Of a stretch of DNA of 64,000 nt, positions 1 through 64,000 are shown piece after piece (position 1 is the first letter of the stretch; the number at the start of each line of letters is the position of its first letter). The translations under genes and the position numbers were made by a program. Below the pieces are notes generated by a model. The model had not been told where the DNA came from and made no database searches. It saw only the letters and a list, made by a program, of their open reading frames with translations. The stretch is from Pezizomycotina sp. ARF18 (Eukaryota > Ascomycota). Location: positions 84,427-148,426 of the forward strand of contig AZLU01000096.1 of NCBI GenBank assembly GCA_002224055.1, written 5' to 3'.

Positions 1-335
1 GCGTTAAGCTTGGTGAGTTCGACACCTAGGCGCCCGAAGTATTTGTGAACAAGGTTGGTATCATGCCAGACTTGGACTCCGTAATCGTATTTAAGACCGG
101 TAGCAGGGTCGGTATACGTGTTCGTGTGCCCTCCTAGACGCGCCTGCCGCTCTACTACGGCGACAGTCCTGCCGCGATCTTGAAGGTATACGGCCGCATA
201 GGTCCCCGAAGAGCCGCCGCCAATAATGCATACGTCGCGGGTGATAATTTGAGGGGTTATGCTTTCAGCGAGTGTCGGAAAGGCAAGGAGAGAGATCGCT
301 ATGAAAGTATGTGTGAATTTCCTTGAGAGATACAT
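1..335 (-). CDS. Secreted FAD-dependent oxidoreductase, N-terminal part (runs off left edge)
   Basis: The reverse strand reads open from an ATG at 333-335 to the window edge, about 111 residues with no break. Residues 1-26 form a signal peptide (basic start, core TFIAISLLAFPTLA). A dinucleotide-binding motif follows, DVCIIGGGSSGTYAA, at about residues 33-47, then the ERxxRLGGHT segment that contacts FAD in amine-oxidase-like flavoproteins. Among characterised enzymes the N-terminus most resembles the beta-cyclopiazonate dehydrogenase/amine oxidase group, common in ascomycete secretomes and secondary metabolism. The substrate cannot be inferred because the catalytic domain is outside the window. 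The start is chosen because it alone gives a signal peptide directly before the Rossmann motif. Unlike most genes here it has no frameshift over the visible length. Confidence 0.85.
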   Translation of the reverse strand, partial: MYLSRKFTHTFIAISLLAFPTLAESITPQIITRDVCIIGGGSSGTYAAVYLQDRGRTVAVVERQARLGGHTNTYTDPATGLKYDYGVQVWHDTNLVHKYFGRLGVELTKLN

Positions 336-2144
336 CGTTAAGACAATGATTCACGCTTCCGTATGCACGTTTCGAATAATTCGAGCGATGTATAAGAGGC
401 CTTGGAAGTTCGGAACAAGATGCGACCGCCGGATTTTTATCACTTGCGCAGGAGATTTGCTTGAGAAACAAGTGTTATTGAGTTCAGAATCCTTCAGCTT
501 CTTTAAATACAATTCTTCCTCCTCTCATTTCATTAAATGAAAGCAATATCCTGTGGTAACACGGGCGCCTCTCGAACAATTTATACGTCTTCGAGGGTGC
601 GAAAATCTCACCTTCCGCTGTTTCCACACAATTAACTTTTGATTGGCGCGAACGAACTTGCATCGCACTTGCGTCAACTTACACCTTCCATCTTACTCCT
701 CCCTGTTCTTTATAAGCGAATCAGAGATTGAGTTCGATTGAGGCTGACCTGGAAGATGACGGCTGCGCTTGGACCCCCTGGTATGATTTGTTTCTCATAC
801 CTACCTGAATCGAGGAAACTTGTTTAATCACATGAACAAACATGCATCAGGGAGCTGGGTGGGGGTACACTCGCGTCGTGAACAACACGACAGATCCATC
901 GCGTTAGACCGAATCGCGAAAATGGTGACGTCTGTTGACCGGAAAAATCCGCTGCCGGCACGCCGAGCTGTTATGGGAAGCCCAAATAAACCCCTTGCCC
1001 TTGAATGGGAGAAGAAGTGGCTGAACGTGAGCGATACCGCTACAAAAACCCTTACAGTCAAAAACCGCCGCGATAAGGGATCTGTTCTCTGTCCATTGTC
1101 CTCTGGATTATCATAAATCATGAAATACGCCAATGAAAGCGCAAGATTGAGCAGTGGCGCAATATATGTTTATCCGTTGCAAGTCTATTGTTCAGATCGG
1201 CCGCCAATTCTCCTGGAATTCCCCCGGCTAGGCAGAAATTTATTGCTAAATTTACCAAGTCGTCCTTCGAACTGAAGCATTTATGGCCGCGGGCCTATTT
1301 CCGAGAGATTGAGGACCCGGCGACGCCTTGGTCGATCGCTCTGAATTAAGACGGCGCGCGTCTCTTTATCTCTCACTGCTTTTATATCAAGTCTTTCCAA
1401 ACCTACCCCGGGGGGCAATTAATATATATGTCGATAAATATGACTCCTAGCACGTCCTGATCTCGAGGCTGTGATGGTATCGTTGGGGGCTTAAAGCGGG
1501 TTTGATATTCAAATGGGTACTTTAATTTGCCGAATCTGGCTTCAAATCCGCGACATCCATTGCCCAGCTTGCAGATATATTAAATGAGCAAGGCGCGGGT
1601 AACGCTTTGAAACTGACACCGAGAATCAGCCTCGCCTATAAAGTCTGGAGTCCAATCATCAGAGAGGGCAGCTATCCGATTTGGCATGCTTCTATGGCTC
1701 ATGAAACAGTCAGCGCTACGCCGAGACTTTTACGGGCCATTCCGGCGTATCCGATACATCGTGAACCCTGTAGGGATGTGGGGCCGTGGCAGAGCAACCC
1801 TATTATCAGGTTACATACATACAACTCGGATCAATCGCCCGAGATTTAGGTGGAGAGAGTGCAAAGATGTTTAAAATAAATCCTGTTCAAATCCACGTTA
1901 GTATAATGTGCTATCCGCTCGGCTCTCGGCTTGAAAGTTTAATAATTATCCCTGGAAGAGTTTAAAGCCTGTTCATCGGCACTCTTTCAACGTGTAATTA
2001 TCAGATTCACATTCTCCTCTTATCTCGTATTTCATCATAAATTCTGTGCGAAAGGTTGTTACCAATGCCGTCGTTGTGGGATAGCGAAAATGGTGATCCC
2101 TACATAGCAGGTCTTTTTGTACGTACTTCACTTCTTATTTTAAC
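336..2144. other. Gene-free stretch
   Basis: No frame here shows a recognisable domain. The overlapping antisense frames at 820-1133 have no motif support. I see no RNA gene or mobile element. The part next to 335 should hold the promoter of the FAD oxidoreductase. Confidence 0.4.
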
Positions 2145-3363
2145 CATGGCTACGAAATTCAGGGTGCTGATATGAATATCTGAAAACCAGACCCTAGACA
2201 TCATCACTTTATTCATCACGACGTTGCTCGTCTCGAATCGTCTATATATCAGAATATTCCGGCACTGGGATGGCACATCTTTCATCGAGATGCATGGTCG
2301 TGGTCAGATGCCTTTGTTATCCTGGCCTGGCTATCGACGCTCCCGAATGTTATATACTATTGCCTGACGGTGAACTGGGAACTAGAGGCCATGGAGGAAC
2401 CTGAAGTCAGCGATTCCGTTTACAATCAATACACTGCTGGATTCACAATTGATTTTGTCAATTACATCGTTTTCTGGCTTCCGATGTACTTCGTTAAAGC
2501 TGCGCTCCTCTGTTTCTACGGCTCGCTGATCGTCTCGCGGGAAGCGGCGCCTGTGATGTGGTGGGTGACCCGACTTACCGGCGTGCTGGTGTTTGTCGGA
2601 GCCCTAACCACGGAGCTGATCTTCTTGATCCCATGTGTTCCGTCCAGCCACGATCTTTTGTCCGTGTATGTCTTTCACTTCACGGTCATTTATCTCATTT
2701 ATTGTTTCTTTGCCCCAAGAGCAAGTAATTCGCGAATAGTGTACTGACTTGTCTACTACAGGGTATCTACTTCCTCACTTTACGATGAGGGTTCTTGTAT
2801 CCCGATTCGTCATCTCCGCAATTACATTCCAGTAGTAGTTTTCCACATGGGAACAGACCTGATCATTTTTGTGATTCCATTCTTCCTCGTGCTCCGTACA
2901 GGTTTGGATCGCCAATACAAAGCCGCCGCGTCCTTTATGTTTGCGCTTGGGTTAATCTCCATCGCGTGTTCTGCTATCATGGCTTGGCTCTCAGCGGTAT
3001 CGTCCAGGGTTACGTGGACCCTTTGAGCTCGGAGAGTACGGATGGCGAACGATTACATTGGCAGTATTTTGGCGGATGGAACCCACTATTGCAGTAAGCC
3101 TTATATGCGTGCCAGCTGTGAGGAGCACATTTCGCTTGATCAAGTGGCATTTTAGAGGGAAGAAAGAGCGAGTAAGGATCAACGATTGCGCCCCAATGCC
3201 TGTTGCAGCTGCTTTGGATCTCGAAAGCGGGCTAGATGCTTCTGCCACACGAAATGATGAAGAGGCGGATGACCCAGGAAAGCCTTCAGAGGAGGCTAGC
3301 GCAAGCTCAAAGCTTCATAATACGCCTCATGTCGATGGCTCGAGTGTAGCAGGTAGTCCATGA
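2145..3363 (+). pseudogene. Fungal rhodopsin-like 7TM integral membrane protein, broken
   Basis: Several blocks match the fungal rhodopsin-domain family (PF20684-like), plasma-membrane proteins with seven TM segments and mostly unknown function. In order: LDIITLFITTLLVSNRLYIRIF (TM1), DAWSWSDAFVILAWL (TM2), a long block from 2370 with TM3 and TM4, FHMGTDLIIFVIPFFLVL (TM5), FMFALGLISIACSAIMAW (TM6) and EPTIAVSLICVPAVRS (TM7), then an acidic Ser-rich cytoplasmic tail to 3363. A good intron lies at 2666-2761 (GTATGT, CTGAC, ACAG) and restores frame between TM4 and TM5. Other joins fail: a TGA follows only nine codons after ATG 2145, the frame shifts near 2260 between TM1 and TM2, and again near 2985-3020 between TM6 and TM7. 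I call it a pseudogene because of the in-frame stop plus two shifts, but sequence error is possible. Confidence 0.75.
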
Positions 3364-5041
3364 TTAGAAACCCGCGAGAAATCTCCACCACACATTTATT
3401 TGTTACGTATTTTCATGATGTAAATATTGTCACGACATTGAAGTTTAAGTTAGTGCTTCAAAGGCGTTATGGTTACTCAGGGCCGATTCTATCATAGCAT
3501 TTTAGAATAACACAGTACAACCCCAGACACAAAAAGTCATAGAATGTTACCTGGCTAATGGCCTACGAGCTGTGGACCTCTGTCATGGCAAAGGTCAGTA
3601 ATATGCACTAGCCCTTCAAAATGGAAAGATAAGATGTGCCATTTCCCTCCCACGCCAGTGGTCTCCTGCAATCTATCTTATAGCCATATACACGGTATCT
3701 TTCAGGTCATGAGATATCTCAATTATGGGAGATCGGTCTATCTTGCATTTCTTTCTTCCACAATGTCTATCCTAGTTACCATGATACCGTTCAGTTCTCC
3801 ACAATATCATGCAAGATACGCAGTCCAGTAAGAGCCGATATTGAAGTGAGGACTTAAAGCACATTGGAGGAGACATAGAATGCCGTTATTCTCATAAATC
3901 AACTATGGAGCGACGTCCACTTGGCGTTCTGGAAGCACGATAAATACTCCCACGAGCTGTGCTCAAGAGTTGCTTTCGTCTTTCTTGCTATTATCCTTAC
4001 TAGCAGATACAACAACCCCGGAGATCCACCAAGACAACAGAAAAAAGCCACTATTACAGTCTCAAATATCTCAGAGATCCAAAACCTCAAAATTACAGTA
4101 ACTCGGACGAACATAGCGATTAAGGTATCACGGACTTGCCTTACGTTGTTGTCTCTATCCCTCATCCTCACTCTTTAGAGAGAAAATTCAAGATACTTGG
4201 GACAGTAAAGCTAAAGAATCCTAATTCGCAACCAAAAGATTTCTTATAGGTTAAACTATACTATCACTCAACTAAACCAACTTACCAGCCTATCCATCTA
4301 GGAAGATCGCAAATAACGTGCTACGAGGACGTAATCCACTACCCCCGCTGTGCCACGGCAAGTTTCCCGGTACTGTTATCCCATGCCAGTTGCTTACTAG
4401 AGAGAAACCTGGCCTTTGCGACAAAGAAGATCGGAAGCCTCTGGTCACCAGCCGCATTGCTAGCTAGTGCCACAAGAGCACTATCAAGGGGCACGCCGCT
4501 GCTGATAGGGAATCGCATGGAGCTCTGATCCGGCGATTCTTCGACCAACACTTTCTGACTAATAGAAATGTAATAGACTGACACTCGGATCACAGGTTGA
4601 GGTATGTGATTCTTCAGCTCCTGGGAACCAGGTATGGGAAGTTTGCCTTTGCAACAGCCGAAGTTTTTACTTGCATTAAATTTACCATAGAATAGAATTA
4701 CACTCAGCTTTAGAAAGTTATAAAATAGTCTTAAAATTATTTATCCCTTCAGATCAAAGGTTCTTCGGAGTTTGAATTACGATGAATGCCCACCCCTACA
4801 AGCCTAAGAGGAGCAGTCTCTATAAATGAAAGAGTTTCTAGTTGGAGAAAGTTTGATAGGAGACAGCAATAAAGAATTACTAAAGAGAGACTTGTGTGCG
4901 AACTAGGGGACATCTGTTCTAATCTGGCCGTAACGTAACCAGCAATGCCAATACAGGTATCAATGATAGCGAAAGAATTCTCATAAGTTCTCAGGAGAAA
5001 ACAACATCATATTATCCCCGCTATGTTCAAGTTCTCAAAAG
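3364..5041. other. Intergenic stretch with one possible coding relic
   Basis: No recognised gene. A minus-strand frame at 4339-4593 (84 codons) has plausible coding composition but matches no family I know and has no good start context. Frames on both strands at 3899-4178 cover the same bases and neither is supported. Confidence 0.3.
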
Positions 5042-5875
5042 CTACTGCCCATGCAGCCATTCATTCATCCACGCAACCTGGGCGTTCTTAGCTCTAACCA
5101 TCGCCCTCATCTCGTTTCATTATTCGTGTCTCCCCTCGTCGCAAACGCATGCACTACGCCAGGGAAGAACTGGTAATCGAACGCAACAGCTTTCTTCGAG
5201 AGAGTCTTGAAGAAGTACTCCTTCATATCCTCCGTGAACACCGGATCATGCTCTGGCGCAATTAGTTGCACTGGAACTCCGACGGCATCGATCTCTTCGG
5301 TCGTCACCCAGGTCGGATGAGCAGCCGAAACGCAATCGACGAGCCCGTTAAGAGATTCATCACCGAGTTTGAAACAGACCCAACCACCGTAGCAGTAACC
5401 GACGATAGCGATGCGCTTGTACTTTTCCTTCAAGTCTTAACGCACGAGATGATCTCGGGCCAGCGGACTTCCTTAGCGTTAGCTTTACGCCAGGCGGGGG
5501 CATCGAAGCCGGAAGATTCCCATTCCGTTGGTGGTTTCTTGAGGATTTCTGCCGGAACAACCTGGCCGTCGAAGCTATATTACGCTCGTATTATTATTCC
5601 GCTCCGATGACCATGCTTGCATAAAACGAGAGACAATTGACGAAAACGGGGAATTTTTACAAGTCTGAAGGTAGACAGTTGCATTAGCTTCCTTTGCGTA
5701 GTGGTCGCAGAGCAGACGGATGTTGGTGAATGTCCAGCCGAAGAGGTCGGCGACGACCATGACGGCTACGTCGTTGTTAGAGCCGACGGTAAGCATCGTT
5801 TTTGCCAAGCTTCTCTTCTTTGCCGGTCGGAGTACCGTCCCATTCGAAACCTTTGAAGCAGCAGTCAGAGGCCAT
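5042..5875 (-). CDS. Dienelactone hydrolase family protein, frame-broken
   Basis: An alpha/beta hydrolase of the dienelactone hydrolase family, cytosolic enzymes that open lactone rings or cleave related esters. Exon 1 runs from ATG 5875 to 5661 (FKGFEWDGTPTGKEEKLG, then NDVAVMVVADLFGWTFTNIRLL). An intron at 5660-5575 (GTAAAA...ATATAG) is followed by DFFDGQVVPAEIL. The catalytic triad is visible: Cys in GYCYGG, Asp in APEHDP, His in GVVHAFATRGD. The end AKNAQVAWMNEWL then TAG at 5042-5044 fits family length, about 275 residues. At least four single-base breaks interrupt the frame (after KNDAY, at VYL/DFF, at VKT/LKEK, after DTNNE), each repairable by one base in a short run. The natural substrate is unknown. 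Confidence 0.85.
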
Positions 5876-6674
5876 TTTGGTAGCTGGAAAGAGTTAAAAG
5901 ATGCGAAAATGGAATTCCGATTAGGATATACAGTAGATACCGTTCAAAGGGGAAGAACTGATTGGCTTGTTTCGTGATGTTTTCAAGATCCTGAAGTCGA
6001 AACTTGAAGCTTTATAAACATTGATGTCGCCAATCTCGGCCGATAACTATTAGCGCCAGAGTAGTGTACTTTACGACGTTTCTCAGTCAGCCCCACACGT
6101 AAGCGAACGAACCCTTTGCAAAATCACGCAGCTTATGTACATCTACGGCGGGTTTAACTTTTAACCACTATTCCGAAATGTCACTCAGGTACTGGTACTT
6201 TCTCTAATATCCGAACTTGTTATAACTACAACGACATGGTCCACATTAGCGAAAATGAACTCCTGGGAGTTTGTGAGTTCACAGGTTACATAGGAGTTAA
6301 GACATGTACTTCCAATAAGCCAGGAGGTATACTACTGTATCGATACAGGTTCTATAAGCTGAGCCCGTGGATAGGAATCAGGTTATTACTGGTTAATCAC
6401 CGTTAACTGTTCTCATCGCCTTAGCACTCAAATCACCCCGATATTTCATGCCGAGGGCTCAGGGAGGTAGTCAATACGGGCAGGTGAATTTGATGACATA
6501 GACCGAGCTTTGTTTCCCGAATCTTATTTACGACGCTTCTACGGATGGTAACTATACATTTACGGTCGGCATTCTGGCTTAAGATGCGGACTGATATCTT
6601 TATCTTAATTCATGCTAAATATTTATGGTATTCGAGTTTCTATAATCTATAGCAGATGCCTATGGTTCTAATTC
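5876..6674. other. Intergenic stretch
   Basis: AT-leaning, no coding support on either strand. It should contain the upstream region of the dienelactone hydrolase gene and the 3' end of the acyltransferase gene. Confidence 0.4.
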
Positions 6675-8133
6675 TCAACCGATGTAAGTCGCGTACTTGC
6701 TCCATTCCTGATCCGCCCTCAACCTTTCCAAATCTTCCTGCCTCAGACACATCGCGACCGCAGTCTCACCATCATCCTTTTTCGGTAGCAAATATATCAG
6801 ACTCTCAACAGGAAGAAACTTCGGCGCCTTACAAAGTCCGGTTTACCCAGTCCCAGCCCGAAGTCGCATTCGTAGCATTTCTCTTTACACCAGCTGCTAA
6901 GCATGATATCCTTCCCTACGTCTATAGTTGCCGTAACGCTGATAAGCTTTTTCAGATCCGGCGGAGAGGTATGTAACGCCGTCGCCATCGCGCGGGTACG
7001 TAGCCAATGTCGTGCTTCGTATTTTTATTCTCAGGTTTAATAGAAGCGGCGAGTACGCTGCGAAGGCTGGCCGCAATGACACCTAGAGGCAGCGAAGAGA
7101 TCTTAGACAGTGGGAACGCGTTGTACGCCTGGTTCTGCAGAAGGCCGGGGAACGTATCCGATACGCCGAGGAAGCGTCTGGCATCGAGCGCCCGGGCGAA
7201 TACAGTCTCCACGTCGGTTTTATCGGTTCCGGAGTGGAATAAGCGAGGAAGTCGCGCTCGGGATACGCACTTCCAAATAAATGCGCTGATTGCGTCATCT
7301 GTGCTAACGAAGCCGGCGCCTTCGGGTAGACTGTTCGACGCTTCCTCTTCAGATTCCCTGATGCTTCGGCTGAGAACGAGTAGTACACCCACTGGCAAAC
7401 GGGTTGCTGAACATCCGCTGCCGCCACACCCTCTGAGTTACGGTGATTTCGGGCGGTGGTGTCGCGATCTGACGTTCCAACTCTGGACCAGGCTTATAAT
7501 TCTCTATCAGCGGGAAAACCTTCGTCCAGTCGCTGTTACCGGTCTCTATATCCTCCTTTGCGTGTGAGACTATGTAATCGGGATCGGTGCACACTTTGTG
7601 TAGCAAGTACATAACCGACCCTGCCCAAACCATGTCCAAGCAACTATGCAGCCCATTGACGGTTAACAAAAGGCCTCCTCGGATGAAGTTCGCCTGTACT
7701 ATAACACCGGGAACACCTTTTCAGTTCCGAACGGCAGCGTCGGTCGCGGTGCGATAACGTTTTCATCCACCGTATTCATGGGAAATTCGCCTTCTTCATC
7801 TCCTCGTAACTCGGCACGCTGTCGTTGTCTCGGTGGTTCCTGACAACGAGCTCCGGAGCTTCTCTGTAAGGGTGGATTTATAAGTGCTACCGCTTGGAGA
7901 GGCTTCCAGAATGGATTGACCGGCTACCATTTGAAAGACGCCGCGAGAACGCTCAATCCGGCTTCAAGCTTCGAAATTATCGCGTCGTCGGCATCGGATA
8001 GTTCGCTAGATGAGGATTCCGAAGGGAGCGGATAGCACAGCGTGATTTGAGTGTATAATTGGCTTAGCACGGCCTGCTGGCCGAGGTAACCGACTTCGAA
8101 GACTGGGTAGTCCTGAACGGAGGGAGCCTCCAT
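6675..8133 (-). CDS. BAHD-type acyltransferase (Transferase family), frame-broken
   Basis: A cytosolic acyl-CoA-dependent O- or N-acyltransferase of the fungal branch of PF02458, often in secondary metabolism. From ATG 8133: MEAPSVQDYPVFEVGYLGQQ, LSVLAASF, NFPMNTVDENVIAPRPTLPFG, QANFIRGGLLL. The catalytic HxxxD is present as HSCLDM (about 7640). A long central block follows, GAGFVSTDDAISAFIWKCVSRARLP and FARALDARRFLGVSDTFPGLLQN. The structural motif near the C-terminus, DFGWG in the family, reads CDFGLG (about 6870). The end QEDLERLRADQEWSKYATYIG then TGA is typical, and about 480 residues is normal. I count at least four 1-base breaks. No obvious partner gene adjoins it, so the acyl acceptor is unknown. 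Confidence 0.85.
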
Positions 8134-9216
8134 TTTTGAGAAAGTATGGTGAAGATAGCGACACGGAGGCTAAAGGGGGTAGTATGGCGGGGCGACGGGA
8201 CAATACGCTTCTGAACAAATTCCGTTACGCGATGCCAATCAATTGGACTTTATAATATCTCGAATGAATTTGGTTGGTCCTCGCGATGAACATCTTGTCC
8301 TTTTTAAATCGCGATCGATATGATCTCCCACCAAAGAAGCAAAGAAGCCAGAAAAGAAAAAAAGAAAAAAAAAAACTTCCTTTCAAACTTTATGAGTCAA
8401 TTGACGTGACGTGCCGTCAGGGCTAATTGCGGCCGAGCTAGCCGTGATCCGGAAAACGTAGGCTAATCTTATCTTGAAAAAGTAAGCCGTCATTGCATTA
8501 TGAGCCTATAAGATGAGCTATGGCGGCGATACTCAACATCCGAGATCTGGAAGGAAATGTAGGACAAGCGGATCGCCGTGTGTTACAACTGATCCTTTAT
8601 CCTTCAATGGTTGTAGTTACTGAGGTAGGATCACCTGCACTATGATCTGACTGTATGTGTATTGAGCCGAGCTGTGCAACTTGAACGTCTGCACCACCAG
8701 CCATGAAGGTAACCCCGGTCGGCTTCGTGGACTCATGAGATCGCAACTTCTGATGCAGTACTATCACAATAGTCACAATGCCGAGACTTTTGGATCTGAA
8801 TCACGGCTATTTTGGGTCCTTAGTAGCACGAATAAAGGGAATTCGTGTCTATATATTTCTATCTATCCAAGTATGCAACAAGGGAATAATTCAATGCAAC
8901 AAAGTAAGTAAGGACTGTGGAGTCATACAATAAGATATTCAAATGAAGATTGGCAAAATAAAGGGGTAAAAAGTGACAGGTCATAACCAGGAGACCGTGG
9001 TGTTTACAGGATTCAACAATAAAGTACAGGAGAAAGGCATCATCATCAATCGCCTCATCTCAAACACTTCCAAGTTTCTTGTCGTCCCGAATGCGCTTTT
9101 TTGATACTTCCGGTTGAAACCCCGCCAGAACAGCGTACTTAAGCAATGGAATCGCAAGTGTCAATCTCGAGAGTGACCTGTTGCAGGAGTTCCGTACTCG
9201 AGAGAACCCAGGTTCC
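8134..9216. other. Intergenic stretch
   Basis: Promoter side of the acyltransferase gene, an A-rich run at 8353-8380, and no coding support on either strand. The short plus-strand frame at 8681-8911 has no motif. Confidence 0.35.
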
Positions 9217-9837
9217 TTATCGTCCAGAGAAGACAGGCTCCTGGATGTTGTACTTCTGCTTGAGCTCATCGGTAGGGTCGCAAGCAACCCATGTAACCCA
9301 CGCATCGGTCGGAGAGCCGCCATGCCCTTCTGGATGGTGAGAACGCCGTCATTGCCGATTTACGAAGCTAATCAACGGGTTTATAAAGTCAGTAAAGGTT
9401 ATTTCGACTAGGAAAGACTATAATGGAGAGACGGTTGGACTTACTATTTGAACTGCTCGGCGGAAGCGAAAACAGGGAGGAAGTTCTCGCTCGGGCTGGT
9501 ACCCTTGGCTTGCGACCTGTCGGACTCAAGACCCCAGAAGCTGGTGATGCCGCCCTTGAACTGATCCAGTTATTCATGCCGGCCAGGTTGGTTCCCTTTG
9601 GTGCCTTCTTGGGAAGGGTGATCAGTGCCCGGTCGGCGGAGATATGGAAGAAGGTCGGGTGGCGACCGTCCATGTTAATGCCCACATGGCCGGCTTCCTG
9701 CTTCGTAACGAGCGTGAAGGTGTGGATTCCGTCAGGGTTAGCCGGGCACGGGTTTCGACGGAACGCGGCGAGCGAGCGGCGAAGCGCTGGCGACGGTCGC
9801 AGCGAGAAGAGCGGGCGGCGGCGGTAGTGAAATGCAT
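9217..9837 (-). CDS. Small secreted protein of unknown function, two exons
   Basis: From ATG 9837 the frame gives a signal peptide (MHFTTAAA, then after a 1-base shift a hydrophobic Ala/Val core ending ASPLAR). The mature part reads PSKPVPG, DGIHTFTLVTKQEAGHVGIN, MDGRHPTFFHISADRALITL, FKGGITSFWGLESDR, ENFLPVFASAEQFK. An intron at 9444-9368 (GTAAGT, TACTGAC, TTAG) follows. Exon 2 reads NDGVLTIQKG, GGSPTDAWVTWVACDPTDEL, KYNIQEPVFSGR then TAA at 9217-9219. Total is about 180 residues with one Cys in exon 2. Four or so single-base breaks separate the blocks. I know no domain name; similar short secreted proteins with a cell-wall-protein style N-terminus are common in ascomycetes. Extracellular location is inferred from the signal peptide only. 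Confidence 0.7.
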
Positions 9838-12790
9838 TTTTGGTTATTAGATGAAAGGAAGTATTGAAAGTGTAAAAGATTGTGGGGGACGTTGAAACGA
9901 TTGGAAGAATTTGATTGTGGCTTGGAAGCTGTGAAGATGACGTTGATGATGTTGATGATGAGATGATTATCCGTCGGCGGGACGGCCAGGAGATTTATAT
10001 GGACATCGTCCTTCACAAGACCTCTCACAAGCTCCCTTGGACGGACAAAGATACAGCACTTGTACCGTACATACAATATCGTCATTGAACTGAATCCGCA
10101 GCTTCTAAGGAAAAAAAAAAAAAAAAAAACATCCCGTTGCTGCATTTCCCTATACGCCCAGCCACAGATGTTTCTCTAAAAGCTATATTTAGCATAACAA
10201 CTACCTAACGGATCATTCTACGACCTAAGTTAACCATGACCCTACCGTTAACAAGCGACAGGGACAGAGGCACGTTACACTTGTTCTAGAAGAATTAAAC
10301 GAATTGGATTGCGAGTTGTTCCCCAGAAAAGAAACTCCATATGTTGTTGCTCCGGGAAATGCAAAACCCATGGAATGTCATTATAGATCTACGGAACCAA
10401 GAAGGAATCCGAGGTTGCTTTTTTTTTGGCTATGTAAGGAAGACAAGATTAATCAATACTCTACCGAGTCTGTTCCGTCCTTGTGTGTGTCTATTGCCAA
10501 TCTACCAATGAATACCGATGCTCTAAATAAACGGAAGCTTCGCCACTTGAATGAAACAGATGCAACGGTTGACTGATGGTCGGTTTTTGAACAACGCATG
10601 GGTAGCTTTGCACTTCACCCGCCTTTAAAATGCATCTTATAGGCTATATCTGGAACCGTACTTTCGCCTATGAGACATTCGCTCTCTTATCGGAAGGAAA
10701 TTATTTATTCCCACCGGATCGGATCAGCTAGTACGGGTGCATAATAATGGTGGTTCGTTTCCACAGCCTTATGAATTGGCTCCGCCAGTTGCCTTCTAGA
10801 TGAACTTTGTCCGAAGTAGCCGGATTAATCGCCGTATTCAACGGCGAGTTTTTACTTTATAGACTCGTGCTTATGCAAGACGATAGAGCAAATCCAGGAA
10901 AGCATTGGGGATCCCAATTTATTTCTGCCGAAGTCTTTCATATGTATCAGACGACAAGGCTTCCAATAGCTTTTTGTTTCATATCCTATTCTTTTAGCAG
11001 TATCTTCTTGCAAACATGTGACTGATTCCTGAGCGACTCTTCGTCTATCATTCTTACTACTAGAGGCGGTATGTTTGCCGGCGAATGCATCAAATCTGTG
11101 CTCTGTGGAGACCACTAATATCTCCTGACGGTGAATCCCTCGATATCATCTTCTTCCCAATGCTCTATAGAACTGTTCATCTTACCTGGACTCAATGTTA
11201 CCTTCCACATTATATTTGAAACAAAATAAAGGAAATACGAGAGCCATGCATCTGTCAACCAGAATAAACACCCGCTATCGCCCACTTGTGAGAAGAACAT
11301 GGTACGACGACACAGAATATGCGAGTGGGATCGTATGTAACATCGTGTTAACATGATAACTTAGCCGATATTGGATACCATTACGAGGAAATAGGTTTGC
11401 TACTCCTTATAAGCGGCCATCTCAGGCTCAGGGCGGGTAAGATGGCCAGGCGCGGCAGAGTTCGTGATGCTTAGCTCCTCGTTTTCTCCGGTTATTATTA
11501 TGGCCCTTTTGTTCTTGTAAACCAACTGGCTCTCGAGATATCTCTTTAGTGCTAAAATAAGTGGCGATGAGAATCGTATTACCTGGTATGATCAACATTT
11601 TAGTGCCGTCGAGTGGTATTCTTCCCTATATCACAATACGAGATGAGAGACACAATCCAGTCGTTACGTGATAAATGAACCCCTATGGCATTATTTACAT
11701 CCAGACACTCTCTTCTCGAAACCTCTTCATTTTCATCCGCATTAAGAGGCGATTCAACAGTTACATCTATCGGCGCGTCACTTGCATTGTCGTCTAAGGA
11801 CCGCTAGCTTCGTACATTTGTATTTAAATGTATAGAGTATACTAAACATTTGAAGCTAATGAGCCGCCTTGGATAAATGCTCTACTATAGCCATGATGGC
11901 TTATGTTCGTGACAATTTTGGAAATGAGACGCGATCTGATCCTGCCCCCTAGAGTGCCTTTGCACGCATCGCGATTAATTAGTAACTTTCTCGCGTCGAC
12001 TTCGCCTCCCTACGATTCCCCTCAGCTAGGATCCGAGCCTGCGATGTCCTCTACTAGCTCGCCCCGTCCGAAGACGGAATAAGCTTCCTGGAGTTTAAAA
12101 CCGGCCGATAGAAACAATTTGTCGCCTAAAAGCAGCTTCGGCGATTACGGACATAAATCATCTTGCGGCTGACGGAACAGCGAGCTTCCGTCGCGCTAAA
12201 TAATAGCATCGTCGCGAGCATTTATTTGATTCTGATTGCTAGCGTCAGTATCGAATTTCCCCTCTCACATTGTCTCCACGCTTCGGAGAAGTATTAGAGC
12301 TTGTTCGCTCTTCCCCCTTCGCGCTCCACACGGTGGATCCCGAGGTCACGTTGTTCGGATAGATTCTTCTCTCGTTAGCGTATATGTGATGCACGGGTAA
12401 TGATTAGCTCGAGGCGAGAGGTTGTGCAACCATCCGCATGGTGATAGATCCTGTATCTCGGTCTTAGCGGAGTTTCGTCGTTGGAGAGCGGGGCAGGCGT
12501 CTAGACCGTTAAGCAGACTTGAGAGCTTAAACCCAAGGCGGCACTCGAACTTAGAATGTAATCCTCGTTCCGGTTTACCTACATTTTTAATCTTATCCAT
12601 TTTGCGTGATTTATAAGACGATGAAATGTTTATAAAACCAGTCTCCATCCCTTCATCTTCCCAGAACATCCTGTCCTTGAGCAATCACGTCAACCGCAGT
12701 TATCCCGAAGTACCAAAACTTTCAGAAAATACCCGTATACCATACAGGCAAGTCTTTTGCCACTCATTAATCAAATACAAATCCATCGTG
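9838..12790. other. Long gene-free stretch with an A19 tract
   Basis: Holds a poly-A tract at about 10111-10129 and otherwise unremarkable sequence. A minus-strand frame at 11115-11354 contains a hydrophobic segment (CLFWLTDAWLSYFLYFVSNIMW) that could be a TM remnant, but no family is recognisable. The last 150 bases should be the promoter/leader of the oxidoreductase starting at 12791. Confidence 0.35.
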
Positions 12791-13829
12791 ATGAACAACC
12801 GCGCAGCTTACAGCACCACCGACGGCGTCCCGACGCTCGAGATCAAAAAAGCACCCATGCCGACCGCCGGTCCCGGCGACGTCGTCATCAAAGTCCGCGC
12901 TATCGCCATGAACCCGCAGATTGGGCCATGCAAGTAATGGGCACCAAGCTCTTCGCCTGGATGACGTTCCCCGCAATCTTCGGTGAAGACATCGCAGGTA
13001 CAGTCCACTCCGTCGGTCCGACGTCACCTCCTTCAAACCCGGCGACCGCGTCCTCGCGGAGGTCTCCGGCGTCTTCCCACCCGGACCGAAGGGTAACCAA
13101 TCCGCCCGCGGTGCGTTCCAAGAATACGTCCTCGCGACCGCAGATCTGACAACAAAGATGCCCGATAGCATGACGTTCGAAGAAGCCTCGGTTATCCCGT
13201 TAGACTTGTTACGGCTACGTGCGGGTTATACCCGACGAATCAACTAGATTGGATACCCGACAGTACCTCCCCGCCCTAAGAACGGCAAGACGATCTTGGT
13301 ATGGGGAGCGGCAACATCCGTCGGTTCGAACGCCGTCCAGCTCGCTGTCGCGTCGGGTTATGAAGTTATCGCGACCGCGTCCGCGAAGAACTTCGACTAC
13401 GTCAAGAATCTCGGCGCGAGCCAAGTATTCGACTACAACAGCTCCACTGTGATTGACGATGTCGTTGCCTCCTTCAAGGGAAAGGATTCCGCCGGAGTTA
13501 TTTCGTGCGCGAGGGACACCAGCGCGCACAACATCGAGGTTATCCAGAAGCTTGAAGGAGAAGAAGCACCTAGCTTCAGCGGCTTGGTTGCCCGCGGATC
13601 TTCCGGAGGACATCACGGCGAAGTTCATCAATACGGAAGACTTAAAAGAAGGCAGCATCTGAGCAAGATCATTTTCGAGGATTTCTTGCCGAAGGCGTTG
13701 GCGGAAAGAACGTTCGTTGCGGCACCGAAGCCACATGTTATCGGAAAAGGTCTCGAGAGCATTCAGGCGGCTTTGGATCATCTGAAGGCTGGGGTTTCGG
13801 CTTCTAAAGTAGTAATTACGCTAGATTAG
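12791..13829 (+). CDS. Zinc-independent MDR oxidoreductase (quinone/enoyl reductase-like), frame-broken
   Basis: A medium-chain dehydrogenase/reductase, an NADPH-dependent quinone or enoyl reductase type common in fungi. ATG 12791 starts MNNRAAYSTTDGVPTLEIKK. The GroES-like fold follows (GPGDVVIKVRAIAMNP, WMTFPAIFGEDIAGTVHSVG, FKPGDRVLAEVSGVFPPG, GAFQEYVLATADL). The Rossmann part has TILVWGAATSVGSNAVQLAV (nucleotide-binding GAATSVG), GYEVIATASAKNFDYVKNLG and ASQVFDYN. The C-terminus FVAAPKPHVIGKGLESIQAA, LKAGVSASKVVITLD ends in TAG. Length of about 345 residues is normal, and the Zn-ligand cysteines of alcohol dehydrogenases are absent. At least five 1-base breaks occur (NP/ADW, SVG/SDV, LDL/LTA, before PKNGK, and in the middle near 13575). 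The substrate is unknown. Confidence 0.85.
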
Positions 13830-14785
13830 GGGTATGATCTCTTCTCCGATAGGTTGGCACGCAAGAGAGATTGGGAGTCCAATAACTACCTATGCCCGTG
13901 TCGATACATTATCGTACGCAGTAATTCAGACATATTGAATTGCAGACATATCTTAAATATTTACGCTAGAGATGTTCTGAAGCAGCCTGGAGCAAAAGCA
14001 AGTGAAAGCATCATAAGATCAGTAAATATTCGAAGTGATGCAGTGAAAATTTTCGGGTAGTAATAGCATATGGATGTTTTTTACGGACAGTCGGTCTATG
14101 CGAACTTGGATGCGTACCGATAGCAACTTATCGCAGATCGGGATCATGGCCAATTGTATCCCAATTTTCCACTGACCATGGAATAGACGGATTCGTCGAG
14201 CGTTGAGGCTAAGACTAAGGTCAGAGCTATGAAATTCTGCTGCCCATACATTACAAGTCTCAAACTGCGTATTACGGTTGGCGTACAAGCCTTTGTAGAG
14301 CTTTTTCTCAAGCTCCTTGACAACAGATAGTATGCAAATATGGAGACGCAGTCACATCAGACCAAAACTAGTTTTTAGCGCTCAACGCAGGAATCTGCTA
14401 TTCTTTCTGCTGCATGCGCAATTACACTAGCGAGTTATTTGATATATTTTAAGTTAGGTGTGCCACAATAATTACATATTTTGTTCCTTCAACTGCTCAT
14501 GATCCACCTTGCTCAACATGATTTCCAAGTTTTTTAACCTGCTTCGCTTTTGCTAACTTCTCACCTGTTTCGGGAGAATTTGATCCTGCAGTGCGACCGT
14601 CGGTACACCAGTGTTTCGACTAGATTAAATAACTCATGCCAGTTTGTTTTCGAACTCCTTTTTTTTTTTTTTTTTTTAAATTTTCCTCCTCTTCCATGCA
14701 CCGTTGAGCTCTTCGTCATCTCTCCACAGATTCCATACTGGTAATAGCCTTCTATCCCTTCAAATAAGTCTCTCAGTTTCGGCTT
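13830..14785. other. Intergenic stretch with T17 tract
   Basis: No coding support. A poly-T run lies at 14659-14677. It separates the convergent oxidoreductase and ankyrin genes and should hold both 3' ends. Confidence 0.4.
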
Positions 14786-15930
14786 TTAGATTCTCATCGG
14801 CAAGTAGCTCTTTGAGACATCCCTGGATCTCAGGTCTAGCAGCCTGCGCGCCCTCTCAAATTCTGAGGACGTCACCATTGGAATGAGCGTCATAATTTGC
14901 TTTTCCCTAATTATTTCCCCTAAAAGTTTCTTCGCTAGCGTCCGAGCTTCTGCAATAGCACCATTTGAGCAGCTGTCTCCATATCCCAAAAGCAAGCGAG
15001 TAAAGCATTGTAGCCACGCCTTATAGCATTCCACAGTGCGCCTGCACACACCAAAATTTCGACGATATCAAGGCGGCCACGGGATGCGGCAACTTCGAGC
15101 GCCGTGAGTCTCGTCTGTTACGCTCTGTGAGGCAGGTTTGGGGTAAGCCAGCTATAAATGCGACGTTTGGCGGCCGGGCCGACTCGGCAGCAAGATGAAG
15201 CAGGTTTTGGCCGAAAACATCCTTTTGCGACAAGATGTCGCCTCGAGAGATATCAACCATATCGGCTAAATTAAACACATATTGCAGCAAAGATAAACTA
15301 CACCACGGAACAACGAGGTGAAATAGGGTTCTTCCGAACATATCTTTATGCTTTAACATATATCGCTAACTCGTTCAGACTTGGACATTCCTCTATTAAG
15401 GCTCAAAGAACCTTAATTGTCTACCTCTGGCTGCGGAAAACAGAGCATGTTACCGGAGGGATTGGATCGGTATAAATATTCCGGTCTCGTCGGAGAAAGG
15501 ACTTTACAACTTCAACATTGTCTCCGTAGCAGGCGACGTGCAAAGCTGTCCTTCCGACCATATCTGGCTCATCCCGGGCACCGCCTCGAATAAGACTTTA
15601 GTGAGCGCCGGCATGTCCTGGATAACTGCGTACTGAAGAGCTGTTTTTCCATAAATGTCCTTGATGTTAAAGTATCCACTGCCGTTCTTCTCCACAAGAA
15701 TCCCACCATGTTCTTAACCCCTCTCTCTGCCACATAGTTCAGGACCGTTCTACCCTCGATATCCTGCTTGAAGCAATCTGCGCCGCACCATACAAGACTT
15801 GCAGCAACTCTAAGTCTCCCTTTTCACCGCAATAGTGCATTGCTGTCTTTCCGCAGATGTCAGGAATATTGAGGTGGGCTGGAATAACATCTCGGATAAT
15901 TTTCGACATCAGGAAAAGTTCCGGGTGCAT
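14786..15930 (-). CDS. Ankyrin-repeat protein, frame-broken or decayed
   Basis: On the reverse strand from about 15930, at least seven ankyrin repeats are recognisable: DICGKTAMHYCGEKGDLELL, DIEGRTVLNYVAERG, DIYGKTALQYAVIQDMPALT, DMVGRTALHVACYGDNVEVV, DMFGRTLFHLVVPWC, DVFGQNLLHLAAES and a degenerate one near 15100 ending LDIVEILVCAG. The end is a non-ankyrin helical segment (EARTLAKKLLGEIIREKQ). Ankyrin arrays mediate protein binding; in fungi such proteins often carry an upstream NACHT or effector domain, which I do not find here. The true start is unclear, because an AT-rich repeat begins right upstream, so the gene may be truncated there. Frame changes occur about every 150 bases, and a TAA lies within the array near 15405. 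Confidence 0.75.
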
Positions 15931-15959
15931 TCGTGCATACCCTTGACTTCAGAATGAAC

Positions 15960-16745
15960 CTAAGGTCATTTTACCATTCTGAGCTCATTCTATGTCGTTT
16001 TATATCGTTTTATACCGTTAGCTGTTAAAAATCAATAAAAATATTGATAAAATGCACCCACACCTGTTAAAATTAAGCGAAAAAAGCACGTGCTAGCACT
16101 ATACCTTAAAAAGTAATATAAACAACGTAAAATGAGACTCCGCAGCGCCGAAACACGCTAAAAAAAAATAAATATACTATATACGTACGCGAATAACTTA
16201 TAATTCGATCGATTCCACTTTTTTTAATGTTCGAACTCACTTTTTATTTTTTTTTAAGTACGATATTATAAGTACGCTTACTCACTAACTATTAACTATT
16301 AACTATTAACTACTAAGTACTAACTACTAACTACTAACTAATTATTATATAGTAGGTAGGTAGGTAGGTAGGTATTATTATATAGTATTAGTTAGTTAGC
16401 TTATGAGTTAGTTAAGTTAGTTAGTTAGTTCGCGCTATAATAAAATAGTGATAGTGTATTTTTTAGCCCGTAACTAATAAAATAATAGGCGTCGTCGTCT
16501 ATTATTTTATTAGTTGCGAGCTAAACTTATAAAAATTTAGAGTTATAAGGCTATATAGTTTAATTTACATGTTTTACACTCTGAACGGGTTTTGTATTCT
16601 AAACGGGTGTGCTCATTCATACCCGGATATGGCACGGTGGCGTTTTGGCAATTTTTGCCATTTGGGGCATATTGGGGCATATTGGGGTATATTGGGCAAA
16701 ATGGGCTCGGTTATTTTTCCAGATGAAGGCGATGAAATAGGGCAT
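15960..16745. repeat. AT-rich low-complexity block with inverted repeats
   Basis: A sharp fall in GC with simple motifs: ATTAACT/ACTAACT repeats at about 16282-16340, TAGG repeats at 16352-16374, then TTAGTTAG repeats to 16428, so the two flanks are loosely complementary. A clean hairpin follows at 16464-16523. At 16620-16695 a degenerate direct repeat reads (GGGGCATATT)n. No coding. It may be a remnant of a non-autonomous element or a fragile site. I see no target-site duplication. Confidence 0.6.
16464..16523. repeat. Perfect-length inverted repeat (25-bp arms, 10-base loop)
   Basis: Left arm 16464-16488 and right arm 16499-16523 pair at 23 of 25 positions. The loop is GCGTCGTCGT. Both mismatches are C/T transitions, which fits cytosine deamination or RIP acting on a once-perfect palindrome. 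It lies in non-coding AT-rich DNA between the ankyrin gene and the SDR gene. Confidence 0.75.
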
Positions 16746-17328
16746 TGATCATGAGTACACCGCACATACACTATATACGCCTACGGATTCAAGATTGCCC
16801 AAGGATTCCGGCTAAATTTGTCATAAATATCGGCTTCCGGCCCCCGTCATCGGAAAACTCATTCGTAGATTTGCCATTCAAATTCTTGCTCGCAGCATCT
16901 CGATATCTCGATGTCACCATTGTTGTATTCCCTGCCGAGCCGGATCGGCGATCCGCTGTGGCCTCGGAAAAATCAACCGGCGGGGTTGCTGGCTATCGCA
17001 GCAATCATTACATCATGGCGTTATTCTAGAGCATTGATCAATTGCCATGATTATCCAATATTAAGGCGCGAGCGAGCTATCATCAATATAAAGGGGTTCT
17101 CGTGGTCCAGGTATACCGGTACTACAAGGTTGATCATTTCAGCTGTCAAATTTGCCTCGCCGATAAATAAATTAAATTTGGCGGCCAGATTTTATAAAAA
17201 CTCAGAAGTAACGCTACCAACCAGCAAATAAAATTAGCAATCAAGTAACAAATACATCACAACCCTTAATCAATCAGAATTTGAGTCAAGCTACTTTATC
17301 GAAGTTCTCAACTATAACAGCATAAACC
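16746..17328. other. Intergenic stretch before the SDR gene
   Basis: No domain in any frame. The plus-strand frame at 16745-17029 has no motif. The last 100 bases are probably the leader of the SDR gene. Confidence 0.35.
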
Positions 17329-18346
17329 ATGTCCATGTCCGGGAGCAAAGAAGGCAGCATTTCGCAGAAGGCCACCGCCCGCCTCTCGATCAGAATCAAG
17401 ACGCGCCGGGCCACGAGCACAAATGGACCCGGAGCCCGAGTACAACAGGCTTCCCGACGGCAAGGGCGGATACGTTGACTACGAGCCCGCAATAAGCTCA
17501 AGGACAAGCGCGCCCTTATCACCGGCGGCGACTCGGGATCGGCCGTGCGAGCGCCATCATGTTCGCGATGGAGGGCGCCGACGTCGCGATCGTCCACTTG
17601 GAAGAAGAGAAAGAAAGACGCGCAGGAGACGAAGAAGCAGGTCGAAAAGTACGGAAGGAAGTGTTACGCCTACGCCGCGGATCTGAGCAAGCAGCAAGAG
17701 TGCAAGAGCGTCGTTGATAAGGCGCTTAAGGATCTTGGGGGTCTGGACATCTTGGTCAACAATTGCGGTATCAGAAGCCGGCGGACTCCATTGAGGAATT
17801 GCCTGAGTAAGTATTAACTGATAAATCACGCTCCCATTGTGTTAATCTAAAGAAAAATCTCTAGAGCAATTGTATTAAAGTTTTGCTAACCGATACGGTA
17901 AAACTTTCACAGAGATCAATGGGACCACACCTTCAAGACGAACATTTACTCCTTCTACTGGGTCACCAAGTACTCCATGCCAGCCCTTCGCAAATCCCAC
18001 ACCGCCTCCATCATTAACATCGCCTCTATCAATCACTACAAGGGACGCCCTGATCTCTAGACTACTCAACCACCAAGGGGCCATTGTTGCTTTCACGAGG
18101 TCGCTTTCGAACCAGGTTGCCTCAGACGGATACGTGTCAACGCGGTTGCGCCGGGACCGATCTGGACTCCATTGTAGTCTGGAGCTTCGACGAGGAGACG
18201 AGGGAGAAGTTCGGCGTCAACAAGCCGATGAAGAGGCCCGGACAGCCGAGCGAGGTCGCGACCTGCTGCGTTTTCCTGGCGGTAGGGATAGCAGCACATG
18301 ACGGTCAGACTTTGCATCCGAACGGTGGGAGGTCGTTAACTCGTAA
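17329..18346 (+). CDS. Short-chain dehydrogenase/reductase (YghA/glucose dehydrogenase-like), frame-broken
   Basis: An NAD(P)-dependent SDR with the extended N-terminus of the YghA-like group. ATG 17329 begins MSMSGSKEGS, and the lead PEPEYNRLPDGKGGYVDYEP is typical. The cofactor motif is LKDKRALITGGDSG-IGRAS, followed by EGADVAIVHLEEE, KYGRKCYAYAADLSKQQECK and LGGLDILVNNCGI. An intron at 17807-17912 (GTAAGT...CACAG) joins to DQWDHTFKTNIYSFYWVTKY. The catalytic Ser lies in ASIINIASI and the YxxxK in DYSTTKGAI, then FTRSLSNQVASDG, RVNAVAPGPIWTPL, FGVNKPMKRPGQPSEVA and GQTLHPNGG, with TAA at 18344-18346. About 305 residues is normal. I count at least eight 1-base breaks, almost all explained by shortened homopolymers. 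Stress or polyol metabolism is a guess. Confidence 0.88.
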
Positions 18347-18904
18347 AGAAGCAACGAAAACCTAGGAAATTAAAAAAAATTTCACTATAAAAGGGATAAT
18401 AGTATTTTCATTTCGCCGCTACTAAATGATCATGTTATAAAATTGGCGGCCCTGAGGTTGTAAATTTCCGTTTAGTGAGATATAGGGCTTCTTATCCTTT
18501 TAACTTTTTGTCATTTGCACAGTGCACAGCTTTTAATGGTTTACGGAATCAAATGGGAAAAATATAATGGGACATGAATCAATTATAATGCCATGACCTT
18601 GAAGCTGTCATAGAGAATGAACGTCAGCCCGGACGCCTATAAGTCCTTACGATATACCGAAAGCTTTTATATGATGCCTGTGTTGCAGCTGAACGTCTAT
18701 GTCCACAAGTGGCAAACAGGATGTTATACATGATCCATAACGGATCCAGATAAAATTTCGGTCCGTTTTGGGATCTATCGTGGTAATCGTCCATCCATTA
18801 AACATTGATCTTTTGTTACTATACACGGGGCTCAACGAAGTTCCGTAATCCTCTGTAGTTCCTGCCAGATATTCCAGTAAAAAGCTCTACGCCGAAAACT
18901 TCCC
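18347..18904. other. Intergenic stretch between convergent genes
   Basis: Contains the 3' ends of the SDR gene (plus) and the F-box gene (minus). No coding support. Confidence 0.45.
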
Positions 18905-19560
18905 TCAGACACCATCCCGGCGTCTTCCAAAGCGCTCGTAGATGTTTAGCGCGCGCCTGAGTACATCGCGTACCGCAAGCGGCTTCCCATCTTCCAGCGA
19001 CCCGCCGAACGAAAATCCAGTCGTAATAATGCCTCCGGCGAGGTACGCACGTATATTGTATTTGATGATGAACTCAAAGACGGGCGGGGACGCAGCGTTC
19101 TCGCTGAAGACAGTCCTTTCACCGGCATCCTCCAGCTGCAAGTAGGTCCTCAGGCGCCGGACGCAGGCTCTGACATCATCGAGGTCGTCGAACCACAGCT
19201 CGCCCATGACAAACTATTCCCGTAGTCGAATCGACCGCGTACCATGGCGTAGGCTCCAGTTCATACTCGTACTCATAGCTGAGAGTCGTTAGGGCTGGGT
19301 GCAGCGCGAAGCCCTGGGCTTATATGGACCGGTAACGGGTGATTCCCTCAGTAGAGTTTTGTCTAGCTTGGTGTGGTTTGATCCTGGTCTTTTGGAGAGT
19401 AGATTGTAAAACCTCTTACAGACGCGGAAGAGGATTTAAGATCACTATATTCAAGTTCCGAAAAGGCTTCGAGCCAAAGCTCTGTGGGGATCGGGTGAAG
19501 CCATGAGTTGTAGTGGGTGATCTCGAGGAGCTTGTCGATGAGTCTGAAGGCTTAATTCGG
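18905..19560 (-). CDS. F-box domain protein, two exons
   Basis: Reverse-strand exon 1 (about 19560-19420) reads FRLIDKLLEITHYNSWLHPI and then an F-box-like core, IPTELWLEAFSELEYSDLKS. An intron at 19419-19314 (GTAAGA, CTACTGAG, CCCAG) joins at a codon boundary to GFALHPALTTLSYEYEYELE. After one frame break the long open part starting ELWFDDLDDVRACVRRLRTY runs to a stop at 18905. F-box proteins recruit substrates to SCF ubiquitin ligases through Skp1; the C-terminal part would bind the target and resembles no domain I know. The start codon is not settled, because the exon is open upstream but no ATG with good context is visible before a T-rich run at 19587. Confidence is moderate because the F-box is short. 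Confidence 0.6.
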
Positions 19561-22238
19561 GAAATTCGGAGAATCCTCGGCGACTTTTTTTCTTTCTTTT
19601 TTCTTAGACAGAGCCTACAAGCATCACAACCCGCACCGCTATGGTCTAGCTACCTATTGTGAAGAAATCACCCATTAATCCGAATGAAAACCACAGAGGG
19701 ATTCGTTTCACCGGAGTCTTCCTGGCTAGTAGGTAGCGATGTACATTCACATCAGAAGTAGCTTCGACTCGGATACGTACAGCGAGGAGAAATAGATCTT
19801 AGCCTCCCAACCCTTGATCAATAGAAACCTTGGCTGGCCACTTGACGATGAGGGCCTGGACCCCGACCCGAGAAGTAATTTGAAAGAATCGAAGAATTGA
19901 GTGCTGTAGAGTATAGAAACGACGAAAGATGACGAAGGCCTCAGCAGCGCGAGGAAGAGAAGAAAACGAGGAGATTGAAATTCGCGCGCGGCAAACATCG
20001 GAAGACTGGAAGGGCTTGTTCCTGATTCGCGAGAAATTTAAAGGAAGGCCTGCGGAGTATTTCCGCTCTCTGTAACTACACTGTCAGGTCACTCATATTC
20101 AAAATCGTATTGACAATAATGATACGATACGTCTAAACAATTGATGATTGGGTTACTCCGGTCGCATCCTGTTCAAGAGCGATGAGAAATATCTCATATT
20201 CCTGCCATGCCTTCATCGCATCATGTCGACCCAACAATCTCAAAAGATTCTTATAAAATATTTATTTATAGAGCGATAGCCTTTTGATATACATTAATAA
20301 CTTTTTGTAAACTGAAGATGGACATCATTTAAGCTTACTGCAAATTTTACTAGAGGGAAACTTGAAGGAGAAAAAGAAAAGAGGCTCAGGCTTCAGCTAT
20401 GAGAATGTGTGCCTCCTGGAAATATATCGGAATCGCTTGAAATTTGAAGAAAACCGGAAAATATTCCAATATTCTTATATAAAGTTACGAGGCGTTTTTC
20501 GTTGGTGATTGAATTTCTGAGTTCGTACTCGAGACTGGAGGTTCACAAAAAATTTCTTGTACTTACAATCACATAAGTGGCTGACCCTTCTCGTTTCACG
20601 GAGCAGACGACCCCTATCTTGTATCCCTGATGGTGGGGGAAAGGCTTCAAACGGAGATGAGGAAATTTACTTTAAGTAGCGACGTCGCTGATCACGGATA
20701 AACGATTCTCGTGATCCGAAACAGACCAATCGCCTTTTGGCAATGACATGAATCTTATATGAACCGGAAAATAAATTCCTCAGGCTTTCCAACATCGATC
20801 ACTGGAAAGAGTTGCCTGTGGTATTGGGGCTGTGTAAATCGTTAGATGTCTTGATTAACACTGAGTTAAATTTGTTTAATTTGGCACTCGTGAGTTGTGA
20901 GGCATAATACAGAAAGTTTCGTTTTTCATCAGCCAGGCTGAAAAACCGTTCGTAATGATATATGAGGATTACAAAGGATTATCTTTAACACCAACTGGAA
21001 AATTGTGTTCGGGAGCAGGGGACACGACGAATCGTTCTCAGAAGTGTTCTTCTATGGCGGTTCTTGAGACCGGTTCATGACTCGTTCCAATATATATAAA
21101 GTCTGAGATGCGGTTGTGTCCACCGAAGGGGAAAGACAGCAAGGGCGATCGGATCCACCGAGACTGTCCGCCCGAGATTTGAAGGACAAAAAACAAACAA
21201 TGCGGAGGCTGTGCAGCCTGTGCTCGGTGGGCTCGTCTGCAACATGAGCGGAAGTTCCCATCTGGACATCGTGTAATTTAATTTCCCTCGATCCGAGAAT
21301 CCTGTCGCGTTTCTATCCGTTTCATGGCATTTGGACCAATAAGATGGAGGCAGTGACATTACAGGTTGCCACCCTCGTCGCTTTAAGAAGCCAAAATTAG
21401 ACACAAAAAGGGGGGTAAATCCTTCCCAAGCCTAATGGTCTGGACCCCGAAGTACGCTAACCACCAAAGAGAGTTATAGGAGGGCCGATTCGAAAAGCTT
21501 AGCTCCGGGACAAGAAAAAAGTGCCAATATTGACCAGGATCAAATACGATCTGAGGGCTGATCAGAAAGCTTAGTTCTCTCGCTCTGCAATTTCCTTTTC
21601 GTTTTGAGAAAAGGGGAGATGAGCTGCAGTTTATCAGGCTCGGGTTTGATTGGAGCCGTGAGCCTTTTTCCGGTCCCTGGAAAGAGAAACTCCCTCCCGT
21701 GGCTTGCTGCAGTGTAATTACCTCAACCCTGCTTGTTTTTTCTGCCCGTTTATTGAGGTACCCCATTCATTTCACAGTCCCAATCAATGGAAAGCCTTGA
21801 CTTTGATCTGGATAATTGATTCTCGCAGCCAGCGCCTGAAGAGGAATACTATAGATCAGTGAGCTATTATTTTCCTTGTTCTTTCGTCGTCGCTGCGCAA
21901 AAAGGGGAGTGTAAATATGAGGAAATGAAGTGTGTATATCGGGATAGGACTCAGGAGCAACTGTAGCCTATAGTGTAATAGGAATGAATATCCAGAGTAC
22001 ACGAAAAGCTGATCCGCCTTGCATTCTCATCTAAATCAATTGGCTCCCGAATTCTATAAGCCTCGACGAAATTCCTCTAAGAGTGTTCCCTTCCTTCTCA
22101 TCACAACGCAATCTTCTTCTTATCCTTCTTCTTTTCGTAGTATCCAGCTCCTCGAGCCAGTCATTCTTTAGAACTTTCTCATTCGTCACGCTCTTTTTTT
22201 AACTTCTTTCTTTCTTGATACCTTTTACAACTTTCAAA
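19561..22238. other. Long gene-free stretch
   Basis: No recognisable gene. Minus-strand frames at 19747-19998, 21075-21404 and 21383-21766 are open but have no domain, signal peptide or intron support. The final 150 bases (pyrimidine-rich, TTCTT runs) look like a fungal core promoter and leader for the secreted protein at 22239. Confidence 0.4.
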
Positions 22239-23079
22239 ATGAAGGCCGCTCTTCTTTCCCTCGTCCCCTTCGTCGCGTAAGTTTCTCTCCCGTTCCAAGG
22301 CCTCTTGAACTATCTTGAACCCTGTACTAACTATGTATACAGTCTCGCCTCTGCCGGCGGTGCTGACTACACCAACACTCTCCTTCCTGCCGGCCCCGTC
22401 CCGGTGTACCAGGGTGGAGACAACTGCCCACCTACAGCAAGATCAAGCGTGGAGGCGGCTCCTACAGCGCTGCCGCTCCGCAGCCCATCACCGTCGACTG
22501 CTGCTGCCCCTGCACCGTGATCAAGCACGAGTGCGCGCCCGCCACCCCGGACAACCGCAAGCTCATTCACGACGACAATGTCTGCAAGAGCTTCGACTAC
22601 TCCACTTGCACCAACGGCTACAAGGGTGACGATGCCACCTACGTTCCCAGCGGTGACTACTCCGGCGAGTCCCCCGCCTCCACGGACGACTACTCTGCTC
22701 CCACAGCAACTCCGACCGATGACTGCGAGGAGGCCACCCCGACCGCTCCTATGACACTAGCTACGCTACCCCAACTGACTCATATGGCGAGTCGGCTGGT
22801 CAGAGTCCCGCTTGGAAGCCCCGTGGTCGCGGCCCTTACGGTACCGTGCCGTCCTGCCCCACTGATGACTGCGAGGATAAGGATTCCACTGCTGCTGCCT
22901 ACGCTACCCCTACTGATTCCTACGGCTCGGCTCCTACTGATTCCTACGCTACTCCTACTGATTCTTACGGTTCGGCTCCTACTGGTTCTTATGGCTCGGA
23001 TGGCAGTGACAACACCTCGTACGCTGCTGCTGACAACTCCGATAACTCCACCGACTCTTCGATTCGTCTTAGGTTTTAG
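22239..23079 (+). CDS. Secreted Ser/Thr-rich protein with Cys cluster and PTDSYG repeats
   Basis: ATG 22239 gives a signal peptide, MKAALLSLVPFVA, interrupted by an intron at 22277-22342 (GTAAGT...CTAAC...ACAG), then LASAGGADYTN. A basic IKRGGGSYSAA segment offers a possible Kex2-type Lys-Arg site. Next is a Cys cluster, ITVDCCCPCTVIKHECAP, and further Cys in NVCKSFDYSTCTNGYKG. The C-terminal half is low complexity with tandem PTDSYGSA/YATPTDSYGS units and TDDCE repeats, expected to be heavily O-glycosylated and wall-associated. The stop is at 23077-23079. Two frame breaks (after CPPT and after TAPM) fit single-base losses. No named family is recognised. A cell-surface or effector-like role is inference from composition. 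Confidence 0.75.
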
Positions 23080-24617
23080 CTCTTCAATGAGCACTAGGAT
23101 GTAATACTCAGTACGTGGAGTGGTGTATATTGATTCGAGGATAAGAGTGCGAGTTGTATCGTTTATTGTTTATGGTAATTTATATAGGCATATATTTTCA
23201 TTGCGTTGTAAAATAGTCTTTTTCGTATTTCATTTGTAATTTTGTCTTGTCATAAAAGTGTACATGTCTAGTTAGTATAGATTAATACACGTTTTCCATA
23301 AAATATCAAGATACAGTAGTATAATTGACGACTTCCGCCTTTTGTTAATTGTATTGGATTTGACATTGTGCTCTGTTCGGATTAACTTATTGATATTGCG
23401 CATGCTCGACGGATTAGGATAACTTTTATATTAATATCTTTTCAGAGAACACGAGGAGTTCGACTTCTCTGTGAGTTGAAGTTCGGCCTTAAATAGAGCT
23501 TGTACAATCGCGCCCTTGTTTTCATTTGAGTATGAGTTGACTTGATGACGCTGTTATGTTTCGCTCTAGAAGTTGATAATCAATAGTAAAATAGGAACCT
23601 GCGCTCGAGCTTGGCCCCGGGTGGCTTATACAAGGCAATACTGATATTTATCACCAAAGAGGCGAGGTAAGCATGTGCCTGTTACTGTTATATTTTTTAT
23701 ATACGGCTATATTTATAAATAATTATAATAATGCTAGGGGAGGAGACCCTTTAGAAACCCCCCCTTTTGGCCTGTGAGGCTATTATTTTTTTTTTTTTTT
23801 TTTTTTTGTATGTATAGTACCTGGGGTTATACCCCTAGACCTCTATTATTATTACGCAGTAATATAATTTTCATATATATTTACTATAGTAATAATATGC
23901 CTTTTTGTATAATGTTAGGGGTTTGGTAATCCTCAGGCCCCCGCCTGTTATACATCGTATACGTGTATTATAAGGTATTTAGGGTATTATATCCCTAGGC
24001 TTTTGTCTGCCTGCTTACGACGCTACTAGTCCACGATGACGCGTATATTAGACATAATGGGAATAGAGGTTGTTTATGTTTTTTGAGTTTTGTTTCGCGC
24101 TAAGTGCCGATATAAGGAGGGTTCATTAGCGACCAGAAAAGAATGTGCTACGTGTCAGACGAGGCAAATTTTCGCGCCGTAGGCTATTCGTGAGCAGGAA
24201 AGTTTCTTTCCCTTATGTCGGGCACTTCATGGCGAGCCCCAGCGAGCGTATCGTGTAGGTATACTTATTAGAATGGTAGTCACGTGGGCGTTAAATATTG
24301 ACAAATTGCATAATTTTCAGCGCTATTGTTAAAAGATAATGCTCTTCCTCGCAATAATTCTAATGTTTCAAGTCCTTTATAATACTAACTTCATATTAGA
24401 ATTAGATGCTATATGCAAAGAGTACAAGCAAAAATAAGACATAGCTATAAATAAGTAACAAATACCAATACTTTTAAAAAACAATCTGTTGTTACATGAT
24501 CATGATGTTCAGTTTCGTCCCCAAAGTGAAACAAAAACTATTCGTAAATAAATCCGATCCATGCGATGCTAAAAAGGAACAAAGAGTTTATAATATTTTT
24601 TGGTGTTTTAGTGAAAT
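23080..24617. other. AT-rich intergenic stretch with T-tract
   Basis: The 3' region of the secreted protein gene, then from about 23690 to 24050 strongly AT-rich sequence with a T23 run at 23787-23809 and short C-runs. It may be a decayed repeat, but no transposon domain is readable. Confidence 0.4.
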
Positions 24618-25081
24618 TTACTTCCAGTACTGCGGGCACTGCATCGTCTTGACCTGCGCCCTGATTCTGTCCGAACTCGGCAGCGCGACCATTGGTGAGG
24701 TAGTCCATGACGTTCTTGCCAACGTTGAAGCTGGGCGCGCCGTGATCGACGGCGACTACCCACGCGTTCTTGCCGTTGTAGGAGATGCTGTAGCAGACTC
24801 CGCAGCTGGGCTGTTCCAACCGCCGACATCGGGGAGGCGACGACGCCCCAACCTCCGCGACCTTGGTTGAAGTACGGGATGCTGCCGAAGGATCCCCACT
24901 TGTGAGAGAGCCCGTAGCGGCCGTCGGAACAGGCGACCGTGCTTAAGGATTGGCCGGCGTTATCGTAGGTAGCGTCCCATTTGATGGTTTGCGTCCCGAC
25001 GGTGGCGCGCGTCTCGATGGATGGGGCGGCGGAGGCGAGACCGGCGGCGGCGAGGGCGAAGAGGGTGGTGGTGAATTGCAT
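24618..25081 (-). CDS. Cerato-platanin family secreted protein
   Basis: A small secreted expansin-fold protein of the cerato-platanin (snodprot) family, located in the wall and outside the cell; family members bind chitin oligomers and can elicit plant defence. ATG 25081 starts a signal peptide ending ASAAP. Then come TQTIKWDATYDNAG, the family signature STVACSDGRYGLSHKWGSFG, GGWGVVASPMSAVGTAQ, CGVCYSISYNGKNAWVVAVD, HGAPSFNVGKNVMDYLTNGR and AAEFGQ. The fourth Cys is in MQCPQYWK just before TAA at 24618-24620. All four conserved Cys are present. Length is about 154 residues, normal. Two frame breaks, near 24815 and 24665. No intron. Confidence 0.88.
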
Positions 25082-27944
25082 TTTTACGTATTTAGGATGG
25101 CTAGATAACCGATCAATGCGGATTGGAGAAATTTATAGGTATGGGATTGTTGTTATTAGATTAGGCTACTGTAAAGCGATGATGAGAATGATGATGATGT
25201 TGTATGATGATGAAGAGGGGAAAAGAGTTCTCAGACGTCCCACAGGCTCTCATTATATACACAGCTTTCCAATTACGTCTTTCCATTTTTGTTTCCAGAC
25301 TTAGTTATACTCAGTTTAGTCTCAGCTCAGAATAGCTCATGTTTTTTTTTTTTTTTAAATCGATCGCATGATTGAAATAAATGTCACGTAACTACTAGTT
25401 TGTTATGGGTCCAGCAATGGTCAAGCTACATGCGATCGGATCTTCGGGTAATGTCAATGTAACGGTCGTCGCCTGATGGTCATGGCACGATACTATTAGT
25501 TCTATCGATAAGCACTACTTATTAGTATATCCCAGCCCTTCCGTTTCTATTTGAGAAAAACACAAAAGTCAATATACTGTAGCGACGGCATAATATCATT
25601 TTTCCAAGCTATAGCTCGCTTAGGCTTAAAGACAGCCCGAAGGATAGGAATTCGATGGAAAAACAACTAAAATCGATCCTTCTAGCTCGGGGCAAGGGTA
25701 AAGTACAGGAAGGAAGTCGCTCGTTGCTTTTGCTAGATCCAGGATAGAAGTATCTTGTTCAGAGTGTTCATGAGCATGATTTTCCGGAACCGACCGCATG
25801 CGGAACATCTAGGCAAGGATGTAATTTCTTAGCTTCTTATTTTGCATTCCTTTCTTCATGATCCTTGAAATTATCAACACGTAGCTACTCAATACAGATG
25901 GGTATACCAATATGAGTATACGATAAATCCATATATAGAGCTAATTGTTTCTGTAATCACTGCAATCTACCGCGTCTCCGGCGAGCCGCTATTTTCTGCG
26001 ATTTTAAGAAAAATAATCATTGCAAAGTTTTGGCGTGATGCTCGTTATTTTGTGGAGTGAGCCGCGGCTGATATATTTAATGATGCACTTTGCTTAGGTA
26101 CACTCCCTCCAGCCCAGCCTAGGCGACATCGCCGGCTGTGCGAAATGGTAGTAAACTGAAGATGGCATTGGTTAGAAGACGTGTTGAGAGTTAAGAAAAT
26201 TCGTCTGACTTTCCTTTGTTTTTTGATTTAAAGATCTTTGATTTTCTTCTACTAAAATTGCGAGACTTAGCTCTCGACGAAGTTTTTTGTCGCGTAGATC
26301 GTGATCAAAACAACGCAATATTGTAATTACCGAGACCATTTTCTAATATCGGAATATCGCCAATGCGGCGGAGAATTTTTCTTGACAAGGAATGCCTGAC
26401 AAAAAGTACCAGACTCGGTCGAAGAAACATTAATGTTACTCCGAGCGTTCATGGTTGTTAGCATGATCATAATAACCTAATCCTGCAGTCACTTTTCCAT
26501 CAAAACTGTTGTACTTGTCATTATAACAATTTGCTATAATGGCTGATGGAAAAACTTGTGAATAACTGAGCTCCCGCAAAACAAACATGAGCTGAAATGG
26601 AGCTGAAATATTGATTAATTGAACATTACATTGATCAGAGCATTTTCTATGCATTCCAATATCAATTTGAGAGTTCGTCCGCACGACGATTGTAAAGACG
26701 AATGACATCCTTCTGGGCTGAGGATGAGATGCATGGCGGGGGATATAAAAATGCGGGGCAAAAGGCTGAAGTGGGGGACTTATCTCTGTCTGTGCAACAT
26801 GATGGAGGGTGACATCGTAGCGATTAACCTGCTTCACTCTCCATGTTGGCTTCTCTGTGATCTTTCACCTGGAATATTTTGGCTGAGCCTTTGCTCGGAT
26901 TGATCCGATCTCCGGAAGTATCGATTCAGCCTTAAAGTTTGATCGCAGACCTTTTGTCTGTAAGCGTGTGTAATTGCAAGACATGGGTTAAAGACCGAAA
27001 GGATTTGTCCTATTTTCATTTATTGTGTTCTAGACCCTGGCTGATTGTAACTACCAGCGGCGGGAGTGCTTGCCACTCCCGATCGGCGGATTCGGTATCA
27101 CTGCGAGTCCGACACGACAGACCTTCGGCCCGATGACACTGGGGTTAATGATTTGAACTCCTAGCAAGCCTCGTTTTATAACACGTCATTTCTTGGGCAA
27201 GGTTTCTTGGAGACTGTTGTTAAACGTGTTTCGTGATATTGATGGATTGACCGACACGTCTGCTACCAGCTAGGCTTATCCATTGGTTATACCGGTCGGC
27301 GCTTATATCGCGCCGGGAACCACTAATTCGCTCCTGTGCAAGGTTCCCGGCTTGGCTGACACGGGAATGTCCATTGTACAAAGAATTGAATAGATATATA
27401 GAACCAGTGAATCTCTCAATGAAATTAGGCTATACTGATGCCGCCGAACGATGTCTCTCGAACCGCTTTCGATTGTCTGATATGCCAGAGGCTTGGTGAG
27501 ATAAAATGATCTCCGTACCGTGCTTCCATGTATGCACCCATTTGGCACCTACCACATGGAGCCACCTGTTGCGTACCGTCGAGGAGAGCACGTCGTCGTG
27601 AGATATGGCGTTTTCTTCATGGTTGCGCACTTAAGCAACTAGCACCCTGAGTCTTGATCATGCGACACTACACTTGCGTCAGGAAATGGCGATAAAAAAC
27701 AATGAAAACGCGCCATCGAAATGCAAGCAACGTCAACTCCATAACACCCCTTAGATATATTATAAATAATAATTCTATCAACACGCGCGACTGTATATCG
27801 TAGCTTCATATAACGTAGTGAGCCGTGATTTTTTCAAACTTTCAGTATCTCATTTAGGCTTGTTCGTTCTGTGCAATAATAATTACCTAAATTCTTCAGT
27901 TATTTATATATCCATATTTTGTTAATTTTTATTATTTGACCGGT
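25082..27944. other. Long gene-free stretch
   Basis: The start is the promoter side of the cerato-platanin gene. The open minus-strand frames at 26436-26837 and 26834-27019 have no motif. A T14 run lies at about 25341. I see nothing else supportable before the tandem array. Confidence 0.35.
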
Positions 27945-28229
27945 AGATGCGATGCCTGGCCGTGTTATTTAGCACTTTCTCATGGTTGGGGCGCTAACTA
28001 CTCGAATCAAACCACATGAATGGGGTAGGCTCTCGTGGTTGGCGCGTAACGGAACCTAACGTCGAGTTTCGCTAGAATCCCCAATCCCTGGACACATCTC
28101 ACAATTTATCATCCAACGGTCGGTCTGGGGACGTTTTGCATTGATATGCTGAACCAATCACTGAATCTTACTTACCTAGCACCGGCGTCTGATTTGTTCC
28201 GTGAAGCACTTAATGGCGGTAAATATAAT

Positions 28230-28330
28230 CCCATAGGATCGATAATTCAACAACATATCATCCGACCACCCAGAAGATTCTAATCATAGGAAGATATCGC
28301 AACTAGAAGTGTATATAATTGTAGCCTATC
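28230..28330 (+). promoter_or_regulatory. Conserved upstream block, array unit 1
   Basis: Contains CATAGGATCGATAA...ATATCATCCG followed by GTGTATATAATTG. The same order recurs at about 29869-29960 (unit 2), 31845-31935 (unit 3, with ATATATAAATTAG) and 33381-33455 (unit 4). Conservation ahead of otherwise diverged genes suggests a shared core promoter. Confidence 0.5.
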
Positions 28331-28565
28331 GACCTCCCTCACTCCTCTTCACAGTCCTCTTTAAATTTACAACATTCTTACTTCGACCAAAAGAAAAGAA
28401 AAAAAGCTCTTATAAATCAGTTCTTCTAGAACCCAAGAACTTAAGAAACACTCACTACACGGTCGAAATCTATCAAACCCCAAATATCAACTCTGCTTAA
28501 TCCTTCGTCCTAAATCCGGTTAACAAAATACCGTTTACATCAAATATATTCCGCAACCATCCACA

Positions 28566-28969
28566 ATGCGTTTTCTCCTAAGCCTTGGTTTTGTCTCCCT
28601 CCTCGCTACAAGCGGTTGCGGTATGTTATTCCTCGTCAAACTGAGGAAGGAGCCATTTGTGCTAGCAATGGTGGTAGCTACACTGAAATTTCCCTTTCAA
28701 ACTGTTTCCTCCCTCTTCAAGATAATTTTGTTTTATTCCCCTTTGGCAATGTTGTCTACATTGCTCTACTCGTAAAATGCCGGCCTCGTGGATTGCAATT
28801 CTCTGCATTCTAACTAGAATCTGCTCTGATACATTTCTTTTTTTTTCCCTCGGGGAAACGCATAGGCACAACAGGACCGTTAATAAAGTGTTGTCCGGGT
28901 TGGGTGCCAGGCCCACCTGCTCCCTGGTCACCATCGTTTGTTACTTGCGTCAGAGAGAAGTCTGACTGA
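28566..28969 (+). CDS. Small secreted Cys protein, array unit 1
   Basis: ATG 28566 encodes the signal peptide MRFLLSLGFVSLLATSG; after one base shift the mature start reads VIPRQTEEGAICASNGG. The last exon begins at 28866 after ACGCATAG and reads TGPLIKCCPGWVPGPPAP then FVTCVREKSD and TGA at 28967. The CCPG-W-V-x-G core and the terminal KSD are shared with other units. It has three to four Cys. The gene is probably functional if the shift near 28620 is an error. An extracellular, effector-like role is inference. The intron donor is not conserved with the other units, so the middle is uncertain. Confidence 0.55.
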
Positions 28970-30172
28970 ACGAGCTCCGAAGGCGACGAATGCTGTGACC
29001 GTACGCTGCATCCGATTGAAAAGACGGATCCGTTTAGGATAACCAGCGTTGAGTTGAAAAAAAAAATAAAGGTTCAGCATGCTTATTGACGACGGACGAC
29101 GCAGCTGCTAGTGCATCACCCTAAACTTACCAATACTTAAGTAGGGGTATTCATAGTAGAAACTTTGCGAACTTTTTTTTTTTTTCTCTACTTTTTGGTG
29201 TTTGGCGTATGCATTGTTAGATCTTTACAACAAGAAAAAAAAAAAAAAAAAGAAAAGGGACATATCAATTCCCTCATCTTGAATTATGGGTTCCACGACC
29301 AGGAGTATCAATAGAGTTTCGTTCAGACATTTTTTATTCTGCAGTTTGTAAACTAGGTAGTCATTATTGTCACGTCATTTCATCTATAGGTTGTACGTTG
29401 AATTTATATCAATATTTTCCGTCGCTGTTGGTCGACTTTTTATTAGAGGTGACATATATCTAAGCTCTCAACCATCATGGTACATTGCTATCAAATGATA
29501 GCTCGAAAAAGTGTATGAGAAAGCAGAACCTTGACGTGAGTACGTGGATTCGTTGTTTGGCTATCAACACGAATAAGCCAAGTTGACAAAACTTAGAACA
29601 CTGGTTCCGTGGGTTTTAGGCAGAATCACCCCAAATCCATGAGCTCTATCGTTTTTGAACGTTCCATATTTCGAGAAGAGAAAAGCCACCTACATCTTTC
29701 CGCTTAATGCCCCGGTTTTTAATTTCATCGCGATCATGTCGCCTGGATAATACTGCAATCCCCGCGCGAATTTTAGAATTTGATATGCAACGTCGGTCTG
29801 AAAGCACTGTGATGTCGATATCCTGAACCAATAAAATCACTGCCCTTATTTTCGCATTGATACAATTCAATCGGATAGATAACACATCATCCGGTAATAG
29901 AGAATCTCTGAATGATAAGAAGATATGAGGGTTAGCAATGTATAAATTAGGGTCCTTTAACTTTTCTGTTCCCTTTCCCACTTAATATTACCGCGTGAAT
30001 TTTTTATTCTACTAAAGAACCCGAATACATTGGTTTCCCCAGAACCCAAAAAGCACTACACGATCGATATATATATTAAACCATAAATTTCTAACATCAC
30101 TTCATCCGTTATACTAACTGGGTATATCGAAATAACATTTATAAAACCACTGCTTTATATACGACTCTAACG

Positions 30173-30600
30173 GTGCGTTTTCTCCTAAGCCTTTGTTTCG
30201 TCTCCTTCCTCGCAAGGAGCAGGTCTGGCCTGGTTGTACCTCGTGATGAAAAGCTTTGTGTCACGGTTGGCTGTAAGTTGTCCTTCAAGCCCTCTTTACT
30301 CTCTTCTCTCTCTCTCCTTTAGCATAACTGATTCTTTTCTTTGCCCGCGGCGTCTGCATTCAATCACACCTTCTTTTACCAGTCCCGCCCATACTGAGTC
30401 TGTAGACTCTGAGCTAGGATCATACTGATATATGAATTCTCTCTTTCTTCTTTCCTTCTCGAAACTCACAGCAATTGCAATTTATATCGGCTGCTGTGAT
30501 GGCCTTGTACAAGGTCGAGTGGGAGAGAATATCGGTAACGGGATGTCGGGATACTACTGCGAGTTTCCCGAGAAGTCTGGTTGGACTCGCTTCGGAGACA
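30173..30600 (+). pseudogene. Small secreted Cys protein relic, array unit 2 (start codon lost)
   Basis: The region aligned with the other starts reads GGTGCGTTTTCTCC, so the ATG has become GTG. The signal peptide region follows (RFLLSLCFVSFLARS, then SGLVVPRDEKLCVTVGC) up to a GTAAGTT donor. The second exon after CACAG (30470) reads IAIYIGCCDGLVQGRVGENI and MSGYYCEFPEKSG, aligning with CCPGxVxG of units 1 and 3. The conserved TGA has become TGG, so the stop is lost too. This is true decay rather than indel error. Confidence 0.55.
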
Positions 30601-32145
30601 GCGAAAAATTCAGGAGTGGCATTGATTTGCATTTCACGGTTTTATTTTATTTATTTATTTATTTATCTTTTCTCACAGAGAAAAGCCACCAGCCCATCTC
30701 TTTCTGGATGCTTTTCCTCACAAAAAAAAAATAAATAAAAAATACAAAGCAGAACCATGCTTAATGGGTTTTGCCATTGGGAATAGTATCGGAGTTCAGG
30801 TAGAATTCAAATGTGTAGTTTGCACAATAGTTACTCATTTTGATGTTGTATGTATAAATTATAGTTTTTTACACATATTTCGAGGCTGTAAACAAGTCCA
30901 TCCATCGGACCACGTATGATATCGAGTAATACGAATTACATTCCTGCTGGATGTTATCACGGCGAGGGGTTGCTTGCAGTAAGTCGACCGTGTCTAGTTA
31001 TTATCTAGGCGCGAATCTTACGTTTCACCGTCCAACAATTTCCCTCATAGCTTTTAAACAGCGCCTATACTTATCAATTGTGGGCAATGAACTGCTTGAA
31101 GTCGCTTTTCTGTCTGGTTATAATAACTTGTCAACCCTAATACCATAGCGGGAGGCTGTATTTGTTGTTTCGGGCGCTTCTATTGAGGCTAATATAGCTT
31201 GTTTTCTAGGTCGGTTCTGTTTCGGTCCACCCACCTTTGTCCGCTAGTATTTACGAAGTCAGCTATGTTTTTGTGTGTCTGAAATTGTTTTAATTTTACT
31301 TTATTTACTCTTGTTTAAATTACAAGGTTTAACTTTGATCGAGCCATTTCTTCCGAAATGTTGCTAGGTTATTGCATCTATCGATTGCAACTTGGATTTA
31401 TATACATATTTTTTGTCTCGTTTTTATCTTAGCTGTGACATATAACTGAATGGTGAACCATGAAGGCGAAATTGCTATAATGATAGCTTGAGAACCTGAG
31501 TACGAGGAAAGTGTATTGGAGTTTATCCGGCCGCATTGACCAGTTCGAAAGACCAGTTCAGTAATTGTTAGACAGGTTATTCCAAATCTATGAATTGTGT
31601 GATTTTGAATATCTGATATCTCCGGAAGAGGAAAGCGTGTCCTACCTCTTTTAAGTTAATACCTCAGTATTTAGTTTATCATGGTCTCAGTACGTGGAGT
31701 TTCGTTCATCCATCTCGCACCTCCCATATGGGGTAACGTAACATCATTATATCGATACCCTAAAACGATCGCTGAATTCTATCCAGCTAGTGTCGGCGTC
31801 TGATGTGTTCCACGAAGCGCTTATTTTTTCGCAGTTGACACAATTCCGGATAGATAGATAGATAGTATATCATCCGGCAACAGAGAACTCTGGATCATAA
31901 AAAGATCTGAGGTTTAGAAATATATAAATTAGTCTGTTTGCGCCTCTACTTAATTTCCAACTTATAATACTACCTAAAATTTCTATTTTACCAAAAGAAC
32001 TTATATAAATTAATTTTTTCTTAAAACTCTAAAAACGCTAGACGATTAAATCATTTTAAACCGTATATATTAACTCCAAAATTTTTTTGTTAATCCGCTT
32101 ATTAAAATTTATTACAAAAGGTTTCCTCTATATATACTATTTACC

Positions 32146-32577
32146 ATGCGTTTTTTCCAAAGCCTAGTTTCCTCTCTCTCCTAGCAACGAGTAGTTTCGG
32201 CTTGGTTCTATCTCGTCAAGAAGGATGCTAATGTGCTTTGTGGGTCGTAAGTTGTCTTGAATGTTATCTGTAAACTTCCGTTGAGAATAAATGTGTTTCA
32301 TCTCCCTTTGTTTTTTCTTTGTTTATATTGAACACTGGTTCCACACTTGAGCACCCTGTTCAAGTTGCATCTATTGTAATTCTGCGCATTTAATGGGGTA
32401 TACTCTATACTCTTACACGAAAACTCCTCTCTTTTTTCTTCCCTTTTTCATTTCTTCTAGAAATATACATAGTCACAAATAGCGAATATACACTGCTGTC
32501 CGGGTTTGGTACCAGGTCCTCCTGGTACCACAACCAATGGAGCGCCTATGTGTATATCTCCGCCCAAGTCAGACTGA
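32146..32577 (+). pseudogene. Small secreted Cys protein relic, array unit 3 (AT-shifted)
   Basis: ATG 32146 then RFFQSLV..., shifted by one base against units 1 and 4. FGLVLSRQEG follows, then a GTAAGTT donor. After the TTCTAG acceptor the last exon reads CCPGLVPGPPGTTTNGAPMC and ISPPKSD, TGA at 32575. The unit and its promoter are markedly richer in A/T than units 1 and 4, as expected for RIP-type C-to-T change in a duplicated segment. Confidence 0.5.
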
Positions 32578-33644
32578 ACGAGCTTCGAGAACGACAAACG
32601 TTGCAATGCTTGCTTACCGAAAAAAAAATTATCTTTTAATTCCGAATTCCGCTATCACGGGTATGCATCGGAGTTTAGATTGAATTTCAAACGTATAAAT
32701 ATATGACTGGTTGGACATTTGATTTATTTATTTATCTATTTATTTATTCTGCATTTTGTAAACTAGTTGGTCCTTTTGATGTAATTGCACCTATCTGTTG
32801 CAACTTGGATTTATGCATATATTCGTCTTGTAGTTCTTATTGTACGTGTGACAATCTAAATACCGGACCATACAGGCGAAATTACCACAATGATACTTCA
32901 TCCCGGCGCACATTGATAAATTATCATGTAACGTCAGATTGAAAGCATTGTTGTGTTGATCCTTGGTCCTCTTGAAGTGAATTCAATTATATTATGGATG
33001 TAGAACTACTGTAATCATGTATGGAGGGGAAACCCGGTGTTTACGTCCTACGGCCTGCACCAACGGAGGTAAAGAAACACCACAATAGCCACATATGAAC
33101 GTGATAAATTTTTAATAACAGATCAACAAAGAACGACGTATTGATTAAATAATCAATACATAATACAAATTTACACGCCGGAAGTTGCGATATATAAAGG
33201 CAGGAGATTACGCTGTATAAATAATAGTTCTTTGTAGTAATAGTCCTCGTGTGCGATGCTTGGTTCTGTGCAGTGCTCCTGTAAGGTGCTCTCAATAAAT
33301 CCAACCATTGAATCCTCTCGACTTCACATCGGCATCCGATTTGTCCCATGAAGAAACTTCTTCTTCGCGTGAATACACTTTCATAGGATGGATAACATAT
33401 CATCCGGCAGCGAAGAAGCTCTCGATTACAAGAAAAATACTACTAACTTTAAATTATAAATCGGAGCCCTATTACTTCTTAGACTACCTTACCTTCTTAG
33501 TAGTACTTAAATTTTCGATTCCAACAACAAACCGTTATAAATTAGTTCTTCTTACACGATCGAAACATAACGAGCCCTTAACTATCAACTCCCCATAACC
33601 TTCTGCTGAACCTGCTCAACAAATCATTTTCGTAACCATTTACA

Positions 33645-33992
33645 ATGCGCCTTCTCCTACGTCTGGGCTTTGTTTCTCTTCTCGCAACGAGCGGGTCTGG
33701 TCTTGTCATTCCTCGTCAAATCCGGGTTGCTCAGGAGGGTGTAAGTTATCCTGAAAATTCTCCTTACTCTTTCTTTTCCTGTGCATAGGTCATAGTAAAT
33801 CTCCACATTTTCAAGCAGTTACTGAAAGGCAATCCTCTCTTCTTTTTTACTCTCTCCCTCTCGGAAACAAAAACAATCTATAGCATGGACTATGTTACTG
33901 CCTGCTGTCCAGGTTCCATCATGGCCCAAAGATCCCGATGAGCCCCGGTGGACGGCGCATCTCTGCGTGGATCCCAACAAGTGGAATCCGTG
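33645..33992 (+). CDS. Small secreted Cys protein, array unit 4
   Basis: This is the best-preserved signal exon: MRLLLRLGFVSLLATSGSG then LVIPRQIRVAQEG and a GTAAGTT donor at about 33740. The acceptor CTATAG ends near 33883. The second exon carries CCPGSIM and, after one base shift, PKDPDEPRWTAHLCVDPNKW with TGA at 33990. The CCPG core and third Cys are kept. About 70-75 residues. The family is unknown to me; it has the form of a candidate secreted effector. Confidence 0.55.
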
Positions 33993-34200
33993 ATAGAAAA
34001 CAAAAAAAAAAAATGCCGGAACCACTAATTCAAACCATCCGTAGAAACGAGATTGAGAATACTTGCAAGGGACAGACGAAAGCTAATCCAATAAGATCGA
34101 CAAGTTTCAACCACGACATCAATTTCGTCAAACTGAATTTCGCAATTGGCAGTTTTATCGGACGTCAGGTTGAATTTTCAAATGCACATTTTGTAGGGTA

Positions 34201-35569
34201 GTTTGTCGTTATTTAGTTATACAGCAATTGAATCTTTATATGTTTAACAAAGCTATACATTCGTGGCCTTGTTAAAACGCCCGCGACATGGATTGGAGTA
34301 AACGGTAATAGAATTTTTGCTGCACAGTACCGTGTCAGTACTCTGTCGGCAGCTTGTATGTCAACCATGTGCAACTTATTTTAAATTTAGTGGGTATCTT
34401 ACATTTGATCGTGCGACGGCTTTTTCCATTGCTCGCCACGGCGCCTATGTTTATGGTGGATTTTGTGCTACCGAAATGATTTAGGTCTCACGATTTCCTA
34501 GACTTTGGGCTAATATCGTAGAGGCGTGTATTTAGCGGCCTTGTAGCAATGACATAGCCGCATTCTAAGGAATTTTCGCTGTGGTTTCTCCCCTTGATTC
34601 TCCGTCGTCTACGCACTGCCATATCCTCTCTTTTGGAAGTGTTTCCGAAATCTGTGTTCCGCTTCGTTTGGAATTTGAGGGGGGGTTTATATAGAATGGT
34701 GAATTGGGAATGACGCAGAGTCAGGTTGCTCATGAGTGATTTGAGTAATGCTTTGTCAAAAGTCGCGCCACAATGCCAACTGGCAAGCTAGTAGTTCTTT
34801 TTACACGATGACATTGAAGACTGTGACGGACTACAAAAGAAATTGTAATGCTAGATACTCAGGTGCAAAATATGCATCGGCGGAACAGAAAAGGAACACT
34901 TACTCATTACTACAGGGAGGTTTAATAGAGTTTCGTTGATCGAGTCGCAATCACAGTTGTCCCTGTGGTCTTTACGATGAAGGTTTCTCGTGATATTAAA
35001 AAGCTGTTGCTCTGTTGTATTTTTGGCACTTTTGAAGAGGTAGTAAAATACGGAGCCTGGGCACGAATTTATAGCCGGCAAATGTTACTCCAGTGAGTAA
35101 TCCACGTGCACGTATAGGCGGTGCGCATCTGATGAGATACATTTACGGTTTTCTATGGAAAGGGCGAGCTTCGTGGCACATTCATGTATCGCGACATCTC
35201 ATGAGGTTGAATGGGACGATGTTTTTCAAGTTCAACCTCATCGTGACTTTTTACATTGACAAAACTAATGGTCATATGGGGACTTGATAGCTTGAACAGA
35301 CGAACAAAAATATCTTGGGCGAAATATGTTGTTTTAATTAAGATGGTCTTGGTGATTGCGTTGCTCTTACTCAGTGAAATGACAATTGAAACCGCGACAA
35401 TGTTCGAGGAATGCATGAGTGGTATCGCAAAGCTCATGATCGGCTTCAGGTGGGCTCTCGAGCAGAGGCAGTCTCCACCCGAGACACACAGGCAGGGAAC
35501 ACGCCCAAACGGTTAAACGGGTAAACGGTTCTCAAACCCAAATTGACCTATAACTCGGTCCGCCTCGAG
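34201..35569. other. Intergenic stretch after the tandem array
   Basis: No recognised gene. Frames at 34851-35081 and 35153-35437 (minus) and 35256-35516 (plus) overlap each other and have no motif. Confidence 0.35.
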
Positions 35570-36054
35570 CTAGCCGTCTCTGAGTCTAACCCGAGTCCGG
35601 AGAACGGTCGCCGTCAAGCTCTTGCGATTTGACATCAGTATCATCTGCAGTTCCCTCTCCTCAGAAATAATACCGAGTCTCTCCAACGCGCCGACCTCTC
35701 CGACGACTTCAATCGGTCCCGGCATGCGTACGACCTTGAAAGTGTACCGGTGCGCCTCTTCGTCGAACCATGGCGTAATTCCGTAAAAGCTAAAAAAATA
35801 AAAGTAAAAAAAAAAAGAATTGGCAGACTACTCCACAGTATCTAAAACAGAAGAATATTTGTACACTTACGTCGGGTACGTTAACCACAGCGCGAGTTTT
35901 AAGAAGTGTACGGCATTTATTGCTTCGTTGCTCTTGGGTCGGCCCCGGCAGCGACTTCGTCGAGGATGCGGACCGCCTCGTTGACTTTATCCATGAGCGG
36001 TTCGGCGCCCATGGTGGCTGGTGAAATTGGTCTTGGGGATTCGCTAGTGTCCAT
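35570..36054 (-). CDS. Conserved-looking hypothetical protein, two exons
   Basis: ATG 36054 gives MDTSESPRPISPATMGAEPL, MDKVNEAVRILDEVAAGADP and, after one base loss, NEAINAVHFLKLALWLTYP. An intron at 35870-35790 (GTAAGTG...TTTTTAG, T-rich tract before the acceptor) joins in frame to FYGITPWFDEEAHRYTFKVV and RMPGPIEVVGEVGALERLGI, ending RVRLRDG and TAG at 35570. About 135 residues, no signal peptide or TM segment. A protein of this shape looks soluble, with a beta-rich C-terminal half. I do not recognise a family. Support comes from the clean intron that connects two coding-like exons. Confidence 0.6.
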
Positions 36055-36231
36055 TATAGGTCTGATTTTTAAACGACGAGAGATTATGATTTTTCTTTTT
36101 AGCGATGCTTGCGTCGATTTATAGGTAGGTATCCTTGAACGTAGGCTTAGTGGTAACTGTCTTGAATAGTTTAAGGGAGAAGGGAGCTATCTGGTGGCAT
36201 ATATACAGAAAAGAATCCAAGAGAATGTAGC

Positions 36232-36757
36232 TCATTTCACGAGGTCAAGTTGAGCCCTCGATTGACACAAACCTGGGTTTGAGTGATAATTTACATCCAC
36301 TGCCGTCTCCTGAATGGCAACGCTCTGCATGTTAAGAAGTCTTTTCGGTAAGCTCAAAATATCATCCCAAGTTATTCTCCTTTGAAGAAGTGATGGCAGC
36401 CCATCGGGATATCCTTCCAAAGGGACGAGAACGCCCGGGACTTGAAGTGTGAAATCGTGAGCCTAAGGACTGTTAAAATTCCTGTATTAATCTGGCATTC
36501 TTCAAGCGTAGTCGCCTTTCGGTAGTCAACGTCTTTGCCCACAAAGCCAGCATTCTGGATGTCTCCGACTCAATCCTAGCTATTTCCTCCGAATGAGCGT
36601 TGTCCATATGTCTCAATCTAACCCTCACGTAGCTGCACGACGGACAGCAATCCACTACGATCCATAGCAAGAAAGCTGCACGTAGGAGAATGACAAGTGA
36701 ATAAACCTCAAAGAACTCGATGAAACCGTAAAACAAAATAAGCCGACACAATGGCAT
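36232..36757 (-). CDS. Hypothetical membrane-associated protein, frame-broken
   Basis: The N-terminal part (36757-36473) has a hydrophobic segment, YSLVILLRAAFLLWIVV, then a charged helix, SEEIARIESETSRMLALWAK. After a break near 36470 the other frame reads FTLQVPGVLVPLEGYPDGLP, ITWDDILSLPKRLLNMQSVA and IQETAVDVNYHSNPG, ending at 36232. The two parts may be separate exons or one exon with an indel. No family is recognised. One TM segment with a coiled cytoplasmic part is the simplest reading. Confidence 0.4.
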
Positions 36758-37311
36758 TGCCGTTTACGCCTTTGTATTGCTGATACATGTTTTGTTTTTA
36801 TAAAACCACACATTTGAAACTCGAAACATGCAACCATCATCGCTTGAAAGAAAAAAGCTACTGGAAACAAAACGCAAACGACTTGTAAATGGCAATGCTA
36901 CGGCGTAACCTCGTTATAAAACGCAATACAGTGAAAACGTTTGGAAACGGGAAACAAAGTTTGAGATATCGTTCTAAAGCCTTCGTCACATCAGGTTGAC
37001 AAGTTTGTCGATGTACGCAAGGCCGTGGTTTCTTCACAGCAGATCCCGCTGATAGTTGCTCGCAATCCGTTTGACTTCCCCCCCCCGAAAGATCTCGCTT
37101 GGTTGATATATAGAGAGAATGCTATCTAGGAGGACCTGCTTCAATCGCCCTTTTGAAGTCTAACTATTCTCCCACCACACACAGAACGAAACCAATGATA
37201 GGAGTAAAAAGACTGCGATATCTAAGAAACAAGATGTTCACCGCCTCCGCGACTTCCTAACAATCATCTACATCCTCCCGCTCCACCACCGCCCCCGCCA
37301 CTAATCGACGA

Positions 37312-38520
37312 TGTCGACTCCATCCACTGCCCACGCCTGAACCTCCAGGTACAACCGCCCGACGCCTCCGATCCCCTCCGCCACGCAGGCCCATACCGTC
37401 CTCGAAGACTTCACACGTGCCCGCCACATCGCGAATCTCCTCCAACCACATTCCCACCAGAAACCCACCGCTACCCCTAGATATCCACAAACGCCTCGTG
37501 TCAATCCTCTACCAGCACCAACCCGCAGAACTACACGATCTCCTCGCCAGTATATCCCTAGACTTCCCACCCATGAAAAGCATGCTCGCATCCCTCTCCT
37601 GGCTCCAACTCCACCTCTCCTCCTCCTCCTCCTCCTCCGAAAACCTTCTAGCGGAATTATCCACCTCCACGAACCCATAAACATAACGTCCCTCGAAAGC
37701 CCCTCCGACAAACAACAATTCGCACCACTAATACAACCAAACGCGATCAGCGACGTCTTCCGGGCTTAATCTTCGAATTAAAAAGCATCTTGCGGCAGCG
37801 TAAAGCGAATCCAACAGCCAGACCGAAGAAAAGCGATCCGCTGCCTGAGGGTACGTACGGAATTGCAGAATGGGACGAAGACGAGGAAACGATATTCATG
37901 GCGAGGAATTGTTGAAGAGTATACGGAGGGGAGGACGCCGCCGCCGAGTAGATTAGACGACGTGGAATACCTCGCGGAGGTATTAGCGGTGCTCGATGAA
38001 CTTGCGGGAGAGGTAGTCGCCGTAACAGGGAGAAAAAGCCTGCACTGGAAGAAACCACAACCGATCCAGACGAAGAATTAGAAGACGCAATAGTGTGTTT
38101 ACGTGCTCTCTTCCGACGAAGCCGTACCATATAATCCCACTGTACTCCGTCGATAATAAAGAAAACGAGATATCCTGGCACCTCTGCGTAATACACAACA
38201 ACGCCCACACCCCCACCGTAAAATTCTACACCCCTTGCAACCACCCGCGCACGCCATCGTGGGTGAATAACCTCACACAACTCCTCCAACTGCCTCGACG
38301 ACAATCACGCACGTAATAACCGACCCTTTCCCCTCATCACGCCGCGACACAGCTCTCGAAATATTCGTCCTGGTATCCCGCATCCTCCTCCGCCTCGAGC
38401 GTGTCGGTTACGCCGCCTTCGGTTGTAACGACGTCTGGATACAAAAAGAGCAAAAGAAATTATACAAACAGCAATTTTGTGATGCCGTGCGTATAATAGA
38501 CGGCGCGGCGGGGAGAGGGG
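37312..38520 (+). CDS. Unrecognised, heavily frame-broken coding stretch
   Basis: GC-rich sequence with coding-like blocks in changing plus-strand frames: TVLEDFTRARHIANLLQPHS, LDIHKRLVSILYQHQPAELH, a poly-Ser run at 37615-37640, LIFELKSILRQRKANPTARP, GTYGIAEWDEDEETIFMARN, DVEYLAEVLAVLDELAGEVV, PYHIIPLYSVDNKENEISWH (then LCVIHNN) and TALEIFVLVSRILLRLERVG. The ISWHLCVIH block recalls the catalytic His strand of Ulp1-type cysteine proteases, but I cannot find the Asp and Cys partners, so I do not claim it. The minus-strand Arg/Gly-rich frames over the same bases are shadows. Confidence 0.45.
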
Positions 38521-38681
38521 GTATTTACCGCTTGAGATGCACGACACTATAATGAACATCTTCCATACGGAGGGGAGAGGGTGTTGATACGGCGAGGGAA
38601 TGATGGGTAACGGCGCCACGGTGTTTAATCGGTTTCTCACGCGCGCGATATCGGCGGAGGGACGTCGAGTGTGTAGTTAAG

Positions 38682-40310
38682 ATGTTACCAGTGGGTGAGG
38701 GCTCTATGGTTGTATTACACGGTGAAGCAGACGGCATCATCTCAATCCACGCCAACACCAAACACGGCTACATCAAACCCCCCAAGTCCACATCATGGAG
38801 CATCAACGGGCGTGCCGTAACCACAACAACCCCACACCTCCTCGGGCCCTACCGCCAATCGCCTACCTATCCCGCAACAACGGCTCCGGCTCCAGGTGGT
38901 TATGGCTCGGCAAACAAGACACCGCAATACACCACCATCACAGAACGTCCAACGAACTGTGGGACATGATACCGCGATCCGTAAACGCGGTTTCCTGCTC
39001 CAACGAAGAGTGTAAAGCGCATGGAGCAGTACCCCACGGAAACTGTCCCGGAACAGGCTTACGAAATGCGAAGTATACGGCGTCGTAGCAGTACACAAGC
39101 CCATTCTAGACTTACCTCCAACTACTACATCGAAAGAACTGCAGGGGCGAGCATCTTCTTCGCGCCGCCGGCGTGGTTCATGCCGATAACCTACGAAGCT
39201 AGTATAGAATATACCCCGTCGACGACTTACCCCAGCATGGCGTGCTCGAGGATGTGGTCGATACTACTTCACTAAAACAGATGGAACAAGTAGATCTGAT
39301 GCGTGGAATACGTTGTCTGATGAGGAGAGGAGGAATATATGGCGGCAAGGTGCGGATACCGTCGCGAGCAGGAAGACGGGTTTGAGGAACTGGTTGAGCG
39401 GTATGGAGCCGGAGTTGATAAAGCCTTTGGAGAAGAAGAGGAAGAGGGGCGAAGTACCAGTTGTAGTTGTCCGACGGGGAGAAGAACGGCCTTCGAAGCA
39501 GAGGCGGATACAGGCTGTGCTTGACCGTATAAACCGGAAACGTAAACACGTCGAAGAAACGCAACCATCACCACCACCGGCCTCACAACGACACTCTGAT
39601 GATGAAGATAGCCCGCCTACAAAGCTCATAAAACTCAATCACCACTCATCTTCGCCCTCGAGGATAGAATACGGCACTATATCCCTGCCGAAGCACAACC
39701 CGTCCGCTTCGTACCTCCTCGGGTATCACCACTCAGGAACAAGAAGAACCTAGCGCGGGGGTCTCCGACGACAAAGATGATTCAAGTTCCTTCCACTCCT
39801 GCGTATCATACTCGGAGTACATGCACGACGATTCGACGACGATGTACAACAACGACACGTACTGCTTGAGGAGTCGCGGCAGCCCCATCGCCCGATCTCT
39901 ATCTCCGGAAACAGAAACGGAAACAGATTTGGAAGAGGAGTACCCGCAGTATTTGCCGGGCTGGAATCGCCGACTCCTGATATCTCACTATCTCATTCTC
40001 AGGTCGGCTTGCGACACCAGCACTTCCACCAGTAGATGGCGATGTCAAATTTGGTGGGAAAGACCGCCGTTTCACGAAGAGGGAGTTTTTCCATTTACAC
40101 ACGCAGATGAAATCTCAGCATCTGCGTAATTTACCTGAACATGACGAAGCGACGGATGAGGCGGGAGCGGATGTAGACGTAGATGCTAGGGTGACACGAG
40201 CGGAGGAAGCGGGGCTTTGACAAAGGAGAAGGAGAGGGAGAAGGAGGAGGCGAGAGCAGCGGGGGACGAAGCTGAGGAGGAGCAGCAGGATACTACGTTA
40301 GATTAGAAGC
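38682..40310 (+). CDS. Unrecognised coding stretch with basic and acidic nuclear-type regions, frame-broken
   Basis: Coding-like blocks: AYLSRNNGSGSRWLWLGKQD and ELWDMIPRSVNAVSCSNEEC, then from 39313 an open 146-codon part, MSDEERRNIWRQGADTVASR, with a basic bipartite segment (EKKRKRG, INRKRKHVEE). Further on are an acidic stretch (ETETDLEEEYPQ) and ALPPVDGDVKFGGKDRRFTK, and an acidic Ala-rich end near 40225. It may be the 3' part of the preceding gene. Basic clusters suggest nuclear location. No domain recognised. Confidence 0.4.
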
Positions 40311-40705
40311 GTTTTTTGGAAAGTTACTGGTAATATGACTTTTTCGAATTTTTTTGCTTTGTGTGGTTTTTAGTAGATAGCTGCATGCTGTCTGTGCTTT
40401 GTGGAATAGAAAACACATTACGATTACATTGGAGTGTTTAGTAAATGGGAAGTTCGTAGTGAAAAACATTCTTCTTCACGATTCTTGATATTGCTAGTAA
40501 GTACAACGTTATACCGTCCTGAAAGTGACGTGAGAAACATGATGCCGTTTTGATTCTGTTGAATAACATGCTCCTGCTCTACATATTCTTTGACACCAAT
40601 GAAGCCGCTTTGTCATGCCATAGTATCTTTTCCTTGAGTTCTTTCATTGTACCAGTTTAATTCCTATGGTAGTTCCTTCCGAACCACTCATCCTCATCCT
40701 CATCG

Positions 40706-41395
40706 CTACTCAACTCCACGACATCCCTTCTCTTCCTCTTCTCCTTCCCCCTCTCCTTCCCCCTTCCTCCTCCCCATCTCCTCCTCCATCTCTTCCTCCT
40801 TCTCCAACTCCTCTTTTGTAAGAAGATTCAACTCCTTCCTCCTCTCGTAACTCATAACACTCTCAAACTCCGGATGCTCGACCGTCCTCCCCTTCTTATC
40901 CGTTACGACCTCCTCTCAAGGCTCCTCCCGCTTTTGAATCCGAACTTGTGCTTCGTATCCTTCTCCTGTTTCATCTCTTTTCGAGGCGTTCCTCGCGTTG
41001 CTGTTCGGTTTCGTCTCCGCGCTCGTTGTGGTCGCGGGTGTCGAGCCAGGAGGAGTAGACGTCGACGGGGTCGGAGAGGTCTGTAAAATTGCGTTAGTAA
41101 CTTCGTTTATCTTAAACTGGTACTACAAGACTCCATAGCAAAGACGCCAAATTTGAAAAAAAGAGTACGGTGGTGGAAAAGGAGGGGGTATCGGTGGCTT
41201 ACGGTGTATCTCAACCTCATGACCGCCCGCATAACTCGCAGCCCAACCTGCCCACGCCAATCTTCGTGAGCATCTTGACGACGACCCTTCCTTTCGTGTC
41301 GCAGTAGATGCAGTCGAAGTTCGTTTTGGGGAGGGGGTGTTGCGGGTGGTCTTTTTCGGGCGGATTTTAAGGGGTTTGGATTTGCGTTTCGTCAT
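40706..41395 (-). CDS. ELF1: Transcription elongation factor 1 (Elf1/ELOF1) with long acidic tail
   Basis: A zinc-ribbon protein that travels with RNA polymerase II through chromatin, in the nucleus. ATG 41395 opens MTKRKSKPLKIRPKK, the basic start of the family. The zinc ribbon reads FDCIYCDTKGRVVVKMLTKI, GVGRLGCELCGRSFEVEIHH, with the two CxxC pairs (CIYC, CELC). An intron at 41202-41081 (GTAAGC, TACTAAC, TACAG) splits the ribbon end and joins to LSDPVDVYSSWLDTRD, the diagnostic C-terminal part of the ribbon. A long, highly charged tail (EQQREERLEKR, EEMEEEMGRRKGEGEGEGEE) runs to TAG at 40706, much longer than the roughly 85-residue human protein. Three breaks: a lost A before NFDC, two lost T in RSFEV, and one indel near 41000. 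Confidence 0.85.
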
Positions 41396-42084
41396 TGCCT
41401 GCTACCGTTTGATAATTGAACAGAGGAGATGAGGAGGAGAAGGAGGAAGAGAATTGATTGATCTGGATTGAAGCTGTAGAAGGATCTTTCGATATATAAC
41501 AATGTTGTTTTTTTTAAGGTGTTTAGTGTTTCGTAAAGGTTGATGTGATGTTTTTTGGGTTGATGATGGTAGGTAGGGGTGGGTTTTGTGTTTTATTTTT
41601 ATTTTTATTTTTATTTTTATTTTTATTTATTTAATTTTTGTATGGGAAAAAAAAAAAAAAAAAAAAAAACAGAGGAACCCTGAGGCCACCAACTGCCCAT
41701 GTTGCATTCACCATTATGTACTGCGTATATCTCGACCTGACGCTGCTTGCCGTAGTTCTCTCAAGTCATCACGGTATATCACGATACGACGTCCTCTACA
41801 CATTGTCGTCGAGTATCCACCATGATAGAAGGACTCATACCAGGATTATAATGATTGGGTAAGGGCCTCATGGAAGGCGCAGTAGGGGGCGGTTTCTTCA
41901 TGCGCATACACGTAGCGGCAGGCAATCGGCCCATTCCTCCAATTAGCCCCCGAGATCTCGAGGAGTTTTCAGAGATTAGACGCCGTAATGGTCCTTAGAA
42001 CAATACACCGGCGCTCATCGCTTCTGCCTTACTATATATAATAAGTTACTTGGCTACTTCAAGTTAGGTCAAATAGCGGACCTT
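41396..42084. other. Intergenic stretch with microsatellites
   Basis: Contains (ATTTTT)n at about 41594-41636 directly followed by an A23 run at about 41646-41668. No coding support. It includes the promoter side of the Elf1 gene. Confidence 0.55.
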
Positions 42085-43248
42085 TCAACTCCGCCTGAAA
42101 CCAAACCCCGTCCCTTCCTCTCCACCGATGTTCGGCTCAGCTATAAACGCTCCCACCGCCTCATGCACCACCCTTCCCCGTCTTCTTCCCCTCCAACTCC
42201 TTCTCCCTAACATCCCCCTTCCTCCCCTCCTCTCCAAACATCCACCCTTCCTTCTCCTTCTCACCAACGTCCGGCCAACCAACCGGTACAACCCTGCTCC
42301 GCGGCATAGTATACACCCACTCCCGTCGACCTTACAATCCCCCACAGTACACTCAATAACCCTCTTCCCTTCCTCCTCCTCCACCTCCCTGCCCAACTCA
42401 TCCTTCTCGCCGCTGTAACCCTTCGAACATAACCCGAACACGTCGCAGTAACACCGTTCCGCGACGGGGCAGTATACGCCGGGTCGCCGAAGATTACGTG
42501 CCATGTGTACTCCAGTATGCGGCCCGCGGTCATGTCGGAGAGGGGGTTGTGAGGAGCCAGTGGCGCATGCGGGTGTAGTCCTCGATCGATCGGAGGTGGA
42601 TTTGAGAACGGGAGACGGCGAATTGCGCGCAGCAGCCGGCGCCGATGTGCGAGGGGACGTATGCGTCGGCGGGGAGGTTGAGGAGGGTACGGTATGCGGA
42701 TGCGTAGTGTTCATCCGCCGGTGGCCTTCCTCCTCCTTGTCGCGGTCGTTAGGGTTGAGAGGAGGAGGTTTATAATTCGGCAAAACAACCCTCGGACAGC
42801 CAAACTCCACGAACACCTCAAATTCGCATAACCCCTCTCAACAACCCACCCGGCCTGCAACCTTCTCAACACGTTAACCTGGTCGTATACAGGGTCGTCG
42901 TTGTGCCATTGATACCGTTCCCCATGTATAAAAACGACCACATCGGGTAGTTTATAGTAGTTCGTTATGATGTACGTTAAATACGCCATCCCTCGCGCCC
43001 TTTGTTTTCGGTATGGAAGGGGAGGAAGAGGGTTTGTCCATGGTGTAGGCGGTGTAGGTGTAGTCGGAGAGGTAGGTCGGTATCCAAGATATGTCGTTGG
43101 AGGAGAGGCGGGCGATGACGAGGTGCTTTGTTGGTTCGGAGGAGGAGGGGGAAGGGAAGGATATGATGCCGGTGTAGTAGAGGAGAGAGAGGAGGAGGAG
43201 GAGGAGGAGGATGAGGAAGGAGCGGCGGCGGCGGCGGAGGAGCGGCAT
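42085..43248 (-). CDS. DUF3431 protein with N-terminal membrane anchor, frame-broken
   Basis: ATG 43248 starts MPLLRRRRRSFL then a poly-Leu TM anchor, so a type II membrane protein facing the secretory lumen. The DUF3431 domain (PF11913, glycosyltransferase-like) reads HLVIARLSSNDISWIPTYLS, then MAYLTYIITNYYKLPDVVVF, IHGERYQWHNDDPVYDQVNV, LQAGWVVERGYANLRCSW, and after shifts CCAQFAVSRSQI, MTAGRILEYTWHVIFGD and CPVAERCYCDVFGLC. These are the family's hallmark blocks in the right order. The stop at 42085 gives a longer tail than usual, so the real end may be near 42400. At least four 1-base breaks. Activity of the family is not established. Confidence 0.85.
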
Positions 43249-43442
43249 CGTGAGGGGTAGATTGCGGTGGTGAGGGCGCGTTGGTTTTAGGTTTTGTGGG
43301 TTGGAGGTTTCGACGAATTCGGAGGTGGGAAATTAAAGTTTATTTTTTGGGTTGTGTAGAAAAAAAAAACAATAACATTGTTGTCCACTGGCTCGGTAAA
43401 TTAATTATCCGTTCCGGCTATCTCACGCTACTTGGCTTCCGT

Positions 43443-43448
43443 TATATA
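43443..43448 (+). promoter_or_regulatory. TATA-like element of the 5S gene
   Basis: TATATA at -28 to -23 relative to the 5S 5' end. The second 5S copy has TTTATAT at the same distance although the other flanking bases differ, so the element is likely functional for RNA polymerase III. Confidence 0.6.
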
Positions 43449-43470
43449 GCAAGTTGAACAAGACACCGGC

Positions 43471-43589
43471 ATCTACGAGCATAGAACGAGGAAAATTTGG
43501 CATCCCGTCCGCTCTGCCCTAAACAAGCCTCGTATCGGTCGACTAGTACTACGGTGGGTGACCATGTGGGAATCCCGACTCTTGTAGAT
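43471..43589 (+). rRNA. 5S ribosomal RNA
   Basis: A 119-base gene with a terminal stem (ATCTACGAG at the 5' end, CTCTTGTAGAT at the 3' end), the conserved loop GGCATCCCGTCCGCTC, internal promoter part TAGTACTACGGTGGGTGACC, and AATCCCGACTCTTGTAGAT. A T-run at 43595-43602 serves as Pol III terminator. Dispersed 5S genes are usual in filamentous ascomycetes. It is identical over all 119 bases to the minus-strand copy at 55097-55215. Confidence 0.9.
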
Positions 43590-43594
43590 TCAAT

Positions 43595-43602
43595 CTTTTT
43601 TT
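43595..43602 (+). terminator. Pol III T-run terminator of 5S copy 1
   Basis: A run of T starts 5 bases after the 3' end of the 5S gene and is followed by further T-rich sequence. Confidence 0.65.
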
Positions 43603-44729
43603 CTTATTTTTTTATTTATTTTTTTGCTACTTATTTTTTTCGCTCGTGGGTCAAGTCATCGTGAAGATGGTTGTTGACCATATTGGCTGCCAACTTTGAG
43701 GAGAGCGGGAGGTTGGTGCGGGATGGTGCGGGTTCGAAACCAGGTGTCGGAGGAGTAAACGGGAGATGTGAACGTTATTTCGGTCCTATTACACCACAAA
43801 CTTTTTTTTTTTTTTTTTTTGGCTGTCAAACAGACTATCGTAAGTTGAAGAGGCATATTTCCTATTTATTTTTATTTTATTTATTTTATTTCCGTAATAT
43901 AGGAAGAGGCTCCATGAATGCCTAGGCCCAGGGCTTCGCGTCTTGGAGATCGACATTGAGGGTTTGTTTTTAATACTAGAGAAGAGCAACGACGAAGGAT
44001 GAGCGATAGAAGAGATGGGTGAGGAGCAGGTAGAGCAGATTCGAAGAACGAGGGGATCTCCTCTCTATATACAACAGTATATATATAATGACGCACAGGC
44101 CATAGTGCTTGGACCTCCTTTAAAACGGGGGTGTCACCGAAGTGTAAAACAGGGCGTGACAGTCACCTTTCGCGCAAGGGTGGCGCTTCACCGGCTTTTG
44201 CCGTCTCCGTCACCTCCAGCTTTATAATCTACCGCTATATATGAGCTGCCAGCGCCGTACTTCGCATTATTGTGGCTCTAGATACGTATTCTGGCGGCCT
44301 TCGACTGGCTGTTTGCTTGCTTCTACGTCTTGTTACTTGATTATACTATCAAAAAGAAAAGAAAAAAAGTGATGTGGTGATATATTGATAAATTGAATTT
44401 GAATCAGAAATCAAGAAGCACCAGCGCACTTTATTACAATGGATTCATTGAACGTAGCGAAAAAGATGCAAAAAACGTCGCCGACCCACCGGGAACGAGT
44501 TCAAGATCGTTACTCTTATTGTTATTTTCGAATCGCTGGATTGACAAAAATTGATAAAACTCGAGAGAGCATCCATCCTGAATGCCGTGGTGCTATAAAT
44601 ATGTACGACATCCACAGCGAATTTGTGCGGTAAATTTCATCGTCTCTCATATGCATACGGCTTTTCCAAAATATTTTCTCTACCGAAACTTCTGTATTCT
44701 AGGTATACCATACCCAACGAAAAGAAAAA
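43603..44729. other. Intergenic stretch, T-tract
   Basis: Holds a T20 tract at 43801-43820 and no supported gene. The short frames on both strands near 43656-44096 mirror each other. Confidence 0.4.
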
Positions 44730-45354
44730 ATGTGCATGAAACATGTGTTACACAGTTGCGAGCATACCATATACTTCCCCTCACAACCAATATCGCTGCG
44801 CAAGGGAGGCGGGTTAAAAAGCCTCATGTACAACTGCAACTGCTCCCTCGAGATTACCTTTCGAGACACGGAAATGTGTCGTAACTGCCTACAAGACTGG
44901 AGGAAGCGCCTCGAGAGATGAATACGCCTTGAAGTATTACCGGGATGCAGTTCTGGATACCCTCTGCAAGTGGCACGCAGAATGTCACGGCAATCCGGAT
45001 GTTTTCCTGCACGGAGATACTCAACTCGAGCACGTCATGCAGGAAATCGATGGTGTTCAGGCGATGATAGAGGGGTCAGCCGGGGGTGTCGTGCGAGCGA
45101 AGAAGGTCTTGGATGGGTCTAGACGTAAGCGGTCGATACCGGGGACTGGGTGGGGCGAAAAAAAGGAAGCGCAGAGCTTGATACATGAGATCGCATTAAA
45201 GCAGGCGTATGTATGCGCGCTGAAGGATTATGTAGATGCTAGATGGGACCTTCTGCCTGCCGATGAAGGGATGGGTCGGAGGGGTAAAACTCGTGAGAAT
45301 CGAGGCAAGTTTGTATTCTGCTTGGTGGATCGTACTTCCTTATTCAAAGCCTAG
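44730..45354 (+). CDS. Cys/His N-terminal family protein, tandem copy A
   Basis: The first of four paralogues on the same strand (44730, 45930, 47295, 48406). The N-terminal module of about 64 residues reads MCMKHVLHSCEHTIY, GLKSLMYNCNCSLEITFRDT, EMCRNCLQDWRKRL: C-x(7)-C-x-H, C-x-C, C-x(2)-C spacing that suggests one or two bound zinc ions. After a one-base break the C-terminal module is helical and charged (DEYALKYYRDAVLDTLCKWH, ECHGNPDVFLHG, EKKEAQSLIHEIALKQAYVC). No signal peptide, so probably intracellular. I know of no named domain; similar MC...CxH proteins are common lineage-specific families in ascomycetes. Confidence 0.65.
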
Positions 45355-45929
45355 CTATATCGGCAGGAACTTGTTGAAGGTAGCGAGTCATAAAGACGGG
45401 TCAATAAGTTCAAACCTCAAACAAGTGCACTAACGGTCGATAACTTGAAGCCGAAGGTTTTCTAGACGGTGTATATATTATATTTTGGCAGAAACCGAAA
45501 AGGGTGGAACCGGAGCGTCAGGGAGGCGTAAAATCTGTTGAATATTTCAGACAGGTATCATATCAATTGTCCTTTCAGCTTGTTGCCAGAATGTAATATT
45601 TCGGACGGCGTGAAAGAAAATGGAAGATGTTCCACAAATTTATTAAGCTTCGATGATATAGAGATGTTGGAGATTTCAACGAGTTCAAGGTAAAATATAC
45701 TGATCAGCACTGACTTCAGGGTTAGGTAGATCTTTTTCAGTTCATTGAAGAGGTAGTTTATATCCATAGATATAAAAAAGTCTCCCAGTATCTGTCCCTC
45801 TCATAGCAAAAGTTCCAACCTACTCTAACTACAGAACACCAATCACCCTATACAGCCAAATAACCCCCATAAAGCTCTAAACCTCAAAGGGATCGACCAG
45901 AAGAAAATATATTTTAAACTATCAGAACC

Positions 45930-46471
45930 ATGTGTCACAAAACTGTTATATACGGCTGCAATCACCAGGAAACTTATGAGCCAACGACATCGGCGCGAGT
46001 AGACGGTGAAGAAACGATAAGAAGCATCCCTTACCGCTGCGACTGCCTCAACGGAGTCCAGCTCCGGGAAACGAAACCATGCGGGAATTGCTTCGTGGAA
46101 TGGAACAAGAACCTCAAGGATGACAAGGACGTCTCGTGGAAGTACAAGGGACCATCGAGCGCAGCCTCAGAGCTTCTCGTAGGCAATCTATTCAGGCAGT
46201 CAGCATTTTCATGCGTGGGAACAATCTGGCCGAGCATTGTGAAAATGAATACGATAGGGTCCGAAACTACTTGGAAAGCCAGCGCACGGAGATCGCTGAG
46301 GCGAAGAATAGGAAGAGGAAGGTTTCCTTGAGCCCGGGCGGGGTACGCAGAAGGAAAGAGGCAAAGAGGTACCTCCGAGACATCGAGATTGAAAAGGAAT
46401 ACCTGACAGTGCTGATGATATACTTGGGGTACACTCTTGAACAAGTTGAGGCAATGCGCTCCGGGTACTAA
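45930..46471 (+). CDS. Cys/His N-terminal family protein, tandem copy B
   Basis: ATG 45930. MCHKTVIYGCNHQETYEPTT, then YRCDCLNGVQLRETKPCGNC with FVEWNKNLKDDKD matches the N-terminal module, with all Cys/His positions kept. A break near 46140 leads to the C-terminal module: GNNLAEHCENEYDRVRNYLE, RRRKEAKRYLRDIEIEKEYL and a stop at 46469-46471. About 180 residues. It aligns with copy C more closely than with A. The promoter side has a TATA-like GATATAAAAAAG about 160 bases upstream. Confidence 0.68.
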
Positions 46472-47294
46472 TCTCAAGGGGACGGCGCCTTGATCCCAAA
46501 TTTGTATACTAGGATCTCCTAATCGCTAGAATATGGGGCGTATATATACGCGCTGAAAGATTAGTTGAATGTTCGGTGGGCTAGCTTAATTTATAGTAGT
46601 AACTATCCTAGTATGACCTTGATGAGCACATCGAAGGATAAAACCTATCGTAAATCTCGAAAACATACACTAGTAGTCGATAAACCTTTCTAAAAAAAAC
46701 GGGGCACTAACTTGAATTAGATTTTACATTGTAAGGTTATCATATCTATTGTGCTTTAGCTTTGCGTTCGTTCGAACTGATGGTAACTGCAGGAGTATAT
46801 TAGATCAAGCCTAAGCATATCGGGCGTGAAAAGAGTGATATATATATATATGAATATTATTACGTGAATCTAATTTAACATCTTTGGCTATAATTGTATC
46901 GGCTTTTATACAAATGGATCAGAAAACTCGATACTGAGAATTTGAAAGACGAATCAATAACTACTTAAGTACTATTGACTTTTGTTCCAAAGGTTTCCTT
47001 GTCCTTGAGTTTACGGAGATGTGCAAGCTGTTGGATGAGTTCACGACGAATATGCTACTTGGGGGGGGGGGGATGGACTCCACGCTTAGTTCACCCCTCT
47101 AAAAGTTTGTGGGAAAAAGGAAATACTACAGAAATATAAAAAGCCGACCAGCATCAACGTCTTCCGCCATGCTCCCATTCTTCCATCATAAGAAGACACT
47201 GGCCGCTATTTCCAAAATACAACCAACTACCGCTTCACCTAGCTCTGCATATCGAATCATTAACAGGAAAAGAATCTCACCAACTATTAGAAAA

Positions 47295-47860
47295 ATGTGC
47301 CGCAAGTCTATAAATCATGGCTGCGGCCACTTAATCCCCATCGCGCCAACGCCCTCGGCGCGAGGAAATGAAACATTAAAGAGCCTCGTATACAAGTGCG
47401 ATTGCAATAATGAGATTCAAGTTTCGAGAGCCGTTGATGTGCGGCAATTGCATTCGGTCCTGGAAAACCGAGCTCAAGGAGGATAAGGGATGCTCGTGGA
47501 AGTTTCAGGCACAAATGCGGAGTATGCTGGAGGTCTTTCACGAAGAATGTCGCAACAATCCCAATGCTTTCATCAATGGGAATGATTTGCAAGAACACTG
47601 CCAGAATGCCTACGATGAGACAAAAGCTATGTTGGATGGCGCGAGCGCGAGCGGGAGGATCGATGAGGCGGAGGCGCTGTCGAGGAGGAATTCGTTATTT
47701 GGAAGAGCAAGAGGAAAAACGCTGAGGAATTTCTCCGAGATATTGAGGTTAAACGGGCGTACCTGGACGTGCTCCTATGGTACCTAGAGGGGGTATGCGT
47801 TCGCTTTACTATCCGGGTTGACTTGCGATCGTATCACCTCAACCGCATGGGGCCTTGGGG
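47295..47860 (+). CDS. Cys/His N-terminal family protein, tandem copy C
   Basis: ATG 47295. MCRKSINHGCGHLIPIAPTP, LKSLVYKCDCNN, then after one base FREPLMCGNCIRSWKTELKE with the full Cys/His set, and MRSMLEVFHEECRNNPNAFI, NDLQEHCQNAYDETKAMLDG. A second break near 47710 leads to KNAEEFLRDIEVKRAYLDVL. The end lies near 47860 and is uncertain. This copy gives the clearest family consensus. G11 at about 47062-47072 lies 220 bases upstream. Confidence 0.68.
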
Positions 47861-48405
47861 CCTTCTCGAAATGGATATGCTAAACTTTCTGGCTGCTGAA
47901 ATGTATCCATCATGTGTACTGGCAGTGCACAGTAGATTACTTTGCCTTCGATCGAGTTAATACGCGAAGCAATTACTCGTATTTATTTTTTTCAATTAGC
48001 TTTAACTAGTCTTCTTCTCCTATCGATTGGAGACGCAGTAGATTCTCGAGCCATGTTAGGAATCAAAGATATATCGTATGGTATCAAAGCAAAAAGAAAA
48101 GGTAGCATATCAAGATGAGCACCAAGAATTATATTATTGATATGTCAAAATGAAGACGTCTCGGATCAGAAATTTCTTTTGGTAGTTAGACCTTTCAGGA
48201 GGTCGTTATTGAAAGAGGTAACAGTAAATTTCCAATACAACATTCCATTTTATATAGTATGTATATCCCTTCACGAACAACCACGAGCGCTCCAAATTTC
48301 AACTTGACTGCCCCAAAGGTGATTTTTCTAAATTCTACACAACCAGACACACTAAACCCATCTCCTTCTATATCATTTTGATTTCTTTCACTGCGAGGCC
48401 AAAAG

Positions 48406-48919
48406 ATGTGCCGAAAATTCATCTATTACCAAGCATGCCAACACGCCGTCGCCGTCGAACTAACCCCAATGGCACCCACTGGCGCCCTAAAGGATCTCAA
48501 GTACAGCTGCACCTGTACAAACCGCGTCGTATTCCGGGACCCGCAACACTGCGAAAACTACACGGAAGCCTACATTAAGAAAGGCGGAGATCCGTGGTTG
48601 GACTACCGCAACCAGTTGCGGGACGTGCTCCTGCGCCTACGCTCGAGTATACCAAATGACCCAACGCATACCCCGGGGATCAAGTCTGCTGGCGCACTGC
48701 CTTGATGAACGTGAGAGGCTCTTGCAAGAGCTGATCAAGACTGATGACGAGGTGCTCGCCGCGGGCCAGGTTTTGGAGCGAAGGCTGTCTTTGACGCCCC
48801 AGAAGCGGAAAGAGAGAAAAGAGGAAGAGCGATTGGTGAATGAGAATAGGCTGAAGAAAGTGAGGCAGGACTCAATGGACTGGTTCGTAAGAACGTACGG
48901 ATACGGGCGTGGACAGTGA
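48406..48919 (+). CDS. Cys/His N-terminal family protein, tandem copy D
   Basis: ATG 48406. MCRKFIYYQACQHAVAVELT, LKDLKYSCTCTNRVVFRDPQ, HCENYTEAYIKKGGD: the last pair reads CENY, so the second Cys of the C-x(2)-C is missing in this copy only. After a break near 48650 the helical part is LQELIKTDDEVLAAGQVLER, LTPQKRKERKEEERLVNENR, ending YGYGRGQ and TGA at 48917. It is the most diverged copy. Loss of one metal ligand suggests relaxed constraint or a changed site. Confidence 0.65.
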
Positions 48920-48994
48920 AGTGTATATCGCATTGTATCCGCAATAGAGACACGCTTGGAGCTATTCCTCAATTAATATATCTCAGTAGTTTCA

Positions 48995-49020
48995 TTTTTT
49001 TTTTTTTTTTTTTTTTTTTT
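48995..49020. repeat. T26 homopolymer
   Basis: A run of 26 T between copy D and the convergent broken F-box gene. Similar long runs are T29 at 51731-51759 and the A/T runs near 10.1, 14.7, 23.8, 41.65 and 43.8 kb. Confidence 0.8.
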
Positions 49021-49159
49021 ACCTTGCTAAGGCCTGGTTTTAGCTTTGAGTCCGATTACATGACACTAGTATTACAATTAATAAACCATTATGTGGTTAA
49101 ATGGGTAACAACATTCTTCCCTAAGGATTACAAAGTAGCAAAGCTGAAGCGGATACCTT

Positions 49160-49870
49160 GACACACTTGCTCTTCTTATCTTCAGCAATTCTTCGAAGTC
49201 TCCGTCTTCCTTGTAATTTTGCCCCAGCACCGAGCGCAATCTCCTCTGTCCGCTCCGCCCGCACCCGCACAATTCACCGATTCCTTCGTCCCTCCTGGAC
49301 CTACGGTACTCCTCCCATCCCCCCTCTCCCTCTCAGCCTACCATACGATCTCGGTGTACTCATCGTCAGATACCAGGTCTTTCATGCAATCGAAGCATTG
49401 CAGCGTGACCCTCCACCTGACCCGTTCCACCTCATCCTTTTTCCGGATGGGTACCGGCCATTGTCGTGCGGCCTGAGCTTGCGGTGCTTCAGTACCGTGT
49501 TAATAAGGTAGAACTTCTCCGAATCTACGCTTTTCTTGATCTCATCGTAGGTGCGGCACACCATGTACGGATTATTGTCGTTGGAATTGAGCGTATGTCG
49601 CGCACCAGACGCTTGAGGAAGTCGAAGCGCTCGATCGGACCGTAGCGCCAACCTCGGTGTGCGGCCCCGCTGTACGGGCAGCACGTGGGGCACCTGCGGG
49701 CGTCGGCACCGCCGAGCCCCGGCGGCGGTATGATGGAATACAGACACTTGCAGGCGAAGCGGAAGGACTGGCTGTCCGCTTCGTCGTCCATGTTGGCTAA
49801 TGTGAGATTTGGAGGACGAGCTCCGCCGGGAGGGAAACTAAACCGCTTTTGGTTATCGTCGGCTCAATAG
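49160..49870 (-). pseudogene. F-box protein, broken paralogue of the gene at 50408-51181
   Basis: The reverse strand from 49870 carries LVSLPAELVLQIS (F-box core), then after a stop and shift DDEADSQSFRFACKCLYSII, CPTCCPYSGAAHRGW, ERFDFLKRLVRD, then DEIKKSVDSEKFYLINTVLK, RMRWN and CFDCMKDLVSDDEYTEIVW. Each block aligns with the intact neighbour in order. At least five shifts or stops. It is probably a decayed duplicate, although some breaks may be technical. Confidence 0.65.
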
Positions 49871-50407
49871 TGTTCGATGTTGCCTGTGATATTGTGTCCT
49901 TTGTACGGGCGGGAGATTTGTTTTAACATATCGCTGGAGAGTGGGGCTTGAGCACTGCCATGTTTAGTTACTTGTTTTATATTTATACGTATCGATATTT
50001 CGTTTTATCTTTAACGAGCAGGTAAAGCTTACAATACCGCGAGCGTCGTAGCGGGACCCCTTTGTGTCAAAGATAGAGAATACTACAAGGAGCACGAGTC
50101 TCAGCTTTTAAAGAATCTCTCGCTCAGAATCACGCGTGGTGAATCTTTAGAGGGGCGTGTTCCTGAGAGCCTCAAGCAAAGCCTCAAGATGTTCGTGTTC
50201 AGCTTACAGGTGAGTGTTTTATTACCCCACATGTAAGCTCATAGACAATTATACATCCCTCAAGGGGCATCGATCGGAAACGAAACATGCGATTCACGAG
50301 GTGCTTGGGCCGGTCCGTGTTATCCCCAGGACCCTTCTGACCGAAATCCCGACCCTTTCTCCTTCGAGTCCCTTGTAATGCTTCTCCTGCAACGAGCGCA
50401 ATTCCCT

Positions 50408-51181
50408 TTATCTCCCTTCCCCCAACCGGTCTAAGTCCCAAAAGGCATACCGTCCACACTCGCACAATTCGCCCTCTCCTTTACGCTCAAGCCCCTGAAC
50501 GTCAAGTAACCCTCCGTAATAATTTCTCCACCTCATCTCCCACACGATCTCAGTATACTCATCCTTAGATACTGAGTGCTCGATGCATTTAAAGCAGTGA
50601 TCCATACTATCCCTCCATCTCACGCGCTCCACCTTTTCAGTTTCCCGAAAGACGACGAAATCGGTAGCATCTTTACCCTTGAGCTCGCGCTCCTTTGGAA
50701 CCGTGGTGACAAGGTAATACTTCTTCGTATCCACGCGCTTCCTGATCCCGTTACACGCGCCGCAGCCGACGTAAGTGTCTGGTAAATCGATGAGCAGACG
50801 CCTGAGGAACTCGTAGCACTCGTCTCGGCCGTCTGACCCGGCATCCCGGGTGTCCGACCAATCCCTGTATACGAGGGTACTATAGGGGTAGCACATGTTA
50901 CAGGAGCAGAGGTCGGGTTGGTCTATCAGGGGCGGAGGAGGGACGGTATAGTACAGGCGCTTGCAGGCGAAGCGAAGGCACTGGCGGTCGGCCTCGGAGC
51001 GTATGAACCGGCAGATTTCGAGGATGAGCTCCGGTGGGAGGGATAATAGGCCGCACTGAGCGGCTGCGTTTGGTGTTTCCTCCGGTGTCGATAGAGATTC
51101 GGTGCCTGTGAGGGGTTTCTTTCCCCGTACCGTCCTTATATCCATTTGGATACTGCGGAAATAGTATTTGAATGCCATCAT
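50408..51181 (-). CDS. F-box domain protein with Cys-rich C-terminal part, intact
   Basis: A single uninterrupted frame of 257 residues from ATG 51181 to 50408, the longest clean gene in the window. The F-box lies at about residues 45-80: LLSLPPELILEICRFIRSEA, LRFACKRLYYTV. After it comes a Cys-bearing region with CSCNMCYPYSTLVYRDW, TYVGCGACNGIRKRV, HCFKCIEHSVSKDEYTEIVW and LCECGRYAFWDL: several CxxC/CxC pairs that could bind zinc. F-box proteins connect targets to SCF ubiquitin ligases. The target is unknown. A second in-frame Met lies at residue 2 and another at residue 13. The broken paralogue lies directly downstream. Confidence 0.82.
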   Translation of the reverse strand: MMAFKYYFRSIQMDIRTVRGKKPLTGTESLSTPEETPNAAAQCGLLSLPPELILEICRFIRSEADRQCLRFACKRLYYTVPPPPLIDQPDLCSCNMCYPYSTLVYRDWSDTRDAGSDGRDECYEFLRRLLIDLPDTYVGCGACNGIRKRVDTKKYYLVTTVPKERELKGKDATDFVVFRETEKVERVRWRDSMDHCFKCIEHSVSKDEYTEIVWEMRWRNYYGGLLDVQGLERKGEGELCECGRYAFWDLDRLGEGR

Positions 51182-51728
51182 TCTAATCGTTCCGTCGTGA
51201 CTCTGTCAACCTTTCAAATGCCTTATGAAAATCGGAAGCCTAGGTGGACTCCTTTAAGGAATCGTAACAACGAGGATAAAGAGAAATCCAACAAAAATAA
51301 AACATGGAGGTTTTGCGAATGAACTTCGGCTGAGAGCCTCAGCCGTTTAATCATCTCTTGTAGGTGGGACAGGTGTGTGTAAGCGTGCTTGGCGAATCTT
51401 CTGGACAGGGTACAGCCTTACAAGCTTCTGAGTCATAATAGTCTAATATCGTGAATGATGATCTTTCCGATGGGAGCGAAAATTCCAGAACACTGTCAAA
51501 AAAGAACTGTAGAGCTAGAGAATTTTTGCGACAAAGAGAGCTGAGGCGCAGAAGAGAGAACTAGCTCGATATTCTGTGGTACTTTTGTATCCTTCCATAT
51601 GGAGTAATAATGCAATCAGCACACTATGAAAGCTAGGTACACAACACTCAAGAAACACCATTAATCTTCAGCAATGGAACAAACTACCGCCGGTTCTAGG
51701 TTCCTACCGCCTTTTTCCGCAATATCGA

Positions 51729-51762
<34 letters not shown>

Positions 51763-52226
51763 GATATCTCTTCTGGCCCTTTAGTATCACCTAACTCGTG
51801 TTGTATAGATAGATTAGAGATATCAGAACATTTATACTACCGGTATACCTTTCCTGCGACCTATCTACATTATTATTAATTAGTATTATGATTTTTGCTT
51901 TTAGGAAACAATCTAAAAGGTCCCCTTTTTGCACCCCTAACCTTTTAGTAAAGCTAGTTAATCGATTGTTTGTTTTCCCACGCAATGGTTTTTTCTCCTA
52001 TTTTTAATTTCAATATAATTAGTTTTCAGTGTTCAAAAAGAATGCAAATCATGGCAAACAGTCAAGCAACGCCTTGATCAATTAGTCTCCCTACTTTGCC
52101 TAATCAAACCAAATAGAATATCATGAAGAATAACACGATGGCCTATCAAAGGAATCAGCCACTACTGAGGGCACCAGCACACAGTCCTCAGCGACAGCCA
52201 TAGTTGTTACACCTGTCAGCACTCCT
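51182..52226. other. Intergenic stretch with T29 tract
   Basis: Contains the promoter side of the F-box gene and T29 at 51731-51759. No coding support until the Gln/Pro-rich frames near 52130. Confidence 0.45.
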
Positions 52227-52920
52227 ATGGCTCGCAGCGAGATTCAGAACAGTCGTCGAGGGCAATACCACGAGCATCATGAGAAGCTAAAAGTCGATTT
52301 GCCGCCGGCACCAAACGCCGCGAAAGCCGACGCTATATGCAAACTGACCGAAGAGGTGGGGAACCTAAGGAACACCGTTGCAAGTGTGCTAGAAATCTTG
52401 AAGGGACAACGAGCTGTCATTCAGCAGTAGCACCACAAAATACCGAATTAGAGGACGCGATGGCCACGGAACCCCAGGAAGTCTCTCATTCTTATTCAAC
52501 AGTTGCACAGAAGAGGATGAACCACGAATTGCTTCGAAGAATCGAACACCTGGAAGACTACATCCTCGGCGCAGATTCGGAAGAAGAGGAAACGCTGGAA
52601 GCCGGATGTGATAGTGCAGGGCACGAAGTATCAAGAGTACGGAAATCCAGCAATCTAGCAGCATGGATCCGTGCGGCACGCTCAATTACCAGCCAAAGCA
52701 GGACCTGCAGAACAAGCTCGGCACGCTCCAGGAGGTCAACGACGACATACAATCCGCGTTGCTCACCTCGAAACCGCGTCTTTTTTCAGAATGAAGAAGA
52801 CGGCGGCAACTATTTTCCGTGTATCTAAGACAAGGTTTGGAATACGGACAGCATCATGAAAAGCTATTTCAGTCATAACAACGACGAGATCCGCGGTCGC
52901 GCCAGGTATCGCCAACGTTA
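52227..52920 (+). CDS. Coiled-coil protein with C-terminal NDEIRGR motif, tandem copy 1, frame-broken
   Basis: A plus-strand series: VDLPPAPNAAKADAICKLTE and EVGNLRNTVASVLEILKGQR (a heptad-like helix), then ELLRRIEHLEDYILGADSEE, DPCGTLNYQPKQDLQNKLGT, LQEVNDDIQSALL, NRVFFQNEEDGG, WNTDSIMKSYFSHNNDEIRG and RARYRQR with a stop at 52918-52920. The YQPKQ, NR(V/I)F(F/L)QNE, (N/D)xNDEIRGR blocks recur in the same order at 53641-53965, proving a diverged tandem duplication. No known domain. Several 1-base breaks and one in-frame stop (after FPCI). The true start is uncertain and may lie near 52130. Confidence 0.5.
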
Positions 52921-53379
52921 ATATCTTTCATATTTTTCACGACATCGACACCCTCCATACCCCCACCCGCTCCACGAAGCGGGAGAGAGAAAGGCGCCGG
53001 AGTTAAACTACAGTACGATTCCATTTCCTCCTATTTCATTTTTTCTAGTTGGACGAAAAATATCTTCCCTCTCTTTCTCCCTTTTATTGTTTTCTCAATT
53101 CGGCTCATTATTGTAACGTATCGCCGCGCTCTTATTTCACTCCAGCTTGGTATTACAGGCCTATCAAAATGTGCTTCCTCATCAATCGCAAAGCTTATAA
53201 TACATCATCAATTTCTCAATAATTGGGCCATAAATTACCGTTAGAAACAACCTATTAGAATAAGCAGCATATTACCCTAGATTTCGCTTTAATTTCAAGC
53301 AGGATTAAGACGAACTTGTCATTCCTTTAACCGCCCGTAGAGATTACGTTTTCTGTGCGGAATTGCGCAGTGCAACTGT

Positions 53380-53964
53380 TAACTTCTCAAGCGCGAGCTT
53401 GACGCTACTTCCAACGTCAGGGAGTGCGGTAATTGTTACAACAGCGCCGGATCGGGGAGCGTCTCAAACAACTCATGTTGTGAGGATTTCAAGGATTTGA
53501 AGGACAAATTTAACAAGCTGAAGCGCGAGTTGCAAAGGGGAGGGAATCTCTGGAGAGTACGTCTTCGAGGATAATTCCAAAGAAGAAGCGGAGGAGGAAG
53601 GGAGGAGGAAGAGTAGTAGAGAAAGTAGAAGTTTTAGAATTTGGATTTCCGACTACAGCACGGAGGTGTCGTTGCAGACCGTCCGACCACGAATGTTCAA
53701 CAGACCGAAGGGTTGGACCCCTATGGAGCTTACAGCTACCAACCAAAACAGATCCTCCAAAGAAGACTTGCAGCCTTCGATCGCATAAACCACGACACTC
53801 TATTCCCGCTTTGGCACCTAGAGAACCGAATATTCCTTCAAAACGAGGGAGCAGATCAGGCTTCGTCTTGCTTCGATGGATGGGATGTGAACAGCATACT
53901 GCGGGGCTATTGTGATCTCGAAAACGACGAGATCCGCGGGCGAACTCGGTACCGCCACCAGTAA
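53380..53964 (+). CDS. NDEIRGR-motif protein, tandem copy 2, frame-broken
   Basis: The best part is the open frame from 53641: DFRLQHGGVVADRPTTNVQQ, LDPYGAYSYQPKQILQRRLA, AFDRINHDTLFPLWHLENRI, FLQNEGADQASSCFDGWDVN, SILRGYCDLENDEIRGRTRY, ending RHQ and TAA at 53962. Upstream blocks (FKDLKDKFNKLKRELQRGGN) are in other frames. It aligns with copy 1 in the C-terminal 110 residues. Function unknown. Conservation of the extreme C-terminus between the two copies suggests it is the functional part. Confidence 0.52.
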
Positions 53965-53977
53965 CACTATCTATCAC

Positions 53978-55096
53978 ATTTTTGCATTGTTTCCCATTGG
54001 GCTTATGCTTCTAGAAAATAAAACAAAAAGGAAGGGGGCAATATTTTTTCTGTTATTTCTAGAATTCTATTCCTCACATAGAAAAAGAATCTCTCAGCTC
54101 CAAAAAGCTGTTTTTTAGATCGCTCCCTTTATTTTTCTTGCACACCGGTAATACGCGTGTGCAGGGTCTACGAATGTGTGTATTCTGGTCAAAAGTCCAT
54201 TCACGTATTAATTTTCAGCAAAGAGTTCAATTTATCTGCAAACTTACGAGATACGATGATAATGATAATACCCTCTTGTAAAGCCTCTAGACTGAAAATA
54301 CGAAAGCTCATTAGGAGGTTGAAAGAGCATAGCTGATGAGATGAAGGCGTTACTTCGTAGATGCTTCTAGTATGGTTTATCCATAAACTGTTTTATCTCC
54401 CACCCTATCTGACTTCCCCATGATCTACAATAATTGAACCATTAGTACGGAAGCACGCACTAGTTTCTTCTTTTTTCTTTCTTCCTTTTCTGCGTAGTAC
54501 ATCGCTCTGTTCATTTCTTCGGGACTCTTACAACGATACCCGCCTTATTTCGCAAGTCTTATCCCTCAGACACTGCGATTCTCGAGAATATTGGGGGGAT
54601 TTACGTCTCGGACAAACAATACCACGAAGGAATTGTCGCCGGCAAAACGGACGGATATACATCACTACGTTACCACATGGCATTGCTGACCACATATCGT
54701 CGGGATGTAATTCGGTGTAGCATTGCTTCTCTCCGGTCATGCAGAGCGCGGAGACGATTTATTTATTTATTTATTTATAACTGTTAACTGCCAAGGCTTA
54801 TTGGCTTTTTACGTGCTATAGCTATTATTGTGGCTAAGACGCGGAATTGCCCGCGAAAAAAAAAAATATTCGGAGACTTAAAAAAAGCGGAGAAGGAGGG
54901 TGGAAGTCCTCTTTTCTCTTACATTCGTCCCTCACTCCAGGGAAAAACCGGGCATGTATACTTATTCAAAGTCTCCCACATGACCATCTCTCCAATACAT
55001 GAATTTCTTGATATCTTTCAGCTTCTTTCTGTACTATTATAATTAAAAAAAAAAAAAATTACAAAAAAAAAAATTACAAAAAAAAAGAGAAAGATC
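53978..55096. other. Intergenic stretch with one possible Cys-rich frame
   Basis: A minus-strand frame at 54528-54740 contains seven Cys in 70 residues (QCYTELHPDDMWSAMPCGN...), but signal peptide and exon structure are not established. A (TTTA)n microsatellite at 54759-54778 and A-runs at 55046-55085 are the only other features. Confidence 0.35.
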
Positions 55097-55215
55097 ATCT
55101 ACAAGAGTCGGGATTCCCACATGGTCACCCACCGTAGTACTAGTCGACCGATACGAGGCTTGTTTAGGGCAGAGCGGACGGGATGCCAAATTTTCCTCGT
55201 TCTATGCTCGTAGAT
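55097..55215 (-). rRNA. 5S ribosomal RNA, second copy
   Basis: The reverse complement is identical to the gene at 43471-43589 over all 119 bases. Downstream on the minus strand the sequence runs GATCTTTCTCTTTTTT, giving a Pol III terminator. A TTTATAT element lies at -28 to -23, in the same place as in copy 1, while other flanks differ. Sequence identity between copies so far apart suggests gene conversion or recent spread. Confidence 0.9.
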
Positions 55216-55794
55216 ACCAGGTAGTGCTTGGGCTACCATATAAAGTGTCGTGGAAAGCTCTTCATGCAAGGGTTGAGTTTTTTTTTTTTTTTCTTTTCTG
55301 TTTTCAATTTGGGACTCGGGAGTGCAGTTTGTCTAGGGCGATTTTGGAAATTTCAATTCAATCCTCAAAGTGTCAAAGTTCATCTCACGTAGAAGTCTAA
55401 GTCCAAGTATCGACCAATGATTTTTTTTGCAAAATACTAGGCCATGTTGCCAATTATGGTTTTGCCGGTGCGGTACTCTGGATAGACACGCGATGTTCTG
55501 GTTAGGCTTCGTTATGAAAGTTCATGTAGAAAAACCGACAAAGCTTATGTTGATCTCGCCTAGAACCTCGGGCTAGGTACGTTCCAACCGCGAGAGTATA
55601 ATACCCTTCAAGAATCGAGGCAAACATAATTTAGTACGATTGTTTTACAAAACTTCCATCCCAATGGTAATCACAGAATGGGCTAAAATCCCAGCTAACG
55701 GCTTCGAAGGTTCTGGTTACCAGACCACGGCTTTCTACAATCTTTTCTTGTAAAGCTCTAAATACAGACGGGCTTTTCCGGATTAAAGAGGAAA
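55216..55794. other. Intergenic stretch
   Basis: The upstream side of 5S copy 2 (TATA-like element at 55238-55243) and a T14 run near 55279. No coding support. The last 100 bases are the leader of the secreted gene at 55795. Confidence 0.45.
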
Positions 55795-56452
55795 ATGTAA
55801 AGGCTAGCCTTGCTCTCTTCTTTTTCGCTACGGCTTCCTTGCCTTTCGCTCGCTCCACCGATTTTGTGGCATATGTTACTAAGGCCATGGACAGAGCCAA
55901 AGTGCACATGCCGTATGCCCGGTTCAAACCCGTCATATCTCATGCCGGGAAGGTTGTCGGCGACGCTCTAGCTCTCAGCGATTACTTCTCGAAGACTGCG
56001 GAGGAATCCCGCACTCGGCCACGGCCCGCTCAAATCCTTCCTATCGATTCCGACTTTAAAGGAACCAATCCGGAATATCACAACAGACCGCGAGCTACTA
56101 GATCAGTACCGCTACTACGGTCCGTCCGGAGCACCTATTATCGACTCCGTTAGTGTAGACTTGGATATCGAAACAGTAGAAACGAACAGCTGGTCCGGAA
56201 AGGGGGTGTTCGACATGACAGATGCCACGGCCCGGCTATAATCGTCGGCGTCGTGGTCGCCGGAATGGGGAAGAAAACTCCAGCTTGTTCTAGTGCCACT
56301 ATGTGTATGATGACTCCGATAATATGCCGGCTGCAGACGGATTCGAGTGCAGCTATACGTCCACCTTACAGTTCGCGAGTCAACTCGGCCGGATCGATCT
56401 GCGGGACGTCAAAGTGGATTTCGCTGCCTCATTTGAGAGGGCGTTCGCGTGA
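55795..56452 (+). CDS. Secreted protein of unknown function, frame-broken
   Basis: ATG 55795 is followed after one base shift by a signal peptide, KASLALFFFATASLPFARST. The mature part is DFVAYVTKAMDRAKVHMPYA, GKVVGDALALSDYF, then VDLDIETVETNSWSGKGVFD, MTDATA, IIVGVVVAGMGKKTPACSS, HYVYDDSDNMPAADGFECSY, TSTLQFASQLGRIDLRDVKV, DFAASFERAFA and TGA at 56450. About 215 residues. Two Cys (PACSS, FECSY) could form one disulfide. The family is not recognised. It lies upstream of the UstY-like gene and is transcribed towards it. About five 1-base breaks. Confidence 0.6.
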
Positions 56453-57059
56453 GCGCGCAGGATATGAAGAGTCCAGGGAGTATCTGAATGATCATTTCGG
56501 AGTATGGAAAGTGTATCTGAAGGCGTGGAGCTCGTGGCCAACTTTGCTGGGAGGGGTCGTTGACCAGCCGTATTGGGTTTTTGAGATGGAGCACTCTAGT
56601 AATAATCGTGTCATCGTTTGTGCAGGCGATGGTGGCGTTTGAATTAATGCCTGTTTAGATAGGGGAGGAGAGTGGAAGAGGAGGCGTAAGAGAGTGGCGA
56701 GAGGTACGACCATCGGAGCATAGGAAATCGTGTCGTTATATTAAGAAAATCATTTATCACCGTAGTATTTTACTTATTGTTCTATATCTCGAAATGGGCT
56801 GGCTATAGCCATATATCAAGTCTGTCACTGTTAAAACTGCTCCTCGTGTTCTACATAAGAGGTGAGGATTGAGGCTAATATTACTCTATAATGCTGTAAT
56901 AAACGAAACGCATTTACATCTACACAAGTGAACAAACACAAATACGAAAAGCTGAGGGATAGGGGCAATCAACCGCGTATACATCCCAGATGTGAAGTGG
57001 ATTATAACATGCAGCTTCTAAAACAGAAAGGAAATCCTGGTCCATCACCTTTTTAAGGC

Positions 57060-58105
57060 TCAACGTCCAAATCTTTTCCCCTTCCATAGGCTTAAACTTC
57101 CAACCTTCCGGCGGATTCTGTATCGTCTGCCCGTACGCCCACCCAATAATACTATCCCAATTCCTGCACTTATGCTGATATTAAAATTCGGGAAAGGTCT
57201 GTTATTCCCTTTCACCCACCTATATGTGAGCACTCCAACATCCGCCTGGCACATCAGAACCATCCGTATCATTTCGATGCAATGATCTAGATGCGTGCGG
57301 ACCATATCCGGATGATCAGTGAACTCCTTCTCGTTCTTAGCTTTGTAGTAGTCAACGTTGAAGTAGGTAGCTTGCGGAGAAAGTTCAGGCAGTGGAGCTG
57401 GTGACCGGCTTCAAAGTCGGCCATGAAACGCCGCCTTGTGCTTCCGGGAGGCGGATCTCTTCGGAGGGATTTTTGCCGATGGAGATTAGGTCGGACTCGG
57501 AGAGGGAGAACATTCCGGCTACCGGAGAGCAAAGAGGTCAGTAAGTTTGTTGCGCAATCGAGAACATGAAAGAAAATTTTAGGATAAATAAAAAACGTAC
57601 GTCCGCGGAGGTACTCCCGCAGCATCTAGCTCCTCTGAAGGTTTGCCGCGGTATTTTGACGAAGCGTTCAGAGATCCGTGGAAAGTCTGATAGTGTAGGC
57701 TTTTATCGATTTTTTTGAATGCCGGCGCTATGAATTATGGCAACCCGTTAGTTCACCATTCGGATCGATTGGATCAGAGCGATGAAACTTACAGTAATCC
57801 GACGTCCGCTCGACGCATATACCATCACCATGATACTTCCAGTATAAGCCTAAAGAGAGCGCGATGATGGCACTTATGACTACCGATCCTGCGAGGATAC
57901 CTATGAGGATACCTTTACGTAGGGAATGCCGCGACTGTTGTGTAACCAGAGATCTTATGGCTACAGGTGATGTAAACAAGAGAGGATCTCCTGATTCGTC
58001 AGTCCTGGAGCCGTTCTCATCGCTATCATCGGAGTACTGTAAGGTCTTCTCGGGTGTATGAAGTGGTATGTATCTTTCGTTGTCGTCTTCATTGTTCGCC
58101 GCCAT
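57060..58105 (-). CDS. UstY-like (DUF3328) oxidase, three exons
   Basis: DUF3328 proteins (UstYa/UstYb family) are membrane-anchored oxidases that crosslink or cyclise residues in fungal ribosomal peptides. ATG 58105 starts MAANNEDDNERYIPLHTPEK, then one TM helix (GILIGILAGSVVISAIIALS) and CVERTSDY. Intron 1 is 57792-57728 (GTAAGT, CTAAC, ATAG). Exon 2 reads SPAFKKIDKSLHYQTFHGSL, KYRGKPSEELDAA, the conserved block of the family. Intron 2 is 57600-57519. Exon 3 reads FSLSESDLISIGKNPSEEIR, then both metal motifs, GHQLHCLNFLRK and HLDHCIEMIRMVLMCQADVG, then HKCRNWDSIIGWAYGQTI. The HxxHC pair is complete. Three 1-base breaks in exon 3. The exact stop is uncertain (57060 in one frame, 56920 in another). 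Confidence 0.88.
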
Positions 58106-58464
58106 TTTCTTGATTCTAGAGATTACGCTTTGTGGCGACATTTGAAGTATATAATTCAAGAAAGAAACGGTTTTTATGAAGAAAAGAGATGTTCTGACAA
58201 TATTTATCAATGTAATCTGAATCCTTATAATGATTTTCTTGGTTTACATAATTGTCAAGCTCTTCAAGTTGCAAGGAATTGTTCGAATTATATCACCACG
58301 CACATCGATGGAGCTGCCCAAAAGGCTTACAATCGTATGATCCTTTTCCACATTCCCGAATTTATAATTTCAAGAATTATCTCATCGCGATCTCAAAAAC
58401 GGATAAGACAGTTGACAAAAATTCAACTATAGCCCTGTAATATCAGCGAAGTGATCGGCACTAG

Positions 58465-58907
58465 CACGTCTGGGCAGAATACTTCTCGCAAAAAAAGACT
58501 TTCATTCTAAAATCTATTACGGCATCAAAAAATCAGGGGCCGTAAGCTGCCGAGGAGGGAAGGAAAGAGAGGAAGAAGCGGTCCTTATCGACAGTACCGA
58601 TGACCAAGATGCGATAAAACTGCGATGGAATCTCTTTCCTAATCGCAAAAAACAATTTTCCAGGTTCAATACGCCCGGGGGCCCATACTGGATTGCTGAC
58701 ACGAGTTAGCAGGGGTCAGGGATGAGACATTGGAGATATCAACATCCGCGATATTGGGTATATGCGATACTTCCCCTCAGGCTCTCCCGATATCACCGAG
58801 TTGGAGGCGTATATACGCAGCAAACAACAGCGCCGCGAGAAAAACCGTTCTATGAGTCGCTGGAGACTATCATGCGGGAAAACAACTCGGACGAACTTTA
58901 TAAATAA
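58465..58907 (+). CDS. Unknown protein, C-terminal exons, divergent to the UstY-like gene
   Basis: Exon 58465-58704 is open in one frame (LGRILLAKKDFHSKIYYGIK, EREEEAVLIDSTDDQDAIKL, RWNLFPNRKKQFSRFNTPGG, PYWIADTS). An intron at 58705-58780 (GTTAGC...CCTCAG) joins in frame to SPDITELEAYIRSKQQRREK, then after one base PFYESLETIMRENNSDELYK and TAA at 58905. The 5' part is not resolved; it may start near 58230 (MIFLVYIIVKLFKL, a TM-like helix), which would give a divergent promoter shared with the UstY-like gene. No family recognised. Confidence 0.45.
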
Positions 58908-60439
58908 TCCTGTCATTCTCCTAAACCGAGACACTGTGAGTGTTGAGAAGTTGAGTTATAAAGGCACAAATCTACCAATTTAGGATAGTTAATCGTCGTG
59001 GTCTCTCCCGAATAGTAAACCCCCGACTTGATCTCGAGGGCAGTTGGCGGATGTGAATGTCAGCAATATCGACGATGCCATCCCTAAATAAAACCTTCTG
59101 CTTGATAGAGCAAAATAGGATATATTATCTATATGGACCGTTCTATATCCCCTCTTTCGAAATTGGTTATCGAAATGAAGCGGATTAACTATGTCTTGAA
59201 ATGAGACCGGGCAGTGGAAAACTCTGCAAGCTTACGCGAGACTTGGGGAAATCAAAAGCAGGTGGTAAATAGCTAGCGAGCTACGCCGAAAATTGAGTCT
59301 CCAAACTCTTTCCCTATCACGATGTCGTAATATGCTTGAAGTCGCAATATCGTGAGCTATCCCGGCCCTGATGGCTGAGAGAATTGTATACGATCGGTTT
59401 GGGAACAGCGAAGCCGCTGCTTCTTTCAACTTGGGAAAAGAAATAGGCAAGAGGCGGACTTATGTCGTGAACCCGCCTTGTCGGCGGCTTGAAATTGCGA
59501 CACAACCGAGAACCACTACATCGCGTCATGGTCGAGCTTCATTAGATTATTTTTCATCTTCCATAGCAGCAATTGCAGAGGTGTTCAGAAGCAGATATTA
59601 ACTTCAACTTCATATTTAAATTGTATCATAAGCTCTGTACTATGGTTATCCTGCTTCCAAATATGATCAACAAAAAAAAATGATACCTAGAGCTAAATTA
59701 GAAGTAAGAATTCCTCTTCCTTAGTTATCTACTATTGCGAAGAGTGCGTCGCCGATAATCTTCAGAAAGTTGGGGCGTCGAAATAGCAGTATACAGGATG
59801 TCTATACTATCTATCTAACCTTCGAAACAACCTGCCGCTTTTTGTCCGGATGTTTCGGAGAGGAGGAACACGTGCAAGTAAAAGTATTCCGATTGTGAAT
59901 GCGAATTGGTAAGAAACTTCGATCTGAGTAAGTATCTTACGGTCTGGACCGACAGTCATCACGAGGGTCAGGGTTGGTGAATTAGCCTGTCGTTAAGTCG
60001 CAATCTCATCAGACCTGTCAATCTAGGGCGCAGAAGAAGTTAGGAAAGAGCTTTTAGAAAACAGGTCTAGGAGCTAGAGTGATTGCTCCATTCTAGTATC
60101 TTGCTAGCTGATAATTGGAAAGTGAGAGTACCACGGTGCTTCATCATCATCATGGACGATACAGTGGCCTAACTGGATACCTCTGACGACTCGATATTGC
60201 TAAAGGTAAATATCATCATTTTTGCAACTTCGAGATATAAATAAGAGCCCCTAGAGCCATCCTGTGATTTCTTTTCATCATCATCAACATCACCATCTTC
60301 TCCAGCTTAAGCACTTTAAACACTCTAGCTTCCGGCTTCTTTGCACCAATAATTCACTTCCACAGAAATTTAATACACCTCCCTTTTCCTTCTAATCAAT
60401 TTTCAACACCCTTCTCCTCTTATATTTACAATTAGAACA
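58908..60439. other. Intergenic stretch and promoter of the precursor gene
   Basis: No supported gene; the antisense frames at 59232-59601 lack motifs. A TATA-like GATATAAATAAGAG lies at 60232-60245, followed by a CT-rich leader up to ATG 60440, as in highly expressed fungal secreted-protein genes. Confidence 0.45.
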
Positions 60440-61340
60440 ATGCAGATCAAGAACGTCGCCGCACTTGTTGCCTCGCCAGCGTTGCGCTGCTGCTCTGTCT
60501 CCGAGCAAAAGTCCGACTTCAAATTCTCATACGCTCACGATGCGAATACCAAGCAGGTTGCTGCTCAAAAGCCTGACTTCAAGTTTTCCTACGCCCATGA
60601 GGAACACAAAGTCGACGCCCGCGCTGAGAAGCCGGACTTCAAGTTCTCCTATGCTCAGAAGGAGAAGCCTGACTTCAAGTTCAGCTACGCTCAAGACGCC
60701 AAGTTGAACACCCGTGCTCAGAAGCCTGACTGGAAAATAGCTTACGCTCATGAGTCTAAGCACGATACTCGTGGCGAGAAACCTGACTTCAAGTTCTCTT
60801 ACGCTCAAAAAGAGAAGCCCGACTTCAAATTCTCGTACGCTCATGACGCCAAACACGAGGCCCGTGCCGAGAAGCCTGACTTTAAATTCTCCTATGCGCA
60901 CGATGCTAACGGCAAGGAGGTCGCCCAGAAGCCTGACTTTAAGTTTTCTTACGCCAAGGACGCCAACAAGAAGACGGAACAGAAGCCGGACTTCAAATTC
61001 TCCTACGCCAAGACGCCAAGCTTGAAGCCCGAGAGGTTACCAAGCCCGATTTCAAGTTTTCCCTACGCAAAGGATGCGAACAACAAAATTGCTAAGAAGC
61101 CCGACTTTAAGTTTCCTACGCCAAGGATTCTAATGTTGAGGCCCGCGAGGCTACCAAGCCCGACTTCAAGTTCTCTTACGCCACGATGCTCCTAAGGTGG
61201 ACACTCGCGCCAAGAAGCCCGACTTCAAGTTCTCCTATGCTCACGTTACTGAGCCGGTCAAGCTTGATACAAGGAGCCTCACGGCGAGAAGCCTGATTTT
61301 CAACTTTTCTTACGCCCACGATGCCACCAAGTCTTCATAA
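60440..61340 (+). CDS. Secreted repeat precursor, candidate fungal RiPP precursor (KPDFKFSYA repeats)
   Basis: ATG 60440 starts MQIKNVAALVA and, allowing for three shortened homopolymers, a standard fungal signal peptide with Ala/Leu core up to VSEQ. The rest is about 15 imperfect repeats: a near-invariant core KPDFKFSYA, one variant KPDWKIAYA (unit 5), the first unit KSDFKFSYA and the last with FNF. Linkers of 3-16 residues alternate between short QKE (units 3, 6) and longer ones such as HDAKHEARAE. The stop is at 61338-61340, so about 300 residues. This matches precursors of the dikaritin/epichloecyclin kind: secreted, many copies of a short Tyr-containing core, next to a UstY-like oxidase. 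Canonical Lys-Arg sites are absent. Frame breaks lie in the signal and near 61015, 61045, 61110, 61190 and 61285. Confidence 0.8.
60506..61320 (+). repeat. Tandem coding repeat, about 15 units
   Basis: Units of about 36-66 bases built on AAGCCTGACTTCAAGTTCTC-type sequence. Codon choice differs between units (GAC/GAT, TTC/TTT, TAC/TAT) while the amino acids of the core stay fixed, which argues for purifying selection on the peptide. Confidence 0.85.
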
Positions 61341-61638
61341 GAGCCTAGACTGACGCCCGATAGATTTAGATACCGATTGCGTTAGAAAATTGAGGCATAT
61401 AATCGGGGTTTCTATCTCAATAGCTGGAGCTGTCATGTGAATCCGAGTAAACCATTTTTGTATTTTTCTTTTTGTGTTAAGAGTACTTTCACAACCTCAG
61501 TAGACACAGAAGCACAAGACACAGACCAATACTTTTCCTATTTTTTATATTTATAATTTAAAGAGATATTTTATACTTGATCAGATTCCAGTTTACTAGA
61601 TATAAATTCATTGCATATTTACTATCTGACGCGAGAAG
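61341..61638. other. 3' region of the precursor gene
   Basis: AT-rich, no coding support; it lies between the convergent precursor gene and the minus-strand gene ending near 61639. Confidence 0.5.
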
Positions 61639-62770
61639 TTATATCCTGCTTTTTGGCTGATTATATATCAAATTGCAAGTTGCATTTATACACCCGTCGC
61701 TCGCACCTACGACAAGAGGCACCGTCTGATTTATGTATCTGATTCCATAATACGGTTGCAGCCTAAAATGATACGTCGTATTAAACAAATGCTGGTAAGC
61801 AAGCAGAGCTATCGCTGTCGGAACCGCGGGTGGCCCTTCCGTCCTAGTAGCGAGGTTCCACGCCTCATTGAAATCGAGGTAGACTTCGGTAAGGACTACA
61901 CTAATCGGCACCGCAAACGGGCTATCCTCTTTGTATGTAAAATTCGAAGGATTATGTATGAAGGCGAATCAGGGCGATCGCCTTTCTGCACGTGGCCAAG
62001 ATTTCTTCATAGGTAGCATTTCTGCCGACGTAGTAAGCGATTTTTATCTGCCACGGGTCGTTGGAAGAGAGGAATTGATTTCGTCCGCGCCTTAGCTGCT
62101 CCAGCGAGGTAATTTCTACATCTTCCCAAGCCGGTCCGATACCGACCAGCTATCGTTATACATTCGCCTGAGACCTGAACTCTTGCGGATGACTGGGAAC
62201 GGGCTAGCGATCAATGCTTGTTGAGGATTTGTGGGGTGTATGTCGGCGTCGCCGTAGTAGTGACTGAAGTAGAACCGCTAGTTTTCGTCGCAGGAATACG
62301 CGTCGCTGCCGCTAGGGCGATTTGCGCTAGGGCCGATTGTCCAGCATCCTTTACCAAGGATCCATGTTGTCGGACAACGGTATACCACCCCAAGCAGCGA
62401 AATTTTCTCGACCCTCTTGACACCGAGAGCTTCTATTCCTTTCGTCGCAGTCCTCCATTTAAATTTCTTTTCTTTGAAGGCTGCCTGCTCGTGCATCGTA
62501 TACAAGTGGATAGCGTAATTATAGGGGTCAATAGCGAACGAAATGTCACAATGCTTGCACAGACCCGCATTTCGGCTTTGTTTGATTGAAAAACCCCCAG
62601 CTGAGCGTTCCAGATCAGTAGCCGAGATAGGTCAACTTGCTTCGATGGAGATATCGAGTGGTAGAGTCGGGGTGGGAAAGAAACGCTGCGTAATTTTACT
62701 GACGGACTCATCCATTCACTTTTTTACAGTATGAGCACCTGGATACTGTGGACCGTAGAATCCGTCTAAA
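61639..62770 (-). CDS. Unrecognised gene, frame-broken
   Basis: Minus-strand blocks in order: DGFYGPQYPGAHTVKK, DESVSKITQRFFPTPTLPLD, NAGLCKHCDISFAIDPYNYA (a CxxC), EKKFKWRTATKGIEALGVKR, YYGDADIHPTNPQQALIASP, DVEITSLEQLRRGRNQFLSS, NDPWQIKIAYYVGRNATYEE, then MPISVVLTEVYLDFNEAWNL, AIALLAYQHLFNTTYHFRLQ, PYYGIRYINQTVPLVVGASD, ending at 61639. The two halves (before and after about 62250) could be two genes: the second has N-glycosylation sequons (NAT, NTT, NQT) and looks extracellular. No named family recognised. Five or more frame breaks. Confidence 0.4.
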
Positions 62771-62813
62771 AGGTCACCTCCTTCATCCTCGTTTCATAGG
62801 GCAAGAAAATTCG

Positions 62814-63240
62814 TCATTCTTTGTCCGTGAATGCTTCTTTCATAAGCCTAGCTTCTGGATTTTTGGCTGCCATTGCTTCTGCTCCGAGTAAGAGAGCATC
62901 TTGGAGTGTATCATAAGCTTCGAGCTGTTGCTGCTGCGGTTCTTCAGTTGCGCCAAAGATGTTCCCGACCTCTTGAGAACTCGCGCGAACGTCAGAGAGC
63001 AAGTATATTACTCTTCGACTCCAATCTATCGTATATTGCGACGCACGTCCGGGAATATAGAAATCTTTATAAACAGAATTTCTCGGAGAGAGCGTTGAGA
63101 AGCTCAACGGTCCAGTGGTCATTGCCTTCAACAGGTTTATATAATCTGGATCCCAGTCACGCTCCTCATCAAGATCATCCCAAAATCTTGAAGTATCAAA
63201 GAATTCAAGATCGACGAGTAGTACATCGGTGAGTTCGTAC
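62814..63240 (-). CDS. Unrecognised gene or exon
   Basis: A continuous open stretch of about 140 residues: YELTDVLLVDLEFFDTSRFW, DDLDEERDWDPDYINLLKAM, SVYKDFYIPGRASQYTIDWS, RRVIYLLSDVRASSQEVGNI, DALLLGAEAMAAKNPEARLM, stop at 62814. No break inside, clear coding composition, acidic N-terminal part. It may continue as an exon of the gene downstream (62770-61639) through a short intron. Function unknown. Confidence 0.5.
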
Positions 63241-63639
63241 GGAGAATGTATTTTAAGTCAGTGCCGCAAATTTTCTTTGATGTACAAACTTCAATAGTAG
63301 TAATTCTAGGGTTAGACCAATCCCCTTGTCCCTTTTATGAAGGAAATATTTGAATGAATAGTGAAATTCATATAGAAAATGTGCTTACATATCAATTTCG
63401 ACTGATGCAATCTTACAAAATGTCTTGACGTGTTTTTGGAGTTTCGCCTTCGAGTTTCGTTTATAAATCCTTGCTTCTTGTGTATCGAAAACGAGCTGCG
63501 AAGACACAGCTCAGGGAGAAAGTTGCTTAAGTTTTATACAATTCTGGCAAAGAGTATTATTCGTAACAATGGTTGGTCTTTTCTGGAGAATGCTGGAAAC
63601 CGGCGGCTTCTGCTGCTTCCATAGACGTTACGTCTTCCG

Positions 63640-64000
63640 GGTGTCTAGGTTCTTCTGCAAGGTCCAAGGCGTAAGAAGACCAAATCTTTCTCGCTTAGGT
63701 CTGGGGGTCAGGATAACCGTGTCTACCGGCTTCGAAAGGGTGACCTTCCGAGTGATCGGTTCGTTAAAGCTTCCTTTAGATGAGCGGGAATTACAGATAA
63801 CAGCAACCGTTGAATCTTTGTCTCTATAAGGTTTATATTTGGCAAAGACAACCTCCTCTCTTCTTTCCCATGGTCAAAAAAGGTACCATAGTTGTCCGTT
63901 TTGTAGCTCAAGTGCGGAGCGAAGCGTAGTGCAGGTGGACCCTAAAATAATAACATCCAACTATCGCGTAAAGTTGGAGCATATGTCGTTCAAAATCTCT
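63640..64000 (-). CDS. Unrecognised exon, continues beyond the right edge
   Basis: Minus strand: a possible acceptor TTATTTTAG at about 63942, then GPPALRFAPHLSYKTDNYGT, FFDHGKEERR, and after one base VVFAKYKPYRDKDSTVAVIC, NSRSSKGSFNEPITRKVTLS, KPVDTVILTPRPKRERFGLL, stopping after LDTRKT near 63638. Coding composition is good. It could be an upstream exon of the gene at 62814-63240. No domain recognised. Confidence 0.4.

What the first reader, a model, noticed from the sequence alone, without database searches (positions are those of the whole stretch)
60440..61340. Candidate new fungal RiPP precursor with about 15 KPDFKFSYA repeats and no Lys-Arg sites
Seen directly: a signal peptide followed by about 15 repeats with a fixed Lys-Pro-Asp-Phe-Lys-Phe-Ser-Tyr-Ala core and variable linkers; synonymous changes are common while the core is invariant. 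Known: UstA/GigA-type precursors are secreted, repeat a short Tyr-bearing core and are cut by Kex2 at Lys-Arg. The Phe-Lys-x-x-Tyr order resembles my memory of the epichloecyclin core. Unusual: units here are joined by AxKKP, ARAEKP or QKEKP linkers without Lys-Arg, so another protease or relaxed Kex2 use would be needed. Inference: the product is a cyclic peptide containing F-K-F-S-Y.
Basis: partly seen in the sequence, partly recalled or inferred. Interest (0 to 1): 0.88.

Follow-up and report, generated by a model that had tools for sequence, protein, structure and literature searches.

The report
Fungal repeat peptide precursor lacking Lys-Arg
A fungal gene encodes about fifteen copies of a short tyrosine-bearing peptide next to a gene for a peptide-crosslinking oxidase, so it probably makes a family of modified small peptides, but its copies are not separated by the usual cutting signal and may instead be cut at single arginines.

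Summary
At 60440-61340 (+) a gene encodes 15 copies of K[P/S]D[F/W]K[F/I][S/A]YA joined by variable linkers. Synonymous change between copies is high while the core protein barely changes (pS 0.80, pN 0.03). As far as readable, no linker has KR, RR or RK. The frame is broken at the N-terminus and five times after unit 10; chaperonin genes and a second array in the same assembly are broken likewise, so this looks like assembly noise. A genome search shows UstYa/DUF3328 matches at two loci. One lies beside this array and has two HxxHC motifs; the other (contig C87) lies beside a KR-separated tyrosine-bearing array, also divergent and 2-3 kb off. Best reading: a dikaritin-type RiPP precursor. Of 14 linkers, 8 carry a single Arg, 6 of them with Leu/Val at P4, matching the published extended Kex2 motif. 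I propose Kex2-type monobasic cutting into pieces with one to three cores, then UstYa oxidation at Tyr. Cleavage, cyclisation and product are inferred, not shown. Surveys that filter on dibasic sites would probably miss such genes. New variant of a known kind.

The parts
60440..61340 (+). Repeat precursor gene: 15 cores K[P/S]D[F/W]K[F/I][S/A]YA with 14 linkers; open frame to 61195 as read, cores after unit 10 in changing frames
60440..60508 (+). Probable signal peptide region; the hydrophobic stretch is split between two frames as read
   Evidence: no signal-peptide predictor available
60722..60748 (+). Variant core KPDWKIAYA (unit 5): aromatic, Lys, Tyr and Ala kept
60569..61288 (+). Stretch holding the 8 single-Arg linkers (after units 2, 4, 5, 7, 10, 12, 13, 14): VDAR, LNTR, HDTR, HEAR, LEAR, VEAR, VDTR, LDTR; candidate monobasic cut sites
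57063..57410 (-). UstYa/DUF3328 gene, piece with second HxxHC motif (HLDHC, 57279-57293); PF11807 65.3 bits
57290..57625 (-). UstYa gene, piece with first HxxHC motif (HQLHC, 57389-57403), in another frame; PF11807 21.5 bits, below the cut-off of 25 on its own
57728..58141 (-). Probable N-terminal piece of the UstYa gene with one long hydrophobic helix; assigned by position, no UstYa match in Pfam
58142..60439 (.). 2.3-kb interval between the presumed start of the divergent UstYa gene and the precursor; TATAAA at 60236; 6 ORFs given to Pfam, no match (not every small ORF was scanned)

Best explanation
The gene encodes a secreted multi-core precursor of a dikaritin-type RiPP. Shown: 15 tyrosine-bearing cores under strong amino-acid constraint, a UstYa/DUF3328 gene about 2.3 kb away (3.1 kb from its Pfam match) in divergent orientation, and no KR, RR or RK separators as far as readable. 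Inferred: the precursor enters the secretory pathway; Kex2, or a kexin-like activity, cuts after the single Arg of the [L/V/H]-x-[A/T]-R linkers, giving nine pieces that hold 2, 2, 1, 2, 3, 2, 1, 1 and 1 cores; peptidases trim the ends; UstYa oxidises the core, most likely joining the Tyr side chain to a neighbouring residue. Unit 5 would give a second product with Trp and Ile. I put about 0.85 on 'precursor partnered with this UstYa' and about 0.55 on 'cut at single Arg by a kexin'.
For: Neighbourhood: PF11807 rings at two loci only in 46.36 Mb (4 matches from 5 scored candidates, a lower bound), one of them beside this array. A direct search with the C96 UstYa piece finds only itself and C87. 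Both UstYa loci found (2 of 2) lie beside a divergently transcribed tyrosine-bearing repeat array: here 3.1 kb from the Pfam match to the ATG, on C87 about 2.2 kb from the nearest Pfam match to the array's open frame. The C96 UstYa has both HxxHC motifs, in two frames; PMC12048977 (passages) says two HxxHC motifs were suggested as a reliable mark of RiPP-related DUF3328 proteins. Print: DUF3328 genes peak at the position next to repeat-precursor genes, and 65.6% of precursors with a DUF3328 neighbour carry Tyr in the repeat (PMC7329392 section 7). Constraint: pS 0.80 versus pN 0.03. Cleavage: 8 of 14 linkers have one Arg and no core has any; P4 is Leu or Val in 6 of 8 against 0.93 expected from shuffling each linker (0 of 100,000 shuffles reach 6; the linkers are related copies, so this is not a true P value). 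PMC8528282 (part 1 of 3): P1 almost exclusively Arg, P4 Leu or other aliphatic, Thr among accepted P2 residues, LxxR used as the expanded motif. Glu stands at P1' or P2' in 5 of 7 readable sites; acidic and small residues there are over-represented at sites that Kex2 cleaves (PMC2515848 section 9). Products consistent with cleavage after single Arg were seen for three heterologously expressed repeat proteins (PMC9769878, passages). The genome has a proprotein-convertase P-domain match.
Against: Asp at P3 is called unfavourable for Kex2 and stands at P3 in 4 of 8 sites; P2 is Ala, not in the listed top P2 set, in 4 of 8; P4 is His in 2 of 8; one readable site has Lys at P2', a kind under-represented at cleaved sites. 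Six of 14 linkers have no Arg, so kexin alone cannot free every core. The same genome's other array uses ordinary KR (17 of 19 cores), so nothing in this fungus forces monobasic sites. No tyrosinase, S41 peptidase, methyltransferase or transporter was found near the array: of 40 window ORFs given to Pfam (10 each; at least 5 ORFs of 110 aa or more in 44-64 kb were not given), two UstYa pieces match, and the only other enzyme matches above a cut-off are those of an FAD oxidoreductase fragment at the far end of the window (3-350). No homologue of the precursor was found, so conservation across species is untested. The signal peptide is not readable in one frame. No expression or mass data.
Confidence: 0.6

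Rival explanations
1. RiPP precursor partnered with the UstYa, but cut by something other than kexin, such as a yapsin-type aspartyl protease with monobasic preference or an unlinked endopeptidase acting at Lys and Arg alike.
For: Every readable linker has a Lys or Arg before the next KP, including those without Arg (NTK-QVAAQ, NGK-EVAQ, NKK-TEQ, NNK-IAK, QK-E). Many products of one repeat protein ended with Lys in PMC9769878 (passages). A monobasic-specific yapsin is listed among the references of PMC2515848.
Against: The Leu/Val at P4 (6 of 8 Arg sites) and the acidic P1'/P2' fit kexin. In ustiloxin B biosynthesis the product was barely detectable without the kexin KexB (PMC4740483, abstract).
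Confidence: 0.25
2. A secreted structural repeat protein (wall, surface or repellent-like) that is not cut into peptides and stands beside a UstYa gene by chance.
For: No KR, RR or RK separators as far as readable, Lys-rich regular repeats, Tyr in each unit.
Against: Two UstYa loci in 46.36 Mb: lying within about 3.1 kb of one by chance is of the order of 3 in 10,000 (my arithmetic, 2 loci x 6.2 kb / 46.36 Mb; a lower bound on loci). The only other UstYa locus found also stands beside a Tyr-bearing repeat array. No family above its cut-off in Pfam, or in NCBIfam, which is built for bacteria and archaea.
Confidence: 0.1
3. A decaying cluster: the frame breaks are real and the gene is a pseudogene.
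For: Five frame changes between successive cores over 780 bases, a break in the signal peptide, and a UstYa gene in several frames. The density is higher than in the C87 array (5 in 780 against 3 in 1125 bases).
Against: Chaperonin genes in the same assembly are broken too: at least four neighbouring pairs of matches lie 1 or 2 bases apart in different frames, and 13 of 33 matches hold in-frame stops, some of which may be introns. The C87 array changes frame 3 times in 1125 bases. The longest stop-to-stop frame in the 64-kb window is only 273 aa. The core keeps its amino acids across the breaks.
Confidence: 0.1

Closest known systems
Dikaritin / UstA-type precursors (ustiloxin, phomopsin, asperipin-2a) with DUF3328 oxidases
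   Same: Multi-core repeats with Tyr, hydrophobic N-terminus, adjacent UstYa-type gene with two HxxHC motifs; a single UstY homologue, as in asperipin-2a (PMC6514808)
   Different: No KR, RR or RK between cores as far as readable; single-Arg or Arg-free linkers; no tyrosinase or S41 peptidase found near; no published core with these letters found
Epichloecyclin precursor GigA
   Same: Repeat precursor with signal sequence; Lys and Tyr in the product (Lys methylation and oxidative Tyr cyclisation are reported, PMC6514808, passages)
   Different: GigA is described with four repeats and KR sites; here 15 repeats and no KR. Core letters not compared
Kex2-processed repeat proteins (KEPs)
   Same: Tandem repeats, likely secreted, core of 9 aa
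   Different: The survey definition asks for three or more repeats of 8 aa or more between KR, KK, RK or RR (PMC7329392 section 13); here KK lies at 3 of 14 linkers and the other three at none
Kex2-processed pro-domain effectors with LxxR sites
   Same: Single-Arg, aliphatic-P4 cut motif (PMC8528282, part 1 of 3)
   Different: Those are pro-domain removals from effectors; here the motif recurs between cores of a repeat precursor

Membership tests
Dikaritin RiPP cluster | DUF3328/UstYa protein with two HxxHC motifs next to the precursor | tested here: met
   PF11807 at 57177-57371; HQLHC and HLDHC, in two frames as read
Dikaritin RiPP cluster | Precursor with repeated core motifs, Tyr in core | tested here: met
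   15 cores; constraint on the core
Dikaritin RiPP cluster | N-terminal signal peptide | tested here: inconclusive
   Hydrophobic stretch present but split between two frames; no predictor at hand
Dikaritin RiPP cluster | Dibasic Kex2 sites between cores | tested here: not met
   No KR, RR or RK in 14 linkers as far as readable, 9 of them in one unbroken frame, against 17 of 19 cores followed by KR on C87
Dikaritin RiPP cluster | Tyrosinase, methyltransferase, transporter or S41 peptidase in the cluster (clusters lacking one or more are known) | tested here: inconclusive
   None near among 40 ORFs scanned, not all ORFs; nearest tyrosinase match about 141 kb away on C96; one weak S41 match on C321. 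The contig ends 2.7 kb downstream of the array
Dikaritin RiPP cluster | Oxidatively cyclised product | not testable with these tools
   Needs mass spectrometry
KEP (Umemura 2020 definition) | At least 3 tandem repeats of 8 aa or more between KR, KK, RK or RR | tested here: not met
   Judged by reading the linkers, not with the author's program; KK at 3 of 14 linkers, two of them KKP
Extended Kex2 site (LxxR type) | Arg at P1 and aliphatic P4 | tested here: met
   Leu or Val at P4 in 6 of 8 Arg linkers; 6 of 14 linkers have no Arg at all
Alpha-type mating pheromone precursor | KR followed by STE13 XA/XP dipeptides, no DUF3328 neighbour | tested here: not met
   No KR; DUF3328 neighbour present; criteria from PMC6339444 (passages) and PMC7329392 (abstract)

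The most novel reading that the evidence does not exclude
A class of UstYa-dependent fungal RiPP precursors has given up dibasic separators and uses single-Arg, aliphatic-P4 linkers mixed with uncut linkers, so that UstYa acts on pieces with two or three cores and could join cores to each other, making multi-core crosslinked peptides. Such genes would be absent from surveys that filter on KR, KK, RK or RR.
Probability: 0.3. Interest if true: 0.68.

Novelty: new variant of a known kind. Interest (0 to 1): 0.52.

Why it matters
Two large surveys of fungal repeat precursors filter on Kex2 sites of the KR, RR, KK (and RK) kind between repeats (PMC7329392 section 13; PMC6339444, passages). One smaller study also used a repeat finder with visual inspection (PMC9769878, passages), which need not miss such genes. 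If this gene is a working precursor, the dibasic filter hides part of fungal RiPP diversity, and pairing every orphan UstYa gene with any nearby secreted tandem repeat would be a simple fix. The two-locus genome gives a clean internal comparison, a KR array and a KR-free array each with its own UstYa. It makes one question directly testable: whether kexin cuts monobasic linkers in RiPP maturation.

Tried and rejected
Homology of the precursor: 3430 candidates shared words, none scored E <= 0.001. A first database control with the C96 UstYa piece gave 5 candidates and no hit, but an almost full-length C87 UstYa ORF found 41 proteins, so fungal proteins are held at least in part and the absence is only mildly informative. 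Phage records, viral contigs and prokaryote genomes: no match, as expected for a fungal gene. Paralogues in the own genome: none beyond the gene itself (a lower bound). Papers holding the core letters: none in the held library; for the C87 core none. Papers joining DUF3328 or UstY with 'monobasic': 0, and 4 whose listings are unrelated. Phrases such as 'lacking Kex2' gave, in the 20 of 498 papers listed, none whose title or abstract start concerns UstYa precursors without Kex2 sites. All this is limited to the open-access library, and supplementary tables could not be searched.

Considered and dropped: alpha pheromone (no KR, DUF3328 neighbour); KKP as cut sites (Pro at P1' and Lys at P1, disfavoured: the first from recall, the second); reading the downstream minus-strand ORFs at 61.6-63.3 kb as cluster enzymes (no family above a cut-off in Pfam or NCBIfam; no similarity to the C87 region). 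Structure prediction was not run: the repeat protein is likely disordered and the UstYa gene is in pieces. The species was not identified; that it is a fungus rests on UstYa, cerato-platanin and fungal-rhodopsin-like matches.

Full report
What is there. The window is the last 64 kb of contig C96 of a 46.36-Mb assembly in 408 contigs. From 60440 (+) a 251-codon open frame carries ten cores in frame. Five more start in frames 2, 0, 2, 1 and 0, up to 61340. The 15 cores start at 60509, 60569, 60629, 60665, 60722, 60779, 60815, 60872, 60929, 60983, 61042, 61097, 61156, 61215 and 61289. Eight of the ten in-frame cores read KPDFKFSYA; unit 1 has Ser for Pro, and unit 5 reads KPDWKIAYA. A degenerate pattern search gives 14 matches against 0.49 by chance, and its exact form occurs nowhere else in the genome. 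A protein search of the genome finds only this gene.

Selection. Among nine in-frame copies (unit 5 set aside) the proportion of synonymous differences is 0.80 and of non-synonymous 0.03; with unit 5 the values are 0.76 and 0.07. Eight of 11 variable columns are third positions. The copies are therefore old relative to their synonymous change, and the amino acids of the core are held. Conversion between copies would erase synonymous differences as well, so it does not explain the pattern.

The broken frame. Five frame changes lie between successive cores over 780 bases, and the hydrophobic N-terminus is split between frames. Three controls point to the assembly. Among 33 chaperonin (PF00118) matches, at least four neighbouring pairs lie 1 or 2 bases apart in different frames (two on C24, one each on C53 and C99), and 13 of 33 hold in-frame stops, some of which may be introns. 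The repeat array on C87 changes frame 3 times over 1125 bases, a lower density than here. The longest stop-to-stop frame in the 64-kb window is 273 aa.

The neighbour. On the minus strand at 57.1-58.1 kb lies a UstYa/DUF3328 gene, itself in pieces. One piece scores 65.3 bits to PF11807 and another 21.5, below the cut-off of 25 on its own. HQLHC and HLDHC stand in two frames. A third piece with one long hydrophobic helix is assigned by position. A genome-wide PF11807 search gives four matches at two loci, C96 and C87. The search scores only the best candidates, so this is a lower bound.

The in-genome control. Beside the three UstYa matches of C87 (88.9-94.1 kb, minus strand), about 2.2 kb away and on the plus strand, lies a canonical precursor array. 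It has 19 cores of the form LG[N/D]YG[T/V]F as searched, and 17 are followed by KR within six residues. The two misses are one unit with an altered linker and the last one listed. So 2 of 2 UstYa loci found in this genome have a Tyr-bearing repeat array alongside, in the same divergent layout. On C96 none of the 14 linkers has KR, RR or RK as far as readable. Ten units and the nine linkers between them lie in one unbroken frame, so indel errors are unlikely to have hidden KR there. The script lists 13 of the 15 C96 cores; units 12 and 15 fall outside its pattern and were judged from the three-frame reading.

How it may be cut. The linkers, in order, read HDANTKQVAAQ, HEEHKVDARAE, QKE, QDAKLNTRAQ, HESKHDTRGE, QKE, HDAKHEARAE, HDANGKEVAQ, KDANKKTEQ, then in other frames or across breaks DAKLEAREVT, KDANNKIAK, KDSNVEAREAT, DAPKVDTRAK and HVTEPVKLDTR (partial). 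Their lengths run from 3 to about 16 residues (spacings 36 to 74 bases from core to core). Eight have one Arg. Its P4 residue is Leu or Val in six; shuffling each linker gives 0.93 on average and never 6 in 100,000, with the caveat that linkers are copies of one another. PMC8528282 (part 1 of 3 read) gives for Kex2: Arg at P1, Leu or another aliphatic at P4, and Thr among tolerated P2 residues. It also calls Asp at P3 unfavourable, which counts against four of the eight, and Ala is not in its list of top P2 residues, which counts against four. Glu at P1' or P2' in five of seven readable sites agrees with the sites cleaved in PMC2515848 (section 9); one of the seven has Lys at P2', which does not. 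PMC9769878 (passages) reports products that appear to end after single Arg for three heterologously expressed repeat proteins, and after Lys for another. The genome has one P-domain match; its protease domain was not checked. Cutting at the eight Arg would give nine pieces with 2, 2, 1, 2, 3, 2, 1, 1 and 1 cores. The rest of the trimming would need other peptidases, as is also unsolved for ustiloxin (PMC6514808, passages).

What was not found. Pfam scans of 40 ORFs of the window (10 each, the precursor and four UstYa-region pieces among them) show no tailoring enzyme other than UstYa near the array. At least five ORFs of 110 aa or more in 44-64 kb and many smaller ones were not scanned, and broken exons may be missed. 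An FAD oxidoreductase fragment lies at the other end of the window. The contig ends at window position 64000, 2.7 kb downstream. Tyrosinase matches exist elsewhere, the nearest about 141 kb away on the same contig; one weak S41 match lies on C321.

Known or new. The literature seen (PMC7329392, abstract and sections 7 and 13; PMC12048977, PMC6339444, PMC9233826 and PMC6514808, passages) describes fungal repeat precursors with Kex2 sites, as a rule KR, between cores. Searches for the core letters and for monobasic UstYa precursors found nothing relevant, within an open-access library only. The thing works like a dikaritin precursor but fails the dibasic-site criterion, so I file it as a new variant of a known kind and not as a member of the KEP family as defined. 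UstYa homologues are in the protein database (41 hits for a C87 UstYa), while the precursor has none; that is common for these genes (2560 of 7878 KEPs stood alone without homologues, PMC7329392 abstract).

Noticed in passing
G000:C87:88900-97600 (L014, L015): Second UstYa cluster: three PF11807 matches and a KR-separated array with cores LG[N/D]YG[T/V]F; an ORF with a pro-kumamolisin activation domain lies nearby (L014:2024-2746).
   Followed up: partly
window 24611-25132 (-): Cerato-platanin family ORF (PF07249, 36.6 bits) with an N-terminal hydrophobic stretch.
   Followed up: no
window 3-350 (-): FAD/NAD(P)-binding oxidoreductase fragment with a signal-like N-terminus at the window edge.
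   Followed up: no
window 2184-2744 (+): ORF with a weak match to the fungal rhodopsin domain, below its cut-off (22.9 against 27 bits).
   Followed up: no
window 43471-43590 (+) and 55096-55215 (-): Two dispersed 5S rRNA genes.
   Followed up: no
window 22367-23101 (+): ORF of 245 aa with a tandem repeat at 22898-22999, no Pfam match at E <= 0.01.
   Followed up: no
window 60627-60954: Higher-order repeat of 150 bases within the array: short QKE-linked pairs recur before an Arg-bearing unit.
   Followed up: partly
whole assembly G000: Frame breaks in chaperonin genes point to an error-rich assembly, so gene models from it need care.
   Followed up: partly
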